Positions 1 to 64,000 of a DNA stretch of 64,000 nt are shown one piece after another (the first letter of the stretch is position 1; the number at the start of each line of letters is the position of its first letter). Source of the stretch: Natrarchaeobius halalkaliphilus (lineage in GTDB: Archaea > Halobacteriota > Halobacteria > Halobacteriales > Natrialbaceae); contig NZ_REFY01000003.1 of NCBI RefSeq assembly GCF_003841485.1, positions 62,001-126,000 on the forward strand. The letters are read 5' to 3'. Below the pieces are notes generated by a model. That model saw only the letters and a program-made list of their open reading frames with translations, was not told the origin of the DNA and did no database searches. Position numbers and translations under genes: made by a program.

Positions 1-138
1 CCAGGATTCTGGTTCGTCCCTCGGACGGTCGTGCTCGACCGGAATGTCTGCATAGCCACAGTTTGAACAGGCGACGGTCGACGCCTCTCCGAGAGACAGT
101 CGCTCGAGCGAGCCCTGGCATCGGGGACACTCGTCCAT
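1..138 (-). CDS. Small zinc-ribbon protein, C-terminus cut by window edge
   Basis: Only the first 46 residues are visible. They carry two CxxC pairs, CPRC at residues 4-7 and CSNC at 24-27, spaced as in a single zinc ribbon, followed by an acidic linker. Such short ribbon proteins are common in haloarchaea and usually have no assigned function; a role in nucleic-acid or protein binding is only a guess. The ATG at 138 is the first start after an upstream region with no coding pattern. The gene is divergent from the methyltransferase at 421. Confidence 0.7.
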   Translation of the reverse strand, partial: MDECPRCQGSLERLSLGEASTVACSNCGYADIPVEHDRPRDEPESW

Positions 139-420
139 ACTGAAACTTCTCGCGGGCTGTCCTTAACTCTATTCGAACGTGTCGTGAAACCATACTGTTG
201 GTCGCGGTCGATCGGGCCTTCGACCGCTCGAGTGATGGCTATCTCGGATTTGCGAGGACTTTTGGACGCGACTCGCGTAGCTGGTGCTAATGAGTGACAC
301 GTCTAATTTGGATCCGTCGTCGACGGTCGCCGGCATTCGCTCGACTCGCGTTCGGTCTCCCCCGTCCGGAGGTGTACGACCGGCGGTGGTGGTCAAAACG
401 CGAGAATCGATCGGCCGATA

Positions 421-1065
421 ATGGCTCCCCCCTCACGCCGGAATCTGGCCCGAGTCCTCGAGTCACTCGAGGACTTCTCGGATCCGTCTCCAGCGCTCGA
501 GCAGTATCTGACGCCGTCGGATCTGGCCGCTCACCTCTGTCACCTGGCGAGGCTACAGGGTGATCTGGATCGTCGTGTTCTGGACCTCGGGACGGGAACG
601 GGGATGCTCGCTATCGCCGCGGCGATTTCGGGGGCCGACGCCGTCGTCGGCATCGACGTCGACCCCGACGCGCTCGAATTGGCTCGACGAAACGAACGGG
701 CGGTCGAACCCGGACTCGACAGCGGTCGAACCGACGGAATCGACTGGGTCCGCGGCGATGTCATCCGACACCCGTTTTCGGAGGAGGCGGGAACCGTCGT
801 CTCGAACCCGCCGTTCGGCGCACAGCGTGGCAATCGCCACGCCGACCGTTCGTTTCTCGAAACCGCGCGCGAACTCTCTTCGGTCTCCTATACGATTCAC
901 AACGAGGGGAGTCAGTCGTTCGTCGAGTCCTACGCGGCGGATTTCGGTGGCGACGTGACCCACGCGTTCCGCGCCGAGTTACCGATCGATCGCCGTTTTG
1001 CGTTTCACACGGAGCGGACGGAAACGCTCGAGGCGGAAGTATTCCGTATCGAGTGGCCCGAGTGA
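421..1065 (+). CDS. METTL5-type RNA/DNA N6-adenine methyltransferase
   Basis: A 214-residue class I SAM-dependent methyltransferase. The SAM-binding loop DLGTGTG lies at residues 55-61, the acidic end of beta-2 (GIDVDPDA) near 77-84, and the catalytic NPPF motif at 129-132, which is typical of enzymes that methylate an exocyclic amino group of adenine. The short single-domain layout and the region after NPPF match the archaeal/eukaryotic METTL5 group, whose eukaryotic member modifies an adenosine of small-subunit rRNA. Here an rRNA substrate is inferred from family only. It is monocistronic, and it converges on the ABC permease gene ending at 1106. Confidence 0.85.
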   Translation: MAPPSRRNLARVLESLEDFSDPSPALEQYLTPSDLAAHLCHLARLQGDLDRRVLDLGTGTGMLAIAAAISGADAVVGIDVDPDALELARRNERAVEPGLDSGRTDGIDWVRGDVIRHPFSEEAGTVVSNPPFGAQRGNRHADRSFLETARELSSVSYTIHNEGSQSFVESYAADFGGDVTHAFRAELPIDRRFAFHTERTETLEAEVFRIEWPE

Positions 1066-1105
1066 TGGCGCTTTCATACGGCCGTCAGGTCTCGAGTTTC
1101 CCGGA

Positions 1106-2335
1106 CTACTCGAGGTGTTCGATCCGGGCGTATCGCCCGGCTCGCCAGCCGGTGACGAGGGCGACGGTGGTTCCGAGCATCAGCGCCAGTCCGATGCCGA
1201 GGACGTAGACCTCGAGTGGGGTTCGAAGGAGGCGCTCGAAACCGATGACGGCGGTCGAAATGTGGTTTAACCCCCGAACCAGCGGTGGCGTCGCTGCGAG
1301 GCCGACGATACCACCGAGCAGCCCGATACTGAGGCCCTGGACGCCGATCGTTCCCGCCAGAACGGGCCGCGAGAGGCCGATCGCTCGGAGCGCGGCGAGT
1401 TCGGTCCGCTGGTGGTAGGTGACGAGCGTGAACAGGTTTACCGTGAGAACGCTGCCGCCGAGGACGGCGAGCCCGACCAGTGTGAGACCACTGGCGATGA
1501 CGAGCGGGCGCTCTTCGAGCATCGCGCCGACCTGTTCGTCGCTCGTGCGGACGTCGTAGTCGGGATACGCCGCTGTGAGTTCGTTGCGTACCTCGTCACG
1601 GTCGGCGTCGTCGGTCACGTTGGCGGTGATGAACGTCGACCGATCCGTTCCCGTCGTTCCGGCGACCGCCTGCAGATCGACCAGCGGGAGCGTCACCGTG
1701 TCCGAGCCGAGAAACTGCGAGTAGTACGCGGACGTTCCAACGACCGTGAACTCGTACTCCGGCGCGGACTCGCGGCTGGTCCCGACGTACACCGTATCGC
1801 CGGTCTCCGCGTCTAATTCGCCCGCGATGGCCGGATCGAGGACGATCTCTTCGACCACTGGATCGTCTGCTCGCGCATCCTCGTATGCTTCCTCGGGGGT
1901 TTCAAATCCGTCACCGTCCTCGAATCCGAACCCGTCGTGGGTTCGCTGGACGCCGACCGCCGGATTCCGCTCGAGATCGTCGGGTTCCGTTCCGATGTAG
2001 ACGTCGTGCATCGCGATCGGAGAGGCTCCGGTGATATCTTCCCGTTCCGAGAGTTCGGCGGCGACGGCGTGTGAGCCCACGACGGAATTCTCCGTTCCGC
2101 TCGCACCAGGATCGACCGGATCGCTCGAGATCCAGATGTCTCGATCGGCGGTGTCGAGTCCGTCCTCCCCCATCGCGACGACGCCGGCACCCAGGCTCGT
2201 CAACAGCGTCACCGACAACACCGCGACCGCGACGGCGAGTATCGCGAGGACCGTTCGGCTCGGTGATCGGCGGAGTTGAACGAGGGCAATTCCGGCTACC
2301 GCGCGAGCCCGTACCGATCTCCCGCGAACGCTCAC
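1106..2335 (-). CDS. ABC transporter permease, FtsX/MacB type (second subunit)
   Basis: A 409-residue permease with the classic FtsX layout: one membrane segment near residues 25-47, a large extracytoplasmic domain of roughly 220 residues, then three membrane segments in the last 130 residues. The family couples ATP hydrolysis to mechanotransmission or export of lipoproteins, peptides or small molecules rather than simple import. It starts with GTG at 2335, overlapping the TGA of the upstream permease by four bases (GTGA), so translation is probably coupled. It is the last gene of the three-gene leftward operon 4345-1106. The substrate cannot be told from the sequence. Confidence 0.85.
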   Translation of the reverse strand: MSVRGRSVRARAVAGIALVQLRRSPSRTVLAILAVAVAVLSVTLLTSLGAGVVAMGEDGLDTADRDIWISSDPVDPGASGTENSVVGSHAVAAELSEREDITGASPIAMHDVYIGTEPDDLERNPAVGVQRTHDGFGFEDGDGFETPEEAYEDARADDPVVEEIVLDPAIAGELDAETGDTVYVGTSRESAPEYEFTVVGTSAYYSQFLGSDTVTLPLVDLQAVAGTTGTDRSTFITANVTDDADRDEVRNELTAAYPDYDVRTSDEQVGAMLEERPLVIASGLTLVGLAVLGGSVLTVNLFTLVTYHQRTELAALRAIGLSRPVLAGTIGVQGLSIGLLGGIVGLAATPPLVRGLNHISTAVIGFERLLRTPLEVYVLGIGLALMLGTTVALVTGWRAGRYARIEHLE

Positions 2336-3591
2336 TGTCCGACCTCCTCTAGCACGGATGTTCGCGCGGCGACGGTGAGTGGGTACGGTATCGCGAGTAA
2401 TCCGGAGACGAGCGAGATGACGACCGCGTAGGGGACAAGTATCGGATGGGAAAGCGCGATGGCTCCCGATGCGACGGTGGCGGTCGCGGCCGCGTTGACG
2501 GCGTGGATACCGACGATCCCGAGTCCGGCCCCAAGAAGTGCCCCACAGAGTGTAGTCGCGATCGTCGAGAGGGCGACCACCGATAGCCGGCCCAGAGTGG
2601 GAACGCCGATCGACTCGAGGACCGCGAGCGTGCGTCGGTCTTCGTTGACGGTCATTCCCGCGGTCGTCGCGACGAAGGAGGTGCAGATAGCGATGCCGAC
2701 GACGAGGGCGAGAACGCTCGTCGCGAACGCCAGCCCGTCGTCGAACAGCGACGACGGATCGGCGGTGCCGGACGTTTCGACGGCGGCGTCCGGATACGCG
2801 TCAGCCGAACCCGACTGTGCTGCACCGGTTTCCCCCCAGATCAAAACCTCATCAGCGAGTTCGTCGTCACTCGATCCGGCGAACGACTGGAGCTCGCTCA
2901 GGTGGACGAGGGCGATCGGAGCGGACGCGTCGTCGTCTCGTTCGTCCGCGACCGCCGTCACGGTAAGCGAGAGCTGCGACGAACCGTCTTCGTGGGGCAT
3001 CGGAACTGCGAGTTCGTCACCTTCGGCGGCCGCGAGTCGATCCGCAGCAGCCGCCGAGAGGACGACCTCGCCGCTCGGTGGTCCGTCGAACGAGCCGTTC
3101 GCGTAGTGGGGATCACCCGGTTCGAGGCCGTCGGTCGACAGCCCCGCGACCGTTCGCGGCTCTTCATCTGCGACCGCACCGACGAAGAGGACGGACCGTG
3201 CCTCCCCACCATCGGCGGTCTCGAGGCTCCCCGTTTCGGCGAGCACGGGTGAAGCGTGATCGACGCCGCTCGCGGAGCGAATCGTCGTGGCTCGATCGGT
3301 TGCGTCCCCGAGCCGCGGCCCCTCGACGCCGTCGACCGTCGACAGCACGCCGCTTTTTTCGGGGACGATACGAACGTCGGCATCGTTCTGACTCGCTACG
3401 CTTCCGTCTGCCAGCGCGAGTGCGACTCCGGAGACGATCACCAGTAGTGCGATCGTGAGTGCAACTGCACTGATCGTTGCGAGTATCCGACCCGAGCGTG
3501 TCCTGGTCGTCAGCGTCCAGAGCCGCGCGAGCGAGAAGCCGACGAGACCGCGCCAACGGCTTCGTCTCGTTCCCTCGGTATCATCACGCAT
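2332..3591 (-). CDS. ABC transporter permease, FtsX/MacB type (first subunit)
   Basis: A 419-residue permease with the same topology as its downstream neighbour: a membrane segment near residues 36-62, an external domain, and three C-terminal membrane segments starting near residue 289. The two permeases share the fold but differ clearly in sequence, so the complex is probably a heterodimer with one ATPase type. The ATG at 3591 overlaps the stop of the ATPase gene by eight bases. The external domain is rich in Asp, Glu and Ala, as expected of a halophile surface domain. Function beyond export or mechanotransmission is not deducible. Confidence 0.85.
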   Translation of the reverse strand: MRDDTEGTRRSRWRGLVGFSLARLWTLTTRTRSGRILATISAVALTIALLVIVSGVALALADGSVASQNDADVRIVPEKSGVLSTVDGVEGPRLGDATDRATTIRSASGVDHASPVLAETGSLETADGGEARSVLFVGAVADEEPRTVAGLSTDGLEPGDPHYANGSFDGPPSGEVVLSAAAADRLAAAEGDELAVPMPHEDGSSQLSLTVTAVADERDDDASAPIALVHLSELQSFAGSSDDELADEVLIWGETGAAQSGSADAYPDAAVETSGTADPSSLFDDGLAFATSVLALVVGIAICTSFVATTAGMTVNEDRRTLAVLESIGVPTLGRLSVVALSTIATTLCGALLGAGLGIVGIHAVNAAATATVASGAIALSHPILVPYAVVISLVSGLLAIPYPLTVAARTSVLEEVGQ

Positions 3592-4345
3592 CCGGTACCA
3601 CCGCGCCGTCCCGGAGAGTGACGACTCGATCGGCGGCCGAGAGTGTGTCGTCGTCGTGGGAAGCGATTACGACGACGCGATCGCTGCCGACGTCCGTCAG
3701 CACCTCGATCACCTCGGCTCCGGTCGCCGTGTCGAGTTCGCCGGTCGGCTCGTCGGCCACGACCACGTCCGGATCGGTCGCAAGCGCCCTCGCTATCGCG
3801 ACTCGCTGTCGTTCGCCCCCGCTCAGCTCCGAGGGGAGATGCGTGATCCGCTCCGCGAGACCGACCCGCTCGAGCAGTGTCGTCGCTCGGGTTCGTCGAC
3901 GCGATCTCGGCACGCCCAACTGAACGAGCGGCAATGCGACGTTTGCCCGCGCCGAAAGCGATGGGAGCAGATGAAACCGCTGGAAGACGATACCGACGTG
4001 TTGGCGTCGATGACGCGTTCGCTTGCGATCTGAGAGTTTCGTGAGATCGGTCCCGAGCAATTCGACTCGACCCTCGCTCGGGACGAGCAATCCCGAGATC
4101 GCGTGTAAGATCGTCGACTTTCCGCTACCGCTTGGTCCCTGTAGCCCGACGATCTCTCCGCGATCGCAGGTTACCGTAACGTCTCGAAGGGCCCTTACCG
4201 CTCGATCCGGGCCCGAGCGCAGACGGCCACCGGTGTCACCGTACTCGTGGGACACGTTCTCGAGACGGACCGCAGGGATCGAGGCGTTGTCACTGTCCGT
4301 CTCGGAACTCCTCGAGGGCGACTGCCGTAGTACACGTTGAATCAT
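3584..4345 (-). CDS. ABC transporter ATP-binding protein, LolD/MacB type
   Basis: A 253-residue nucleotide-binding subunit. It has Walker A GPSGSGKST, the ABC signature LSGGERQRV, Walker B DVVVADEPT and the switch-histidine region VIASHD near the end. The closest functional class is the LolD/MacB/FtsE ATPases that partner FtsX-like permeases, which agrees with the two permease genes directly downstream. It is the first gene of the operon, and the ATG at 4345 follows 312 bases with no recognisable gene. The first about 25 residues are a low-complexity leader, so a slightly later start is possible. Confidence 0.9.
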   Translation of the reverse strand: MIQRVLRQSPSRSSETDSDNASIPAVRLENVSHEYGDTGGRLRSGPDRAVRALRDVTVTCDRGEIVGLQGPSGSGKSTILHAISGLLVPSEGRVELLGTDLTKLSDRKRTRHRRQHVGIVFQRFHLLPSLSARANVALPLVQLGVPRSRRRTRATTLLERVGLAERITHLPSELSGGERQRVAIARALATDPDVVVADEPTGELDTATGAEVIEVLTDVGSDRVVVIASHDDDTLSAADRVVTLRDGAVVPDA

Positions 4346-4657
4346 CCGTCCACTCTCAACCCGATCGTGTCGACGGGACTCCGGACCATTGTTTCTGTCC
4401 GGCTTCCCGCCGTGGTCCGATCGTTAACCGCTGCCGGATCGTTCTCGGGACGGCCTGATACGGATCCTGAGAGGGGGTGAGTGCCCGAAACGTACACGTA
4501 CAGTGGACTGTTCGTGGTGCATACCGTTCGGTTGCCCAGTGAGCATCTCGGTAGCGAGCACTCGAGAGCGCGATGTAGCGCTGGATCTGCGTCGATGGTT
4601 GCGTTTCCACTCGTTGTGGTTCCCTATCCGTTGTATGCCACTAGCCGCTGTGATCCA
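4346..4657. other. Intergenic gap upstream of the ABC operon
   Basis: This stretch lies between the ATPase start and the rhomboid stop. I see no convincing gene, and the short reading frames in it have the base usage of non-coding DNA. It holds one TGATACGG octamer at 4456-4463, the sequence that opens the palindromic repeats elsewhere in the window, but no repeat arm follows. The promoter of the leftward ABC operon should lie at its left end. Confidence 0.5.
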
Positions 4658-6496
4658 CTAACCGTCGTAACTCTCCTCGTGAGCCACCGCAACCGTCGTT
4701 CCAGCGGTTTCGGCGTACAGGGTTCCGTCCTCGTTCTCGACGGTCAGCCCACCTGCGACGGCCGACTCGTTCAGTTCCGGAACGGGGACGCTCGAGACCG
4801 ACTCGTCGCCGTCCGAATCGATCTCGAGGAGGAACTCTCCCTCGTCGGGGGCGATCGCGACCGTGCTGTTGTCGATGCGGACGTCCGCACGGGAGGCGTT
4901 CGACTCGTAGGCGAGTTGACGATCGGTTCCATCCTGCCAGAGCCACACCTGATAGACGGTGTCGTTTCCGACGGGGTCCCAGCCGGCGCGCTCGACGTGG
5001 ACGGTTTCTCGCCAGCCAGGGCCGCCGACCGAAACCGTCTCCGATCCCGAAAACTCGAGCCGAGCGGCGGTGATCGCTTCCATCCAGAGGTTTCGCCGGT
5101 CGCTGGAGACGATTACGCCGTCTCCGGAGAGTCCAGCGTCGTCTTCGATCGCGTCGATTCCGATCCCGGAAACGAGTTCGTTTTCGACTCCTTCGGCGTA
5201 CTGAACGGTGTAATCTTCGATCTGAACCGTCGGTCCGTCGGCGTCCGTGGCCCCCTCGATCACCAGCAGGTTGAGCGGGATCGCGACCCCGCCGAGGACG
5301 GCGAGGACCAGCAACACGCTCACGAACGCGGTGCCACGACGAGTGAGCGTCCCCGCCCCCCGTGATCCCGCGTCAAAACTCGAAGCTAGCTCCCGGATTC
5401 GCTCGAACCGAACGCCCGCTTCGCTGTGGGCGCTTTCCTCACCATCCAGTCGATCGATTGGACGATCGACAGGAGAGCCAGGTGCCCCGTCACGCGAACT
5501 TCGAGCGCGTTGAATCCGGGTTGCGAACCGGTCGGGGAGCACCGGCCGGTTCGAGGCGGCGATCGCGAGCGTGATAACGAGGGCGAGTGCCGCGACGAGT
5601 GCGACGCCGGGCCCCCGAAACAGATAGTACGTGTTCCCTTCTCCGAACCAGTATATCTGCCAGAGCCCCTTCGAGAACGCATAGAGGAGCACGGCGATCC
5701 AGATGCGCATCGCGCTCGGAGCGACTCCGGAGCCGCCGGTCCGATTTCGCCGGCGCTCGAGGAGCGCGATTCCGAGGACGAGCCCGATGAAAAAGCCGAG
5801 TGCGTGGCCCTGAATGGCGACGTTTGCCCACGACGGAGCGGATGGTGGACTCGCTTCGGCCGCGTAGACGAAGACCGGTGATCGAAGCGAGTTGTACACC
5901 GTTACCAGAGCGCTCTGAATTCCGATCGTTGCGATGAGCGTCGTAATCGGATATCGGACGATTGCGAACCCGGCAAACGCAAAGACGAGGCCCGAAAATC
6001 CGATGACGGGGCCGAGCGCGAAGAGACTCGTCACGATCCCGATACCGATGACCGCGAGCGGAAAGAGAACGAGTGCCCGAACCCACGGATTCGAACGCCA
6101 CCACGGGAGGGTTTCAGCGATCTCTTCGTCGGGGTAGTGTCCCCAGACGTACTCTGCGATCGGCGCGACGGCCACCGTCGCGATCAGGTTCCCGACGAGG
6201 TGACCGAAGCTCGCGTGAGAGAACGACGACGTCAAGATACCCAGTGGATAAAAATACGACCAGGCTCGGTACGGGATCGTTACCGGATCGGAGAGATTCG
6301 ATATCCCGTCCTGGACGAACAGGTAGACGGTGAGGACGATGGCGATGACGACCAGCGTTCCCCACGGCACTCCGAGGACGAACCTGGCTCGAGCGATATC
6401 GCGCCAGCGTCGATCAGTGTCGTCGAGTCGGCTCACGACTGCGAGTGATCCGAAAATCGCCACCGCGACGAGCAGCGTGAGCGCGACCGAAAGCAT
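4658..6496 (-). CDS. Rhomboid intramembrane serine protease with extra C-terminal extracytoplasmic domain
   Basis: A 612-residue membrane protein. The rhomboid core shows [10 protein letters not shown] (residues 94-103), the catalytic serine motif GFSG (166-169, Ser168) and the catalytic histidine in QGHALG (His231), so the protease looks active. After the core there are more membrane segments and a charged cytoplasmic loop. A final membrane segment near residue 400 is followed by an Asp/Glu-rich domain of about 190 residues not found in minimal rhomboids. I chose ATG 6496 because a TATA-like AGTATATAGG sits about 25-30 bases upstream, inside the longer in-frame extension. It is divergent from rpoL. 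The substrate is unknown. Confidence 0.85.
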
Positions 6497-6520
6497 GTGC
6501 CTGTGGTTCGACCGGACGCC

Positions 6521-6530
6521 TATATACTGC
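6521..6530 (-). promoter_or_regulatory. TATA-like promoter element for the rhomboid gene
   Basis: On the minus strand the sequence reads GCAGTATATAGG, centred about 28 bases before the ATG at 6496. That spacing fits a leaderless haloarchaeal transcript and argues against the longer in-frame start at 6592. Confidence 0.5.
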
Positions 6531-6556
6531 TCGCTGTCCGTTCGTCCACTCGGGAG

Positions 6557-6573
6557 GTACCTTCGAAAGGTAC
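6557..6573. repeat. Short inverted repeat upstream of rpoL
   Basis: GTACCTT and AAGGTAC form seven-base arms around CGA, 28-44 bases before the rpoL ATG, where BRE/TATA contacts would be expected. It may be an operator or simply chance; no other copy was noticed. Confidence 0.3.
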
Positions 6574-6600
6574 AAGCGGCCGACGAACGCACGAGTAGGT

Positions 6601-6885
6601 ATGGAACTGCGGGTTACCGAGAGCACCGAGGACGAACTCTCGATCGAGATCGCTGGGGAGGATCACACGTTCATGAACGTCCTCAAAGGCACATTGCTCG
6701 AGCACGACGACGTCAGCGCAGCGACCTACGACATGAATCCCGAACAGTCGGGTGGACAGACCGACCCCATCCTGACGGTCAAAACGGAAGCGGGAGTCGA
6801 CCCACTCGAAGCGCTCGAGGAGGCCGCGGTTGACGTCCGTGAGAAAGCGGTTTCGTTTCGCGACGCGTTCGACGCTGCAACCTAA
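6601..6885 (+). CDS. rpoL: DNA-directed RNA polymerase subunit L (Rpo11)
   Basis: A 94-residue protein that matches archaeal Rpo11/RpoL in length and in its conserved core, including HTFMNVLKG near residues 22-30 and the [10 protein letters not shown] stretch near 43-52. In archaeal RNA polymerase, subunit L pairs with subunit D to form the assembly platform equivalent to bacterial alpha2 and eukaryotic Rpb3-Rpb11. It is an essential housekeeping gene. Its TAA stop (6883-6885) overlaps the stop of the convergent cupin gene. Confidence 0.97.
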
Positions 6886-7348
6886 TCCGGGCCGTCCCAG
6901 TAGTCGACGTCATCGTCGATTCGATAGTAGCCGGAGAGCGACCGCTCGCCTCGTTCCCCGGGTGCCAAACCGGCGAACACACCCAGTTTTTCCATCTCGG
7001 GATAAACCGTGACGTCGGGTTCGTTCATCGTCGAGAACAGAAGATAGCGAAGCGGACCGTCGGAGCCGTTGACGACGCGGTGATAGCCCGATTCGTCCGC
7101 GGGAAACGCGACGTACTCTTCCTCTCGGAAGTCGTACATCTCGCCATCGAGTCGAAGCGTCCCGTTCCCCGAACGGATGTACATCGCCTCTTCGTTGCCG
7201 TGAGATAGTGGTAGGGCCAGGATCGACAGCCAGCTGGAAGCTCGTAGAGACTACAGCCCGGCTGATCGGAGTCGGCCGCCCCTCCCAGTTGTTTCCGTCT
7301 GAACCGTACGTCGTCTCGCTCGAGATCGGATTCGTTGATCGGATCCAT
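6882..7348 (-). pseudogene. Cupin-domain protein, interrupted by a frameshift
   Basis: Two reading frames together make one cupin of about 155 residues. The first runs from ATG 7348 (MDPINESDLERD) to WPYHY near 7210. The second continues with NEEAMYIRSGNG and runs to the stop at 6882. The break lies near 7195-7205, where one base seems to be missing inside a Gly/Ala codon. The family normally reads WPYHYHTANEEA here, and the second histidine, a metal ligand in cupins, is also replaced (HYL). It may be a true pseudogene or a sequencing error. Translation of the second part alone could start at the internal ATG at 7184 but would lack the first metal-binding motif. Confidence 0.75.
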
Positions 7349-7424
7349 ACGAGCCAGAAGAGATCTGGACGTATTAGTTCCAGTGGCTGAACTGACAGAT
7401 GCGTGCGTCTGGTCCAACTGAATC

Positions 7425-8267
7425 CTAACAGGTGGCGTAGTAGACGTAGACGTCGCCGCCGGGGCCGACGTGAACGTCGATCCCCTCACCGTCGTATCCG
7501 TCGCGAACGTCGTCGCCGATACTAGAGACGAGTAGCCGATCGGTGATGTCGTCTGCGAGATCGGCTTCGTCGGCGTACTCCTGGATCGTCGGGCCGTCAA
7601 GTGAGAGCTGTCCGCCGATCGGTTCTCCGTGGCAGTCGGCTCCAAACTCGCCTGGGTCGGCCAGACCGGGGCGTTCGTCCTCGTACTCGACCGACACGAA
7701 CGCCCTGTTTTGATACTCCGCGTAGGCGGCCAGTGCTCCATCGTACTCCCGCGGCTCGCCGCTGGTCGCTCGTTCGCTTTCCAGACGCTCGTGTACCTCA
7801 TTTGCGGTGACCTCGAGATCGATGCCGGCCGCCTGTGTCCCCTCCCCAGGTGCGTCGGGTGGAGCGGGTGACCCGATGCCCGGAATAATCGTCGGAGAGA
7901 CGATTCCCGTCGCGAACAGGACTGCGACGATACCGATGACGGCGAATATCGGCATATACGGCTTTGCGACCTCGAGCCAGCTCGGCGTCTCGAGGTCGCG
8001 GTCGACGTCGGCGTAGGTCTGTTCGGTCTTTTCGAGCTCGGGGTTCCCACACCGCGAACACGGCGGATTGTTCTTGACGTGGTCGCGGCCGCAGTTCGAA
8101 CAGCGCCAGACGTACGGCGTGCCGGTATCGACGGTTCTGGCCGGCGAGTTGCGCGGCTCTTTGCCCGCCCTGACGACCGCCCGTTCGAAGGCGTTGTGCC
8201 CACACTCGTCACAGGGCGGATCGTTCTCTTCGTGGGGTTTCCCACACCACGTACACCGCCACTTCAC
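7425..8267 (-). CDS. Double zinc-ribbon membrane protein with possible CAP-like external domain
   Basis: A 280-residue protein beginning at GTG 8267. Two similar zinc ribbons come first (CTWC 5-8 with CDEC 19-22, then CSNC with CSRC about 56-73), each containing the phrase NPPC or DPPC. A single membrane segment follows near residues 105-125, then a Pro-rich linker and an acidic domain of about 150 residues that ends in VYVYYATC. The final domain resembles haloarchaeal proteins annotated as CAP/SCP-like, but I cannot see the full set of CAP residues. Ribbons inside and an acidic domain outside suggest a membrane-anchored sensor or scaffold. Function is unknown. Confidence 0.65.
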   Translation of the reverse strand: MKWRCTWCGKPHEENDPPCDECGHNAFERAVVRAGKEPRNSPARTVDTGTPYVWRCSNCGRDHVKNNPPCSRCGNPELEKTEQTYADVDRDLETPSWLEVAKPYMPIFAVIGIVAVLFATGIVSPTIIPGIGSPAPPDAPGEGTQAAGIDLEVTANEVHERLESERATSGEPREYDGALAAYAEYQNRAFVSVEYEDERPGLADPGEFGADCHGEPIGGQLSLDGPTIQEYADEADLADDITDRLLVSSIGDDVRDGYDGEGIDVHVGPGGDVYVYYATC

Positions 8268-8333
8268 TGAATGAAGGGCACAACTGCGAGAATATAAGCG
8301 TACTGGAAGGTCGACGAGGGACCGCTCCGGCGC

Positions 8334-9149
8334 TCACAGACGAACGGGCACGTCGTGTTCGTCGAGATAGGTCTTCGTCTCCTCGATCGAGTACTCGTCG
8401 AAATGAAAGATCGACGCCGCTAACCCAGCGTCCGCGTCGGCTTCGGTGAACACGTCGTACATGTCCTCGGGACTGCCACAGCCCGAGGAGGCGATAACGG
8501 GCGTCTCCACGGCGTCACAGACAGCACTGGTCAACGGAAGATCGTACCCGTCTTTGGTTCCGTCCTTGTCGATCGAGTTGACGAACAGTTCGCCCGCTCC
8601 GCGGGCCTCCGCCTCGCTTGCCCACTCGAGGACGTCGATCCCGGTTCCCTCGCGGCCGCCCTTTTTGGTACACTCGAACCAGCAGGACTCCCCGTCGATA
8701 TCGACGTAGTGCTCTCCCTCCTCGTCGAAGCGGCGTCTCGCGTCGACGCTGATGACGATACACTGACTGCCGAACGCGCGTGCCCCTTCGGTGATCAGTT
8801 GGGGTCGCTCGATGGCACCCGTCGTGATGGACACCTTGTCCGCACCGGCACGAAGCGTTTCTTTGATGTCGTCGGTCGTCCGGATGCCGCCGCCGACGGT
8901 GAGCGGAATAAACACTTCGTCCGCGACGCGCTCGACGACGTCGAGCATCGTTTCGCGACCCTCGGCCGACGCGGTGATGTCGAGGAAGACGAACTCGTCG
9001 GCTCCAGACTCGTTGTACGCTTTGGCCATCTCGACCGGATCGCCGGTGTATTCGAGGTCCTCGAAGTGTACACCGGTATACACCGCCGGGTTCCCGTCTT
9101 CGTCCAGATCGACGTCGATACACGGGATGATTCGCTTGGTCAGCACCAT
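8334..9149 (-). CDS. hisF: Imidazole glycerol phosphate synthase cyclase subunit HisF
   Basis: A 271-residue TIM barrel. It converts PRFAR and ammonia (from HisH) into imidazole glycerol phosphate and AICAR, linking histidine and purine synthesis. The catalytic aspartates are visible in CIDVDL near residue 11 and ISVDAR near the middle, and the phosphate-binding motifs LTVGGGIR and SITTGAI are present. It carries a short insert with FECTKKGGREGTG, as is usual in archaeal/bacterial HisF. No other his gene is adjacent, which is common for haloarchaea with scattered his genes. An AT-rich promoter region lies upstream. Confidence 0.97.
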   Translation of the reverse strand: MVLTKRIIPCIDVDLDEDGNPAVYTGVHFEDLEYTGDPVEMAKAYNESGADEFVFLDITASAEGRETMLDVVERVADEVFIPLTVGGGIRTTDDIKETLRAGADKVSITTGAIERPQLITEGARAFGSQCIVISVDARRRFDEEGEHYVDIDGESCWFECTKKGGREGTGIDVLEWASEAEARGAGELFVNSIDKDGTKDGYDLPLTSAVCDAVETPVIASSGCGSPEDMYDVFTEADADAGLAASIFHFDEYSIEETKTYLDEHDVPVRL

Positions 9150-9446
9150 TTCTTACGTGCCGGTTCGTTCCAGAGATAGTAAAGCCGACTGGATCGATCG
9201 TCTGACGCTCTGATACAGTTATACATATAATTTACAAGAAAATACTAAATAACCTATCGTAGTATTAAGAACGGTGCCTGATAACAATACACAGGTACAG
9301 TATCGAGCACCGTTCGGTCGACGACTGAACGCGAGGAGAGATCATGGGAATCGGGATTGGCCCATCTCAGGAACGCTGGCCGACATCGAAACCGCGCTCG
9401 AGGTAGCCCGACGAATGGCGGCGAACGAAAAATCACGTGATCAGAC
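9150..9446. other. AT-rich intergenic region between hisF and the DUF1059 gene
   Basis: Positions about 9211-9260 are markedly AT-rich (ATACATATAATTTAC and AAATACTAAATAACC), which fits divergent TATA boxes for hisF and the rightward small gene. The right half contains a 20-codon frame from ATG 9344 with an upstream GAGGAGA, but nothing supports it as a gene. Confidence 0.4.
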
Positions 9447-9620
9447 ATGACAAAAGCACACAAACTCGATTGTGAATCGGTATCCGACGAGTGCCGATTC
9501 ATCATCCAATCGGAAAACGAACAGGAAGCGATCGAACTGGCAAAGAAGCACATGAAGGAGGTCCACGAAGCCGATTACACGGATGAGGAGCTTCAGAACG
9601 AGCATCTACAGGTCGTCTGA
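9447..9620 (+). CDS. DUF1059-family small protein
   Basis: A 57-residue acidic protein starting MTKAHKLDCE. It has the family pattern of two early cysteines (Cys9 and Cys16 region), a helix with EQEAIELAKKHMKEVH, then a helical end. DUF1059 proteins are small, widespread in haloarchaea and of unknown function; the cysteines and histidines could bind metal. The start is ATG 9447, and no alternative start lies close by. It appears monocistronic. Confidence 0.75.
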   Translation: MTKAHKLDCESVSDECRFIIQSENEQEAIELAKKHMKEVHEADYTDEELQNEHLQVV

Positions 9621-9720
9621 GAAACGTCGTCTGGCCACGACCTTGGCCCCACGGTCGAGACGATCCCTGTCTCGAGTCGCTGTAGGTGTCTTTATGGTCG
9701 TGAGACGAAAAGACGCGCGT

Positions 9721-9909
9721 ATGACAGACGACACCGACCAAGAAGTGGACCACGACTCGGGCGCAGATGTGGGTCACGACCTCGAGGCGGAACGGACGAC
9801 GGCACCGATGAGCGAGTATTCAGCCCGAAGCGTCGCCGTGGGATTCCTCGTTCTCGTACTCGGTGCGCTGATCGCGTTCGGAATCCCGCTTGCAACGCTC
9901 GCAGCGTAG
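9721..9909 (+). CDS. Small single-span membrane protein (haloarchaeal family)
   Basis: A 62-residue protein. The first about 35 residues are acidic and hydrophilic (MTDDTDQEVDHDSG, then DLEAERTTAPMSEYSARS) and the rest is one membrane segment ending LIAFGIPLATLAA. I recall near-identical layouts across haloarchaea, probably the DUF7550 family, but that name needs checking. ATG 9721 is preferred over upstream in-frame codons because the family begins with this acidic stretch. Function unknown. Confidence 0.7.
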   Translation: MTDDTDQEVDHDSGADVGHDLEAERTTAPMSEYSARSVAVGFLVLVLGALIAFGIPLATLAA

Positions 9910-9925
9910 CGCCAGAACCGCAGTA

Positions 9926-10150
9926 TTAGAAGACGTATTCGTCGTCGTGGCCCATCATTCCGTCGTCTTCGAGGCCAGGGCCGCCGGCCCCGTCCTCTTC
10001 GTCCATCGGTCCACTCGTCTTGTAGGCCTTGATACCCGTCGAGAGCAGGTCTTCGATGGCCTCTTCGCGGTTGACGAACTCGCCGCGTTCGACCATCTGG
10101 GCGATCTGCATCTCGAGGTGTTCCGGAATCGTGATCTCTACTTTCGGCAT
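9926..10150 (-). CDS. Ribbon-helix-helix (CopG-like) small DNA-binding protein
   Basis: A 74-residue protein whose first 45 residues form a ribbon-helix-helix: a strand (KVEITIPEHL), a helix (MQIAQMVERG), then EFVNREEAIEDLLSTGIKAY. The last 25 residues are Gly/Asp-rich and end in DDEYVF. RHH proteins dimerise and bind operator DNA through the N-terminal strand, usually repressing neighbouring genes or acting as antitoxins. No toxin gene is adjacent, so a regulator is more likely. Convergent with the gene at 9721. Confidence 0.75.
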   Translation of the reverse strand: MPKVEITIPEHLEMQIAQMVERGEFVNREEAIEDLLSTGIKAYKTSGPMDEEDGAGGPGLEDDGMMGHDDEYVF

Positions 10151-10271
10151 CTGATTCGGCTTTCGGCAAGGGGGTATTTAGGTTTGACGGGGATTTTCCA
10201 CGAGTCGGATTCCGTCGGATCGTCCGGAAAAACCGAGAGACGAGAACGTGACTGTCTGCCCGACTCGGGAG

Positions 10272-10571
10272 CTACCGACTCCCCATCATCGAGTCGATCG
10301 CGTTCTTGATCGACGTGCCAGGTTTGGTTATCGTATCGAGTTGCTGGCGCATCTTTCGCTGGTTGAAGTAACTCGCGAACGCGAGGATCGTCGGCGGCCA
10401 CAGGCCGATAAAGAGCCCTCGTTCGCGATCCCCGCGGAGGAAAAAGTAGTACCACGAGAGACCAACCGAGGCGGCCGACGCGAGAAAGGCGGGACCCATC
10501 GCCTGTTGGCCGAGTTCTTCTGCTCTCTCCGTGGGGACATCCCGTTCTGTCATCTGCTGTTTGGTCGCCAT
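10272..10571 (-). CDS. Small membrane protein of unknown function
   Basis: A 99-residue protein with a hydrophilic start (MATKQQMTERDVPTERAEEL), two likely membrane segments separated by RGDRERGLF (about residues 28-46 and 52-68), and a basic helical end. The arrangement suggests a hairpin in the membrane with both ends inside. Similar short proteins occur in many haloarchaea. It has no recognised domain, and the neighbours give no functional clue. Confidence 0.65.
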   Translation of the reverse strand: MATKQQMTERDVPTERAEELGQQAMGPAFLASAASVGLSWYYFFLRGDRERGLFIGLWPPTILAFASYFNQRKMRQQLDTITKPGTSIKNAIDSMMGSR

Positions 10572-10793
10572 GCAAGGTTCGCAGTCGTGGAGGTCGTACT
10601 AAGGGATGGCGAGGGTTTCGATGGGAAGGATTCGACTTGCCTGAACAACAAGACGGTTTCGAACCGTTTCGACCGCGCTCTCGTCCTGTGAATCTCTGAT
10701 TTCTCCGGCCGGAATAGGGCCGGTTCTTGGACGACGACCGACCTCCGACCGCCTGTGCGTCACATCTACGTCGGTTCGTCCCGATCCTCGAGT

Positions 10794-11459
10794 ATGAGAG
10801 CGAACGACGTCACGGATGGAGGCGGCGATGAGGTCGAAGATGTAACCGACGACGCCACAGACGCGGTCGACAGCGACGTCACGGATCTCTATCGGGAGTT
10901 CGGTGACGAACGACTGCCGCCGGGACAGCGTGAGACGACGGCGTTTCCGGTTCTCTCGAAGAGCGGAACGCCGCAGTGGGACCCCGAGACCTGGGAGTTC
11001 ACCGTCACCGGTGCCGTTGAGGAGGAACGCTCGTTCACCTGGGAAAAGTTCCGCGCCTTGCCGAGTGAAACTCAACGTCAGGACTTTCACTGCGTCACCG
11101 GCTGGAGCAAGTTCGACTGTGCGTTCACCGGCGTCCCGTTCACCGAGCTCGCAGACCGGGTCGGCGTTTCGTCGGATGCAGTCCACGTCATGTTCGCCGG
11201 ACTCGACGGCTACACCACTGACCTGCCGCTCGAAGACTGTCTGCGCGAGGAGGTACTGTTCGCGTGGGGCTACAACGGCGAGCCACTGCCGGACGATCAC
11301 GGTGGTCCGCTTCGGGTCGTCACGCCACACCGGTACGCGTACAAGGGTTCCAAATGGGTCGACAGCGTCGAGTTTCTTACCGAACCCGAACCCGGCTACT
11401 GGGAACGCCGCGGTTACTCACAAACGGCGAACCCGTGGGGTGAGGAGCGATATAGTTAG
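10794..11459 (+). CDS. Molybdopterin-dependent oxidoreductase, sulfite oxidase / MsrP-like, cytoplasmic
   Basis: A 221-residue protein made almost only of the sulfite-oxidase molybdopterin fold. The molybdenum-ligating cysteine is visible in FHCVTGWSKFD (Cys100), followed by the usual WSKFDCAFTGVPF and, later, DHGGPLRVVTP and YKGSKWV. There is no Tat or Sec signal and no heme domain or dimerisation domain. The start at 10794 is chosen because the residues before it lack coding character and the acidic leader begins there. The closest use is reduction or oxidation of a small sulfur or nitrogen substrate in the cytoplasm; which one is not evident. The menF gene follows in the same direction 32 bases downstream. 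Confidence 0.85.
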   Translation: MRANDVTDGGGDEVEDVTDDATDAVDSDVTDLYREFGDERLPPGQRETTAFPVLSKSGTPQWDPETWEFTVTGAVEEERSFTWEKFRALPSETQRQDFHCVTGWSKFDCAFTGVPFTELADRVGVSSDAVHVMFAGLDGYTTDLPLEDCLREEVLFAWGYNGEPLPDDHGGPLRVVTPHRYAYKGSKWVDSVEFLTEPEPGYWERRGYSQTANPWGEERYS

Positions 11460-11491
11460 GCTGAAGACGCGTCGGTCCTGAACCACGGTCG

Positions 11492-12850
11492 ATGGAGCGT
11501 ACGTCGGGCGGGCGAGGGCTCGCGGCTGAATCGGCGTCGGTCGAGCACGAAGAGCCGATCGACCTCGTCAGCTGCAGTCGCGACGTGACGGACGTCTCGT
11601 TCGGTGCGATCGTCGACACCGACGACGAGCCGCGGATTCTGTGGACCGCACCGAACGGCCTCGAGATCGCCGGTCGGGGCGTTGCAGCCCGATTTACCGC
11701 AGCCGGTCCGAACCGGTTCGAACGAATTCGGACGTCAGCCGATCGGGTGTTCGACGCGCTCGAACACGACGGACCACCGGTCGCACGGCCACGAGCGTTC
11801 GGCGGGTTTTCATTTCACGATGGACACGCGCCCAACCCGCCGTGGACGGGGTTCGACGCGGCGTCGTTCGTCGTCCCGCGCGCATTCGTCACCAGAGACG
11901 ATACGGGCGGGATCTGGGTGACGGCCGTCGGGAACGGTCCTGACGACGCTTACGATCGTCTCGATCACTGGCACGAGCGTCTTACCAGCGGTCCGGCGAT
12001 GCGTGCGAGCGGATCGGGACCCGGCGTGACCTCGACCCGACGATCCACCTCGCCCGAGGAGTGGAACGAACAGATCGAGTCGGCGCTGGGACGAATCGAG
12101 GACGGCCGACTCACCAAGGTCGTCCTCGCCCAGGCCCTCTCGATCGATCTCGAGTCATCAGTCGACGTACCGACGATGTTAGAGCGGCTTCGACGCCAGT
12201 ATCCGAACTGCTATCGGTTTCTCGTGAGCCACGAAACCGGCGGCACGTTCTTCGGAGCACCGCCCGAGCAACTGGTCTCGAAACGCGACGACCGCGTCGA
12301 GACCGAAGCGCTTGCCGGCTCCGTCGCGCGCGGTGAGACCCCTGAATCAGACGACGAACTCGCGACTCGCATGCTGGCCGACGAGAAACTCGAGCGCGAA
12401 CACGAACTCGTCGTCGAAGCGATCCGCGACCAACTCGAGGCGCTCGCTTGCGAACTGGCGATCGGGGATCGAAGAGTTCGGAAGCTAAATACGATTCAGC
12501 ACCTGCGAACACCACTGTCAGCCACGCTCGCGGGAGACCACCACGTCCTCGAACTCGTCGAGGCGTTACACCCAACGCCGGCCGTCGGTGGCGTTCCACC
12601 GACGAACGCCTGGGAGACGATTCGACAGACGGAAGCGTTCGACAGAGGCTGGTACGCTGCACCGATCGGCTGGTTCGACGCGGACGGTAACGGGGAGTTC
12701 GCGGTCGCCCTTCGATCTGCGCTCGCGGTCGACGACACCGTGACGCTGTTTGCGGGTAACGGGATCGTCGCGGACAGCGACCCGGCGGAGGAGTGGACTG
12801 AGGTACAGCTGAAGTTTCGACCGATCCTCGACGAACTCAAGACGAGGTGA
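11492..12850 (+). CDS. menF: Isochorismate synthase MenF
   Basis: A 452-residue chorismate-using enzyme that makes isochorismate, the first step of menaquinone synthesis. The C-terminal chorismate-binding domain shows KVVLAQAL, TEALAGSVARG, the metal-site region EREHELVVEAI, HLRTPLSA, HPTPAVGG and a final GNGIVADSDP, all in the family order. The N-terminal half is the variable scaffold domain. It overlaps menD by four bases when GTG 12847 is used as the menD start, so the two are translationally coupled. The pathway product is the lipid quinone of the respiratory chain. Confidence 0.93.
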   Translation: MERTSGGRGLAAESASVEHEEPIDLVSCSRDVTDVSFGAIVDTDDEPRILWTAPNGLEIAGRGVAARFTAAGPNRFERIRTSADRVFDALEHDGPPVARPRAFGGFSFHDGHAPNPPWTGFDAASFVVPRAFVTRDDTGGIWVTAVGNGPDDAYDRLDHWHERLTSGPAMRASGSGPGVTSTRRSTSPEEWNEQIESALGRIEDGRLTKVVLAQALSIDLESSVDVPTMLERLRRQYPNCYRFLVSHETGGTFFGAPPEQLVSKRDDRVETEALAGSVARGETPESDDELATRMLADEKLEREHELVVEAIRDQLEALACELAIGDRRVRKLNTIQHLRTPLSATLAGDHHVLELVEALHPTPAVGGVPPTNAWETIRQTEAFDRGWYAAPIGWFDADGNGEFAVALRSALAVDDTVTLFAGNGIVADSDPAEEWTEVQLKFRPILDELKTR

Positions 12851-14688
12851 CAATGACCGCTCCGAACCGATCGACACTGTGGGGACGGATTCTGGTCGAC
12901 GAACTGGCGAAGGGGGGACTCGAGGCGGTCTGTCTCGCGCCGGGAAGCCGGTCGACGCCGTTGACGGTCGCGTTTTCCGAACAGCCGGATATCGAGGTCT
13001 ACTCGCATCTCGACGAACGTTCGGCCGCATTTTTCGCCCTGGGCCGGGCACGCCGAAACGGCGAATCGACGGCGCTCGTCTGTACGTCCGGAACGGCCGC
13101 CGCGAACTTTCATCCCGCCGTGATCGAGGCCGATCGGGCTCGGGTTCCACTGCTCGTTCTCACCGCGGACCGCCCGCCGGAACTCAGAGACAGCGGAGCA
13201 AACCAGACGATCGATCAGCGACGGCTCTACGGAAATGCGGTCCGCTGGAACGCCGATCTTCCCGAACCGAACGCGAACGAACGAACGGTTCGAAGTCTCC
13301 GAACGACCGCCGCGAGAGCGCTTTCGGAAACCCACGGCGTTCCTCCCGGTCCGGTCCACCTCAACTGTCCGTTTCCGAAACCGCTCGAGCCGACGCCGGT
13401 TTCCGACGCGATTCCGGAACGTTTCGTCGAGACGCTTGCGGGCTCGGGTCGGGAGGACGCGTTCGTCGAAACCAGTTCAGCGACGCAGACGCCCGATTCG
13501 GACGTAATCGACGCCGTCGCTCGAACGCTCGCGACCGCCGATCGGCCGCTGATCGTTGGCGGACCATCCGACCCCGAAGAGCTGTCGGCGATCGAACCCG
13601 AGACCGTCGTCGACGTCGCCGCTCGCGTCGGTGCGCCGATCCTCGCGGATCCACTGTCGTCCCTTCGATTCGGCTTGCATCAAAGAGTCACCGACGCCGA
13701 AGCGCCCGGTAATTCCAGTACCGATACCCGCGACGATCGACCGCTGGTTTACGGCGGCTACGATAGCTACGTCGACGCACTACCCGCGCCGGATACCGTT
13801 CTCCGGTTCGGAGCATCCCCGACATCGAAGTCCCTGCGTCACGCGCTCCGGGATGCGGAGGCGAGACAGTTCCTGATAGATCCCGCGGGAGGCTGGCGCG
13901 AGGCGACGTTCACGGCGACCGATCTGGTGTCTGGCGCGCCGTCGGCCGTGTTCGAACGACTCCGGACGACGCTCGAGGAACGCGAGACGAACGCGACCGA
14001 CGATTCCTGGCTCTCGAAGTTCGCTGACGCGGAGGCACGTCATTGGAGCGTTCGAAACCGCGCAACGACCGTCGACTCGCTCGAGTCCGACCCGTTCGAG
14101 GGCGCTATTCTCGCATCGGTTCTCGACCACGCGCCGGATCCCGCGACGGTCTTCGTTTCGAACAGCATGCCGATCCGGGATGCCGATCGATTCGGTCGAC
14201 CGCGAGAGGCCGAGTTGACCCTGCTTGCCAACCGCGGCGCGAGCGGCATCGACGGGATCACCAGTACGGCCCTCGGTGCTGCAAGCGCGACCGACGACCC
14301 GCTCGTCCTCGTGACGGGTGATCTCGCGTTTTACCACGACTCGAACGGGCTGCTCGCGGTCGGCCGCTGTGACGTCGATGCGACGATCGTCCTACTCGAC
14401 AACGACGGCGGCGGCATCTTTCACAAACTCCCGATCGAGGAGTTCGATCCTCCGTTCACGGACCAGTTCAAGACACCTCACGGTCTCGATTTCGAGGCGC
14501 TCGCGGAGTTCTACGGGCTCGCATTCGAGCAGGTCGAGCCCGCAGCCTTCGAAGACGCATATCGCAGGTCGCTCGAGTCGACCGGAACGCAGATTCTCTC
14601 GGTCTCGTTCGACTCGGATCGGAGTCACGACCGACGCCGAGCCCTGAAAGATCGGACCAGGGACGGACTCGCGAGCGATCGACGATAG
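12847..14688 (+). CDS. menD: SEPHCHC synthase MenD
   Basis: A 613-residue thiamine-diphosphate enzyme that joins 2-oxoglutarate to isochorismate with loss of CO2. Seen in order: the substrate-binding N-terminus with LAPGSRSTPLT, the CTSGTAAANFHPAV segment, GANQTIDQ, and the cofactor motif GDLAFYHD ... DNDGGGIFHKL in the C-terminal third. The GTG at 12847 gives overlap with menF, and an ATG six bases later (12853) is equally possible. The remaining men genes are not in this window. Confidence 0.95.
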   Translation: MTMTAPNRSTLWGRILVDELAKGGLEAVCLAPGSRSTPLTVAFSEQPDIEVYSHLDERSAAFFALGRARRNGESTALVCTSGTAAANFHPAVIEADRARVPLLVLTADRPPELRDSGANQTIDQRRLYGNAVRWNADLPEPNANERTVRSLRTTAARALSETHGVPPGPVHLNCPFPKPLEPTPVSDAIPERFVETLAGSGREDAFVETSSATQTPDSDVIDAVARTLATADRPLIVGGPSDPEELSAIEPETVVDVAARVGAPILADPLSSLRFGLHQRVTDAEAPGNSSTDTRDDRPLVYGGYDSYVDALPAPDTVLRFGASPTSKSLRHALRDAEARQFLIDPAGGWREATFTATDLVSGAPSAVFERLRTTLEERETNATDDSWLSKFADAEARHWSVRNRATTVDSLESDPFEGAILASVLDHAPDPATVFVSNSMPIRDADRFGRPREAELTLLANRGASGIDGITSTALGAASATDDPLVLVTGDLAFYHDSNGLLAVGRCDVDATIVLLDNDGGGIFHKLPIEEFDPPFTDQFKTPHGLDFEALAEFYGLAFEQVEPAAFEDAYRRSLESTGTQILSVSFDSDRSHDRRRALKDRTRDGLASDRR

Positions 14689-14689
14689 C

Positions 14690-15598
14690 TTACGGTCGTA
14701 GCGCCCACCAGACCGCCACGGCGTATCCAAACGGAATCCAGACGAACGCGACAGAAACTCCGCCGTGCAGTGAAAGTGGCTCGATCAGCTGGAGTTGGCC
14801 GACGCCGAGCGGAAACAGCACGCTCAGACTTCCGAAGACGAGCATCGCGACTCGCGGCATCGTAAGCAGGTAGCCGATCACACCGAGCGTACAGACGAGC
14901 AAAAGACCGTTGAGAATCGGTGAAACCATCGGCGTCAGGCTCGAATAGACGAACACCGGATACAGTATCCAGAGACAGGTAACCGTCACCGCCGTCGAGT
15001 GGTCGATCGATCGTCCCTCCCACTCGAGGTCGACGTCCTCGTCCCAGTCCTGAACCGTATACCGAAACGCCGAATTCGTCTCGCCGTTCGACGCTTCACT
15101 GTTTGTATCCTCCGTCGTTTCGCTCGACGCCCCGGGGTCGAACGATCGGTTCGATTCGGCCGACCGTCCGGTCGCTGTTCGCTGCTGGCGGTGCTGACGA
15201 TGATTTCGCTGTCGGTTGGTTCGACGATTGCTTCGTTGTTGACGGTGTCGACGATGCGTTCCCTTGCTCCCCGTTCTCCGGTCCGAGCTCATCCCAGCCG
15301 ACTCGCTAGAACGCCGATCATCGGTTCGCTGACCGGGAGATTCGGAGCTGGATGTCGGTCCTGCGTACCGTCCGAGTCGGACGTAGGCGTCGTGTCCGAG
15401 TCGGTCGTAGCGCGCTCGTTCGTCGCCGTCGGTGAGTATCGACTTCGCCGTCGAAACGCGCTGGAACTCGTCGATCGCATCGGGGTCGTCGTTGTGGTCC
15501 GGATGAGTCTCGAGAACACGCCGCCGGTAGGCGTCTTCGATATCCGTCCGCGTCGCGTCCGGTTCGATCTCGAGGACCTCGTAATAGTTCTCGGCCAT
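14690..15598 (-). CDS. DnaJ-domain membrane protein with Arg/Gln/Asn-rich linker
   Basis: A 302-residue protein. The J domain occupies residues 1-70 with the catalytic HPD at 32-34, so it should stimulate an Hsp70 ATPase. Residues about 85-145 are an unusual low-complexity stretch rich in Arg, Gln, Asn, His and Ser, strongly basic in an otherwise acidic proteome. An acidic patch follows, then three or four membrane segments in the last 100 residues. It lacks the G/F, zinc-finger and CTD regions of canonical DnaJ, so it is a specialised co-chaperone that would recruit DnaK to the membrane. It converges on menD with one base between the stops. Confidence 0.85.
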   Translation of the reverse strand: MAENYYEVLEIEPDATRTDIEDAYRRRVLETHPDHNDDPDAIDEFQRVSTAKSILTDGDERARYDRLGHDAYVRLGRYAGPTSSSESPGQRTDDRRSSESAGMSSDRRTGSKGTHRRHRQQRSNRRTNRQRNHRQHRQQRTATGRSAESNRSFDPGASSETTEDTNSEASNGETNSAFRYTVQDWDEDVDLEWEGRSIDHSTAVTVTCLWILYPVFVYSSLTPMVSPILNGLLLVCTLGVIGYLLTMPRVAMLVFGSLSVLFPLGVGQLQLIEPLSLHGGVSVAFVWIPFGYAVAVWWALRP

Positions 15599-15881
15599 CC
15601 GCCGGAAGACGATAGGGTTGCTCCGTTGAAATGTCCACCGGCTGTCGGATTCAGCGATCCTGTTATTCCGTGCCGTGGTAACCTGGAACTACCCGGATCG
15701 GTGGATCTCGGCCAGCGACTGATTGGGGGCTCGTAAATATCCTCTTATGGCGGATAACCGATGCAAACCTCCACTCGAGAACCCGTCTCTCAGGGTCAGT
15801 AGGTCCGGATTCCGGGGTGGGCGCTGCAACGGTCGATACGCTTTTTGGCGGCACGCAGGCAATCGCCAGACCGGGATCAAC

Positions 15882-16343
15882 ATGAGTGAATCCACGACGA
15901 CCGATCCGGCCGGGGAGACACCACAGATGCAGGGACGAGACGAGCCCGAGGCTCAGAAGTGGCTCAGCGGAATCGTCTCGTTGATCGGCCTGTGGATCGC
16001 CGCGTCACCGTTCGTCTACGAAGCGGTGGTCGCGTTTACGTGGAACAACGTGGTCATCGGTGGGGCGATCTTCCTGCTTGCTGGCTACAACTACTACCGG
16101 ATCGTGACCGACCATCCGACCAGCACGAGCGTGATGTCACTCGTCGCGTTGCTCGCACTGTGGACGCTCGTCGCCCCCTTCGCACTGGAGGGCCAGTTTG
16201 CGATGGAGGGCCTCGAGGTCGCGGCGTCCGCGCTTGTCTGGAGTAACGTCGTCTTCGGAATCATCGCCGCGGCGATGGCTGCGTACATCGCATACGCTGG
16301 CGGGCGTGGCGTCCGCGCCGGAACGGCGGCCGGAACCCGATAG
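15882..16343 (+). CDS. SPW-repeat membrane protein
   Basis: A 153-residue protein with a hydrophilic start (MSESTTTDPAGE) and four membrane segments in two similar halves, each built as a Trp-containing helix followed by a SPF- or APF-like turn (LWIAASPFVYE and LWTLVAPFALE) and then WNNVVIGG or WSNVVFGI. This duplication is the signature of SPW-repeat proteins, whose function is not established. The start at 15882 avoids a basic, non-coding-looking extension. It is monocistronic. Confidence 0.8.
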   Translation: MSESTTTDPAGETPQMQGRDEPEAQKWLSGIVSLIGLWIAASPFVYEAVVAFTWNNVVIGGAIFLLAGYNYYRIVTDHPTSTSVMSLVALLALWTLVAPFALEGQFAMEGLEVAASALVWSNVVFGIIAAAMAAYIAYAGGRGVRAGTAAGTR

Positions 16344-16369
16344 CACGCGACTACGCGCTCTATCTGGGT

Positions 16370-16555
16370 TCACTTCCCGTAAAGGTGGATACCGACGACT
16401 GCGAGCGAGCTAAAGACCATTGCGGCGGCGAATCCCCAGGCCGCTTCGATGTCGGGTGCACCAGTGATCATCAACAGTGCGCCGATGGAAGCGAGCGCAC
16501 CGAGCGCGAGCGCCAGTCCGACGCCCTTGTCCGTCGACTCCGATTGCGCGGTCAT
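16370..16555 (-). CDS. Small two-span membrane protein
   Basis: A 61-residue protein: MTAQSESTDKG followed by two membrane segments (about residues 12-30 and 38-57) with the loop ITGAPDIEAAW, ending HLYGK. A longer in-frame start at 16609 exists, but the 18 extra residues look non-coding, and TESTDKG-type starts are what I recall for a haloarchaeal DUF (possibly DUF7525). Function unknown. It lies 28 bases upstream of SPW in the opposite direction. Confidence 0.65.
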   Translation of the reverse strand: MTAQSESTDKGVGLALALGALASIGALLMITGAPDIEAAWGFAAAMVFSSLAVVGIHLYGK

Positions 16556-16628
16556 GCGCGCCAGTTCGAACGGGGGTCCCTTAATAGCATTTATTCGCGT
16601 CGGCGTCACCGCCCCTGCGACTCGACCC

Positions 16629-17660
16629 TCATTTGATCGTCGTGTGTTCGGACTCTTCGTTCAGTGCGAGGTTCGCGGCGATTTCGGCGTTTCGCATCGC
16701 GTACTGGGCGGTTTGCTGGAGGCTGACGAGAACCTCACGAACCCGAAGAAGCTCCGTATTCGGCATCTCCGGAAGATCGGCCAGGATCTCTTTTTCGCGG
16801 TCGGAAATCTCGTGGAACAGTCGTCTCACCTCGTTGGATTTGTCGTAGTCGCGTTCGACTGCGGACTCGACTGCAAGCGACGTGATCTCATCGACGAGAT
16901 CGTTCAGCTCGCGGATATCCCGCATGACCGAGTTGTCCACGTCGAGCGTGTGACCCTCGGTTTCGATGACGATATCCGCGATGTCCTCGCCGTTGTCCGC
17001 GGTCAGTTCCAGGTTCTTCGCGATCGAGCGGTATCCGATCAACGGAAAACCGCTATCCAGGCCCACCGCACGGGCGAGGTTCGGATTCTGGTAGGCCGTA
17101 AAGATCAACCGAAGCAACAGGACGAAGATCTTGTTCGCCTGCCGTTCCCGGTTGAGTGCCCGCTGTGCGAGATCTGGGTTGCCGTGTGCAAGCGCTTTGA
17201 TACCCTCTCCGCGCATCGTCTGTCCGGTCCGTTCCAGGCGCTCGAGCAAGTTGTCGAGCGTGAAGTCTTCGGGATCGACCGAACAGCGTATCGCGATGTT
17301 CTCGGGCGTCTCCTCGATGACCCCCAGTCCCATCAACTGCGTCTCCGCCTGGTAGACCGCGTTGATGTGTGCGGATTCGAGGGCGCCGTCTTCGCGTTCG
17401 ATGCGGATCACGCGACGGCCGAGGACGTACTGGGCGACGATCGCACGCTCGACGGCGCTCGCGTCGAGATCGTCGGTATGGATGATCGCTTCGGTCTCTT
17501 CGGAGCTGGCTGACTCCGGCATCACCGTCAGGGTTCCCTTTCCGCTCGTACGAAGCGACACCTCGTCGCCCTTTTCGACGTCGTGCTCGGATGCCCACGC
17601 CGCAGGGAGCGTCATTGCGAGCGTGGAGGGACCGAGCCGCTGGACTTTCCGCGTTTCCAT
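16629..17660 (-). CDS. Phosphate uptake regulator: AbrB-like domain fused to PhoU
   Basis: A 343-residue protein. Residues 1-48 form a SpoVT/AbrB-type swapped-hairpin DNA-binding domain (METRKVQRLGPSTLAMTLP). The rest is helical and PhoU-like, including ERTGQTMRGEG and the long helices NLELTADNGEDIAD and ISDREKEILADLPEM. Archaeal proteins of this form are annotated PhoU and are thought to link phosphate transport to gene control. No pst transporter gene is next to it. Upstream, AATATTGACTATAT near 17688-17701 offers an AT-rich promoter. Confidence 0.88.
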   Translation of the reverse strand: METRKVQRLGPSTLAMTLPAAWASEHDVEKGDEVSLRTSGKGTLTVMPESASSEETEAIIHTDDLDASAVERAIVAQYVLGRRVIRIEREDGALESAHINAVYQAETQLMGLGVIEETPENIAIRCSVDPEDFTLDNLLERLERTGQTMRGEGIKALAHGNPDLAQRALNRERQANKIFVLLLRLIFTAYQNPNLARAVGLDSGFPLIGYRSIAKNLELTADNGEDIADIVIETEGHTLDVDNSVMRDIRELNDLVDEITSLAVESAVERDYDKSNEVRRLFHEISDREKEILADLPEMPNTELLRVREVLVSLQQTAQYAMRNAEIAANLALNEESEHTTIK

Positions 17661-17763
17661 ACCGGCTATAGTCGTGGCGCGGTCTTAATATTGACTATAT
17701 CCACATTACCACGCCATCAAATAGTTATATTTTGCATCTACCATGACCTCTCTCCAATGGGCC

Positions 17764-18900
17764 TTATACTACTTTGACGAGCCGAGTCGTAAACCGGCCG
17801 GTTCGGACCCGTAGCCAGCCACGGAGTGCCTCATCGATCTCACCGTCGTCCGTATCGACGCGAAGGACGTCTATCCCGTCGAGTTTTTCGCCGGATGCGA
17901 CGACCTCGATCTCGTCGGCACGTCCGATCACCGCCGGCGAAATCTGGTGGTTGCCACGGCCGAAGACGAATCCCTGACCGCCGATGGGCGAGACGATAAT
18001 CGTAACCGGGTCCTCAAGAACCTCGAGAATCTCCGACTCCGCGGCGTCGCGAGCGAGTACCTCACCGTCTCGCCAGACGTCGACGCCGAGCGGTGAGGGT
18101 TCGATCTCGAGTTCGGTTTCGATCGCTCCGACGGTGCCGCCGGGACCGAACACGTACGTCCGGCTTGAATCGATCTCGCGAGCGAAACCGGCCGCAAGCG
18201 AGTCGACGCTCCCGCCGGAAATCTGCTTGCTCGACTGGACAGCGGGTGCGACGGGAACCGACACCACGGCCCGTAGTTGCGTTCTGACCTCGCCGTCGCG
18301 GTAGGCCGCTTCGTCGATATCCGTCACCTCGCGGGACTCGACGCGATCGAACTCGGCAGCGATCCGGCCTGCGTCGGACGGCGTCACGGCGAAGACCGAC
18401 GAGTAGATTTTGACGCCTGCCGGGACACCCAGCATCGGAACCTGACTTTTGTCATCCGCGGTGTCGGTGAGTACGGACGCGACGTCGACGGCCGTTCCGT
18501 CGCCACCGACGAACAAAACGAGATCGACGCCCTGCTCCAGAAACGCACCGACCGCACCGCGAGTATCGTCCGCAGTCGTTCCGGCCTCGTCCGGTTCGAG
18601 ACCGGACGAGTCGTGACCGGTCCGTTCGGACCGGTTCTCGAGACTCGAGGCGGTGTACACGACTTCGGGTTCGTAGCCCGCGTCTCGAGCAGCGTCCTCT
18701 CCCATAACGGCGGCGGCCGTATAGACGGTCAGGTCGGGCGTGCGTCGGTAGAGCGAGCGGAGCGCCTGGCGGGCGCGCTCCGGTGCTCGTGGCTCTGCAC
18801 CCCGTTGCCGCGCCTCCTCGAGCGTTCCGTCGGTTCCTTTCAGGCCGACCCGACCGCCCATTCCAGCGATCGGGTTGACCACGACACCGAGTGAGTCCAT
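17764..18900 (-). CDS. ATP-NAD kinase family protein
   Basis: A 378-residue protein of the NAD-kinase/diacylglycerol-kinase superfamily. The N-terminus has GVVVNPIAGMGGRVGLKGTDG, a phosphate-binding-type loop, and the nucleotide motif VGGDGTAVDVASV lies near the middle. The C-terminal half has VSPIGGQGFVFGRGNHQ, which fits the ligand-binding beta domain. It is longer than typical NAD kinase and matches the archaeal ATP-NAD-kinase-like group (AcoX-like), whose substrate is not firmly known. It may phosphorylate NAD(H) or another small molecule. Confidence 0.8.
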   Translation of the reverse strand: MDSLGVVVNPIAGMGGRVGLKGTDGTLEEARQRGAEPRAPERARQALRSLYRRTPDLTVYTAAAVMGEDAARDAGYEPEVVYTASSLENRSERTGHDSSGLEPDEAGTTADDTRGAVGAFLEQGVDLVLFVGGDGTAVDVASVLTDTADDKSQVPMLGVPAGVKIYSSVFAVTPSDAGRIAAEFDRVESREVTDIDEAAYRDGEVRTQLRAVVSVPVAPAVQSSKQISGGSVDSLAAGFAREIDSSRTYVFGPGGTVGAIETELEIEPSPLGVDVWRDGEVLARDAAESEILEVLEDPVTIIVSPIGGQGFVFGRGNHQISPAVIGRADEIEVVASGEKLDGIDVLRVDTDDGEIDEALRGWLRVRTGRFTTRLVKVV

Positions 18901-19014
18901 AGCCGTGGTAAGGAGGGTCGGCCCAAAAGAAGTCTGATGTCCCTACGGGCGGATCAGGTCGATCTCGAGGCGAGTTCCTGTAGAACTAAGGGGGCTCGGA
19001 ACCGAGCGGCGGAC

Positions 19015-19140
19015 ATGAACGCACTCACCGCAACGCTCCTTCAGACCGAACCGGCGTTACCGATGGACGTCGTTGGCTGGGGTACGTTAGTGCTGGCGCT
19101 GGTCGTCGTCCTCGTCTGGCTCGCGTACCTGTATCGCTAA
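19015..19140 (+). CDS. Tiny single-span membrane protein
   Basis: A 41-residue protein, MNALTATLLQTEPALP followed by a single membrane helix ending LVWLAYLYR. The stop (19138-19140) overlaps the stop of the convergent cinA-like gene. The coding case rests on the Ala/Leu/Val-rich helix with clean haloarchaeal codon usage and on similar tiny proteins in related genomes that I recall. An upstream in-frame start at 18937 would add residues without coding character. Confidence 0.5.
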   Translation: MNALTATLLQTEPALPMDVVGWGTLVLALVVVLVWLAYLYR

Positions 19141-19832
19141 GCATCTCCCGAGACGGTTTCCGATCGTTCCCGTAACCACGCCGTGGCCCGTTCGACGCTC
19201 GTCTCGTCGGTGCTTTCGATGGCGATCCGAACGAACTCCCCCGGATAGCTGCCGACGGAGACGTCGAACTCCGCACGGAGCCGTTCGACCCGGTCGAGCA
19301 GCGCGCTTTCGGGTTCGTCGATGACGACCACCTCACGGTGTGTCGGCGTCCCCGAAAACTCGGATTCCACCGTCTCGAACATCGCTCGCATTTCGCTGGG
19401 GACGCCGGGGAGAACGTAAACACCCTCGAGTACCGCACCAGGTGCGACCCCGACGTCGTTGTGAAGCGCCCGCGCACCTGCGGGAAGATCAGCCGTCCCG
19501 TCCGTCAGATCGTCGTTCGAGTACCCCTCCTGTTCGAGCCAGACGAGTGCGCCGTCGTGTTCCTCGAGTGATCGTCCGAGAGCGGCGGCGACTCCCTCCA
19601 TCGTGACGTCGTCGTGAGTCGGTCCGAGCCCGCCGGTGACGATCACGGCGTCGTATTCGGCGCGATACTCGTTGACTACGCGGGCGATGTCCCCGATTCG
19701 GTCGGGGAGTGTCGTAATCCGGTCGACGGAGACGCCACGGTCCGTGAGTCGTTCACAGAGCCAGGTGGCGTTCGTATCCGTCGTCCGTCCCGCGAGCAGT
19801 TCGTCACCGACCGTTACGACAGCCGCGTTCAT
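19137..19832 (-). CDS. CinA-like molybdopterin-binding-domain protein
   Basis: A 231-residue protein with the MoaB/Mog-type domain that begins the CinA family: VTVGDELLAGRTTDTNATWL near residues 5-24, VTGGLGPTHDDVT near 65-77 and YVLPGVPSEM near 133-142. The C-terminal nicotinamide-nucleotide deamidase domain of bacterial CinA is missing, as is usual in archaea. The family N-domain has been linked to ADP-ribose/NAD-derivative hydrolysis; activity here is inferred. The ATG at 19832 is chosen over an upstream start because homologues begin MxAxVVTVGDE. Confidence 0.85.
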   Translation of the reverse strand: MNAAVVTVGDELLAGRTTDTNATWLCERLTDRGVSVDRITTLPDRIGDIARVVNEYRAEYDAVIVTGGLGPTHDDVTMEGVAAALGRSLEEHDGALVWLEQEGYSNDDLTDGTADLPAGARALHNDVGVAPGAVLEGVYVLPGVPSEMRAMFETVESEFSGTPTHREVVVIDEPESALLDRVERLRAEFDVSVGSYPGEFVRIAIESTDETSVERATAWLRERSETVSGDA

Positions 19833-19920
19833 ACGCCCCGTTTGTACCCCGCGTTCATAGGTATCTCGTCCGCCGGTCGTTGCCCGGGACGTGGATCGAA
19901 CTGAATACCGGGCGGACGGC

Positions 19921-20002
19921 TGATACGGTCTGTTATGCTTCGGTACCGGTGATCGCTGCCAGGTCCGAGCCATCACCGGTAAAACGTTATAACGGTCCGT
20001 AC
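19921..20002. repeat. Palindromic repeat, copy A
   Basis: About 80 bases opening TGATACGGTCTGTTATG and closing ACGTTATAACGGTCCGTA. The two ends are imperfect inverted copies (TACGGTCTGTTAT against TACGGACCGTTAT) and inner arms ACCGGTGAT / ATCACCGGT extend the stem. It lies between the divergent cinA-like and winged-helix genes. It is very similar to copy B in the same orientation, 520 bases to the right. Unlike the other copies it does not follow the stop of a recognised gene. Confidence 0.8.
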
Positions 20003-20090
20003 GACGCAATCTCTGATCACGACTGTTCAGTACTGATGAGACTCACGACAACCGCAAGATTCAATTCTGATAATTGGGAACAGTGCAACG

Positions 20091-20441
20091 ATGTCTCATC
20101 CGGACACAACCCCCACCGAGTCGGCTGGCATTCTTTCCGCACTCGGAAGCAAGTACAGTGCAGAGATACTCTGTGCTGCAGGAACCCCGAAATCGGCGCA
20201 GGCACTGAGCGACGACATCGAGATTCCGATCGCGACCTGCTATCGACGAATCGAAGAACTCGTCGACGCGGGCCTGTTGAGTTGTGAGGGACGGCAACTT
20301 TCCGAAGAGGGTCGTCGAACGAACATCTACCGGCGAACCCTCGACGAGCTCGAGGTCGATTTTGCGGACACGCGGCCACGGTTCTCTCGGAAACGACGCA
20401 CCGAAGCCAAAAATCAACTCCAAGACCAACTCGAGGACTGA
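20091..20441 (+). CDS. Winged-helix (ArsR-like) transcriptional regulator
   Basis: A 116-residue protein. Residues 10-75 form a winged helix: SALGSKYSAEILCAAG, the recognition-helix phrase IPIATCYRRIEELVDAGLL and the wing with GRRTNIYRRTLDE. The C-terminus is basic (RPRFSRKRRTEAKN). It resembles the regulator at 33033-33380 in layout and motif order, including xTIYRRL/ATCYRRI. The gene sits exactly between two direct copies of the palindromic repeat, and its TGA stop forms the first bases of copy B. Target genes are unknown; autoregulation is plausible. Confidence 0.85.
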   Translation: MSHPDTTPTESAGILSALGSKYSAEILCAAGTPKSAQALSDDIEIPIATCYRRIEELVDAGLLSCEGRQLSEEGRRTNIYRRTLDELEVDFADTRPRFSRKRRTEAKNQLQDQLED

Positions 20442-20518
20442 TACGGCCTGTTATGATTCGTTACCGGTGATCGCTACCCCGTCCGAGCGAACACCGTAAA
20501 ACGTTATAACGAACCGTA
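20439..20518. repeat. Palindromic repeat, copy B
   Basis: Opens TGATACGGCCTGTTATG and closes AACGTTATAACGAACCGTA, about 80 bases with imperfect inverted ends. The TGA is the stop codon of the winged-helix gene. It aligns with copy A along nearly its whole length, including the centre, so the two are recent duplicates or have been homogenised. A stem-loop here could act as a 3' processing or termination signal for the gene. Confidence 0.8.
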
Positions 20519-20610
20519 CGGTTGCTCGACAGCCAGTGCATCGACAGCACAGTATTTCGTTCCTGCCTTCGATATCCCCGTCAGTACCGACCAACGGGGA
20601 TCACGTAGAG

Positions 20611-20631
20611 TTAAGTATTCTCGAGAGAATA
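20611..20631 (+). promoter_or_regulatory. queD promoter with overlapping inverted repeat
   Basis: TTAAGTATT gives a TATA-like box about 25 bases before ATG 20639. TATTCTC (20616-20622) and GAGAATA (20625-20631) are perfect seven-base arms with a two-base gap that cover the box edge and the expected transcription start. That is where an archaeal repressor would bind, so regulation of the queDEC operon by a dimeric protein is possible. No regulator is identified. Confidence 0.5.
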
Positions 20632-20638
20632 TCTTGGT

Positions 20639-21127
20639 ATGGCCACAGACTTCTCTGAAGATGGTGTGGATGTGTCCACCGATTCTCAGACAGCCGGGCT
20701 GCCAGTAGCAGGAACACGGCGTGTCCTGCACATCGGTCGCGACCGACCAATACGGGTCAGTGCTGGCCATCGGATTCTCCATCACGACGGCAAGTGTTCG
20801 CGACCGCACGGACACAACTACGAACTGACCGTCACCATCGCCGGAACCCTAACCGACGAGGGGTGGGTCGTCGACAAGAGCGAGGTCACGGAGGTCATCG
20901 ACCAGTGGGACCACATGTTCTTGCTCGAGCGAGGAGACCCACTCATCGAGGCGTTTTCTGCGGCGGGTGACGAGGACGCGCTCGTCGTCCTCGAGCACCC
21001 GCCCACGGCGGAGGTGATGAGCCTCGTCCTCGAGGATCGCCTCGAGTCGGAACTCCCCGGGAACGTCTCTGAGGTGGCCGTGACGGTCAGCGAGACGAGC
21101 GAACTTTGTGGGGGGAGCGATCGCTGA
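20639..21127 (+). CDS. queD: 6-carboxy-5,6,7,8-tetrahydropterin synthase QueD
   Basis: A 162-residue enzyme that converts dihydroneopterin triphosphate to 6-carboxytetrahydropterin, the second step to preQ0. Seen are the zinc/active-site motifs VSAGHRILH, KCSRPHGHNYEL (catalytic Cys with the His pair), the His in WDHMFLL and PPTAEVMS near the end. An N-terminal leader of about 40 residues precedes the core. It is the first gene of the queD-queE-queC operon with one base between its TGA and the queE ATG. In archaea the product feeds archaeosine at position 15 of tRNA. Confidence 0.93.
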   Translation: MATDFSEDGVDVSTDSQTAGLPVAGTRRVLHIGRDRPIRVSAGHRILHHDGKCSRPHGHNYELTVTIAGTLTDEGWVVDKSEVTEVIDQWDHMFLLERGDPLIEAFSAAGDEDALVVLEHPPTAEVMSLVLEDRLESELPGNVSEVAVTVSETSELCGGSDR

Positions 21128-21128
21128 G

Positions 21129-21947
21129 ATGCCGGTATCGGAGACGACCGATCGGAAGGCCGTCGCGGGCCTCGACGGGACCGCGTCCGAAAGCGACCGA
21201 GATGACGCTACGACAGATCCCAACGGGCTCCCGATCAACGAGTTGTTCTACTCGCTCCAGGGCGAGGGTCGCCTGGCTGGAACGCCATCGGTGTTCGTCC
21301 GAACGAGCGGCTGCAACCTTCGGTGTTGGTTCTGTGATTCTTATCACACCTCCTGGGAGCCGACCCATGCCTGGCTCGAGCTGAGCGAAATCGTAGCCGA
21401 GATCGAAACCTACGACGCCGACCACGTCGTTCTGACCGGCGGTGAACCACTCCTTCACGAGCGAAGCGCCGATCTCCTCGACGAACTTGCCAGCCGCGAC
21501 TATCACACGACAGTCGAGACGAACGGAACGATCTACCGGGATGGGCCGATCGATCTCGTTTCGATCAGCCCAAAACTCGAATCCAGTACGCCGACTCCGG
21601 AGCGCTCCCCGTCGGACGAGGACGATACTAGCTGGGAGCGCCGTCACGAAGCCGATCGGATCGATCTCGAGTCGTTCACCGCGCTCATCGAGGACACCGA
21701 GTTTCAACTCAAGTTCGTCGTCACCGACGACGGTGACCTCCCGGAGATTCTGTCCGTGATAGCGGAACTTCGGGACGCTGCCGACGTTCCGATCCGTGAC
21801 GATGACGTCCTCCTGATGCCCGAGGGTGCGACGCGCGAACGGCTCGCGGAAACGCGCGGACGGGTCGCAGAACTCGCGATGGAGTACGGCTTCCGATATA
21901 CACCGCGTCTGCACGTCGATCTCTGGAACGACGCGCCCGAAACGTAA
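21129..21947 (+). CDS. queE: 7-carboxy-7-deazaguanine synthase QueE (radical SAM)
   Basis: A 272-residue radical SAM enzyme that rearranges 6-carboxytetrahydropterin to 7-carboxy-7-deazaguanine. The iron-sulfur cluster cysteines are in SGCNLRCWFCD (CX3CX2C), the substrate region in LFYSLQGEG before it, and the SAM-binding motif VVLTGGEPLL follows. The C-terminus has LMPEGATRE and FRYTPRLHV as in the family. The ATG at 21129 follows the queD stop immediately; an upstream GTG at 21108 would overlap queD. A central insert of about 35 acidic residues is probably a halophile loop. Confidence 0.94.
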   Translation: MPVSETTDRKAVAGLDGTASESDRDDATTDPNGLPINELFYSLQGEGRLAGTPSVFVRTSGCNLRCWFCDSYHTSWEPTHAWLELSEIVAEIETYDADHVVLTGGEPLLHERSADLLDELASRDYHTTVETNGTIYRDGPIDLVSISPKLESSTPTPERSPSDEDDTSWERRHEADRIDLESFTALIEDTEFQLKFVVTDDGDLPEILSVIAELRDAADVPIRDDDVLLMPEGATRERLAETRGRVAELAMEYGFRYTPRLHVDLWNDAPET

Positions 21948-21970
21948 TTCGATACAGACCCGAACACACC

Positions 21971-22744
21971 ATGACGATAGACGAAAACACTGACAGCGAT
22001 ACCGGAACCGACGATCCGGTCGAACCCGCCCTCGAGTTCGCGGCCGAACCGACCGACGGACGCGCCGTTGTCCTCCTGTCGGGCGGCATGGACAGCGCGA
22101 CCGCCGCCTACGCCGCCCGCGACCGCGGGTACGAACTCTGTTGCTTGCACACCACCTACGGCCAGCGGACGGAAGACCGAGAGCACGACTGCGCCCGGAA
22201 ACTCGCGAGCGAGCTCACAGCCTCCGATTTCCTGCGGATCGAGACCGACCATCTTGCAGAAATCGGTGCCTCGAGTCTCACCGACGACGGGATGGCACTC
22301 GAAGACGCCGATACGGAACGCGACGAGATTCCGTCTTCGTACGTCCCCTTTCGGAACGCGAACCTGCTCTCGATGGCCGTCTCTTACGCCGAGGCGACCG
22401 ACTGTGAGACGGTGGTCATCGGCGCACACAGCGAGGACTTCTCGGGTTATCCCGACTGTCGTCCCCAGTTTTTCGAAGCGTTCGAGCGGCTGGTCGCGGT
22501 CGGAACGAAACCCGGAACCGAGATCACGATCGACGCACCGTTCGTCGACTGGTCGAAAACCGAGATAGCGGAGTACGGTATCGACCTCGGGGTTCCGTAC
22601 GAACACACCTGGAGTTGCTACCGCGAGAACGAACCCGCCTGCGGGACCTGCGATGCGTGTGCGTACCGGCTGCAGGCCTTCCAGCGAATCGGCGTACGCG
22701 ATCCGATCGCGTACGAGCGTCGACCGTCGTACACCGACGGCTGA
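21971..22744 (+). CDS. queC: 7-cyano-7-deazaguanine synthase QueC
   Basis: A 257-residue PP-loop ATPase that turns 7-carboxy-7-deazaguanine and ammonia into preQ0. The P-loop VVLLSGGMDSAT is near residues 34-45, GAHSEDFSGYPDCR follows in the middle, and the zinc site CYRENEPACGTCDAC near residue 217 has all four cysteines. It is the last gene of the operon, 23 bases after queE. preQ0 is then inserted into tRNA by archaeal TGT, which is not in the window. Confidence 0.95.
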   Translation: MTIDENTDSDTGTDDPVEPALEFAAEPTDGRAVVLLSGGMDSATAAYAARDRGYELCCLHTTYGQRTEDREHDCARKLASELTASDFLRIETDHLAEIGASSLTDDGMALEDADTERDEIPSSYVPFRNANLLSMAVSYAEATDCETVVIGAHSEDFSGYPDCRPQFFEAFERLVAVGTKPGTEITIDAPFVDWSKTEIAEYGIDLGVPYEHTWSCYRENEPACGTCDACAYRLQAFQRIGVRDPIAYERRPSYTDG

Positions 22745-22890
22745 CGCTGTCGGATGGTGGTGCGGTGGGCGGACGTCTCCGAGACGGACGTCGACACCGA
22801 TCTTTGTTACTTACGGGACCGAACACTGGTCGACACCAAAAATCGTGCACAACAGTTCCTCGTCGCCGGCATCGTCGTTGCTCGAGAACC

Positions 22891-24129
22891 CTACCAGGCT
22901 CGTTCGAGAACCCCTTCGATCTCCTCCGGGTCCGGGTCGAATCCCGGTGGGGCATTCGCCATGAACGAATCAGCGAGGATCGCTTTCGCGACGGCGGGGA
23001 ACTCCGCGCGGGCAGGACCGTCGACGTCCCGAAGGCGGGTCGGAAGCCCCAGCGCGTCGCGAACGTCCATCACGCACTCGAGAACCGCTTTCGCCGGATC
23101 GGCCGCGTCGTCGACACCCAGTCCGGCCGCGAGCGTCGTCACTCGTGCGTCGACCGCGTCGTCGTCGAAGAGGAACTCGAGAACGTGGGGAACGACGATC
23201 GCGTGGGCGGCCCCTTGCTGGACATCGTACGTTCGAGTGAGTCCGTGACCGAAGGAGTGGACGACCGAGAGCGTCGTTTCGCCCGGACGCGAGATGCCGT
23301 ACTGAACGAGAACGGTGCCCTCGAGCAGCGTTTCGAACGTGCCGATCCCGCGATCGCCGCGGCCGTACGAACGTATCCCGTCCGCGAGCAACCCGATCCC
23401 TCGGGAGGCCGTCGCGTCCGTCACCGGCGTCGCGTTGTTCGCATAGACCGTCTCGACTCCCTTGTCGAACCCGTTCATCACCGATCTCGACAGTATCGAT
23501 TCGGGAGTCGTCGCGACGAGGCTCGGATCGTAGAACGCCGCCGTCGGCATCAGTTCCGGTCCGGAAATCCCGCCGCCGATCTCCTCGTCGACCAGTCCCG
23601 ACTCGGGCGAGGCGGTGACGCCTGCGACCTGCGAGAGATCCGCCCCGGCAAGCGTCGTCGGAATCGCAACGATCGGAATCAGTCCCTCATCGGGAACGGT
23701 AATCGTTCCTCGATCGGAAAACTCCGCGCCGATGTCCGAACGCGAACGTCCGGACGCGGCGAGGGTGCTGAGTACCTTTGCGACGTCGAGGCTGCTCCCG
23801 CCACCGAGACTGATCAGAACGTCGACATCCTCCGCGTGGAGGCGCTCGAGTCCGTCGAAGGCGGTTCCGAGACGTTTTTTCGGCGTCGTTTCGTCGAAGA
23901 CTGTCGCTAACCGGCTTCCCAGACCCGATTTCACCGGATCGATCACGTCTGGTGATCCTCCGACCGTCGATCCACAGACGATCATCGCTCGCTCGAATCC
24001 CCGTCGTTCGAGTTCGTCCTCGAGCCCGTCGACGGAATCCGCACCGAATCTGAGCGCGGGTGGCTCGTATTCGAATCTGAACGCTGATGTCCTCTCGTGA
24101 TCGTCGATTTCCGAATCCGATCTCGTCAT
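22891..24129 (-). CDS. Iron-containing alcohol dehydrogenase family protein
   Basis: A 412-residue group III dehydrogenase. The nucleotide-binding domain shows SLGGGSSLDVAKV and PTTLAGADLSQVAG. The helical domain has the metal ligands in VHSFGHGL and later GAAHAIVVPH. The enzyme should oxidise an alcohol or reduce an aldehyde/ketone with NAD(P). The first about 20 residues are a hydrophilic leader. It converges with queC and shares no operon; the substrate is unknown. The upstream region is AT-rich. Confidence 0.88.
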   Translation of the reverse strand: MTRSDSEIDDHERTSAFRFEYEPPALRFGADSVDGLEDELERRGFERAMIVCGSTVGGSPDVIDPVKSGLGSRLATVFDETTPKKRLGTAFDGLERLHAEDVDVLISLGGGSSLDVAKVLSTLAASGRSRSDIGAEFSDRGTITVPDEGLIPIVAIPTTLAGADLSQVAGVTASPESGLVDEEIGGGISGPELMPTAAFYDPSLVATTPESILSRSVMNGFDKGVETVYANNATPVTDATASRGIGLLADGIRSYGRGDRGIGTFETLLEGTVLVQYGISRPGETTLSVVHSFGHGLTRTYDVQQGAAHAIVVPHVLEFLFDDDAVDARVTTLAAGLGVDDAADPAKAVLECVMDVRDALGLPTRLRDVDGPARAEFPAVAKAILADSFMANAPPGFDPDPEEIEGVLERAW

Positions 24130-24514
24130 GCTCAGCCCTACGAACCGGGTCGTGTTAAAGACACGAACAGCGGCGATTCACTCCCTCGAATCCGGGACTC
24201 GAAAATACCAACGAGTATTCACCATCTAATGGTAATAGCTGTTGAGTCAATGACAACTATATGGTCCTTAGACCCGATATAATATCAAAAGTCTAATATT
24301 ACTCGAAACTGAGCGCGTTTCATCCTGCTCAGAAGCGAGAATATGAACACAAAATATTACGTTTCTGAACGAGGATTGCTGATTGCAGGGGTGCGATGTG
24401 CGGTCTTATCTGGAACCTCGAACTCGAAATATTAAAAATATAACAACATAGGTGAAAACGATTTATACTGGGAGTGTAAGTATCCAGTACGACATTCAAT
24501 AAGGTATCTACAGT
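24130..24514. other. AT-rich intergenic region with promoter of the prepilin-like operon
   Basis: The region is clearly richer in A/T than its surroundings. GATTTATACTGG at about 24460-24471 is a good TATA box about 50 bases before ATG 24515, so the first pilin-like gene would have a short leader. The left part should hold the promoter for the leftward alcohol dehydrogenase. No gene or repeat of the palindrome family was seen. Confidence 0.5.
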
Positions 24515-24976
24515 ATGACTATTAAACAGAGTAACCGCGGCCAAACTCATTTCGACTTTTTGATTGGATTTTCCGTTTTTATCGTTGCAGTCATGCTCGT
24601 CTTCGCCTCGGCGCCGCAGTTGATCGCCCCCTTTAGCGAGAGCGATGCGGCGGACCCGCTTCGAGCCGACCGAGTCGCCACCGATCTCGCGGAATCGACG
24701 TTCGTCGATACGCCATCCTCGACGCAGATCAATACGACGGCGGCTACGGCGTTCTTCGACGAACCCGACGACGTCCACACTACGGTCGGTCTCGATACCC
24801 GAACGCCGCTCAACATCTCTGTCGTCAGCACGGAGTCCGGAGAGCCGCTCTCGAGTAACGGCGTCGAGTACACGTTCGGTGAACCGGTCCCCGAACGAGC
24901 GGGGCAGGTCTCCGTCACGCAGCGGGTTCTTCAGGTGGACGACGAATCGTACTGGCTGTCCGTGAGGGTGTGGTAA
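24515..24976 (+). CDS. Prepilin-like protein 1
   Basis: A 153-residue protein with a class III-like signal: a short charged leader ending NRG at residues 7-9, then QTHFDFLIGFSVFIVAVML as a continuous hydrophobic helix. Prepilin peptidase (PibD) normally cuts after such an RG. The mature part is acidic with a beta-rich look. I recall this as a haloarchaeal DUF (DUF7287-like), not certain. It opens a run of five genes with two-base gaps or overlaps, so the products should act together at the cell surface or in a pseudopilus. Confidence 0.75.
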   Translation: MTIKQSNRGQTHFDFLIGFSVFIVAVMLVFASAPQLIAPFSESDAADPLRADRVATDLAESTFVDTPSSTQINTTAATAFFDEPDDVHTTVGLDTRTPLNISVVSTESGEPLSSNGVEYTFGEPVPERAGQVSVTQRVLQVDDESYWLSVRVW

Positions 24977-24978
24977 CG

Positions 24979-25566
24979 ATGGCACGAGGACAGATACACG
25001 CACTCGAGGGGATTTTGGCCGCGGTGTTGCTCGTGTTGAGCCTCGTCTTCGCACTCCAGGTGTCGGCAGTCACTCCGATGACCGAGAGTACGTCGAGCCA
25101 ACACATCGAGAATCAACAGCGAGCCGTTGGACAGGGGCTGCTCGAGGCGGCGGCCGAAGACGGATCGCTCAAAACCGCACTGTTGTACTGGGACAACGAC
25201 GCCGAGACGTACCACGGTTCGAACGAGGATCACCGCTACACCAGCGGTTTGCCGGACGACCTCCGGTTGGGATCCGAGCTTCGGCGGACGATCACCGAGC
25301 GGGGAATCGCTTTCAATCTCCACGTCAACTACGTCGACGACGGGGAAATCAGTTCTCGAACGCTCGTTACGCAGGGTGAACCAAGCGACCACGCCGTGAC
25401 CGTGACCGAGACGGTGACGCTCTTCGAGGACGACACGCTGTTCGATTCCAGCGGTGATCCCACCGACGTAACGCTTCAGGACGCCGAAGAGTTCTACGTT
25501 CCGAACGAAGCCGACGGGGCGCTATACAACGTGGTCGAAATCGAGTTGAGACTATGGCGGATGTGA
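24979..25566 (+). CDS. Prepilin-like protein 2
   Basis: A 195-residue protein beginning MARGQIHALEGILAAVLLV: an extremely short leader with RG at residues 3-4 followed by a hydrophobic helix of about 22 residues. The external part is acidic. ATG 24979 is two bases after the stop of gene 1; a GTG nine bases upstream is possible but would give a less typical leader. It overlaps the next gene by 13 bases. Function unknown; a minor pilin or pseudopilin role is inferred from the leader and context. Confidence 0.75.
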   Translation: MARGQIHALEGILAAVLLVLSLVFALQVSAVTPMTESTSSQHIENQQRAVGQGLLEAAAEDGSLKTALLYWDNDAETYHGSNEDHRYTSGLPDDLRLGSELRRTITERGIAFNLHVNYVDDGEISSRTLVTQGEPSDHAVTVTETVTLFEDDTLFDSSGDPTDVTLQDAEEFYVPNEADGALYNVVEIELRLWRM

Positions 25567-26516
25567 GGGGACGGGATGCGCCCCGGAGAGACGAGGATGG
25601 GTCGGTCCACCGCGGACAGCTCCTCCTCGTCATGGGAGTGATGATCGCGCTCACACTCGTGTTCCTCGCCGTCCTATTGAACAGCGTCATCTACGCGGAA
25701 AACCTCGGAACACGAGGGAGCGATATCGGCGGCAACGACGCCGTTCAGTTCGAATCGGCGGTTCAGGACGCCGGTGAAGGTTTCGTAACCGCGACAAATC
25801 GGGACGCGGACTCTCAGGATCACGACCCCCTCGTCAGTGAGTTCGACGAATCGATAGCGGACTGGGACGACCTGTCGAGATCTCATCTCGTCCGGGACGG
25901 ACACTACGCTTCGCTTTCGTTCGATCGGACGCCATCCAGCCCGTCGAATGGATCACAGATCCGACAAAGTGAGAGCGGCTCGTTCCAGAACGCCAACGAC
26001 GAGAGCGCTTGGGCCGTCGTCGAGAACGCCGACGTTCGAAACTACTCGATGACGATCCACGACGTGAGTGACGACTTTCTGCTGTCGGTTTCGACCGCCG
26101 ACGGGGAGTGGAACCTGACCGTTGGGGACGGAAGCGAGACGACGGTAACTACGGAGAGAGACGGAAACGTCATCGCCGACTGTACGGTGCACGACGAACC
26201 GTTCGAGATCGATTTCGTCGCCGGAACGGTCGATGGCGACTACTGTAACGGTGAGCCGGTGACGTTCGCGGGAGATCTCGAGGCACCCTACGGAACGATC
26301 GAGTACGCAAACGCCAGCGCGGTCGAAGGGACGTACACGCTGACGGTGAACAGTACCGACCCCCTGTCGTCGAACAGCTTCAACCAACCGGGCGAGGACG
26401 AGCCGGTTGCCGTCGCCGGAATCTACGCTGCCGACGTTTCGCTGATGTACGAAACCGAGCGAATCGAGTACGAATCGACCGTCACCGCCGCCCCAAACAC
26501 TCATTATGGACGATAG
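25554..26516 (+). CDS. Prepilin-like protein 3 (largest of the coupled set)
   Basis: A 320-residue protein. After a 20-residue hydrophilic leader, HRG at 19-21 precedes QLLLVMGVMIALTLVFLAVL, a long hydrophobic helix that fits a PibD-processed N-terminus. The external domain is large, acidic and rich in Ser, Thr and Asn, with several N-glycosylation sequons (for example NYS, NLT, NAS, NST). The overlaps with both neighbours (13 and 11 bases) imply translational coupling. By size it could be the tip or adhesive member of the set. Confidence 0.72.
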   Translation: MADVRGRDAPRRDEDGSVHRGQLLLVMGVMIALTLVFLAVLLNSVIYAENLGTRGSDIGGNDAVQFESAVQDAGEGFVTATNRDADSQDHDPLVSEFDESIADWDDLSRSHLVRDGHYASLSFDRTPSSPSNGSQIRQSESGSFQNANDESAWAVVENADVRNYSMTIHDVSDDFLLSVSTADGEWNLTVGDGSETTVTTERDGNVIADCTVHDEPFEIDFVAGTVDGDYCNGEPVTFAGDLEAPYGTIEYANASAVEGTYTLTVNSTDPLSSNSFNQPGEDEPVAVAGIYAADVSLMYETERIEYESTVTAAPNTHYGR

Positions 26517-26952
26517 AGCACTTTCGACCGCGTTGAGTTACGCCCTCTTGCTCGGCGTTACCGTGATGCTCATGGGTGGTCTCTCGGTGGCCGCCGGCGG
26601 ATTGCTCGAGTCCCAACACGAACGTGCCGTCGAGGCCGAACTCGACGTGATCGGAGAACGCGTCACAGCGGACCTCCAGACTGCGGACAGACTCACGCAC
26701 ACGGCGGGCGAAACCGAATCCCTCGCCGTTCGCTCTTCGTCACCGCAGCTCGTGAGTGGTGGCCACTATACGATCGACGTCGTCAACGGTGGCGAGGAGA
26801 CGACGCTCGTGGTCGAGAGCGCGGATGTCGACGTCACCACCGAAACGACCGTCCCGACCACGACGCCGGTCGCAGAGACGACGGTTATCGGGGGGGAACT
26901 CGAGATCACGTACGACTCCGAAAGCGACGAGCTGGTGATTGCGAATGGATGA
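26506..26952 (+). CDS. Prepilin-like protein 4
   Basis: A 148-residue protein starting MDDRALSTALSYALLLG: the leader ends in DRA at 3-5 and is followed by a glycine-containing hydrophobic helix. The remainder has a helix (ESQHERAVEAELDVIGERV) and then a Thr/Val-rich beta region with repeated TT and VP pairs. The helix after the membrane segment is the shape expected of type IV pilin alpha-1. It overlaps gene 3 by 11 and gene 5 by 8 bases. Confidence 0.74.
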   Translation: MDDRALSTALSYALLLGVTVMLMGGLSVAAGGLLESQHERAVEAELDVIGERVTADLQTADRLTHTAGETESLAVRSSSPQLVSGGHYTIDVVNGGEETTLVVESADVDVTTETTVPTTTPVAETTVIGGELEITYDSESDELVIANG

Positions 26953-27724
26953 CCGTGGAGTAACCGAACTGATCGGGTACTCGATCATCTTCGGTCTGGT
27001 GTTGCTGTCGTTCAGCATGCTCTTTCTCGTTGGCACGACGACCGTGAGCGATTCTCGAGACCGAACCCAGATCAACAACGCCGAGGCCGCGTTCGAAATC
27101 CTCGCTTCGAACATGGACGATCACGCGAACGATCGGGAGGTCGGCCGAGCAACCGAGATCAGAGTTACGGATGCAGCCCTCTATTTCGGTCCGAGCGAAT
27201 CGGTCAACGTAACCGTGTCCCCGGACGGATCTGAAGACAACGTGACAGTGTACGATCGGTCCACGGAACCGATCGTCTACGAAACTCAGCAGGGAGAACG
27301 TGTCGTGTACTCGAACGGAGCGGTGTTTCGAGAGGACACGGACACCAGCCGAATGGTCCGAGAGCCACAGACGAAAATCGACGAGAATCGAACCGTACTT
27401 CCACAGGTTCGGTTTACGAGTACAGAAGGTGGAATCTCGGTCGGCGGATCACAGACCGTCCTCGTCCGAACGGAACGCCTCACGTCGAGATTCGAACAGA
27501 ACACCACCTCCGATGGCTACGAACTCGAAATCGAGATCACGACCGACGAACGTCGCGGGGACGCCTGGAGGTCGTACTTCGGATCGTACGAACTGCTCGA
27601 GTGTGCCGAGAGCGACGTGGTCGAGCAGCCCGACGGGAACGTCGCCGTAACCTGCGAGACGACTGGTCAAATGACGAGTGAAATCTACGTTCCTGAAACG
27701 AGACTTCAGGGGGAGATCAACTGA
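26945..27724 (+). CDS. Prepilin-like protein 5
   Basis: A 259-residue protein starting MDDRGVTELIGYSIIFGLV. The DRG at 3-5 and a glutamate three residues after it match the archaeal type IV prepilin pattern better than any other member here. A helix with INNAEAAFEILASNMDDHA follows the membrane segment, then an acidic beta-rich domain with two Cys (LLECAES and VTCETT) that may form a disulfide. Its last eight bases overlap the end of the convergent sixth gene, so the transcripts are antisense at their 3' ends. Confidence 0.76.
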   Translation: MDDRGVTELIGYSIIFGLVLLSFSMLFLVGTTTVSDSRDRTQINNAEAAFEILASNMDDHANDREVGRATEIRVTDAALYFGPSESVNVTVSPDGSEDNVTVYDRSTEPIVYETQQGERVVYSNGAVFREDTDTSRMVREPQTKIDENRTVLPQVRFTSTEGGISVGGSQTVLVRTERLTSRFEQNTTSDGYELEIEITTDERRGDAWRSYFGSYELLECAESDVVEQPDGNVAVTCETTGQMTSEIYVPETRLQGEIN

Positions 27725-29081
27725 ACCGGACGTCGGCCGTGTTCTCCGTGATCTGTAGATACGTCACGAATCCTTCGGCTTCGTAATCGATGTACCCCTC
27801 CGACTCGTCGTGATCGACCCGTTGAGCGCCGGATTTGTCTTCCACCGTTAGATCCACGTTCGGTCCGTACGCTTCGATCGTCTCGTTGAACAACGCCCCG
27901 AGTTCTCTCTCCGAACCGCTCGCGTTCTGTGCGATCACGTCGCTCGTCAAGTTGATCGTGACCGTTTCCGGGTCCGCACTCTGATTCACTTCGAACGCGT
28001 CCTCTGCCGTCCACTCCTCACCGGTTGCATCCGTGATCGTCGTATCGACGCCGCCGTGTCCCTGTCCGTGGACGTTAGCCACCTCCGTTCCGTCGACCTC
28101 GAGGCTCCAGTCGAGATTGTTCAGCCCCGAACTCCCGTCGCCGGCCAGCGTGAGCGTGAACTCGTTTATCGGGTCGTCTTCCTGAGCGGCCCGTATCCTG
28201 ATGTCTCCGCCGTCGCTCAGCGGTGTGAGGCCCTGATCGCCCAGCGTGATTAATTCGACGTTCACCGTTTCGTTTTCGTGGTCGACCGACACGTTCCCTT
28301 GCGTTCGGTCCTGGAAGTAGCGCTCCCAGCCGAGGTAGTACTCGCTGTGAACCGTCACCTCGACCGTTCCGTTCTCGATCGGGTTTTGATACACCGTTCC
28401 ATCGTCGTACGTTCTCGAGCTGTTGGGAAAGATTCGTTCCGTCTCGCTCGTTCGCTGAGCGACGATGTCGGTTTTCCCTGTTCGCTGTCCGTCCCCCGTC
28501 ACGTTGATTATCGGCAAGGTGAGCGTGCCGTATCGGTAGTGGAATTCGGGCGGGGAGACCATCGTGGTGTGGTCCCCATCGTGCTTCCAGACGCCACCAC
28601 CCTGGTACGCGATCGTCTCCCCATCGGTGGCGTACGTGATCTCACCGAGCGAGAACGTCTCGTTTCCGATCAACTCGCCAGTATCAGTCCCGGTCCGATT
28701 GTAGTGAGTGATCTCCATTCGACCCGCCGTTTCGTTGACGCCGTACGTGCCGCTCTGACCACTGACCGAAACCGTCTGCGCCGTCGACTCTCCGAGCGTC
28801 ACTTCCGATATCTTCGATCCGACGAGCGAGAGTTCGTTTTCGGCGGCACCGACTTCGGTCGTCTGCTGGTGGCCGTCCACGATCGCCATTCCAGCCAAAA
28901 ACAACCCCGTCGCTGAAATGATCGAAAATCCCAAAAGCAATACCAGGCCGATGATCTCCGATTGCGAACGCTCGTCCGGATTTGTTTCCGCGATCGAATC
29001 CGGGCGTGGGCCACTACTACTCACTGTGCGTGAGTCACAGCACACTGATAAAATAGTATCGGTAATTAGTATGTCATGCAA
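27717..29081 (-). CDS. Prepilin-like protein 6, divergently placed paralogue of protein 5
   Basis: A protein of up to 454 residues. NPDERSQSEIIGLVLLLGFS near residues 34-53 resembles the start of protein 5 (RG, short spacer, Glu, hydrophobic helix), so a PibD-type cleavage after RS is likely. The first about 30 residues from ATG 29081 may not be real, and a later start cannot be excluded. The helix after the membrane segment (TEVGAAENELSLVGSKI) and YLGWERYFQDRTQG echo WRSYFGSYELL of protein 5, so they look like paralogues. The external domain has many NxS/T sequons. It faces the five-gene operon tail to tail. Confidence 0.72.
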   Translation of the reverse strand: MHDILITDTILSVCCDSRTVSSSGPRPDSIAETNPDERSQSEIIGLVLLLGFSIISATGLFLAGMAIVDGHQQTTEVGAAENELSLVGSKISEVTLGESTAQTVSVSGQSGTYGVNETAGRMEITHYNRTGTDTGELIGNETFSLGEITYATDGETIAYQGGGVWKHDGDHTTMVSPPEFHYRYGTLTLPIINVTGDGQRTGKTDIVAQRTSETERIFPNSSRTYDDGTVYQNPIENGTVEVTVHSEYYLGWERYFQDRTQGNVSVDHENETVNVELITLGDQGLTPLSDGGDIRIRAAQEDDPINEFTLTLAGDGSSGLNNLDWSLEVDGTEVANVHGQGHGGVDTTITDATGEEWTAEDAFEVNQSADPETVTINLTSDVIAQNASGSERELGALFNETIEAYGPNVDLTVEDKSGAQRVDHDESEGYIDYEAEGFVTYLQITENTADVRFS

Positions 29082-29108
29082 GTAACCGGACGCACAGATC
29101 GCGAAGAG

Positions 29109-29139
29109 ACTGACACGTTAGTCTGACCCATGTGTCAGT
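29109..29139. repeat. Perfect 8-bp inverted repeat upstream of prepilin-like gene 6
   Basis: ACTGACAC (29109-29116) and GTGTCAGT (29132-29139) are separated by 15 bases, just upstream of the leftward pilin-like gene and left of the insertion element. It could be an operator for a dimeric regulator or a relic of an older insertion end. No second copy was noticed. Confidence 0.4.
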
Positions 29140-29210
29140 GAATCATTAGAATACCGGCTTCCGTCTGCCGGGTCGAGAAGGTCTTTTTATACTGGATTAC
29201 AAGGCGAATA

Positions 29211-30567
29211 CCCCGACCTACCGTGGTCGGGGATGAAGCCGACAACTCGTGAGACAAACCATTAACTGAACACATATGTAATCAAGAGACAGCGATGGAG
29301 TACAGTCACCGCTACCGCGCCTACCCGACAAGTGAGGTAGCGGAGCGACTGGAACATCATCTCGATGTTCATCGCCAACTCTATAATCACGTCCGCTGGG
29401 ACTACGAGCAAGCCCCAGAGGACGACAAACCGTCCGAGTACGGCCAGAACAACAAACTTCCCGAGTGGAAACGCAGGTGGCCGATATTCGCGGAGCTACA
29501 CTCGAAAGCCGCCCAGGCCACTGTCGCCCGCTTCCACCACAACCTCACCGTCCTGAGCGAACTCAAAGAGAAAGGATACAGCGTCGGTCGGCTCAAACGG
29601 CAAGTACCCATCGACTACCGAAGCGTGACGTACAACCAGAGTGGCTTCGACCTCGATGAAAAGAAGGCCACGACAAGTACGCGTACGTCCGCTTCAGCAA
29701 AATTGGCTGGGTGAAAATCAGGTACTCACGCCCGATTCCCGACCACACCACCATCAAAGAAGTCACATTCAAAAAGGAGACGACCGGCGAGTGGTTCGTC
29801 TCCTTCGGCCTCGAAACCGACGACGCCAATCTGTCCGAGAAACCCGCTGTAGACTCACTAGATGCGAGCAATAGCGTTGGGATTGATCTCGGTATCCAGA
29901 ACTACATCCACACCTCGGATGGTAAGACGGTGGATTGGCTCGCCCTCAAAGACGAGTACGAGCGATTGCGCCGAGAGCAACGCAAACTCTCACGGAAAGA
30001 ACACGGCAGCCGAAACTACGAGAAGCAACGGCTGAAGGTTGCCAAGGCAAAGCGTCGTATCCAGCGGAAGGTGCTGGACTTTCAGCACAAGTTGACGACG
30101 TGGCTCGTCAAGGAGTACGATGCCGTGTTCGCGGAAGACCTGAACGTCCAGAGTATGCTTCAGGGCGATGGGAACGCTCGGAATAAGCAGGATGTGGCGT
30201 GGCGACAGTTCATCACACTCCTCGAATACAAGGGCGACCTGTACGGGACGCACATCGTTCAGGTAGAAGCGCGAGGTACTACCAAAGAGTGCGCGGCATG
30301 TGGCGTGGAGACACCAAAGCCTATCTGGGTCAGGGAACACTCGTGCCCTTTGTGTGGGTTCGAGACAGACAGAGATGCGAATGCGGCGATAAACATCTTA
30401 CAGCGTGGGTTTTCTAAGTTAGGGCTGGGATGGCCCGAAACAACGCCTGTGGAGACTGTGACCGCTACGGAGGCCGATGACTTTCGAGAGGTGTCTGCAA
30501 GTCGCGTCATCGAAACAGGAAGCCTGCCCTCGTGAGAGCAGGATTCCCCGCGCCACCGTGCGCGGGG
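29211..30567 (+). mobile_element. IS1341-type (IS200/IS605 family) element, tnpB only
   Basis: The element has no tnpA and no terminal inverted repeats, as expected of this family, but has a subterminal hairpin at each end. The left hairpin is CCCCGACC (29211-29218), loop TACCGT, GGTCGGGG (29225-29232). The right hairpin is CCCCGCGC (30546-30553), loop CACCGT, GCGCGGGG (30560-30567). The true cut sites lie some bases outside the hairpins and cannot be fixed without a homologue lacking the insertion. It has landed 38 bases upstream of the MATE gene and probably supplies or separates its promoter. A guide (omega) RNA would be expected to end at the right hairpin. Confidence 0.8.
29295..30535 (+). 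pseudogene. tnpB: TnpB RNA-guided nuclease/transposase accessory gene, frameshifted
   Basis: Two frames encode one TnpB of about 412 residues. The first covers 29295 to about 29665 (ends in frame with FDLDEKK), and the second resumes with HDKYAYVRFSKIGWVKIRY and reads to the stop at 30535. One base is missing near 29665-29669, where GGGC is expected after AAGAAG. In the second part every catalytic element is intact: RuvC-I Asp in VGIDLGIQN, RuvC-II Glu in AVFAEDLNV, zinc ribbon CAAC/CPLC and RuvC-III Asp in TDRDANAAIN. Either the gene died very recently or the base call is wrong. An internal start at 29711 would give a protein without the N-terminal RNA-binding domain. Confidence 0.88.
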
Positions 30568-30605
30568 TAACATTCAACGAAGGTGGCTAGGGCGATCAGG
30601 ACACT

Positions 30606-32126
30606 GTGGACCGTCGAATTCCAAACCCGATCCGTCTCTGTCTGCTCTGGATCGGGCTCGCGCTCGCTCGAGTCGGTCTGATCGACCCGGATCGAGCGCG
30701 TCGCGTGACGTCGCTCGCCTGGCCCCGAATCGTCACCGGTCTCGCCCGGATGTCAAAGAGCGCCGTCGACGTCGCGATGGTCGGGATCGCCGTCGGCTCG
30801 GCGGCCATCGCCGGCGTCGGCTTCGCCGCCCCCTTCTGGGGGCTCGCATTCAGCATCGGCGGCGGCGTTGCGGGCGGTACGATTGCGCTGGTCTCACAGC
30901 GCTACGGGGCCGAAACGTTCGATCAACTGGGGCAAGCAGTCCGCTCGAGTACCGTATTGGTGGTCGTCGTCTCACTGCCGATCACTGCGGCGTTCTGGCA
31001 GTACTCGGCCGAGCTGATCTCACTCATCAGCGACGATCCGGAGGCGATCGAACTGGGTGCTGCGTACCTTCAGATCGTCGGTCTCGGCGTCCCCTTCGCC
31101 GGGCTCAATCTCGTGGGAAGTCGCACGTTCGTCGGGATGGACGACGCCTGGAAGCCGATGATTATCCGGGCGGGGGGAGCCGTCGCCAACATCGCGTTGA
31201 ACGCCCTCCTCATCTTCGGTCTCGAGATGGGCGTCGTGGGTGCGGCCCTCGGGACCGTGCTGGCGAACGTCGTCGTCACGGCGATGTTCGTCCTCGGGTT
31301 GACTGCGGGATGGCTCCCCGGTGTCGGTTCGTTTCCGACCGCCGTCGATCCGTACGGGAGCTACCTCCACGGACGGACGATCTGGGATCTGACGAAGATC
31401 GGGCTCCCGGTGTTCGGGACGACGCTGGTCTGGACCGTCGCGGAGTTTCCGATGCTGGCGATCGTCGACCTCTTCGGCCAGGATACGGTCGCCGCCTACG
31501 TCATCGTGCGTCGAATCTGGGGACTGATGAACACGCCCAGCTGGGGCTTCGGGCTCGCGGCCTCGAGTTTGGTCGGCCAGGAACTCGGCGTCGGAAACGA
31601 AGGCCGTGCAGCGCAGTACGGCCGGGAGATCGTCCGGTTTTCTGTGGCCGTCTACGTCCTCGCGGCCGGGATCGTTTTCGTCTTCGCAGGACCGATCGCG
31701 CTCGCGTTCGTCGACGATCCGTCGGAACTATCGATCCCGACGACGGTTTCGCTCATCTACGCCGCCTGCATCGCCGTCGTCCTCCAGGGAGTCTATACGG
31801 GTGCCGAAGGCGCACTCAGGGCCAGTGGCGACACTCGCTGGCCGTTTTACAGCCAGTTGCTCGGAATGTTCGGGCTCGCAATCCCACTCGCGTATCTCGG
31901 TGCGGCGGGGCTTACGATCCCGGCTCTCGGTCCGATTCCGGGAACGACAGTCACCGTGCCGGGCGTCACGGTTCCGCCGCTCGGACTGGCGGGCCTCGCT
32001 CTCGCGTTCCTCGCTGAAACGACCGTGCCGGCGGTCATCAACTACTACCGGTTTTCGACCGGCCGCTGGAAAGCGATCAGTCGAGACTATCGGCCACAGA
32101 CGGAAACGTCCCCGACCGACGATTGA
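30606..32126 (+). CDS. MATE-family efflux transporter
   Basis: A 506-residue protein with about 12 membrane segments in two related halves. The family marks include ARMSKSAVDVAMVG near residue 47, GGGVAGGTIALVSQRYGA near 80, and GVQGVYTGAEGALRASGDT in the second half. It would export drugs or metabolites in exchange for Na+ or H+. The start is GTG 30606, with no better start nearby. It follows the insertion element directly, and its TGA stop (32124-32126) is the first base triplet of palindromic repeat copy C. Confidence 0.93.
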   Translation: MDRRIPNPIRLCLLWIGLALARVGLIDPDRARRVTSLAWPRIVTGLARMSKSAVDVAMVGIAVGSAAIAGVGFAAPFWGLAFSIGGGVAGGTIALVSQRYGAETFDQLGQAVRSSTVLVVVVSLPITAAFWQYSAELISLISDDPEAIELGAAYLQIVGLGVPFAGLNLVGSRTFVGMDDAWKPMIIRAGGAVANIALNALLIFGLEMGVVGAALGTVLANVVVTAMFVLGLTAGWLPGVGSFPTAVDPYGSYLHGRTIWDLTKIGLPVFGTTLVWTVAEFPMLAIVDLFGQDTVAAYVIVRRIWGLMNTPSWGFGLAASSLVGQELGVGNEGRAAQYGREIVRFSVAVYVLAAGIVFVFAGPIALAFVDDPSELSIPTTVSLIYAACIAVVLQGVYTGAEGALRASGDTRWPFYSQLLGMFGLAIPLAYLGAAGLTIPALGPIPGTTVTVPGVTVPPLGLAGLALAFLAETTVPAVINYYRFSTGRWKAISRDYRPQTETSPTDD

Positions 32127-32204
32127 GACGGACTGCTGTAAGTCGTTACGAGCACAACTGCAACCGTCCGGCGGTCGCACCGGTAAACCGTTACAGCGAT
32201 CCGT
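32124..32204. repeat. Palindromic repeat, copy C
   Basis: Begins at the MATE stop TGA, then GACGGACTGCTGTAAGTCG, and ends GTAAACCGTTACAGCGATCCGT. The arms ACGGACTGCTGTAAGTCGTT and the complement of the far end (ACGGATCGCTGTAACGGTTT) pair imperfectly. The same TGA-ACGG arrangement is found at copies B, D and E. The element is inverted relative to copy D, 440 bases to the right. Confidence 0.78.
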
Positions 32205-32644
32205 ACGATCCCCTGCTCGAGCGGATTTTCCGACCCAGAAAACGCCCGTCCGTTTCTAATACGGTCTTCGACGAATGCTCGATTGGGGGGCGAAACAGGC
32301 GCACTGTCCGACGCCGTCTCGGTCCCCACTGCCCAACGAGCGAACCGGACGATGACTGCCCTCGAGGATCGTTCCTCATCACGTCATCCCTCTCCCGACC
32401 CGTCCGATTCGCCGCCACCACGCAGTTGGTCGTGCTGTTCGAGCCACGACAGTGGCCATCGACAGCCGTCTTCGCTGTTCGCTTCGGCCCTCATCCGCTG
32501 GGTGACCTTTTGGCGCGTTCGGAGATTGGACGAATCTCGAGTAACGATCGGTAAGCTCTCAGACGGCTTGCCGTACCGATCTACCGCCCTATCTACGTCC
32601 CGTTCTCGGGTGTGTGGAGACCTGACGTACGACGCGCTGTTTCA
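32205..32644. other. Unassigned region bracketed by inverted palindrome copies C and D
   Basis: 440 bases between two oppositely oriented copies of the repeat. No frame here has a recognisable domain, the frames present are Ser/Arg-rich shadows, and I could not name a homologue. It may be spacer, a decayed gene or the cargo of a small non-autonomous element. The region has ordinary GC and no obvious promoter. Confidence 0.4.
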
Positions 32645-32727
32645 TACGGATTGCTGTAACGATTTACCGGCGCACCCGCGACCCGGGCAGCGGGTGCGCC
32701 GGTAACGACTTACAGTAAACCGTATCA
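32645..32727. repeat. Palindromic repeat, copy D (most symmetric)
   Basis: Read on the minus strand it begins TGATACGGTTTACTGTAAG, where TGA is the stop codon of the membrane-protein gene at 32725. The arms are about 36 bases each and match at roughly 29 positions. The innermost part CGGCGCACCCGC / GCGGGTGCGCCG is perfect around a ten-base centre GACCCGGGCA. This would form a very stable cruciform or RNA hairpin directly at the 3' end of the gene. Confidence 0.85.
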
Positions 32728-33036
32728 GTGGTGTCCGTACAGCGAGTACATGATCGCGACGAGGCCGAGCAGCCGACTCACGTTCTCGAAAAAGACCGTC
32801 ACGATACGGGCCGTATCGACGAGCGTGTTGATCCCGACGTTGATCAGGAACGGACACAGGGTGAGCAACAGAAGGCCGATCGAAAGATAGAGCATCGACG
32901 GCACGCCGTTCCGCCGGTAGCCGCGATACGCCTGGTAGGCGATGAGCGTTCCGAGGACCGCAACGAGAAAGAGACTACCGACGGTTAACAGTTCGAACAG
33001 CGACGCCTCGTCGATTCTGACAATATCGCCGCTCAT
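32725..33036 (-). CDS. Three-span membrane protein paired with a winged-helix regulator
   Basis: A 103-residue protein, MSGDIVRIDEASLF then three membrane segments and the end LVAIMYSLYGHH. The ATG at 33036 overlaps the TGA of the upstream winged-helix gene (ATGA), so the pair is coupled. This pairing of a winged-helix protein and a small membrane protein is repeated many times in haloarchaea. I recall the membrane partner as DUF7521, unverified. A signalling role, the membrane protein sensing and the wHTH responding, is an inference from the coupling. The stop codon is embedded in repeat copy D. Confidence 0.75.
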   Translation of the reverse strand: MSGDIVRIDEASLFELLTVGSLFLVAVLGTLIAYQAYRGYRRNGVPSMLYLSIGLLLLTLCPFLINVGINTLVDTARIVTVFFENVSRLLGLVAIMYSLYGHH

Positions 33037-33380
33037 CGCATTCCCTCCCACATCCTCGTAAACCGATCCGCGACGTCTTCTTCCCGGTAAGTCAACTCGA
33101 GGTCGAAGCTCCCCTCCTCGAGCGAGAGTTCGAAACGATCGAGGTTCGCACTGTAGACGCTGTAGTGATTCCCATCCGGTGCGAGTTCGGTTTCTTCGGT
33201 GACGAGTCGGGATTCCTCGAGACGCTCGAGTCGCCGGTAAATCGTCGGAAGAGAGGCATCACACCGTTCACTCAAGGTACTGGCAGACATGGGTTCGACG
33301 CTCGTATGGGTGAGGATATCCCGTGCGTACTCGTCGTCGAGAATCGCGAGTATTCTCGACAGGTCGATCTCCTCACTCAC
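33033..33380 (-). CDS. Winged-helix (ArsR-like) regulator, operon partner of the membrane protein
   Basis: A 115-residue protein with a winged helix at residues 8-75: ILAILDDEYARDILTHTS, the recognition helix CDASLPTIYRRLERLEES, and a wing with APDGNHYSVYSANLDRF. It closely follows the layout of the regulator at 20091-20441, so the two are paralogues. The second half continues with an acidic helical tail (SFDLELTYREEDVADRF). It starts at ATG 33380 and is the first gene of the two-gene leftward operon. Confidence 0.85.
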   Translation of the reverse strand: MSEEIDLSRILAILDDEYARDILTHTSVEPMSASTLSERCDASLPTIYRRLERLEESRLVTEETELAPDGNHYSVYSANLDRFELSLEEGSFDLELTYREEDVADRFTRMWEGMR

Positions 33381-33592
33381 TTGTAACTGTTCGTTCTGGC
33401 ATCGGTATCAAAAGCAACCCGGTTTCTCTCAACGAGAAAACGCTCCGGTCAATGACCGTCCCGTTCTACGTCGGTGAATTGAGGAGTCGCACGAGTCGTC
33501 ACTCGTCGATCTACCGAGGAGCGAGCGTAAGCGAGGATTAACGCCGTTCACTACGGACATAACTATTCCCTCGAGAGCGGCCTAGTCGACCG

Positions 33593-34222
33593 ATGTGGCC
33601 GTGGGAACACGCGATCGTCGGCTACCTTGCGTACTCGGTCTTCAGCCATTGCTATTACCGCCGATCACCGGACGGACTCGAAGCCTTCACGGCAGTTTTT
33701 GCTTCGGTGTTGCCGGATCTCATCGACAAGCCGTTGGCGTGGGAGTACGGCGTCTTCACCACGGGCTACGCCCTGGGTCACTCGATTTTCTTTGCGGTTC
33801 CGCTTTCGATCATCGTCGGTCTCCTCGCGAGACGGGCGAGGCGAACGGGGGTCGGTATCGCGTTCGGTCTCGGCTACCTCCTTCACCTTCCGGCGGACGT
33901 CCTCGATGGCTATCTCAGAGGAGGTCGAGTTCGAACGGAACTGATGCTCTGGCCCGTCGAGACGGTCGGTTCGGCGGACGAACGCACCGGATTCTCGGCC
34001 GAGTTTTTACGACTGTTCGGTCGCTACCAACAGGAGCTGCTCGCCGGAGAGCTGTCGACCTACGTCCAACTCCAACTCGCGCTCGCGGGGGTCGTCTTCG
34101 CGCTGTGGATCGTCGACGGTGCGCCCGTTCTCCGCGAGTGTCTCGTCGGTAGCAAACGGCTACTGCGTCGGCTTCTAGGGCGCTCCGAACGGTCGGTTCC
34201 GTCCAGCGACGAGCGAACGTGA
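33593..34222 (+). CDS. YdjM/LexA-binding-like membrane-bound metal-dependent hydrolase family protein
   Basis: A 209-residue protein with about four membrane segments. The family residues are an early His in MWPWEHAIVGYLAYS, SVLPDLIDKPL near residue 40, ALGHSIFFAVP near 62 and YLLHLPADVLDG near 98: conserved His and Asp spread along the helices, as in the DUF457/YdjM group thought to bind a metal. Function is not established in archaea. It starts with ATG 33593, and the basic C-terminus is cytoplasmic. Confidence 0.82.
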   Translation: MWPWEHAIVGYLAYSVFSHCYYRRSPDGLEAFTAVFASVLPDLIDKPLAWEYGVFTTGYALGHSIFFAVPLSIIVGLLARRARRTGVGIAFGLGYLLHLPADVLDGYLRGGRVRTELMLWPVETVGSADERTGFSAEFLRLFGRYQQELLAGELSTYVQLQLALAGVVFALWIVDGAPVLRECLVGSKRLLRRLLGRSERSVPSSDERT

Positions 34223-34517
34223 GCGTTGGTCTCTCGCACTCGAGACAATCCATCCGACGACGCCTCACTCTTGATGTGGCGGCTTTCGACCTTCCGTGCG
34301 TTCGAAATCACCGACCTTCGGATACCGGAAGTTCTCGTGCGTTGAACGGTCAGTCGAACGAGTACGTTGTCATTTACTATCGTATTCGTCTGGATGAGTG
34401 TACAACTGTGATGACTGATACGGTTCCCTCCGGTCTCCTCGAGCCGACGGGTACGTTCCCGCGGACTCGAGAGACGGCGCGAAGTCACGACCCGTGCACG
34501 TTCTCGTGGGTGAGCAC

Positions 34518-35609
34518 ATGACGAACGACTCAACCCGCCGACGAGACGGTGAGCCGAACGGTCCGGAGAACCGCGAGACGACCGGAGAGCAAGACAGGTA
34601 CCACGCTTCGGAATGGACTCGCGTCGAGACGCTTCCAGTCGATGGAGAGTTCGCGCTCTGTCTGACCCACGACGTCGACCGGCCGTACAAGGGATTTCGA
34701 TCGCTGTACTACGCGGCCGGCGGGCGACCGGGGTATCACCTTCGCACCGCGTTCTCGTCGTCGAACCCGTACTGGCAGTTCGAGGAGATCATGACGCTCG
34801 AAGACGACCTGGGCGTCCGCTCGGCGTTCTATTTTCTGAACGAACAACACTTGCTGTTGGACCGTCCGATCACCGAGTGGCTATCCCCGTCGAACTGGGT
34901 ACAACACCTCGGTCGCTACGACGTTACCGGCGAGGACATCGTCGAGGTGATCCGGGCGCTCGAGGACGGCGGCTGGGAGGTCGGACTCCACGGTTCGTAT
35001 CACACCGCCGACGATCCGGTCAGGCTCTCCCACGAGAAAGAGCGCCTGGAGACGATTCTCGAGGGGTCGGTGGTCGGTGGCCGACAGCACCACCTCCGAC
35101 TCGAGGGAACGGACACCTGGGACCACCATCGGCGGATCGGTCTCAGCTACGATACGAGCCTCGGCTCGGGAACCGAATGCGGGTTTCACGATGGATACCG
35201 GCCGATTCGTCCCTTCGGAGACGAGTTCGTGGTCTTTCCGCTGACGATCATGGATCAGGCCCTTCCGGATCCTGGATCGGATCCGCAGGCGGCCCGTCGG
35301 GTGTGCGAACGCCTCTTGCTCGACGCGGCGAGAAACGACGCGGTGATGACCGTCCTCTGGCACCCGAGATTCTTCAACGAACGCGAGTTCCCGGGCCACC
35401 GGGCGCTTTACCGATGGTTCGTCGAGCGTGCGCTCGAACTCGATGGCTGGGTCGGACATCCGCACGCGTTCGTCCGGGCACTCGAGGAGCGCGCGCCGGT
35501 GCATGCGGAATCGGCGGTCGAGCGGCCGGACCGGCAACCGGGGTCAACGGTCACCGGACCGCTCGAAACCGGCCCGACAAACGATACGCCGTTGCGGGGT
35601 GACCCATGA
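34518..35609 (+). CDS. Polysaccharide deacetylase (NodB-homology) family protein
   Basis: A 363-residue protein with the NodB fold. The catalytic motif is LTHDVD (residues 50-54) and the metal-binding HGSYH is at 158-162. The C-terminal LWHPRFF supplies the last active-site histidine. Such enzymes remove acetyl groups from sugars of surface polysaccharides or glycans; the exact substrate is unknown. ATG 34518 has a GGTGAG five bases upstream, which supports it over the GTG-like frame extension. It overlaps the PGF-CTERM protein gene by four bases, so the two are made together. No signal peptide is seen, so it acts in the cytoplasm or leaves by another route. Confidence 0.85.
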   Translation: MTNDSTRRRDGEPNGPENRETTGEQDRYHASEWTRVETLPVDGEFALCLTHDVDRPYKGFRSLYYAAGGRPGYHLRTAFSSSNPYWQFEEIMTLEDDLGVRSAFYFLNEQHLLLDRPITEWLSPSNWVQHLGRYDVTGEDIVEVIRALEDGGWEVGLHGSYHTADDPVRLSHEKERLETILEGSVVGGRQHHLRLEGTDTWDHHRRIGLSYDTSLGSGTECGFHDGYRPIRPFGDEFVVFPLTIMDQALPDPGSDPQAARRVCERLLLDAARNDAVMTVLWHPRFFNEREFPGHRALYRWFVERALELDGWVGHPHAFVRALEERAPVHAESAVERPDRQPGSTVTGPLETGPTNDTPLRGDP

Positions 35610-36925
35610 ACTCGGACGCCCTCGCGACGCTCGCCGTCGTTGCGCTCCTGGTGGTCAGTGGGATCGGCGGGTTCGCAGGCGTAGGATCGGCAGCTTCTCC
35701 CGCGACAACGCAGTCGTCCGACTCGTACGTCGTCGAACAGGGTGAGCTCTGTCAGCCCATCGAACCGCTGTCGACGAACAGAACGGTCGATTCGTTCTAC
35801 GACTACCGGAATCACGAAACCAACCCCGACAGTGATCCGGAAGATCGGCAGTACAGCTCCTACGGAACGGCCCACCTCCAGGAGGACGATACGAGCCTTC
35901 TCATGCTCCACGAGGGGACTGATGGGATGAGCCTCGTCGTCGTCCACGACCGGGTTCACGGGGACAGCGACGGCGGTGTTGCGACGTTCGACATCGTCGG
36001 CCTCCCGGGCGAAAGCGAGTGGGTCGTCCAGGACGACCTCTACGAGGGCGAGTCGAACATGGCCGAGTGGGACGACGGGGACGGCTGGGCCAGTGCGTCC
36101 TGGATCTGGGCCGACGGACGAACCGACGGCGGCGCGATCAACGGTGGACTCAACGACGAGTTCGCCGTGACGATTCATCCGGCGTTCAACGAGAATTCGC
36201 CGTTCTATGACGACGACGACCTGTACGATCCGGAGTTCCACGAGGGCGGCGAGATCACCGACTGGCAGATCCTCTCGGGGGACTCGGACGATCCCGATCG
36301 AACCCCGCTTCCGTCGCTCGAGGAACCGGTTACGATCCGAACCGGGACGTGTGACGATCCGTCGATCACGTACGATCGGTCGGACGACGACGTAACCGCG
36401 ACGATCACCGACGCCAGTCCCGAAGACGAGTTCTCCCTGGAAATCACGGGCGAATCCGACGGGGTCGTTCAGTTCGAGCGACTCGAGCTAACCGATCTCG
36501 ACGGTGATCAGTCCTTCGCGTTCGAGCACGCCGCTCCCGACGGACTGCCGGCATCGCCAGACGACGCAGACTCCCTCGGCGGGCTGACCGTCACTGGAGA
36601 GTCGACCGATCAGCCCGGAGCGGTCACGTTCAGCGTCGACGCCGAACTGTTCGACGAGGACGACCTCGAGCCGGAGGCGATCGCCCTGTACGAGGTCAAC
36701 GGCTCCAGCTGGAACGAATCGGAGACGACGATTCACGACGAATCGGGCGAGACGTACCAGTTCTCGGCATCCGTTTCCTCGCTGGACGGGTTCGTCGTCG
36801 CTCAACAGGACGTGGAGCCGGCCGAAGACAGTCAAACGTACCCGATGCCAGGGTTCGGAGCCGGAGCGGCGATCGGCGTCGTGGCGACCCTCTCGCTGCT
36901 GTGGGCTGTGAGATACCGAGAGTGA
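35606..36925 (+). CDS. Surface protein with signal peptide and PGF-CTERM anchor
   Basis: A 439-residue protein. Residues 1-29 are a Sec-type signal with GIGGFAGVGSAASPA at the cleavage site. The mature part is extremely acidic, with beta-domain character, a WxxxxW-rich region (GWASASWIWADG) and at least two NxS/T sequons. The end PMPGFGAGAAIGVVATL with a basic tail VRYRE at 415-439 is a PGF-CTERM signal, which archaeosortase A cuts to attach a lipid. The internal part from about residue 243 is a repeated Ig-like or CARDB-like module. It is coupled to the deacetylase (ATGA overlap). Confidence 0.85.
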   Translation: MNSDALATLAVVALLVVSGIGGFAGVGSAASPATTQSSDSYVVEQGELCQPIEPLSTNRTVDSFYDYRNHETNPDSDPEDRQYSSYGTAHLQEDDTSLLMLHEGTDGMSLVVVHDRVHGDSDGGVATFDIVGLPGESEWVVQDDLYEGESNMAEWDDGDGWASASWIWADGRTDGGAINGGLNDEFAVTIHPAFNENSPFYDDDDLYDPEFHEGGEITDWQILSGDSDDPDRTPLPSLEEPVTIRTGTCDDPSITYDRSDDDVTATITDASPEDEFSLEITGESDGVVQFERLELTDLDGDQSFAFEHAAPDGLPASPDDADSLGGLTVTGESTDQPGAVTFSVDAELFDEDDLEPEAIALYEVNGSSWNESETTIHDESGETYQFSASVSSLDGFVVAQQDVEPAEDSQTYPMPGFGAGAAIGVVATLSLLWAVRYRE

Positions 36926-37012
36926 ACGCGTTCGTGTTCTCCCTCCGGTGATAACCAAAGGAGTCGCCCGTACGAGACAGTGTCGAGTTAGCTACTCGAG
37001 GTCGCAAGCCAC

Positions 37013-37741
37013 CTACTCGAGGTCGTACTTTGTGGCCAGATGCCCAACAAGCGAAGAGACCAGATCGGGATCGTAGGTCCAGAATCCGTAATACCGGCCC
37101 GGTTTGCGTTCCTCTGCGAGTAGCGCACACCGTTGGAGTTCGACTCCGGCCCCGTCGAAAATCACGAACCAGTAGTCACCGATCTCACCGTCCGTGTCCG
37201 TTACGACGGTCACGTCCCCGCTCCGTTTACTCCACTTTCCGTCGACAAAGACGGTCACGGAGAGCGATTTGTGGTTCGCCAGCCGGTCGTATACGGCAGT
37301 CTGCTCGAGCGCTGCGCGTTCCCGTTGGAATCCAGTATACAGCCGACCGTCACCGATACGAACGGCACGCTCTTCGATTTCGCGCGACGTGGCGAGCATC
37401 TGTCGACGGCTGTAGGATCCAAACAGCGTGTTCTCGAGGAAATCGAACAGCACGCTGGTATTCGCTGGCGAGTCCGAAAGCACCCACGGTGGATGAATGT
37501 CGGGGGAGAGAATCTCCGCGAACTGATCGAGGCCGAGCGCTCCGCGGAATTCACCGCCGGAAGTTCGGATCACGACGAAACCGGGATCACCGAGGATCGT
37601 CGTCGGTCGGTGTTCGACATCGACGTTCTGGGTCGAAAACTGCCGTTTCAGTTCCGCTGCGGTCCGCGGGTCGTCGGTGTATACCTCGAGACGCTTTCGA
37701 TGGGCTTCGATCTCGTCGATCGCGTCACGAAGGCCGTTCAT
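37013..37741 (-). CDS. DICT sensory-domain protein
   Basis: A 242-residue protein matching the DICT domain: an N-terminal helix (LRDAIDEIEAHRKRLEVY), the strand-loop GFVVIRTSGGEFRGALGL and the C-terminal half GDYWFVIFDGAG with the ending YYGFWTYDPDLVSSLV. In haloarchaea this domain is usually a sensor coupled to regulators. The start ATG 37741 overlaps the stop of the winged-helix gene (17 bases), so the two are co-expressed. The ligand is not known; the family is often linked to light, redox or small-molecule sensing by genomic context only. Confidence 0.8.
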   Translation of the reverse strand: MNGLRDAIDEIEAHRKRLEVYTDDPRTAAELKRQFSTQNVDVEHRPTTILGDPGFVVIRTSGGEFRGALGLDQFAEILSPDIHPPWVLSDSPANTSVLFDFLENTLFGSYSRRQMLATSREIEERAVRIGDGRLYTGFQRERAALEQTAVYDRLANHKSLSVTVFVDGKWSKRSGDVTVVTDTDGEIGDYWFVIFDGAGVELQRCALLAEERKPGRYYGFWTYDPDLVSSLVGHLATKYDLE

Positions 37742-38096
37742 CGGTATCGACTCCGAGAAACGAACGGATCGCCTCGTGGATATCGGTTTCAGTAACGGTT
37801 CCGCTGTCGTACTCGTAGGTGATCATGTCGTGGTCGTCGAGCCGTGGTAATACCACGTGATGGAGACGAATACGTTCGCGTTCGTACTCCGACTCCGTCG
37901 CGATCGTCGCCTCGTCTGCGGCCTGTTCTGCGACGATAACCGAAGCGAGTTCGTCGATCGTCGTATCCGGTCTCTCGTAGAGCCATCTGATCGTCGCTCG
38001 GACGGACGGGTCCGAGAACAGTCGAAGGAGTTCCTCGACGGAGTGGTCGAGGTCGGCCTCCCGAAGCTCAGAGACGGATACTGAACGATCATTCAT
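37725..38096 (-). CDS. Winged-helix (DUF7344-like) regulator
   Basis: A 123-residue protein with the haloarchaeal winged-helix layout: EELLRLFSDPSVRATIRWLYE, a linker, ERIRLHHVVLPRLDDHDMITYEYDSGTVT (with the His-His pair in the recognition region) and a short helix. The family name DUF7344 is from memory and should be checked. It is the first gene of the leftward operon that ends with the DICT protein, so the DICT domain probably modulates its DNA binding. Confidence 0.8.
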   Translation of the reverse strand: MNDRSVSVSELREADLDHSVEELLRLFSDPSVRATIRWLYERPDTTIDELASVIVAEQAADEATIATESEYERERIRLHHVVLPRLDDHDMITYEYDSGTVTETDIHEAIRSFLGVDTDERPS

Positions 38097-38242
38097 CCAT
38101 GTTTGGACGGAGTTCGCTAGACGTTCGTAAATATTCGCGGGTGGAATAGGCCGACGTTTGACATCCTTCCCGCTTTACGGACGGGACGTTCACCTCGAAT
38201 CGTTTGGACGGGTCTCGACGGTCGTCGAACGAAATCCCCCGA

Positions 38243-38292
38243 TACGGTCTGTTATAAGTCGGTACCGGTACGCACAGACAGCAATCCGTTCA
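38243..38292. repeat. Palindromic repeat, copy E (shortened)
   Basis: 47 bases from TACGGTCTGTTATAAG to AGCAATCCGT, followed by TCA, which on the minus strand is the TGA stop of the gene at 38290. The ends TACGGTCTGTTAT and ACGGATTGCTGT match the outer arms of the other copies, and GGTACCGGTAC is the short centre. It appears to have lost the inner part of the palindrome. Fourth of five copies placed directly after a TGA stop. Confidence 0.75.
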
Positions 38293-39408
38293 GTCGCTGC
38301 CGATACCGACCGATCTCGAGGGCTCCGAGGCGACGTCGCCGTCGAATTGACGAACTGACTCGAGTTCGTCCACCCGACCGTGTGCGGTCGCGACGTCGAC
38401 GATCACGTCCGTGAGGTTTTCTCTGTCCGAAAGGAACTCGTCGCGCCGGCGCTGCCACACCTCGTCGACGGTTTCGCTCTCGAGTATCGCACTCGAGCGT
38501 TCGATGATCTCCTGGGCTGACGTGACGTTGTGAATGAGTCCGTGGTTCTCGAGTTCGACGAAGTTCCCCATGTCGTCGTCACCGACGAACGAGTTCGATC
38601 GGATCGCCGGCGTTCCGAGCAGTGCCGCTTCGGTGACCATCGTCTGGGTATCCGCGACGAGCAGCGTCGCCTCCGAGAGCGCATCGTGCATCAGCGCGGG
38701 GTGAAGGTCGAACGGACGAGCGGGCAGTCCCTCAAGGTCGGCATCACCGCCCTCGTCGGAGACGAAAACCGTCGCATCGTCGCTCAGCCGATCGACGATC
38801 CGATGCCGATCGTCGCCGGAAATCCCCGCTTTTCCAACGTCGTGTTGTGATCCGAAGGCGTTGAGCCGGAGGATGACGTACGACTCGTCGCGTCCGATCT
38901 CGAGTCGGTCTCGAATCGACGGATTCGGCTCGTAGACGTCCGGGTGCAGGTACGCACACTCTTTGAATCCAGAGAAGACGTAGTGACGTTCACCGAGATC
39001 CTTCTGGAACGTGTTGGGTGTGAGAACGGCGCGGGCGAACGGCGTCGAGATCGTGTGATCGAAGGACGCCGGCTCGGAATCGATGAACAGGACCGTCGGC
39101 GTCACGATCACCGCACCGGTGTGGGCGGCGTACCCGCCCATGCCGACGACCAGATCCGGATCGAACCGAAGCGCGAGTCGGATCGCACGAGCGTAGTGTG
39201 CCGGAAGCCGACTCAGCAACGACCCCTTCGTCGTTCCACAGCGACCGTAGATCTCGTAGGGGAGATCGTACCACTCGAGCAGGTCGACGGTGCAGGTGTA
39301 ATCGCGTGCGAGGACGAGCACATCGTGTCCCCCCTCACGGAGCGTTCGAACCGCGTGTTTGTACAGATGGACGTGCGCTGGCGTGTTCGTAAAGAACAGA
39401 TATCTCAT
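38290..39408 (-). CDS. DUF354-family glycosyltransferase-like protein
   Basis: A 372-residue protein of GT-B layout. It starts MRYLFFTNTPAHVHLYK, followed by HDVLVLARDY, DLVVGMGGYAA, TVLFIDSEPAS, and in the second half LLVADTQTMVTEAALLGTPAI, the usual sugar-nucleotide site of this fold (T..EAA..G.P). DUF354 proteins sit in archaeal polysaccharide or S-layer glycan loci. Start ATG 39408 is chosen because an upstream in-frame part is basic and non-coding in look. Donor and acceptor cannot be read from sequence. Confidence 0.85.
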   Translation of the reverse strand: MRYLFFTNTPAHVHLYKHAVRTLREGGHDVLVLARDYTCTVDLLEWYDLPYEIYGRCGTTKGSLLSRLPAHYARAIRLALRFDPDLVVGMGGYAAHTGAVIVTPTVLFIDSEPASFDHTISTPFARAVLTPNTFQKDLGERHYVFSGFKECAYLHPDVYEPNPSIRDRLEIGRDESYVILRLNAFGSQHDVGKAGISGDDRHRIVDRLSDDATVFVSDEGGDADLEGLPARPFDLHPALMHDALSEATLLVADTQTMVTEAALLGTPAIRSNSFVGDDDMGNFVELENHGLIHNVTSAQEIIERSSAILESETVDEVWQRRRDEFLSDRENLTDVIVDVATAHGRVDELESVRQFDGDVASEPSRSVGIGSD

Positions 39409-39607
39409 TTGGAGGCCACCGTATCCTGTCCGTGAGATGCCGGACCGACGAGGTTTGTTATCTAGCTCATACCCGAACGAACGCTCTTCCAGCATCGAAA
39501 CAGTACGGCTGTAACCGAGGTTCGCCGGCACGCGTTCTGGTCCTGTACTCTCGAATTCGCCGGTAGCGAGCGTATAATAATGTGAATACGTTCTGGATCT
39601 GTTGTGG

Positions 39608-40873
39608 ATGCAGTCGCACGGCGTTACACAATCGGAGGCGAAGAACCAGACGATACCGCGTTCTCGAGCGCTCGACCGGTACGTTTCCGTTCTCGACTCG
39701 ACTCTCGAGTACAGTCGTCGTCGCGGGTACGCCGGCCCGGACTACGGCGACGGAATGAGCAGCGAGCTCCTTCAGGCGTTCCCCCTCGAGAACCGACTCC
39801 TCAATCTGGGTGTTCAGGAGATCGTCAAACGGACGCCGGTGGACGTCAGACCGCTCTTGCGCGTCGAACACCGGCGAAACTACAAGGGAGCGGCCCTGTT
39901 TGCGATGGCCAACCTGAACTATCACGAACTGGCGTGCGCCCTGGGAACCCGGGCCGACGTTTCGTTCGATCCACAGGCCGAGGCCGCAACGCTGGCCGAT
40001 TGGCTGCTCGAGGAACGGATCACGGGATACAGTGGCTTCTGCGGCGGTCACCGTCACGAGATCCAGCACTTGCACACGAAAGGCGTTCCGAGCGATCCGG
40101 ACATCGTCTCCACGACCTACGCGGTCAGGGCGCTCCTTCGAGCGGCATCACTCGACGACCGATACGCCGAGATCGCTCGAACTGCGTCCTCGTTCCTGGT
40201 CGAGGACCTGAACTACCGGGAGGTGTCCGAAGGCGCGAAGATCGACTACCACATGAACCATCCCGAGGACTCGTATACGCTCAATTCGGCGGCGCTCGGC
40301 GCCGGGATGCTCGTCGACCTCTATGCGGACACCGGAGAGGACGAACTCCGACACCGGGCGGCACGGATCCTCGATCACGTCGCAGCCCACCAGACGGAGA
40401 TCGGCGGCTGGCCGTACCGTCTCCCGGCCGATGCCTCGCACCTCTCGATGGACAGCCACCACAACGGATTCATCATCGAGTCCTTCCAGCGGTATCGAGA
40501 CGTCGTCGACGACGGGCGATACAGCGACACGCTCTCGTCTGCCCTCGAGTTCTACCGAAACGAACTGTTCGAACTGGACGGCGCGCCGAACTTCGACGAA
40601 ACGAACGCCTATCCCCGCGACATCCACGCAAGCACCCAGGGAATGCTCGTTTTCACTCGCGAGGGCGACCTCGAGTTTGCAGAGCGTCTCCTCCGATGGG
40701 TGCTCGCGAACTTGCAGGTCGAACCGGGACGGTTCTACTTTCGGAAACATCGATATCACACGAAACGGGTGACACTGATGCGGTGGTGTCAGGCGTGGAT
40801 GTCGTACGCGGTCTCGGAGTTTCTCCTCGCTGCCTCCGATCGGATGGCAACCGAAACTGACGGATTTCGGTAA
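39608..40873 (+). CDS. Alpha/alpha-barrel protein of haloarchaeal polysaccharide loci
   Basis: A 421-residue protein, helical throughout with repeated short motifs such as YGDGMSSELLQAFP, GYSGFCGGHRHEIQHL and ALGAGMLVDLYADTG, typical of (alpha/alpha)6 toroids found in terpenoid cyclases and glycan-processing enzymes. I recall relatives misnamed antibiotic ABC transporter permease or ALA dehydratase, but no catalytic residues can be assigned with certainty. Several His and Asp residues are conserved-looking (HRHEIQHLH, SMDSHHNG). It lies beside DUF354 and FemAB genes. Start ATG 39608, preceded by a TTG that could extend it by two residues. Confidence 0.72.
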   Translation: MQSHGVTQSEAKNQTIPRSRALDRYVSVLDSTLEYSRRRGYAGPDYGDGMSSELLQAFPLENRLLNLGVQEIVKRTPVDVRPLLRVEHRRNYKGAALFAMANLNYHELACALGTRADVSFDPQAEAATLADWLLEERITGYSGFCGGHRHEIQHLHTKGVPSDPDIVSTTYAVRALLRAASLDDRYAEIARTASSFLVEDLNYREVSEGAKIDYHMNHPEDSYTLNSAALGAGMLVDLYADTGEDELRHRAARILDHVAAHQTEIGGWPYRLPADASHLSMDSHHNGFIIESFQRYRDVVDDGRYSDTLSSALEFYRNELFELDGAPNFDETNAYPRDIHASTQGMLVFTREGDLEFAERLLRWVLANLQVEPGRFYFRKHRYHTKRVTLMRWCQAWMSYAVSEFLLAASDRMATETDGFR

Positions 40874-40979
40874 CGTCACCGATCCTCCCCTACCGATCTG
40901 TGAGCGTTTATGACACTCTTCGATCGGTTACAGACCGGATAACAAGGGGGGTCGTGACCCCACGAGAAGATAGATCCCG

Positions 40980-41996
40980 ATGGACGTCACACGAATCGGT
41001 CTCGAGGACTGGCGCGACGCCCTCCCGTCGAGCGGCTACGAATTCTTTCACGACCCGGACGCCCTCTCCGTTCTGGACGATCACACGACGGCCGATCTCA
41101 GACTGTACGGGGCGTACAAAGGTCAGCAGTCGGTCGGACTGTTGCCCGTCTTCGTCGGTGAAAAGTCTCTCGGGACGACCGCGCTCTCGCCTCCGTTGTC
41201 CCTCGGCGTGCCGCGCCTCGGCCCGTTGATAACCCCGAACAGCCCGAAACCACGGAAAGCAGAGCGAATCAATCGGGAGCTAGCGACGGCCGTCGTCGAC
41301 GATCTCGCCGCGGACCGACGTTCGACGCTCTTTCGAATGACCTGCCCCCTCGAGTACACAGATCCGCGACCGTACGCCTGGAACGGGTTCACGGTCGAGC
41401 CACAGTTCACCTACGTCGTCTCCCTCGAGGACTGTGACGATCTCGAGGACGTCATGGCCGGCTTCAGCAAGAGCCTTCGAAACGAGATGCGTCGGTACGA
41501 CGAGATCGACCTCACGATCGATACCGAAGGAATCGACGCGGCCCTTCGGGTCTACGACGACGTGGTCGCCCAGTACGAGGAGTACGGAGATACCGCGCCG
41601 ATGTCTCGGCCGTTCCTGCGCGATCTCCTCTCGACGGTCGATGACGATCGATGGCGAGTGTACGTCGCCAGAACGCCCGACGGAGCGTACCAGAGCGCGA
41701 TCCTGACGCTGTACTCTCCCGACCTCGCCTCCTACTGGCAGGGTGGCGTCACCGCGTCCTACGAGCACGTCAGTGTGAACAACCTCCTGCATCGGGCCAT
41801 CCTCGAGGACCTCGTCACCGATCCCGAACTCGACTCGATAACGGGGTACGATCTCGTCGGCGCGAACACCGAGCGCCTCTGTGAGTACAAAGGGAAGTTC
41901 AACGGCGAGCTCAGCCCCTACTACGTGATCGAATCGTCGGGTCTCGAGATGTCGATCGCCAAATCGGCCTACCGGAAGTTCTCGAGTATGAAATGA
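40980..41996 (+). CDS. FemAB-like / GNAT-fold acyl- or aminoacyl-transferase
   Basis: A 338-residue protein with two tandem GNAT-like domains. The first contains SGYEFFHDPDALSVLDD; the second ends with YWQGGVTASYEHVSVNNLLHRAILEDLV and YDLVGANTERLCEYKGKFNGEL, the classic Fem-type end of GANTERL.xYKxxF. FemAB enzymes transfer amino acids onto lipid-linked sugars in bacteria. The archaeal versions sit in exopolysaccharide clusters and probably modify a glycan or surface lipid. It is monocistronic, 106 bases after the alpha/alpha protein. Confidence 0.85.
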   Translation: MDVTRIGLEDWRDALPSSGYEFFHDPDALSVLDDHTTADLRLYGAYKGQQSVGLLPVFVGEKSLGTTALSPPLSLGVPRLGPLITPNSPKPRKAERINRELATAVVDDLAADRRSTLFRMTCPLEYTDPRPYAWNGFTVEPQFTYVVSLEDCDDLEDVMAGFSKSLRNEMRRYDEIDLTIDTEGIDAALRVYDDVVAQYEEYGDTAPMSRPFLRDLLSTVDDDRWRVYVARTPDGAYQSAILTLYSPDLASYWQGGVTASYEHVSVNNLLHRAILEDLVTDPELDSITGYDLVGANTERLCEYKGKFNGELSPYYVIESSGLEMSIAKSAYRKFSSMK

Positions 41997-42134
41997 CGGG
42001 GCTGATCGATCCTGGCCTGCAGACGAAACTATCGATCGGAACCGTCCCGTCGAGAGCCTGATGATTCCCTCGAGAACTACGTTACGAACGTCCCGTGACG
42101 GGCGCGAGCGTGCCACGGACGGTGACACCCGTCG

Positions 42135-42671
42135 TCACTCGAACTCCGCAGTATCGCCGCGTCGGTAGCGGTCGAGTCGACGGTAGCCGTGGATCGTCGA
42201 GCCCTCGTCGAGCTCGATCTCGTACCGACCGATGATGTCCTGCGTGTCGGGGACGGCACGTCGTTCGACGACCTCGACGATGGCCCGCCAGCCGTCGTCC
42301 GTCGGCACGATCTCGCTGACGCCGTCGAACTCCCGACCGATGAGTTCCGTCGCGGTCGACTGGACGGTCTTTCGAACCGCGAGAACGCCCTCGATCTCCT
42401 CGTGATCGGTGTCAACGTCGGCGTCGACCGACTCGGGATCGGTCTTCTCCTCGGCCGTCATATCGACGCTCAGATCTCGACTTCGCTGTTGTGCGTTTTG
42501 GTCGTCGTCCTGTTCTCGTTCGTCGACTGTCTGACTATCGCTCACGGTTGAATCACTCTCGTCGTGCTGGTAACAGAAGCCGTCGTCCTGAGCCGGGCGC
42601 GAACAGCGCTCGCCGTCCTCGGTGAGCGCTTGGCACTGGTCCGGCGAGCGTTTGGTGTCGGCTTCAGCCAT
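42135..42671 (-). CDS. gvpO: Gas vesicle protein GvpO with N-terminal Cys/His motif
   Basis: A 178-residue protein. The C-terminal half (from about residue 92) is the GvpO core with EGVLAVRKTVQSTATELIG, DDGWRAIVEVVERRAVPD and TIHGYRRLDRYRRG, a basic, beta-rich region. The N-terminal 40 residues hold CQALTEDGERCSRPAQDDGF, with Cys13, Cys23, Cys33 and His36 in the CxxxxxxxxxC...C..H spacing of a small zinc motif. A long acidic linker connects the two. It is the last of three leftward genes (gvpA-N-O). Function: accessory protein of vesicle formation. Confidence 0.87.
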   Translation of the reverse strand: MAEADTKRSPDQCQALTEDGERCSRPAQDDGFCYQHDESDSTVSDSQTVDEREQDDDQNAQQRSRDLSVDMTAEEKTDPESVDADVDTDHEEIEGVLAVRKTVQSTATELIGREFDGVSEIVPTDDGWRAIVEVVERRAVPDTQDIIGRYEIELDEGSTIHGYRRLDRYRRGDTAEFE

Positions 42672-42725
42672 TGTCGGTGGTCGTGGGTCGGGTCGGTGGA
42701 TTGCTTGTTCGTCCGTCGTCGTTAC

Positions 42726-43757
42726 TCAAACCGCCTCGGTGATGGTCGATCGCAACTCGTCGATGCTTTCGGCGTCCTCGCTCGCAGTCTTCGGGGAGAG
42801 AACGTCCGTGAAAACCTCCGCCAGGAGGTCGTCGTCGAACTGGCCGCCGTCGTCATCGTCGTCGAAGACCGCAAGCCCCTTCGCGGCCGTGATCGCCGCT
42901 CGAGTTCCGACGACGATCTCGAGTTCTTCGCGGAGCGTTCGCGTCGTCTCGACAACTGCCTCGACGGATTCGTCCGACAGATCCACGTGTGCACGAACGA
43001 TCTCTCCCTCGGTCTCGCCGTCGTAGTAGCCGACGTGAACGCCGACGAACCGATCCAGCAGCGCGTCTTGCTGGCGGTGGACGCCGGCGTACTCGACGTC
43101 GTTCGACGTGACTATCGCCCGGAACTCCGGATGGACGTCGATCGTTCGATCCTCGCCGCGTTTTCCCGGTCGCTCGAGGACGCCTTCCTCGAACACCGAG
43201 AGCAACACGTTGTGGGCCGCGGGGTTGCTGCGCGAGAACTCGTTGTAGACGAGCGTCGCGCCCTCTCCGACCGCGACGGAGAGCGGGTTGTCGACCCAGC
43301 GCTCGCGTACGATCTGGGTCTTTTTGTTCACGCCGCCGACGAACCGATCGTGTTCCTCGTAGCGCTCTCCGCCGGCGTGTGCGCCGACGAGCGCCGCAGT
43401 ATCGACGGCGTCGTCGCCGTTCAGCCAGACGACCGGTCGTCCCCGCTGTGCCGCCGCCGAGAGCGCGAGCGCCGTCTTTCCACAGCCCGTCGGTCCGATC
43501 AGATGAACCGGCTGAGCCGCCTCGAGCCAGCCGTCGATCCTGTCTCGAACCTCGACGACGGCGTCGGTCTCGACGAACGGCTCGGGACGGACCTCGTCGG
43601 GGCTCTCGAGTGGACGGTCTCCGGTTCGCTCGCTCGCCGTGACTTTCGAAGCCGTTCGAGCGAGCTTCTTCCTGGCTCGTCGGCTCTCTTTCCGTTCGCG
43701 GTCGGCCCTGATCTTGCGACCGCGGACCGTTCGCTTGCGCGAGGAACCGTCCACCAT
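42726..43757 (-). CDS. gvpN: Gas vesicle AAA+ ATPase GvpN
   Basis: A 343-residue MoxR-like AAA+ protein. Walker A GPTGCGKT is at 88-95, Walker B ATLVYNEFSRSNP follows with the expected substitution, and sensor region VTSNDVEYAGVH and arginine-finger area DALLDRFVG are present. The N-terminal 60 residues are very basic (VRGRKIRADRERKESRRARKK) and not part of the ATPase core. GvpN enlarges vesicles, perhaps by remodelling the growing GvpA shell. It starts five bases after gvpA ends and reads in the same direction. Confidence 0.92.
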   Translation of the reverse strand: MVDGSSRKRTVRGRKIRADRERKESRRARKKLARTASKVTASERTGDRPLESPDEVRPEPFVETDAVVEVRDRIDGWLEAAQPVHLIGPTGCGKTALALSAAAQRGRPVVWLNGDDAVDTAALVGAHAGGERYEEHDRFVGGVNKKTQIVRERWVDNPLSVAVGEGATLVYNEFSRSNPAAHNVLLSVFEEGVLERPGKRGEDRTIDVHPEFRAIVTSNDVEYAGVHRQQDALLDRFVGVHVGYYDGETEGEIVRAHVDLSDESVEAVVETTRTLREELEIVVGTRAAITAAKGLAVFDDDDDGGQFDDDLLAEVFTDVLSPKTASEDAESIDELRSTITEAV

Positions 43758-43762
43758 CGGGA

Positions 43763-44050
43763 TTACTCTGAAGCGGACTGTGGCGACGATTCGGGTCGGC
43801 GCTCGACCTCGAGCTGCTCGAGATCTTCGAGCTCTCCCTCCGCCGTCGCTTGCTCAATTTTTGCGATCTCCTCCGCGTAGTGCAGGAACGTATCGACCGA
43901 TGCGACGACGACTCGTGCCTCGATCGTCAGGAGTTCGATTCCGACGACGGAGACTCGAGCCCAGACGTCGATGACGACGCCTTTGTCGAGAATTCGATCG
44001 AGCACTTCCGCGAGACTCGAGGAGTCGGGTCTGCGTTGTGGGTGTGCCAT
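43763..44050 (-). CDS. gvpA: Major gas vesicle structural protein GvpA
   Basis: A 95-residue protein. The conserved GvpA core covers [39 protein letters not shown] and [12 protein letters not shown], nearly the Halobacterium sequence. The protein ends with a Glu-rich tail of about 20 extra residues ([17 protein letters not shown]), longer than the about 76-residue Halobacterium GvpA. It builds the ribbed vesicle wall. It is the first gene of the leftward operon, and the promoter must lie in the 378-base divergent region to gvpF. Confidence 0.96.
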
Positions 44051-44428
44051 AAGACATCCATCCGTTCACGACTCGCTCGTAACACGGCTCGCGCTGCGAT
44101 TGCAAGGTGCCTCGGCTGCTCGTTGTCGTGGCGAGTATCGACGGAATCCAACGGGATCTGTAGAGAATCGGCGGCCGACGCCCAGTCGCTCTTTCGGTGT
44201 CGAGTGGAGGCTGCGACTGCAAGCACCACGATGACACCACGAGCGATCGAAAACACCGCTACGAGTTGCTCGAGTACCCGCGGATACCGATCCCTCTCGA
44301 GAGAGTCGACAGCTCACACCCATGATATCCCCACGACACAACCCCCTCGAGATCGGCGGCGAACCGGACCGACGAGTGCGGAAGAGATCGGTGGATCACC
44401 GCCGGTGCGGTTTCGGGGTGAAGCGGCG
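44051..44428. promoter_or_regulatory. Divergent gvpA / gvpF promoter region
   Basis: 378 bases separate the two start codons. I could not find clear TATA boxes or the gvp activation sequence described for Halobacterium/Haloferax. The one notable sequence is the palindrome CTCTCGAGAG at 44294-44303. Without gvpD and gvpE nearby, the usual activator/repressor pair, control must come from elsewhere. Confidence 0.45.
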
Positions 44429-45052
44429 ATGAACAACCGGTACGTCTACGGCATCATCGACGGCGAACCGGTCGAGTTCGACGCGCAGGCGGTCGGCGGC
44501 GCTGATCGCGTCTATACGATCTCGCACCGGCGTCTCGGTGCCGTCGTCTCCGACATCGAGACGACCGATCCCGAGGAGACGGACGAAGACGCGACGCGAC
44601 ACGACGAGGTCCTTCGAACGGTTATGGATTTCGACGGTGGACGGCCGGTCGTTCCGATGCAATACGGCATGGCCTTCGAAAGCGATCGGGCGCTGAAAAA
44701 CGTCCTCCGAGGAGCCCGACCCGCGTTCAGGCGCGCGCTAAACGACGTCGAAGACCGCGTCGAACTCGGCGTCAAAATCGTCCGCGACGAGGACGCCGTC
44801 GTCGACGCCGACGAAATCGACGCGACGGTCGAGTCGCGTCTCGAGCCGATCGCCGCCCAGTCGGTTCCGAACGATCTGTTCAGCGATCGACTCGTTCTGA
44901 ACCGATCGTACCTGGTCGAGCGCGACGAACGCGAGATGTTCGACGAGGCGGTCGCCCGCTTCGAGGACGACCACGACGACCTCACAGTTCAGTACTCCGG
45001 GCCGTTCGCACCGTATAGCTTCGTCGACGTCGCGATCGGAGCCCAACGATAG
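44429..45052 (+). CDS. gvpF: Gas vesicle protein GvpF
   Basis: A 207-residue GvpF/GvpL-family protein. It starts MNNRYVYGIIDGEP and shows VVSDIETTDPEE, FDGGRPVVPMQYGMAFESD and, at the end, FDEAVARFEDDHDDLTVQYSGPFAPYSFVD, all typical of the family. GvpF is part of the nucleation set needed to start vesicle assembly. ATG 44429 is at the family start; in-frame coding upstream shows no gvp similarity. It is the first gene of the rightward operon. gvpG follows two bases after its stop. Confidence 0.93.
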   Translation: MNNRYVYGIIDGEPVEFDAQAVGGADRVYTISHRRLGAVVSDIETTDPEETDEDATRHDEVLRTVMDFDGGRPVVPMQYGMAFESDRALKNVLRGARPAFRRALNDVEDRVELGVKIVRDEDAVVDADEIDATVESRLEPIAAQSVPNDLFSDRLVLNRSYLVERDEREMFDEAVARFEDDHDDLTVQYSGPFAPYSFVDVAIGAQR

Positions 45053-45054
45053 CC

Positions 45055-45309
45055 ATGTTCATCCTCGATGATCTCCTGTTTCGGCCGTTCGTGGGCATCG
45101 TCGATGCCTTACACACCATCGCTCTCGACGAACTGTACGACGTAGAGGGCCTCGAGGACGACCTCAAAGAGAACCAGTTGCTGTACGAACTCGGTGAGCG
45201 CTCCGAAGACGAGTACCGGCGTCGCAAGGACGAACTCGAGACGGAACTGGAGGTCGCCCGCGACGTCCACGAGCGGCTTGCGAGCGGTCGCGTAGAGGTG
45301 AAACGATAA
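45055..45309 (+). CDS. gvpG: Gas vesicle protein GvpG
   Basis: An 84-residue protein matching GvpG: MFILDDLLFRPFVGIVDALH, DELYDVEGLEDDLKENQLLYELGE and a helical, charged end EVARDVHERLASG. It is an accessory protein of vesicle assembly that interacts with other Gvp accessory proteins. The stop TAA shares its final A with the ATG of gvpH (TAATG), so translation is coupled. Confidence 0.92.
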   Translation: MFILDDLLFRPFVGIVDALHTIALDELYDVEGLEDDLKENQLLYELGERSEDEYRRRKDELETELEVARDVHERLASGRVEVKR

Positions 45310-45920
45310 TGACCGAGGACGATCCCGACGTTTCGGACGACCGGTTCGATGAATCGAACGACGACCACTGGCTCTCGAGCCTACTGGCTGCCCTCGAGAG
45401 CCTCGAGCGGAGATCGGCGTCGGATGTCGATCGGCGCGGTCGATCGACCGTCGAATACGATCTCTCGATTCGAACGCTCGACGACCTGCTGGATAGCGGA
45501 TCGGCGTTCGGGGGGGACCCGGTCGCCAGCGAAGGCTTCGACCAGCGAGATCCGGCGGTCAATGACGGTTCGGACGAGCGGACGAACGACCACAGACGCC
45601 GTCGTCGTCGACGATCGCGTTCATCGCGTTCGTATCATCTGACGACTCGACGGTACGACGACGAACTGGTCATCTCGGCCGACGTTACCAGTGCGGATCC
45701 CGGCGAGGTCACCGTCGGACTCGACGACGACGCGATCGTCATCGCCGTCGACACTCGAGAAATCGGCCGCGTGAACGTACCCTGGCCCGAACACACGACC
45801 GAGGCGGCGGTCCGAAACGGTGTCCTCACCGTTCGAATCGAGCCCGAATCCAGCGCGGGTTCGGCGGCATCGGGAACGGAAGTGGACCCGAACGAAGACA
45901 CGGAGGACACCGATGAGTGA
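45309..45920 (+). CDS. gvpH: Gas vesicle protein GvpH (Hsp20-like)
   Basis: A 203-residue protein. The N-terminal part is acidic and contains the conserved-looking LSSLLAALESLE and VEYDLSIRTLDDLL. An Arg-rich linker (RRRRRRRSRSSRS) follows. The C-terminal part is an alpha-crystallin/Hsp20-like beta domain (YDDELVISADV, DDDAIVIAVDT, VRNGVLTVRIEPE). GvpH stabilises accessory proteins in Halobacterium; here the same is inferred. It overlaps the next gene by eight bases. Confidence 0.88.
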   Translation: MTEDDPDVSDDRFDESNDDHWLSSLLAALESLERRSASDVDRRGRSTVEYDLSIRTLDDLLDSGSAFGGDPVASEGFDQRDPAVNDGSDERTNDHRRRRRRRSRSSRSYHLTTRRYDDELVISADVTSADPGEVTVGLDDDAIVIAVDTREIGRVNVPWPEHTTEAAVRNGVLTVRIEPESSAGSAASGTEVDPNEDTEDTDE

Positions 45921-46812
45921 CGGCTCTTTCGTCGACGAGGGATTCGACGAACTCCTCGAGGATGCCACCCGGAGCCTCGAAACCATCGAGGAACGTCTCG
46001 GTGGACTCGAGAGTCTCGACGAACTCGATGACGACGAACGGCAATCGATACTCGGTGACGTCGAGACGCTCACGACGGTCGCGATAGAGGCCGAAGAGTT
46101 GCTCGAGACGGTCGACTTCGGAGAGCTTCCCGAGGCGGTCGACGGCGACGATCTCGTCGAAGCGATCGAACTCGGAGAGCTTCCCGAGGTGCTGGGGGAC
46201 GAAGACAGCGGCCCCGGCGACGTCGTCGATTTCGAACGCGCGTTCCGGGCGATCGATCTGCTTTCGGCCTGGGACGCGACCGATCTGGCCGACCTGTGGG
46301 AAGAAAAACGCGAACTCGAGGGCGCTGTCGACGACGTGGCTGCCGACGACGAAGACGCGAACGTCCTCGAAGAGACGGTATCCGCGGTAACGGACGAGAG
46401 TGACGATCTCCTCGAAGGAAACGACGACCTCCTCGGTGACGCCGAACCCACGGACATTCTCGGTGATATCGACGTCATGGAGGATCCACAGGCGTACCAG
46501 ATCGCCATCCAGCAGGCGGCAATCGAGGGGATCGACGCCTTCCGCGAGGGCTTGCTCGAGGCCCACGAGACGTTCGAACGGCTCTACGAGCGAAACCGGG
46601 AGACGATGCGCCGACAGGACGCGAGCGCGAACTCGCGGAACCCGACCGCAGCGTCGACGGTACCGGTCGAACGGAGAGACCTCGGCGGCGGCGCCCGACA
46701 CGCGACGGTTCCCCAGCAGGTTCGGCTCTCGACTGCGCCCAGCCGAACGCGAATCTACGGCCGTCGGTTCGAACTGGAGCGAGAGAAACGGAGGAACGAC
46801 GATGGTCGATGA
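45913..46812 (+). CDS. gvpI: Large acidic gas vesicle protein in the gvpI position
   Basis: A 299-residue protein between gvpH and gvpJ, the place of gvpI. Halobacterium GvpI is short and basic; this one has an acidic N-terminal region of about 190 residues with [18 protein letters not shown] and [16 protein letters not shown] repeats. A helical part with [21 protein letters not shown] follows, then a basic C-terminal tail with [20 protein letters not shown]. The tail is the only part that could correspond to GvpI. Assignment is therefore by position and this tail only. It overlaps gvpJ by 11 bases. Confidence 0.6.
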
Positions 46813-47362
46813 CTTCCAGCCGAGCCGACAGAAGACCGACCTCGCGGAGGTCGTCGAGATGTTGCTCGACAAGGGGATCGTCATCAACGCCGACATCGCG
46901 GTCTCGATCGGTGACACACAACTGCTCGGCGTTCAGGTTCGTGCCGCGATCGCCTCCTTCGAAACCGCCGCGAAGTACGGTCTCGAGTTCCCCGAGGGGA
47001 CGGACATGCGACGCGTTGCCGAGGCGGTCGACGACCCCGAAATCCTCGAACAGGAGCGACCGAACCCGGCGATCGATCCGACTCGAGGTGTCAACGTCTC
47101 CCCTGACAAGCGCTCCGACGACGAACGCGCCGAAGCCGACGAGGGAGGCGACGAAAACGCGGATCAGAGGGCCAATAGTCGATTCGAACGGTCCGACCGC
47201 GGAACCGAACGCGTCGGCGCGCGGCCGGATCCCGATCGGCCGACCGGCGGCGGGTTCGACATGGTCGGTGAGGACACCGAGACCGGACACGACGGGGGCG
47301 ATGGCGGGGACGAATCGAACGCGGGGGACGACGCCGCGGCCGCAAAAACGGAGGGGAGCTAA
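46802..47362 (+). CDS. gvpJ: Gas vesicle protein GvpJ (GvpA-like)
   Basis: A 186-residue protein. Residues 10-75 are a GvpA-like domain ([40 protein letters not shown]), clearly related to GvpA and GvpM. The remaining 110 residues are an Asp/Glu/Gly-rich tail, longer than the Halobacterium GvpJ tail. GvpJ belongs to the minor structural proteins that nucleate the tips. It overlaps the end of the preceding gene, and gvpK starts two bases after it. Confidence 0.93.
47350..47356 (+). promoter_or_regulatory. Shine-Dalgarno site for gvpK
   Basis: GGAGGGG eight bases before the GTG at 47364 is one of the few strong Shine-Dalgarno sequences in the window. It decides the GTG start, because gvpK lacks an ATG in the expected region, and it lies inside the end of gvpJ. 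Confidence 0.6.
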
Positions 47363-47363
47363 C

Positions 47364-47708
47364 GTGAACCAGATCGACGTCGGAGACGGTGAGGACGCGC
47401 GACAGGGGCTCCTCACGCTCGTCGTTACCGTCGTCGAGATTCTGATCGGCGCACTCGAGCGCGAGGCGGTTCGACGAATGGAGTCGGGAACGCTCTCGGA
47501 GGAGGAGATCGAACGCCTCGGATCCCAGCTCGCGACGATCGAGGCCGAAATCGAACAGCTAAAACGAGACGAGGAGATCGAGGAGGGTGTCGACGATCTT
47601 CGAGGAGATCTGGACGGGCTGGTTACCGACGCGATCGAACAACTTCACGGCGATCCCACAGGCGTTTACGAACCCGGCTACTCCGTCTTCGGAGGGGATC
47701 CGGAATGA
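47364..47708 (+). CDS. gvpK: Gas vesicle protein GvpK
   Basis: A 114-residue protein beginning at GTG ([15 protein letters not shown]) with the family core [39 protein letters not shown] and [12 protein letters not shown]. It ends with [13 protein letters not shown]. GvpK is an essential accessory protein, helical and membrane- or shell-associated. The start is fixed by the strong ribosome site just upstream. It overlaps gvpL by four bases (ATGA). Confidence 0.93.
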
Positions 47709-48658
47709 GTTTCGACGACGGTTCCGATAGACTCGAGGGCGTCGACGCCGGAGCGCAAGGGGCTATCGACGCCGGAGAGCGGACGGCTACCGGCGCTGAT
47801 ACGGGCGACGTCCCGGCACTCGAGGAGGGCCGGTACCTCTACTGTCTGGTTCGTGCCGATTCTGAGGACACCCTCGAGACGACCGGCGTGGAATCACAGC
47901 CGGTCTCGCTCGTCGCATACGACGAGGTCGCCGCCGTTGTCCATCCCTGCGACGAGATCTACGACTCTGCGGACCTCGCACAGGTCCGGCGCTGGCTCGT
48001 CCGCCATCAGACGGTCGTCGACGAGGCCGGCGACCGATTCGGGACGCCGATCCCGTTCCAGTTCGATACGATCCTTCGCGGCGACGACGATGACGTTCGC
48101 GAGTGGATAAATCAGGAGTACGACACGATCGAGCCAACCCTGTCGGAGCTGGCAGACCACTGGGAGTATCGCGTCGAAGTCGTCGAAACCGATCCCGTCG
48201 ACGATGAAGCGCTGGTGCAGCGCGACGATCGGCTGCGGGAACTCGACGCGAAAATCGGTAATTCTGAGGAGGGAACGGCGTATCTGCTCGAAAAGCAGTT
48301 CGACCAGCGGATCACCCAACTGCGGGTGTCCCGTCGGGAGTCGCTGACGGCCGATCTCGAGGATCGACTCGCCGACGAAGCCCGGGAAGTCCATTCACTC
48401 GAGCGATCACCGACGGTGTCGCTCTCCGACGATCCGGCAGACGAAACGAACGGGACGGCCGGCGAAGAGACGCTCTGTCGGCTCACGATTCTGGCTCACG
48501 AGGACGACGAGGGAGCGATCGGCTCGGTACTGGACGATGCGGCTTCGAACGACGGTCTCGAGATCAGGTTTACCGGCCCGTGGCCACCGTACACGTTCGC
48601 GCCAGAGCTGGGTGAGGACGCCTCGAATCGGGGACTGGCACGCGATCAGCGACCATGA
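47705..48658 (+). CDS. gvpL: Gas vesicle protein GvpL
   Basis: A 317-residue member of the GvpF/GvpL family, with the conserved [37 protein letters not shown] and [19 protein letters not shown] long helical middle ([18 protein letters not shown]) and an acidic N-terminal leader of 40 residues extend it relative to GvpF. GvpL binds the other accessory proteins and is needed for nucleation. It overlaps gvpM by four bases. Confidence 0.93.
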
Positions 48659-48954
48659 GGCCGCGAAAGGACGACGAGGCGCTCGTGGACGTACTCGACG
48701 TGGTACTCAGGGATGGCGCAATTCTCCGCGCCGACGTGATCGTCTCGATCGCTGATATTCCCCTCGTCGGGATCAAACTCACCGCCGCCATCGCCGGAAT
48801 GGAGACGATGACGGAATACGGCCTCTTCGAGGAGTGGGACGTCGAGCGAAGGCGATCGACGATCACCCGCCGTCAGTACGGGCGACGAGACGCCCTCGAG
48901 AGCGATCGAACCGGATCGGTCACCGTCGGCAGTCGAAACCGAGAGGAGACATAG
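48655..48954 (+). CDS. gvpM: Gas vesicle protein GvpM (GvpA-like)
   Basis: A 99-residue protein with a GvpA-type core (LVDVLDVVLRDGAILRADVI, IPLVGIKLTAAIAGMETMTE) followed by a basic tail (RRRSTITRRQYGRRDALES). It is the last gene of the rightward gvp operon. GvpM and GvpJ are the minor GvpA-like subunits of the conical caps. Nothing recognisable follows for about 150 bases. Confidence 0.92.
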   Translation: MRPRKDDEALVDVLDVVLRDGAILRADVIVSIADIPLVGIKLTAAIAGMETMTEYGLFEEWDVERRRSTITRRQYGRRDALESDRTGSVTVGSRNREET

Positions 48955-49100
48955 CCAGACAGATCTGGACGTCCGAGGCGCTGGAAACCGAAGAAAGACG
49001 GGACAGAACGGAGCACGCTTGCTGTGGTGTCGACGATCACGTTTCGATTCAACTGCGTATTCGAACTGCCGTTCGTCTTCGTCCCTGCGGGGGCACGCTG

Positions 49101-49316
49101 TCAGGCGAACTTCGGCCGCTCGGTCGTCAGCTCGACGTCGCCGGAAACTCCCTCTTCGTTGTGTTCGTCGTCGTAGACGTACTGTCCGGTCGATCCACAG
49201 AGCGTACACTCGTACGACTCGGAAATCTCGTTGATCATCTCGCCGTTTTCGAAGTAGACGCGGCTCTGGGTGATCTGCAGGAACTGTGGCGTCTCGCAGT
49301 TTGTGCAGGTGATCAT
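49101..49316 (-). CDS. Small zinc-ribbon protein
   Basis: A 71-residue protein with CTNC near residues 4-7 and CTLC near 37-40, the spacing of one zinc ribbon separated by QSRVYFENGEMINEISE. The tail is acidic (YDDEHNEEGVSG). It resembles many haloarchaeal ribbon proteins of unknown function. It lies in opposite orientation to gvpM and is not a gas vesicle protein. Confidence 0.7.
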   Translation of the reverse strand: MITCTNCETPQFLQITQSRVYFENGEMINEISESYECTLCGSTGQYVYDDEHNEEGVSGDVELTTERPKFA

Positions 49317-50069
49317 ACCAGAGGCGTGGGTTCCTCCGGTTGTAGTTATCCGGCTTGTAACCGAAGGGAAGTCGGTTCTACGCCGGTATTACCGCCGTTT
49401 TCGACATCGTGGTAATCAAGCACAAGCCAACTGGGGGGAGAACCCCTGTACGCGCCCGTGACACGAGGTAATCACGACCTACTGCGAACTGAAACGGTGA
49501 TGACGACCGACACCCGAGTAACCGAGCCACGAGTACGATCGCTCGAAAGACCCGGAATAAGTCCGGAAATTTCGGATTGACCACGTCGGGCGGACCGGAT
49601 CGATAAGTCACAGCAGTTCCCTAGTACCAACCTGTCGGCACTGATCCACTCTGTATGACGTTCCCTCGAACCGAGGGAGAGTGTCTCTTCCACGAAGTGC
49701 AGACCACCCATTCGTTCCGTCCGCTCGTTCGTTCGACTCGAGCGTATTCGAACCCTTTCTCGAGGACGTGTCGACGTAGAAACCCCAAACTCACCCGTAG
49801 CACCGCGCTATACGCGCGGTATCCGGATCCTGTCAAAAGTTCGCGTGTGTTACGTGTGGCCAACCCACTCCATAACAAAGGGGGAACTCGCCGTTGGCTC
49901 GTGTGCGGGGATACAAACGCCCCGCCGGGTATTACGCTCGGCACAGGCGTCGACGCGCTGACCAGCCGATTGCGTGCGTTCGTGCCCGGATCGCTCGGAA
50001 GTGGACTCGCCCCCGCTTCGAGTTAGCTCATGTCTCTCACGCCAGGGTGGGCTCCCGCCCCCGCCCAGG
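49317..50069. other. Gene-poor region between the zinc-ribbon gene and dnaK
   Basis: 753 bases without a convincing gene; the open frames are basic and Arg/Ser-rich and have no recognised domain. It contains CCGCGC TATAC GCGCGG (49803-49819), a possible hairpin, and a GC-rich imperfect stem-loop at 50041-50068 (CCAGGGTGG with CCGCCCAGG), directly after the dnaK stop, which could terminate dnaK. I cannot tell whether the middle is a decayed gene or insertion remnant. Confidence 0.4.
50041..50068 (-). terminator. Possible stem-loop after dnaK
   Basis: On the minus strand CCTGGGCGG ... CCACCCTGG (seven of nine pairs) starts two bases after the dnaK stop. No U-rich run follows, so termination is a guess; RNA stabilisation is an alternative. 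Confidence 0.35.
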
Positions 50070-52019
50070 TTACTCGTCGTCTTGGTCCTCGTCTTCGTCG
50101 AAACTGACGTCCTCGAAGTCGGCATCCACGAACTCTTCGTCGTCCGCTGTGGCATCCTGCGCCCCGGGGTTTGGACCGCCGGCCATGCCACCCATTCCTC
50201 CGGCACCAGCGCCAGCACCGGCTCCGGGACCGCCAGCGCCGGCAGCCGCACCGTCGGCACCCGCAGCACCTGCCTGTTGCTGGTACATCTGTTTGCCGAT
50301 CTCCTGGAGTTCCGAACTCAGCTCTTCGGTCGCGGCCTCGATGTCTTCGGCCTCGGAATCGTCGTCGTCGATCGTTTCCTCGAGATCTTCGACTGCCGCT
50401 TCGATCGTCTCGCGGAGATCGTCGTCGACCTGCTCGTCGTTTTCCTCGAGCAAGGTTTCTGCGCGCTGGATCGTCGCCTCGGCGGTGTTTCGTGCCTCGA
50501 TCCGCTCGCGCTTTTGCTCGTCCTCTTCGGCGTGTTTCTCGGCCTCCTCTTGCATCTTCTCGATCTCGTCGTCGGAGAGGCCGGCACCGCCTTCGATGGT
50601 GATCTCCTCGCTCTCGCCCGTCCCCTTGTCCTCTGCGGAGACGTTGACGATCCCGTTCTCGTCGATGGAGAACGTGACCTCGATCTGTGGAGTGCCTGCT
50701 GGGGCGGGCGGGATGCCCGTCAGGTGGAACTCACCGAGCATCTCGTTTTTCTGGGCGAGTTCGCGCTCCCCCTGGAACACCCGGACCTGAACCGACGTCT
50801 GGTTGTCCGCTGCGGTGGTGAATATCTTGGACTCCTCGGTCGGAATCGTCGTGTTCTTCTCGATGAGCCGTTCGAACAGTCCGCCTTTGACTTCGATCCC
50901 AAGCGACAGCGGCGTCACGTCGAGCAACACGATATCGTCGACTTCCCCGCCCAACACGCCGCCCTGGATCGCCGCACCCAGCGAAACGGCCTCGTCCGGG
51001 TTGACGTTCTTCTGTGGATCCTGTCCGGTTAGCTCTTCGACCTTTTCCGACACCTGTGGCATTCGCGTCGAGCCACCGACGAGCAGGACTTCGTCGATGT
51101 CGTCTTTGTCGTAGCCTGCGTCCTCGAGCGCTTGCTCGGTCGGTTCGACCGTCCGATCGATCAGGTCCTCGGTGAGCGATTCGAACGTGGCACGGGTGAG
51201 CGATTCCTCCAGGTGGATTGGGCCGTCGTCGGTCGCGGTAATGAACGGGAGGTTGATTTCGGTTTCCTTGCGCGAGGAGAGTTCGATCTTCGCCTCTTCG
51301 GCGGCGTCTTTGAGCCGCTGGAGTGCCTGACGGTCGTCACGGAGGTCGATGCCGTGTTCGTCCTCGAAGCTCTCTGCTAGCCAGTCGATGATGGCGTGGT
51401 CCCAGTCGTCGCCACCGAGTTCGTTGTCACCGTTGGTAGCGACGACCTCGTAGACGCCGCCGCCGAGGTCGAGGATCGAAACGTCGAACGTTCCGCCACC
51501 GAGGTCATACACCAGGACCGTCTGGTCGGAGTCGTCGTCGAGTCCGTAGGCCATCGACGCTGCCGTCGGTTCGTTGATGATGCGTTCGACCTCGAAGCCG
51601 GCGATCTCGCCGGCGTCCTTGGTCGCCTGACGCTGGCGATCGGAGAAGTACGCCGGGACCGTGATGACGGCCCGTTCCACCTCGTCGCCGAGATACTCCT
51701 CGGCGTCGCGTTTGATCTTCTGGAGGATCATCGCGGAGATTTCCTGGGGCGTGTACTCCTCGCCCTCGATCTCGACCGTGTAGTCGTCGTCACCGATGTG
51801 GCGTTTGATCGAGGCGATCGTCTTTTCGGGGTTCTGAATCGCCTGATTCTTCGCCGGCTTACCGACGAGACGCTCGTCGTCGTCGGTGAAGGCGACGACC
51901 GACGGTGTCGTTCGATCGCCTTCGGCGTTGACGATGATCTCAGGATCGCCACCTTCCATCACCGCGAACGCGCTGTTCGTCGTCCCGAGGTCGATACCGA
52001 GAATCTTGTTACTCGCCAT
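50070..52019 (-). CDS. dnaK: Molecular chaperone DnaK (Hsp70)
   Basis: A 649-residue Hsp70. The N-terminal ATPase shows [60 protein letters not shown] and [13 protein letters not shown], and the substrate domain has [16 protein letters not shown]. The end has Gly/Ala/Pro-rich and acidic segments ([12 protein letters not shown], then EDEDQDDE). It refolds and protects proteins with GrpE and a J-protein. ATG 52019 is preferred over 52040 because [12 protein letters not shown] is the family start. It lies downstream of grpE in the same direction; no dnaJ follows in the window. Confidence 0.97.
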
Positions 52020-52045
52020 TATGGGCGATATAGTGCGCACTTTGT

Positions 52046-52053
52046 TTTAAACG
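52046..52053 (-). promoter_or_regulatory. TATA box of dnaK
   Basis: The minus strand reads ACGTTTAAAACAAAG, giving TTTAAAAC about 30 bases before ATG 52019. A perfect palindrome AGTGCGCACT (52032-52041) lies between the box and the start and may be a heat-shock operator. Confidence 0.5.
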
Positions 52054-52321
52054 TTACTAGCTACGACGAACCGACGAATAAAAACTCGTGGCGGTGACTC
52101 GAGCGACCGTGAACGCACCGATCGACGCGACCCCTGTGACCGGTCAGGATGCTGTCTCGGTGACCAACCGTCGCGGTGACCAGCCGACTCGAATGCCGGA
52201 GAAGGCGAACGGGATTCGCGCCGAGTCAGACGTTTCTGCCACTATTTTCTAGCCCCTACGTCATGTGAAAAACGGAGCAACGAACCGACAGAATCTCGAG
52301 TCCGACCGGCTCACGGCTGTC

Positions 52322-52342
52322 GATCGCTCGTGGCGAGCGATC
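52322..52342 (-). terminator. Hairpin at the grpE stop codon
   Basis: GATCGCTCG (52322-52330) and CGAGCGATC (52334-52342) form a perfect nine-base stem with a three-base loop. The right arm reaches into the grpE TGA, so the transcript would fold exactly at its end. It separates grpE from the independent dnaK promoter. Confidence 0.55.
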
Positions 52343-53495
52343 AGGACTGACTCGAGCCGTCGTCCGAGTCCTCGGTATCGCCGTCGGTCGCCTCGTCAGC
52401 GCCGTCGTCGACTGCTCCATCGAGTTCGATCGCATCCTCCTCGGGTTCGTCCCCGTCGTCACCAGTCTCGTCCGCGTCGTCTGCCTGTGAACCGGTCGAA
52501 TCGTCCGCCGTCTCGGGCTCGTTGCCGCTGTCCGACGCCGGTTCGGATTCTCGTTCGGCCGACTCCTCCTCGAGTTCGCCGTTCGAAACCGTCACCTGTG
52601 CGTTCTGGATGACCTTATCGCCCATCTCGTACCCGGGGGTATAGACGTCCGCGATCGTCCCCTCCGGCAACGCGCTGTCGACGTTCATCATGACCTCGTG
52701 ACGCTGGGGATCGGTTTCGGTTCCGGGTTCCGGATCGATCTCCGAGACGTTTTCGTCCTCCAGCACGCGGTCGAATTCTCGGAGCGTCATTTCGACACCG
52801 TCGCGGAGGCTGTCCGCGTCGCCGCTTTCGTCCTCGAGTGCGCGCTTTAAGTTGTCCCGGACGCCGATGAGGCGCTCGACCAGATCCTCAGTCGCCCGGT
52901 CTTTGATCTGTTGCTGGCGCTTTTTCGCGCGCTTTTTGTAGTTCTGGAAGTCGGCCTGCTTGCGCTTGAGGCGGCTCTGGAGGTCTTCGATCTCCGATTC
53001 GTACTCGACGACCTCCGCTTTGCGCTCCTCGAGTTCGCTCTCGTACTCTTCGAGTCGATCCTCGCGCTCGGAGATCACTTTCTCGCGTGCCTCTATATCC
53101 TCCTGAAGCTCGTCGATCGTGTCGGCTTGGGCTTCGATTCGCTCCGAGAGATCCTCGAGTTCCTCGCGCTGGTGATCGACCGTCGTCGAGAGCTGTCTAA
53201 TTTCGTCGACGATCGAGTTGATTCGATCGCCAAGCTCGTCGTCGTACTCGGTGACACGGTCGAGGATCTGTCTGACCTCCTCGCTCGTCTCTTCGCGCGA
53301 GACCGATTCACTCGAGTCGGATCGCTGTCCGCCCTCGGCGGAGTCTCCCTCGGCCGATTCCGACGACGCGGGACTCTGTGGTGTTTCCGCGTTCGCATCG
53401 GCGTCGGTTTCACCGCGTTCGGGCTCGTTTTCGTCCGATTCTTCCTCGGACGGGACACTCTGGGCTGCGGAGTTCGTGCCCTCGTCTTCGCTCAT
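52341..53495 (-). CDS. grpE: GrpE nucleotide exchange factor with an extended coiled coil
   Basis: A 384-residue protein. The GrpE core runs from about residue 160 to 300: a long coiled coil with RLKRKQADFQNYKKRAKKRQ, then the compact end with HEVMMNVDSALPEGTIADVY and YEMGDKVIQNAQVTVS. Before it are about 75 acidic disordered residues and a further coiled coil (RREELEDLSERIEAQADTID and onward). After it is an acidic tail of about 90 residues. GrpE removes ADP from DnaK. Upstream of dnaK in the same direction, 321 bases before it. Length is well above the about 200 residues of ordinary GrpE. Confidence 0.92.
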   Translation of the reverse strand: MSEDEGTNSAAQSVPSEEESDENEPERGETDADANAETPQSPASSESAEGDSAEGGQRSDSSESVSREETSEEVRQILDRVTEYDDELGDRINSIVDEIRQLSTTVDHQREELEDLSERIEAQADTIDELQEDIEAREKVISEREDRLEEYESELEERKAEVVEYESEIEDLQSRLKRKQADFQNYKKRAKKRQQQIKDRATEDLVERLIGVRDNLKRALEDESGDADSLRDGVEMTLREFDRVLEDENVSEIDPEPGTETDPQRHEVMMNVDSALPEGTIADVYTPGYEMGDKVIQNAQVTVSNGELEEESAERESEPASDSGNEPETADDSTGSQADDADETGDDGDEPEEDAIELDGAVDDGADEATDGDTEDSDDGSSQS

Positions 53496-53601
53496 GTTCG
53501 GACCAACGAACAGCGGTAATAAAAGGGTTGAGGTCCCCGCTCGAGACCGTGCATAGAAGTACCACCGTTACCATCTCGATGGTCTCCGATCCCGATAGTA
53601 T

Positions 53602-55086
53602 ATGGCCGTTCGTCTCCGATCGGAGGACGTGACGCGGTCATCGGACGGTGCTTCGACCGTCGAGCTTCGATACGAGGACGGAACGATTCGGATCGACGGG
53701 CTCGAGGACGAGCCGGCACTCGCGCGATCGGTTCGGGACGCGATCCCGGAGCTGGACGTGGACCCGCGAACCGACGGGTTTCGCGTTCCCGCGTTTCGGT
53801 ACGCCGAGCTTCGAGGGGCGCTCGCGGGGAGCGGGCGCGCTATCGACGACCGGGTCCGATCGTTCGACGGGTCGCTTCCGGCGCTCGAGTCCGCCTACGA
53901 GCTTCGGGAGTACCAGTACGACGCGCTCTCGGCGTGGCTCGAGACGGATCGCTGGTCGAGCAACGGCGGGTCGTCGGAGGCGCTGACGACGGCGACTCGA
54001 GCGACCGTCGCTCCCGCGGGCGTCCTCGAGTTACCGACGGGAAGCGGCAAGACCGTCATCGCGCTCTATGCGATCGAACGTCTGGCGGTTCCGACGCTCG
54101 TCGTCGTTCCGACGATCGACTTGCTGGAACAGTGGCAGGGAGAACTCGAGGCGGAGTTCGGCGTGTCGATCGGCCGCTTCGGCGGCGGCGAGCAACGGCT
54201 CGAGCCGATCACCGTCTCGACGTACGACTCGGCGTACCTGAAAGCGGATTCGGTTGGCGACAGATTCGCACTCGTCGTCTTCGACGAAGTTCACCACCTC
54301 GGCGGCGAGGGCTACCGCGAAATCGCTCGGCTGCTCTCGGCCCCCGCACGACTGGGACTCACCGCCACGTTCGAGCGCCCCGACGACGCCCACGAAGTTA
54401 TCGAAGAGATCGTCGGACCAGTCGTCTACCACCTCGAGCCAGACGATCTGGCCGGCGAGCACCTCGCCCCCTACGACGTCAAACAACTCGAGGTGGAGTT
54501 GACTCCCGACGAGCGCGAGGCGTACGACCGAAACCAGGAGATCTTTACGAACTATCTGGCGCGCTCGAATATCCGAATGCAACGTGGCTCGGACTACCAG
54601 GAACTCGTCAAACGCTCCGGGAACGATCCCGAAGCCAGGCACGCGCTGCTCGCGCGACAGCGCGCCCGTGAGATCATGCTGGGAAGCGACGCGAAGATCG
54701 AGGCACTCGAGGAAATTCTCGCGGATCACCGCGACGAGCGAACGATCGTCTTTACGGCGCACAACGACCTCGCCTACGACGTCAGCGAGCGATTTTTGAT
54801 TCCGACGATCACCCACCAGACCGGGGCCAAGGAACGCCGGGGGATACTCGAGCGCTTTCGCGACGGAACCTACACCCGGATCGCGACGTCGAACGTGCTG
54901 GACGAGGGCGTCGACGTTCCTGACGCGTCCGTCGCGGTCGTGCTCTCGGGCAGCGCGAGCGAGCGGGAGTTCACCCAGCGTCTCGGCCGGATTCTGCGCC
55001 CGAAATCGGACGGGGGGCGCGCACTCCTCTACGAAGTCATCAGCGCTGAAACCGGGGAAAAGCGCGTCTCCCGGCGACGCCGGTGA
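53602..55086 (+). CDS. XPB/Rad25-type DNA helicase
   Basis: A 494-residue superfamily 2 helicase. Walker A LPTGSGKTVIA, DEVHH box VVFDEVHHLGGEGY, motif III LTATF and the C-terminal motifs IVFTAHNDLAYDV and FTQRLGRILRPKSDGG are clear. A damage-recognition-like N-terminal domain (about residues 1-85) precedes the helicase. Archaeal XPB partners the nuclease Bax1, whose gene is next. Together they unwind and cut around DNA lesions. The reading frame is uninterrupted with a plain ATG start. Confidence 0.92.
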   Translation: MAVRLRSEDVTRSSDGASTVELRYEDGTIRIDGLEDEPALARSVRDAIPELDVDPRTDGFRVPAFRYAELRGALAGSGRAIDDRVRSFDGSLPALESAYELREYQYDALSAWLETDRWSSNGGSSEALTTATRATVAPAGVLELPTGSGKTVIALYAIERLAVPTLVVVPTIDLLEQWQGELEAEFGVSIGRFGGGEQRLEPITVSTYDSAYLKADSVGDRFALVVFDEVHHLGGEGYREIARLLSAPARLGLTATFERPDDAHEVIEEIVGPVVYHLEPDDLAGEHLAPYDVKQLEVELTPDEREAYDRNQEIFTNYLARSNIRMQRGSDYQELVKRSGNDPEARHALLARQRAREIMLGSDAKIEALEEILADHRDERTIVFTAHNDLAYDVSERFLIPTITHQTGAKERRGILERFRDGTYTRIATSNVLDEGVDVPDASVAVVLSGSASEREFTQRLGRILRPKSDGGRALLYEVISAETGEKRVSRRRR

Positions 55087-55140
55087 GACCGTACACTCCG
55101 TCGGACCGCTTTTGACGGTCGGGGCGCAAGCGACGGGTAG

Positions 55141-56667
55141 ATGCTGACGAAGGACCTGCTTCGGATCTCGCGGGCCGGTGGCGGCTATCACCCGCAGTTC
55201 GCCGCGCGCGAGCACCGGCCGCTCGCGGCTCGCGTCGTCGGAACCTATCAGGGCCACGTAGACGAGACTCGCGGGGAACTCGAGGACGCCCTGACCGACC
55301 TCGAGCGCGATGCGGACGACTTCAAGCTGGTCCGGGGGTTCGCCGCGTTGCTCGAGCGCGACGCGACGTTCGAAACCGAGGCTGCGATCGAGCCCGAACG
55401 CGCCCGACGCGCGGCGTTCGAAGCGGCCGAAGCCGTCGACGTCGTCACGGCCGACGAGCGAGCGATGGCGCTCGTGCGCGCCGGCGAGTCGTTCGGCGTC
55501 TCGGCCGACGACCTCGAGCGGTCGTTCTACGCCGATCTCGACGAACGTCAGGTTCTGACCGAGGTCGATCCGCGCTGGGATCCCGACGGACTGCTCGCCC
55601 AGTACAACCTCTCGCTCGCCCAGACCGCGCTGTTCGACGCCACGGAGCTTCGGGTCCGTTCGAGCGATCCGAACGGACTCGTATCGGCGGTCAAGCGACT
55701 GCGGCTGATGTACGAGATTCGAAAGCGAACCGAGAATGAGACGAGCGGCGATGCGAGTAACCGCGAGGTCGTCGTCACCGGACCAACGCACCTCTTTCGG
55801 TCGACTCGGCGGTACGGCACGCGCTTTGCACGCCTCCTGCGGACGGTCGCGAGCGCGAACGCGTGGCACCTGGAGGCGACGATCGACGACCGCGGAACCG
55901 AGCGACTCCTCGAGCTATCGGACGACGACCCGGTCGGCGTTCCCACCGCCGATCCGGTCGCGGACGTGAGCTTCGACAGCGGCATCGAGGCCGACTTCGC
56001 GGCTCGGTTTAGCGACCTCGACCTCGAGTGGGACCTCGTGCGCGAGCCGGAGCCCCTCGCGACGGGAACGCGAGTGATGATCCCGGATTTTTCCTTCGAG
56101 TACGAACACGCATCCTTTCGGGTCTTCTTCGAAATCATGGGGTTTTGGACGCCGGAGTACGTCGAAAAGAAGCTGAAACAACTCGAGGGGCTCGAGGAGG
56201 TCGAACTGGTCGTCGCCGTCGATGAATCCCTCGGCGTGGGCCAGGAGATCGCCGCCAGAGACTTCCGGGCGATACCGTACTCGGGATCGGTCAGAATCAA
56301 AGACGTCGTCGACGTACTCCGGGAGTACGAACGCCAGCTCGTGGCCGAGAGCGCCGCGTCCCTGCCCGGAGAGATCGTCCCCGACGACGACGTGATCTCG
56401 CTCGAGAAGCTCGCGAACCGACACGGCGTCAGCGTCGACGCGCTGGCCGACGTGACGGTTCCCGAGCACGACCGGATCGGCCGCACGTTGATCCGGCCGA
56501 CCGTTATCGATGCACTCGAAGAGGCGCTCGACGTCGGAATGGACCTCGCGGATGCCGAAAGCCGACTCGAGGAGTACGGAGTCTCGGACTCGAGTGCGAT
56601 GCTTTCGAGACTCGGCTACCGAGTCGAGTGGGACGGTCTCGCCGGCGGGACGATCGTCGAACGGTGA
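55141..56667 (+). CDS. Bax1-type DUF790 nuclease, partner of XPB
   Basis: A 508-residue protein that matches archaeal Bax1/DUF790. The N-terminal region (MLTKDLLRISRAGGGYHPQF) is followed by a helical part and a C-terminal nuclease domain with IPDFSFEYEHASFRVFFEIMGFWTPEYVEKK, the PD-(D/E)XK-type core (PDF ... EIxGFWTxxYxxKK). It starts 54 bases after the helicase stop, and the two are almost certainly one operon. Function: structure-specific endonuclease in repair, stimulated by XPB. Confidence 0.9.
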   Translation: MLTKDLLRISRAGGGYHPQFAAREHRPLAARVVGTYQGHVDETRGELEDALTDLERDADDFKLVRGFAALLERDATFETEAAIEPERARRAAFEAAEAVDVVTADERAMALVRAGESFGVSADDLERSFYADLDERQVLTEVDPRWDPDGLLAQYNLSLAQTALFDATELRVRSSDPNGLVSAVKRLRLMYEIRKRTENETSGDASNREVVVTGPTHLFRSTRRYGTRFARLLRTVASANAWHLEATIDDRGTERLLELSDDDPVGVPTADPVADVSFDSGIEADFAARFSDLDLEWDLVREPEPLATGTRVMIPDFSFEYEHASFRVFFEIMGFWTPEYVEKKLKQLEGLEEVELVVAVDESLGVGQEIAARDFRAIPYSGSVRIKDVVDVLREYERQLVAESAASLPGEIVPDDDVISLEKLANRHGVSVDALADVTVPEHDRIGRTLIRPTVIDALEEALDVGMDLADAESRLEEYGVSDSSAMLSRLGYRVEWDGLAGGTIVER

Positions 56668-56710
56668 ACCGACCGAAAACTGTTTGGATCGTTGACGAGT
56701 ATCGAACGAT

Positions 56711-57409
56711 ATGGCCTACGCTCGAGACGAGTCCGACGGATACCGGGAGATCGATCGGTTCGACGACGGGGTCGGATGGATCGCACACCGAGAGGAGTTC
56801 GGCCAGCGTGCGAGTCACGCCGTTCGCGGCGAGGAGGGGATCTGGTTGGTCGATCCGCTTCGAGCGCCCGGCGTCGGCGACCTGATCGCGGCGCTCGAGG
56901 ACGACGTCGTCGGCGTGACCGTCTGCTCGTGCTGGCACGCTCGAGATGCCGACTGGTTCGCGCGCGAGTACGACGTGCCCGTCTCCGTTCCCGAGTGGAT
57001 GGGACGCATCGAAGAGCGCACCGACGCACCGGTTCGGCGCTACGACGACCGGCCGGCTCCCACGATCCGCGTCCAGCGCTGTGAGCCGGTGCCGATGTGG
57101 AGCGAGGCCATCCTCTTTTGGGAGTCGCACGAAACGCTGTACGTGCCGGACTCGATGGGGACGCTCGATCCGTTCGTCGTCGGAAACGAGCGGATCGGCC
57201 TCGAGCTTTTCCGACGCCTCGCGCCGCCGCGGTCGTTGCGTCGCCTCGAACCGGACCGAATCCTCGTCGGTCACGGAGACGGTGTCTTCGAGGACGCGAC
57301 GCGGGCGCTCGAGAACGCGCTTGCGGGCGGACGACGACGGTTCCCACGGGCCCTCTTCGAGAACGGGCCGGGAACGGTTCGGTCACTCGTCGGAGCGATT
57401 CGTGAGTGA
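56711..57409 (+). CDS. Metallo-beta-lactamase-fold-like protein, degenerate metal site
   Basis: A 232-residue protein with MBL-like order: GEEGIWLVDPLRAPGVGDLIAAL near the start, then a His/Asp pair CSCWHARDADWFA in the place of HxHxDH, and VGHGDGVFEDATRAL near the end. Only part of the canonical metal ligands can be seen, so activity is uncertain. It follows the Bax1 gene by 43 bases and could be in the same operon, perhaps as a scaffold or auxiliary repair factor. Confidence 0.7.
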   Translation: MAYARDESDGYREIDRFDDGVGWIAHREEFGQRASHAVRGEEGIWLVDPLRAPGVGDLIAALEDDVVGVTVCSCWHARDADWFAREYDVPVSVPEWMGRIEERTDAPVRRYDDRPAPTIRVQRCEPVPMWSEAILFWESHETLYVPDSMGTLDPFVVGNERIGLELFRRLAPPRSLRRLEPDRILVGHGDGVFEDATRALENALAGGRRRFPRALFENGPGTVRSLVGAIRE

Positions 57410-57464
57410 GCGGACGAAACCGTAATCGAGACGGTTCGGACCCGTCGATACAGTGAAAACCGAG

Positions 57465-58013
57465 CTACAGCTTTCGCTGTCGTCCCTTGGGCATCATCGA
57501 ACGGAGTTCGCCGTGGACGTACATCCCGACGCCGATCGGCTCGAGGTCGCCGGCGAGTTCGTGGCCGACGACGAGGTAGCCCCAGTCGCCGTCCCACTCG
57601 AGTTCCTGGTCCTCGCCGGCGACGAACCGTCGGGCGGCCTCGGGATCGAGCTCGATCACGCACGTCTGGGCGTGGCGGCCGAAGCGCTGGACGAAGTCGG
57701 TCGTCGGCTTCCAGTGTTCCTGGCGGGTTCGCAGGCAGGTCATCCCGATCGCTTCGATCTCGAGCGGCGAAGACGCCTCGCCGGCGTAGATCCAGATCTT
57801 GCCCGCTCCCTTCTCCCAGAACGTGTAGTCGTCGAACGTTTCGGGCGGAATCCCGAATCGATCGTCGACGTACTCGAGGACCTCGCGTCGGCTGGCGCGG
57901 CCCTCGACGGTTCGCTCGGCCTCGGTGGCGGGCAGTCGATCGAACCGCTGGCCGTCGTTCGACTTCCGATCGGCGTCCCGATCCTCGGCGTCCGCTCGGT
58001 CACCGTCGGTCAT
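57465..58013 (-). CDS. PUA-like RNA-binding protein coupled to an RNA methyltransferase
   Basis: A 182-residue protein. After an acidic leader it has YVDDRFGIPPETFDDYTFWE and a beta-rich part with KIWIYAGEA, IGMTCLRTRQEHWKPTTDF and ends IGVGMYVHGELRSMMPKGR, a PUA-like layout often found with rRNA modification enzymes. I recall it as DUF7122, unverified. The ATG at 58013 overlaps the stop of the upstream methyltransferase (ATGA), so this is its probable RNA-binding partner. Target RNA is unknown. Confidence 0.75.
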   Translation of the reverse strand: MTDGDRADAEDRDADRKSNDGQRFDRLPATEAERTVEGRASRREVLEYVDDRFGIPPETFDDYTFWEKGAGKIWIYAGEASSPLEIEAIGMTCLRTRQEHWKPTTDFVQRFGRHAQTCVIELDPEAARRFVAGEDQELEWDGDWGYLVVGHELAGDLEPIGVGMYVHGELRSMMPKGRQRKL

Positions 58014-58921
58014 TCGGCGGTCACCTCGAGTTTCGCGACGAAGAAGCCGCCGGTGTCGTTGTGGTGGGGGTAAATCCGCGCGGTCCGCTCGAGCGTCGGA
58101 TCGAACGCCTCGCCGTTCCACTCCCGGAGGCCGGGCGCGTACTCGAGGTCGAAGTCGAAGTCGACGACGCGGCAGGGCTCGTTCTCTACGGCGTGCTGGA
58201 CGACGGCCTCGTTTTCCTCGGGGGCGAACGTACACGTCGAGTAGACGACGGTGCCGCCCTCGCGCGTGGTCTGGATCGCCCGACGGAGGATCCCCTTTTG
58301 AATCCCGGCGACCGAGTGAAGGTGGTCCTCGGACCAGTTGTCCAGTGCGTCGGGGTTCTTTCGAATCGTCCCCTCGCAGGAACAGGGGGCGTCGACGAGC
58401 GACCGGTCGAAGGCGTCGAACGTGAACGGCTTCATCGAGAAGTTTCTGGCGTCGGCGTTGGTCACCGCGAGGCTCGTTGCGCCCAGTCGCTCGGCGTTGA
58501 ACCGCAGTGCAGAGAGCCGACCGAGGTTGTTGTCGTTGGCGACGACGGTCCCCCGATCGTCCATTCGGGCCGCGATCTGGGTCGTCTTTCCCCCCGGTGC
58601 GGCACAGCAGTCCCACACCCGCTCACCCGGTTGGGGATCGAGGACGACCGGCGGCACGGCCGAGACCTCCTCCTGTCCGTGCGTAAAGCCGTGGACGGAC
58701 GACCACGTCGATCCCGGCGAGTCCGTCTCGAGGCGAAGCACGCGCGGATTCCACGACGCCTGCTCGAACGCGACGTCTTCCTCTTCGAGCGTCGCCGTCG
58801 CCCGCTCGACGGGCGCCTTGATCGTGTTCACGCGGACCGCGTTTCCGAGCGGTCGCTCGCACGCCGCGAGAAACCTCTCGAACTCGTCGACGATCGGCCG
58901 GTACCGCTCGAGAGCCTCCAT
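58010..58921 (-). CDS. NOP2/RsmB-type RNA m5C methyltransferase
   Basis: A 303-residue class I methyltransferase. The SAM motif VWDCCAAPGGKTTQIA, the catalytic DAPCSCEGTIRKNPDA and the second cysteine motif YSTCTFAPEENE are all present, so it should methylate C5 of a cytosine in rRNA or tRNA. The PUA region at the N-terminus of larger homologues is missing here, but the following gene supplies a PUA-like protein. The start is ATG 58921, and the gene is leftward. Confidence 0.92.
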   Translation of the reverse strand: MEALERYRPIVDEFERFLAACERPLGNAVRVNTIKAPVERATATLEEEDVAFEQASWNPRVLRLETDSPGSTWSSVHGFTHGQEEVSAVPPVVLDPQPGERVWDCCAAPGGKTTQIAARMDDRGTVVANDNNLGRLSALRFNAERLGATSLAVTNADARNFSMKPFTFDAFDRSLVDAPCSCEGTIRKNPDALDNWSEDHLHSVAGIQKGILRRAIQTTREGGTVVYSTCTFAPEENEAVVQHAVENEPCRVVDFDFDLEYAPGLREWNGEAFDPTLERTARIYPHHNDTGGFFVAKLEVTAE

Positions 58922-59114
58922 TTGTCGAGCGTTCGTCGGCGCGGCGCTTGTGGGTTTCGAAGCGATCGCGACGAGTAACCGCCATGCCCGGCCGGCCGAA
59001 GTTCGTCATCGCGTTCGTTACTCTCCGACTCCGGCCGTCGGTTCGCCGTCCCGACGGTTCCGTGCGTTCTTCGCGTACCATCGTTTTATGGTCACGCCGC
59101 GACTCCTCTCGCCT

Positions 59115-59858
59115 ATGGCACAGATTCGCGTACAGGGTCCGGAGGCCGACCTCGAGGAGCCGACGATCGTCGAGGGATTCCCGGGCGTCGGACTGGTTGG
59201 AAAGATCGCGACCGACCACCTCGTCAGCGAACTCGACATGCGCTACTACGCGAGCGTCCACTGCGAAGGGCTACCCCGGATCGGCGTCTACCGCGGCGAC
59301 GAGCGGTCGGTTCGCCCGCCGGTTCGCCTCTACGTCAGCGAAGAGCACGACCTGTTGGCGCTCCAGAGCGATGCACCTGTCAGCGCCCAGGCCGTCGAGA
59401 ACGTCGCCGATTGCGTCACCAGCTGGATCGTCGAGCAGGACGCGACGCCGATCTATCTCAGCGGCCTTCCCGACGAGCGAGAGGACGACCGTCCGTCTCT
59501 CTACGGGATCTCGACCGGCGAAGCGGCTGAAACCCTCGAGACCCACGGTGTCGCCGTTCCGCCGGAGGACGGGGTCGTCACGGGACCCACGGGCGCACTG
59601 ATCAACCGAGCTGCACAGCTCGAGTATGGGTGTCTCGGCCTCGTCGTCGAGTGCAGTCCGCAGTTCCCCGACCCCGAGGCCGCGAGCGTCCTGCTCGAGG
59701 ACGGAATCGCGCCCATCGCTGACGTCTCGCTCGACGTTCGCGAACTCGTCGAACGGGCCGAAGAGATCCGCAAGAAACGCGAACAACTCGCCCAGCAGAT
59801 GCAGGCGATGGGTCAAGACGAGAGTACACAGGCCCAGCCGTTGCGGATGTACCAGTAG
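59115..59858 (+). CDS. PAC2-family proteasome assembly chaperone
   Basis: A 247-residue protein of the archaeal PbaA/PAC2 family: TIVEGFPGVGLVGKIATDHL near residues 14-33, YGISTGEAAETLETHG in the middle, GALINRAAQLEYGCLGLVVE and a charged helical end with EIRKKREQLAQQMQAM. It helps build the 20S proteasome in archaea and eukaryotes, although some archaeal members bind other partners. ATG 59115 was chosen because the upstream frame is non-coding in character. Confidence 0.87.
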   Translation: MAQIRVQGPEADLEEPTIVEGFPGVGLVGKIATDHLVSELDMRYYASVHCEGLPRIGVYRGDERSVRPPVRLYVSEEHDLLALQSDAPVSAQAVENVADCVTSWIVEQDATPIYLSGLPDEREDDRPSLYGISTGEAAETLETHGVAVPPEDGVVTGPTGALINRAAQLEYGCLGLVVECSPQFPDPEAASVLLEDGIAPIADVSLDVRELVERAEEIRKKREQLAQQMQAMGQDESTQAQPLRMYQ

Positions 59859-60038
59859 TCACCTTCCGACCATCGAGCGGTCGGCCCGGCCACGATCCGT
59901 ACGGCGAGCCAGCGTCGCCGATTCGAGCAACTCGATCGGCGGCGACGAATCACGCGCTCGGCGCGTTCCGTCGTCTCTTCGGCGTCAGAACAACCCCCAT
60001 GTATTTTTTATTCTCGGCACCATTTCGAGGGAATAGAG

Positions 60039-61415
60039 ATGACTTCGAGCACCGAGTCGTACGAGATGGTCGTCGTCGGCGGCGGAACGGCCGGCTGTTT
60101 CGCCGCGGCGACAGCGGCCCGAGACGGACTCGAGGTCGCCCTCCTCGAGCGAAAGACAGCCGACGAGGCCGGTAAGATCGCCTGTGGCGACGGTATCAAG
60201 GGGAAGAGTTCGTTTCCCGACGTCGTCGATCGCGATCGCCTCAAATCGGAATCGTTCACCAACCGCGAGATCAGTCGGGGTATCTTCGAGAACCCACGGA
60301 CCGGCGAGTCGATCGAGATCCCGTTCGGTCAGACCGGCGCCGTGGTCGATCGACACGCCTACGGACAGGTCCTGCTCGATGAAACCGAGCGAGCGGGTGC
60401 CGAGATCCACTACGACACGGTCGTCAACGACGTCGTTCAGCCGAACGGTCGAGTGAGCGGTGTCACCGCGGTTCGCGACGGCGAACCCCTCGAGTACGAG
60501 GCCGACGTCGTCGTCGACGGCGCGGGCTCGCTGTCGGTGTTACAGGACAAAGCCGATCTCTCGTCGTCGACCTTCGATACGAACGTGAACTACTCGCAGT
60601 TCTGTTCGGCCTACCGCGAGGTGCTCGAGGTTCCAGAGCCCGTCGAGTGGGACGACGCGCTGGTGTTCAAGCCGACCGAGGAACTGGGCTACCTCTGGTA
60701 CTTCCCGCGGTCGTCGACGGAGATCAACGCGGGACTCGGGTTCCAGATGAGCCAGAAGCCGATGGCGCTGGTCGACGTTCTGAAAGACGACATCGCCAGC
60801 CGACCGGAGTTTTCGGACGCGTCGGTCAAGAACAAACTCGGGGCGGCGCTGCCGACCCGTCGGCCGTACGACTCGGCCGTCCATCCCGGCTACCTTGCGG
60901 TGGGCGACGCCGCCGGCCACGTCAATCCGTGTACCGGCGGCGGGATTCCGGGCGCTGCGAAAGCCGGCCACTGGGCGGCACGAGTCGCGGCCGACGCGAT
61001 CGCGGACGGCGACGTGAGCGAGGCAGCGCTCTGGGAGTACAACGAGCGCGTCCAGACCGATTTCGGCAAGCGCTTCGCCGCGATGGATCTCTACAACATC
61101 TTCGGTACCGCTCACGACCTGGACGAACTCGTGGCACTCATCACCGCACTTCCCGGCCAGCAACTCGTCGACGCGATCGGCAAGACGGGAACCGCGGACA
61201 TGGGCCTGGGTCTCAAGCTACGGACGCTCCTCAAGACGGTCGGTCACTGGGACGTTCTCTACGAACTGTATCGGGTTCAGAACGCAGCCGGCTCGCTCAA
61301 GGACGTTTACGACGGCTACCCCGACGACCCATCGCGGTTCAGCGCGTGGCAGCGCGAACGCGACGCCGTGCTGGATCGGGTCTACGACGTTACCGGTGCC
61401 GATCCGAAGTACTGA
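60039..61415 (+). CDS. Digeranylgeranylglycerophospholipid reductase
   Basis: A 458-residue flavoprotein of the archaeal geranylgeranyl reductase group. The FAD motif is VVVGGGTAGCFAAATAARDG, the ligand site GKIACGDGIKGK and the second FAD site VGDAAGHVNPCTGGGI. It reduces the double bonds of archaeal isoprenoid lipid chains, giving the saturated archaeol of the membrane. TATA-like TGTATTTTTTAT lies at about 60000-60011, about 30-40 bases before the ATG. It is monocistronic. Confidence 0.93.
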   Translation: MTSSTESYEMVVVGGGTAGCFAAATAARDGLEVALLERKTADEAGKIACGDGIKGKSSFPDVVDRDRLKSESFTNREISRGIFENPRTGESIEIPFGQTGAVVDRHAYGQVLLDETERAGAEIHYDTVVNDVVQPNGRVSGVTAVRDGEPLEYEADVVVDGAGSLSVLQDKADLSSSTFDTNVNYSQFCSAYREVLEVPEPVEWDDALVFKPTEELGYLWYFPRSSTEINAGLGFQMSQKPMALVDVLKDDIASRPEFSDASVKNKLGAALPTRRPYDSAVHPGYLAVGDAAGHVNPCTGGGIPGAAKAGHWAARVAADAIADGDVSEAALWEYNERVQTDFGKRFAAMDLYNIFGTAHDLDELVALITALPGQQLVDAIGKTGTADMGLGLKLRTLLKTVGHWDVLYELYRVQNAAGSLKDVYDGYPDDPSRFSAWQRERDAVLDRVYDVTGADPKY

Positions 61416-61514
61416 CGATCGACTGATTTCGACTCGAGCGTCGGGTTCGACCTGCTTCCCATCGGTCCCGTGACAACCCAAACCCATATTCTGTCGCCCC
61501 TCATCGTCTCCGCT

Positions 61515-62363
61515 ATGGTACCCGGAGTCGACGATGCCGACGCGATATCGCCGGAGCACTGTCCGACCACGAACGGAATACCGATGCTCGGACTCGGAAC
61601 CTACCGGAACACCGATCCCGACCAGTGTACAGAAAGCGTCAGGACGGCACTCGAGGTGGGTTATCGCCACGTCGACACCGCCCAGCTGTACGACAACGAG
61701 CGGGCGGTCGGTGCGGGGATCGATCGAGCGGACGTCGACCGCGAGGACGTCACTCTCGCGACGAAAGTCTGGTACACCGATCTGTCGTACGACGACGTCC
61801 TCGAGACGACTCGAGCGAGTCTCGCCCGACTGGGCGTCGATTCCGTCGACCTGTTGTACGTCCACTGGCCGGCGGACACCTACGATGCCGACGAGACGAT
61901 GGCGGCGTTTTCCGAACTGGCCGACGACGGTCTCATCGACGCCGTCGGGGTGAGCAACTTCACGCCCGAGTTGCTCGGGGAAGCGATCGATGCCTGTGAC
62001 GTCCCGATCGTGGCGAATCAGGTCGAGTTACATCCGTTGCTCCAGCAGCCCGAGTTGCGGGAGGTCTGTGCGAGCCACGACGTCGCGGTCGTGGCCTACG
62101 CGCCGATCGCTCGCGGCGCGGTGGTCGATCATCCGGTCCTTCGGGAAATCGCGGCCGACCACGATGGGACCGAAGTTCAGGTCAGCCTCGCCTGGCTTCG
62201 CCAGAACGGGATCGTCGCGATTCCGAAGGCGACCGGTACGGATCACATCCGCCAGAACTGGGCGTCGCTAGGGCTCGAACTCGAGCCGGCCGAACTCGAG
62301 CGGATCGACGCGATCGACGCCGGAAGGCGAGCGGTCGATCCCGACCTCGCAGCCTGGAACTGA
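61515..62363 (+). CDS. Aldo/keto reductase
   Basis: A 282-residue TIM-barrel reductase with the full catalytic tetrad: Asp and Tyr in VDTAQLYDNE, Lys in LATKVWY and His in LYVHWPAD. The NADPH site is marked by IPKATGTDHIRQNW near the end. It reduces aldehydes or ketones with NADPH; the physiological substrate is unknown. ATG 61515 was chosen, as the frame upstream looks non-coding. It lies 100 bases after the reductase gene in the same direction but probably has its own promoter. Confidence 0.92.
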   Translation: MVPGVDDADAISPEHCPTTNGIPMLGLGTYRNTDPDQCTESVRTALEVGYRHVDTAQLYDNERAVGAGIDRADVDREDVTLATKVWYTDLSYDDVLETTRASLARLGVDSVDLLYVHWPADTYDADETMAAFSELADDGLIDAVGVSNFTPELLGEAIDACDVPIVANQVELHPLLQQPELREVCASHDVAVVAYAPIARGAVVDHPVLREIAADHDGTEVQVSLAWLRQNGIVAIPKATGTDHIRQNWASLGLELEPAELERIDAIDAGRRAVDPDLAAWN

Positions 62364-62463
62364 GAAACGAAGCGTGATCGTCGGTCGATCGATCCGTCTC
62401 TGACCTGTCGGGTGGAAAGAAAGAGAAGGAAAGTTTACGGTTCACCGGCAGTTTTGCTTGCGT

Positions 62464-63216
62464 ATGTCAACCCACTCTGGGAGGGGCGGCGGTGGTGGGG
62501 TCGTCGGCGCGATCAGGGCCGACCTCGGGCGGCTACACGGCGCGTGGATGGAACTCGCATTCCCGCGTCAGCGTGGCCGCGGCCACTCCGTCATGGGCAA
62601 GTGGAAACCCGAGACGCTTCCACAGAAGATCGGTTATCACGTCTGGAGCGTCCTCGGAACGATCGGCTTGCTCGCGCTTTATCCCCTCACCGTTCTCGGC
62701 TTTGCGACCCGCTACTACGCGGTGAAACTCGACTCGACGCGAACTCGTCTGGGTATCGTCGGCGTGACCGGCGTCGCCATCCTCGCCTGGGGGACCCTGA
62801 CCGTCGTGGCTCACTTGCGACTGCCGTTCGACGCCTTCCTCGCCGTCGCTGCTGCGAGTCTCGTCGGGGTCCTTTCGACGGCGCTCGCGGCGGGGTTTTC
62901 GAAGACCGGCGGCCGACTCGTCTCCGTCCTCTTCGCCTATCCCTTCGCGATGACCGCGATCTTCCTGCCGCCGGTCGTCGCGGCGCTCGTGACGCCGTCG
63001 CTCGAGGGCGTCATCCTCGAACCGAGTTACGACTTCGCCATCTGGATCCTCGATACGATCTTGCACGTCGGCGGCCTCAACGAGTGGCTGCGCACGAACT
63101 TCACGCTCGAAGGTGCGGCCTACGCGGGAATGTGGGTCGGTATCTCGTTCCCGCTCGGTTGGTTCCTCGGGATTCCGATCGCGCTCGCGGATCTCGTCCG
63201 GCCGTCGAGCGACTGA
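62464..63216 (+). CDS. Multi-span membrane protein, haloarchaeal, unknown function
   Basis: A 250-residue protein with a hydrophilic Gly/Arg leader, an amphipathic part (WKPETLPQKIGYHVWS) and about five or six membrane segments. FATRYYAVKLDSTRTRLG marks the cytoplasmic loop after the first, and FTLEGAAYAGMWVGISFPLGW the last. It has no recognised domain. No neighbour gives a clear link; two tiny membrane-protein genes follow in the same direction. Confidence 0.7.
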   Translation: MSTHSGRGGGGGVVGAIRADLGRLHGAWMELAFPRQRGRGHSVMGKWKPETLPQKIGYHVWSVLGTIGLLALYPLTVLGFATRYYAVKLDSTRTRLGIVGVTGVAILAWGTLTVVAHLRLPFDAFLAVAAASLVGVLSTALAAGFSKTGGRLVSVLFAYPFAMTAIFLPPVVAALVTPSLEGVILEPSYDFAIWILDTILHVGGLNEWLRTNFTLEGAAYAGMWVGISFPLGWFLGIPIALADLVRPSSD

Positions 63217-63295
63217 TCTCGAGGCCCGTTTTCGTCGGCCGGGACGATTTTCCGGTTTCCGACGATACTCGGTCGCTCGCGCCCTACCGCCGCGT

Positions 63296-63487
63296 ATGAA
63301 GTTCGACCTCGCGAAAACGACTGTAGCGTTCGCACTGATCGTGGCTCTCGGGGCCGCCGCGTTGCTCGTAACCCCGATGATGGCGGTCGATACCGTGTTG
63401 ATGATGGTCGTCCCGTCGATGATCGTCTTCGGTGCGATCGCACTCGTCATCGGGGTCAAACACGGCGAGTACCGCGCGGCGCGGTGA
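63296..63487 (+). CDS. Small two-span membrane protein
   Basis: A 63-residue protein, MKFDLAKTTVAFALIVALG then a second helix (MMVVPSMIVFGAIALVIG) and the hydrophilic end VKHGEYRAAR. Common in haloarchaea; the family number DUF7333 is from memory only. The ATG at 63296 is the last in-frame start before the hydrophobic part. Confidence 0.65.
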   Translation: MKFDLAKTTVAFALIVALGAAALLVTPMMAVDTVLMMVVPSMIVFGAIALVIGVKHGEYRAAR

Positions 63488-63579
63488 GCGGTGACGGCAG
63501 TTCGCGTCGACGGTCGAAACGGATCGACGGTATTCGTGGCGATAGAAATCGTTACGTCGGTTCGCGAAAAGTATGCGCC

Positions 63580-63783
63580 ATGACTCGTGCCGAATCGGAC
63601 GAGATCAACCTGCTGGACAGTCCGACGTTTCGATACGGGATCGCCGCCTCGACGACGGCAATCCTTTTCGTCGTGGCGTTCTGGCAGTTCGACGGGACCG
63701 TCCGATGGATCGTCGTCGCGCTTGCGCTGGCGAACGCCGTGATCGTTCCGCGGCGACTCGCGGCCGCCGCGGAGCAGGGCTGA
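63580..63783 (+). CDS. Small two-span membrane protein
   Basis: A 67-residue protein with the hydrophilic start MTRAESDEINLLDSPTF and two membrane segments (YGIAASTTAILFVVAFWQF and IVVALALANAVIVP) and a basic end RRLAAAAEQG. No recognised domain. The upstream frame is Arg/Ser-rich and non-coding in look. Confidence 0.6.
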   Translation: MTRAESDEINLLDSPTFRYGIAASTTAILFVVAFWQFDGTVRWIVVALALANAVIVPRRLAAAAEQG

Positions 63784-63918
63784 CTCGAGGATCAGGGACA
63801 TCGGCGGCGAACGGTGACATCGGAACGGAGCACGAGCTCGAGGAGAACTCGACGATGGGTGTAAATCGATCCCTACGGAGGGAACGTCCGTCGATCGAAG
63901 TGACCTCCACCGCGGCCG

Positions 63919-64000
63919 TTACATGTAGCCGAGGTCGCGCAGGCGCTCCATCAGGTCCTCTTTGTCCTGGGCGCGGCCCGCACGCTCGGTGGTCCCCTCT
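63919..64000 (-). CDS. C-terminal end of a sulfatase/alkaline-phosphatase-like protein, cut by window edge
   Basis: The last 26 residues are visible before the TAA at 63919: EGTTERAGRAQDKEDLMERL then RDLGYM. The ending (short helix, then RL.DLGY.) is the usual C-terminus of arylsulfatase-type hydrolases. The assignment rests only on this tail and is therefore tentative. Confidence 0.45.
   Translation of the reverse strand, partial: EGTTERAGRAQDKEDLMERLRDLGYM

Follow-up and report, generated by a model that had tools for sequence, protein, structure and literature searches.

The DNA analyzed here, referred to as the window, is a stretch of 64,000 nucleotides that corresponds to positions 62001 to 126000 of contig C3 in a 12-contig, 3.5-Mb Natrarchaeobius genome (Natrialbaceae). 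An earlier note on this stretch, made from the sequence alone, had described five overlapping genes and one facing gene, each beginning with a charged leader that ends in RG, RA, or RS and runs into a hydrophobic helix. We recovered all six open reading frames at window positions 24515 to 29081, five overlapping and one convergent, and Pfam assigned every one of them to a family (DUF7287, DUF7288, DUF7261, DUF7266, DUF7289, and DUF7289 plus DUF7308, in order). The genes are listed below by window position, with the predicted cleavage site in each leader marked by a caret.

24515..24976, + strand: gene 1, DUF7287 prepilin, 153 aa (Pfam PF23958, E = 2e-33); leader ...SNRG^QTHFD, predicted cleavage before base 24542
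24979..25566, + strand: gene 2, DUF7288 prepilin, 195 aa (PF23959, E = 1e-61); leader MARG^QIHALE, predicted cleavage before base 24991
25554..26516, + strand: gene 3, DUF7261 prepilin, 320 aa (PF23922, E = 8e-11); leader ...VHRG^QLLL, predicted cleavage before base 25617
26506..26952, + strand: gene 4, DUF7266 prepilin, 148 aa, the shortest of the six (PF23928, E = 2e-22); leader MDDRA^LS
26945..27724, + strand: gene 5, DUF7289 prepilin, 259 aa (PF23960, E = 4e-45); leader MDDRG^VTEL
27717..29081, − strand: gene 6, convergent DUF7289 plus DUF7308 prepilin, at most 454 aa, or 435 aa if the start is the GTG at 29024 (PF23960, E = 4e-25; PF23985, E = 1e-9); leader ...DERS^QSEIIGLV

Leaders were scored with a simple prepilin rule that calls for [RK][GASC] and, at most a few residues downstream, a run of 19 hydrophobic residues without charge. 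All six genes of the locus passed, compared with 5 of the 60 other predicted genes in the window; the leader pattern described in the earlier note is confirmed throughout the set. In other stretches from the same genus, 10 of 114 genes passed; several of the background passes are pilins themselves. Each of the six leaders has a charged residue at −2, G, A, or S at −1, and a cleavage site ahead of the hydrophobic helix, as is characteristic of archaeal prepilins. Across leader alignments of 82 to 142 homologues, R at −2 is kept in 83 to 99% of sequences, and Gln at +1 is present in 99 to 100% of the families of genes 1 to 3 (RG^Q); both the +1 Gln and the +5 Asp of gene 1 are 100% conserved. 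The families of genes 4 and 5 show an RA^VS cleavage pattern, a type known from PilA pilins. The external domains are acidic, as the earlier note had stated (D+E, 14 to 18%). Its description of them as prone to glycosylation applies to gene 6 (12 sequons) and to genes 1, 3, and 5 (2 to 5 each) but not to genes 2 and 4, which have none; the sequon background is about 0.28 per 100 aa.

Profile comparison bore out the suggestion that genes 5 and 6 are facing paralogues (E = 4e-48); the two overlap by 8 nt, tail to tail. The same approach revealed that the N-terminal region of gene 4 is common to genes 5 and 6, and it showed a distant relationship between genes 1 and 2. Gene 4 also matched the PilA family (Pilin_N, PF07790) at E = 0.0017 and 19.6 bits, under the curated cut-off of 25.2, and five true Pilin_N (PilA-like) members are encoded elsewhere in the genome. 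As the smallest protein and the sole member of the set with a weak Pilin_N match, gene 4 is perhaps the candidate major pilin.

Genes 2 and 5 were modeled with AlphaFold2 from alignments of 59 and 50 homologues, respectively. The gene 2 model (pLDDT 92.5) has a kinked N-terminal helix (alpha-1) followed by a beta sheet, and the gene 5 model (pLDDT 92.9) has a 59-residue alpha-1 followed by an all-beta domain. For these two proteins, the predicted structures support the pilin architecture, alpha-1 plus a beta domain, by which the earlier note had proposed to judge the set. Foldseek comparison of both models with the PDB returned no chain at E ≤ 0.001, a failure that is hard to weigh because the search did not include a known archaeal pilin as positive control; the best matches of gene 2 were mostly unrelated ribosomal proteins. 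A sequence search for relatives with solved structures likewise gave none that was significant. The term "pilin fold" therefore rests here on architecture and sequence.

Motors and prepilin peptidase of the genome

The earlier note had reported that neither PilB/PilC nor a peptidase gene lies nearby and had proposed a genome search for pilB, pilC, and pibD. Within the window, we detected neither PilB/PilC genes nor decayed remnants of them, and the sole A24 (prepilin) peptidase found in the genome is encoded on another contig, C1. Four T2SSE genes are present: an archaellum ATPase, a PINA-like ATPase, a DUF7283/DUF7286-associated PilB at C1:543 kb, and a 1,127-aa PilB at C3:573 kb. The last of these is a long protein with extra N- and C-terminal parts, and it opens a PilB4-PilC4 operon (C3:573 to 582 kb) in which PilB and PilC are followed by DUF7287, 7288, 7261, 7266, and 7289, the gene order of the window set. 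This motor-linked operon lies about 490 kb from the window set on the same contig, and its pilins are paralogous to those of the window. The motor on C1 has at most 28% identity to any row of our PilB tree, and its neighbors are unrelated DUF7283/DUF7286 genes. Congeners carry five T2SSE genes versus the four found here; the genome is 98.7% complete, and a further motor could therefore be absent from the assembly.

Two lineages of pilin sets and their motors

To place the window set among its relatives, we surveyed 20-kb stretches around DUF7287 matches in 61 genomes together with 80 named GTDB-genome loci, for a total of 142 sets, some of which are counted twice where the two collections overlap. 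Upstream of these sets, PilB and PilC were both present in 107 cases, PilC only in 4, and neither in 31, the latter two counts being upper bounds because some contigs are cut. The window set has the five-gene codirectional order DUF7287-7288-7261-7266-7289. PilB-PilC immediately upstream is a feature of the paralogous C3 operon and not of the window set, which we therefore file as a motor-less variant and not as a complete pilus locus.

A concatenated tree of the five proteins separated lineage A (26 rows) from lineage B (80 rows) with a support of 100. Lineage A holds the motor-linked sets of the sampled Natrialbaceae (except that of genome G010), those of some Haloarculaceae, and others. The window set is nested in lineage B with two sets from N. 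chitinivorans, a placement with which the DUF7288 tree agrees, and its neighbor is the B set of G010, a Natrialbaceae genome whose PilB-PilC lie convergent to the set. Lineage B is usual outside Natrialbaceae, and the genome's own motor operon belongs to lineage A. Recent duplication of that operon as the source of the window set is ruled out, given that the two sets fall in different deep lineages. The B set of Natrarchaeobius may have been gained by transfer or may have been retained from an ancestor with both sets.

The earlier note had also asked how far the six-gene order is conserved in other haloarchaea. The five-gene order recurs. Of the 88 lineage-B sets for which 2.5 kb or more of downstream sequence was visible, 70 have the convergent DUF7289 gene, compared with 4 of 41 lineage-A sets. 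The B cassette thus regularly includes the convergent gene. The tail-to-tail distance of this gene to the set is at most 30 nt, or the genes overlap, in 39 of 76 cases.

Absence of an adjoining motor is shared by the B sets of Natrarchaeobius and most Haloarculaceae; B sets that lack a motor within approximately 9 kb upstream occur across Haloarcula, Halorientalis, Halapricum, and Halosimplex. All 14 of the Haloarculaceae-type genomes examined that have a motor-less B set retain a full-length PilB4 orthologue (74 to 85% identity). In all 14, PilC comes directly after this gene; 11 then have a lineage-A set, and the other 3 have no adjacent set, with the B set about 8 kb beyond in 2 of these. 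Wherever a motor was linked to a set in the survey, it belonged to the PilB4 lineage. The PilB tree tracks taxonomy, not the type of adjoining set: the PilB of Haloarcula argentinensis, which lies by an A set, groups with that of H. rara, which lies by a B set (the G010 and G032 proteins have long branches, and their placement is unreliable). Pilin sets therefore resemble cassettes that can be exchanged on a single motor lineage. That one motor lineage is linked to either cassette is the strongest argument that PilB4-PilC4 drives the B set of Natrarchaeobius.

Within the genus, both N. chitinivorans AArcht7 and AArcht4T have the six-gene set, and the third congener searched (G002) has the motor-linked set only. 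The other three genomes share the right flank of the locus (window, approximately 32.7 to 42 kb) within the stretches compared. The six-gene set adjoins this flank in the window genome and AArcht7 and is absent there in G002 and AArcht4T. From these differing addresses among congeners, it follows that the set has changed position within the genus or has undergone gain and loss there. A mobile element with flanking tRNA repeats was considered and rejected: the repeats at the AArcht4T copy are a dispersed palindromic repeat of about 85 bp, not tRNAs. The AArcht4T copy lies near apparent topoisomerase VI genes (judged by eye), and a decayed TnpB adjoins the window set.

The reading frames of all six genes are intact in the three genomes that carry the set. 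Between the window genome and AArcht7, dN/dS was 0.20 to 0.42 for genes 1 to 5 and 0.23 for gene 6, with 0.14 for gene 6 against AArcht4T; the motor-linked pilins of lineage A gave similar values (0.26 to 0.34), all of these ratios being rough because dS is near saturation. As judged from these sequence comparisons, the six-gene set is maintained under purifying selection.

Proposed assembly of the cassette and known pilus systems

Of the readings offered in the earlier note, a pilin or minor-pilin module with its motor proteins encoded elsewhere is the best supported, with the same five-gene order following PilB-PilC in this genome and across Halobacteria. We consider it probable that the six genes form a complete lineage-B cassette of a PilB4-type pilus system, processed by PibD and assembled in trans by PilB4-PilC4, and we infer that this motor drives the window set from 490 kb away. 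The six prepilins would be exported via Sec, PibD would cleave their leaders ahead of the hydrophobic helix, and the mature pilins would be stored in the membrane. PilB4-PilC4 would then extract them to build either a filament or a tip of minor pilins joined by the alpha-1 helices, with gene 4 perhaps as the main subunit and genes 5 and 6 perhaps as large minor pilins. The export, cleavage, storage, and extraction steps are based on what is already known for archaeal type IV pili (PMC4371748). A single motor acting in trans would in this way serve two alternative or mixed pilin sets. The wider proposal, that one PilB4-PilC4 motor with two deeply diverged, complete cassettes lets haloarchaea switch or mix whole pilus types, is one that we put forward tentatively.

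The cassette could instead be assembled by another motor of the same cell, either the DUF7286-type PilB/PilC encoded on C1 or a PilB3-like motor that the assembly lacks. The C1 gene is indeed a second non-archaellum PilB, the fifth T2SSE gene of the congeners was not found here, and PilB3 can replace PilB1 in Haloferax volcanii (PMC6491452). However, set-linked motors in the survey are always of the PilB4 lineage, and the C1 PilB is very distant and sits among unrelated genes; we regard this route as unlikely. Quite doubtful, in our judgment, is a static membrane complex, pseudopilus-like or serving in adhesion or sensing, that never polymerizes. It would accord with the lack of a nearby motor and with six differing domains, including the large DUF7289 proteins, which resemble a minor-pilin complex more than an array of major pilin. 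In addition, membrane pilins have been suggested to lie behind the residual adhesion of a pilB3-C3 mutant (PMC6491452). Nevertheless, all examined genomes with an unlinked set keep PilB4, and most genomes have the set linked with an ATPase gene and PilC, which argues that an assembly motor belongs to its normal working. The sensor or adhesion complex raised in the earlier note is without specific support. With regard to comparison with the pseudopilus of type II secretion, archaea have no outer membrane. Very improbable is a decaying remnant of a transferred pilus operon that has lost its motor. The missing motor, the changing genomic address with a syntenic site that is empty in two congeners, and the adjoining decayed TnpB fit such a history, but six intact frames in three genomes, dN/dS values of 0.14 to 0.42 like those of the motor-linked set, and the persistence of motor-less B sets throughout Haloarculaceae argue against it.

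Among known systems, passages of Makarova et al. (2016; PMC4858521) describe a PilB4 locus with a pilin set of its own and a long haloarchaeal ATPase that is extended at both the N- and the C-terminus, a description that the C3 operon fits. The PilB4-type Clade 2 locus treated there (Haloferax volcanii HVO_1160) shares with the window the same pilin families in the same order, and Haloferax relatives carry a lineage-B set with the convergent DUF7289 gene, as in the window. From the Haloferax loci, the C3 PilB appears to be orthologous to HVO_1160. In contrast to that locus, the window set has no adjoining PilB/PilC, and the PilB4 operon of this genome has a separate lineage-A set. The PilA1-PilA6/PilB3-C3 system of H. 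volcanii, as covered in PMC6491452, PMC4371748, and parts of PMC4858521, is alike in that its pilins are encoded apart from the motor and a single PibD serves it; those pilins are separate Pilin_N genes, whereas the window holds a six-gene set of other families. Genes 5 and 6, paralogues of 259 and 454 aa, fit the arCOG02911 minor pilins, which passages of PMC4858521 describe as common to Clade 2 systems, about 250 to 550 aa long, prone to duplication, and all-beta; arCOG02911 presumably corresponds to DUF7289. The +1 Gln of genes 1 to 3 and the +5 Asp of gene 1 recall the EppA-processed pilins of Methanococcus maripaludis (PMC4371748), but the present genome yielded one A24 peptidase and no second, dedicated one, and the PibD of Haloferax reportedly has relaxed requirements at +1 (PMC4371748).

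Pilins encoded apart from their motor, and motors that work with several pilin sets, are already published; the reverse case, duplication of ATPase/TadC loci without pilins, appears in passages of PMC4858521. Among the papers searched, none names these DUF families. Apparently added here are a complete, motor-less six-gene cassette, deeply separate from the one that is linked to a motor in this genome, the recurrence of such a cassette in Haloarculaceae with PilB4 retained, and the lineage-specific convergent gene. The proposal in passages of PMC4858521 that PilB/PilC pairs work with different pilin sets is thereby made concrete as two cassettes and one motor, an arrangement that occurs in culturable genera (Haloarcula and Natrarchaeobius). 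DUF7287, DUF7288, DUF7261, DUF7266, DUF7289, and DUF7308, families of unknown function, receive a pilus-related assignment, and the convergent DUF7289 gene is recognized as a lineage-specific part of the pilin set.

Cleavage motif of the prepilins

DUF7287, DUF7288 and DUF7261 (window 24515-26516) share the cleavage motif RG^Q; the +1 Gln is 99-100% conserved in these families, and an acidic residue at +5 or +6 is invariant in two of the three. Judged by motif, the RG^Q prepilins would constitute a substrate class distinct from RA^VS. Despite these two motif types, the genome encodes a single A24 peptidase.

Motor-linked pilin sets and other type IV pilus-like genes

In several families, tRNA-Arg(CCT) adjoins the PilB4 operon, the PilB-PilC motor genes linked to a pilin set (locus L005, 8113-8185; also L050, L059, L087 and L094). 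Because this arrangement recurs, we suggest that the tRNA-adjacent site may be an ancestral location of the operon. Both deep lineages of the five-gene set occur in tandem in Halorientalis marina and strain HArc-gm2 (L132, L151), with ~8 kb between an A set with a motor and a B set without one.

Four T2SSE genes were found in the N. halalkaliphilus genome (G000) versus five in its three congeners (G001-G003). A PilB gene of ~590-740 aa appears to be missing from G000 or unassembled. Two further loci were recorded:

L007 1116-10859: further T4P-like locus, in which a 656-aa PilB is accompanied by DUF7283, an 1183-aa DUF7286 protein and, where PilC would be expected, a protein of 568 aa
G000 C2:397204-397881 (L047): fourth DUF7289 match of the genome (E=1e-9), inside a 927-aa open frame and distant from both pilin sets

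TnpB gene and dispersed repeats near the pilin sets

Window 29295-30535: IS605-type TnpB, in two overlapping frames (HTH part; OrfB/TNB part)
Window 32642-32729: repeated imperfect palindrome of ~85 bp, resembling MITE or REP elements
L051 4587-4667 and 10034-10121: copies of the same repeat

The TnpB is probably frameshifted. Together with a neighboring MatE gene, it separates the window pilin set from the flank common to N. chitinivorans AArcht7. The palindromic repeat is dispersed across the genus Natrarchaeobius, with copies also in L006, L008 and L064 and on either side of the AArcht4T pilin set.
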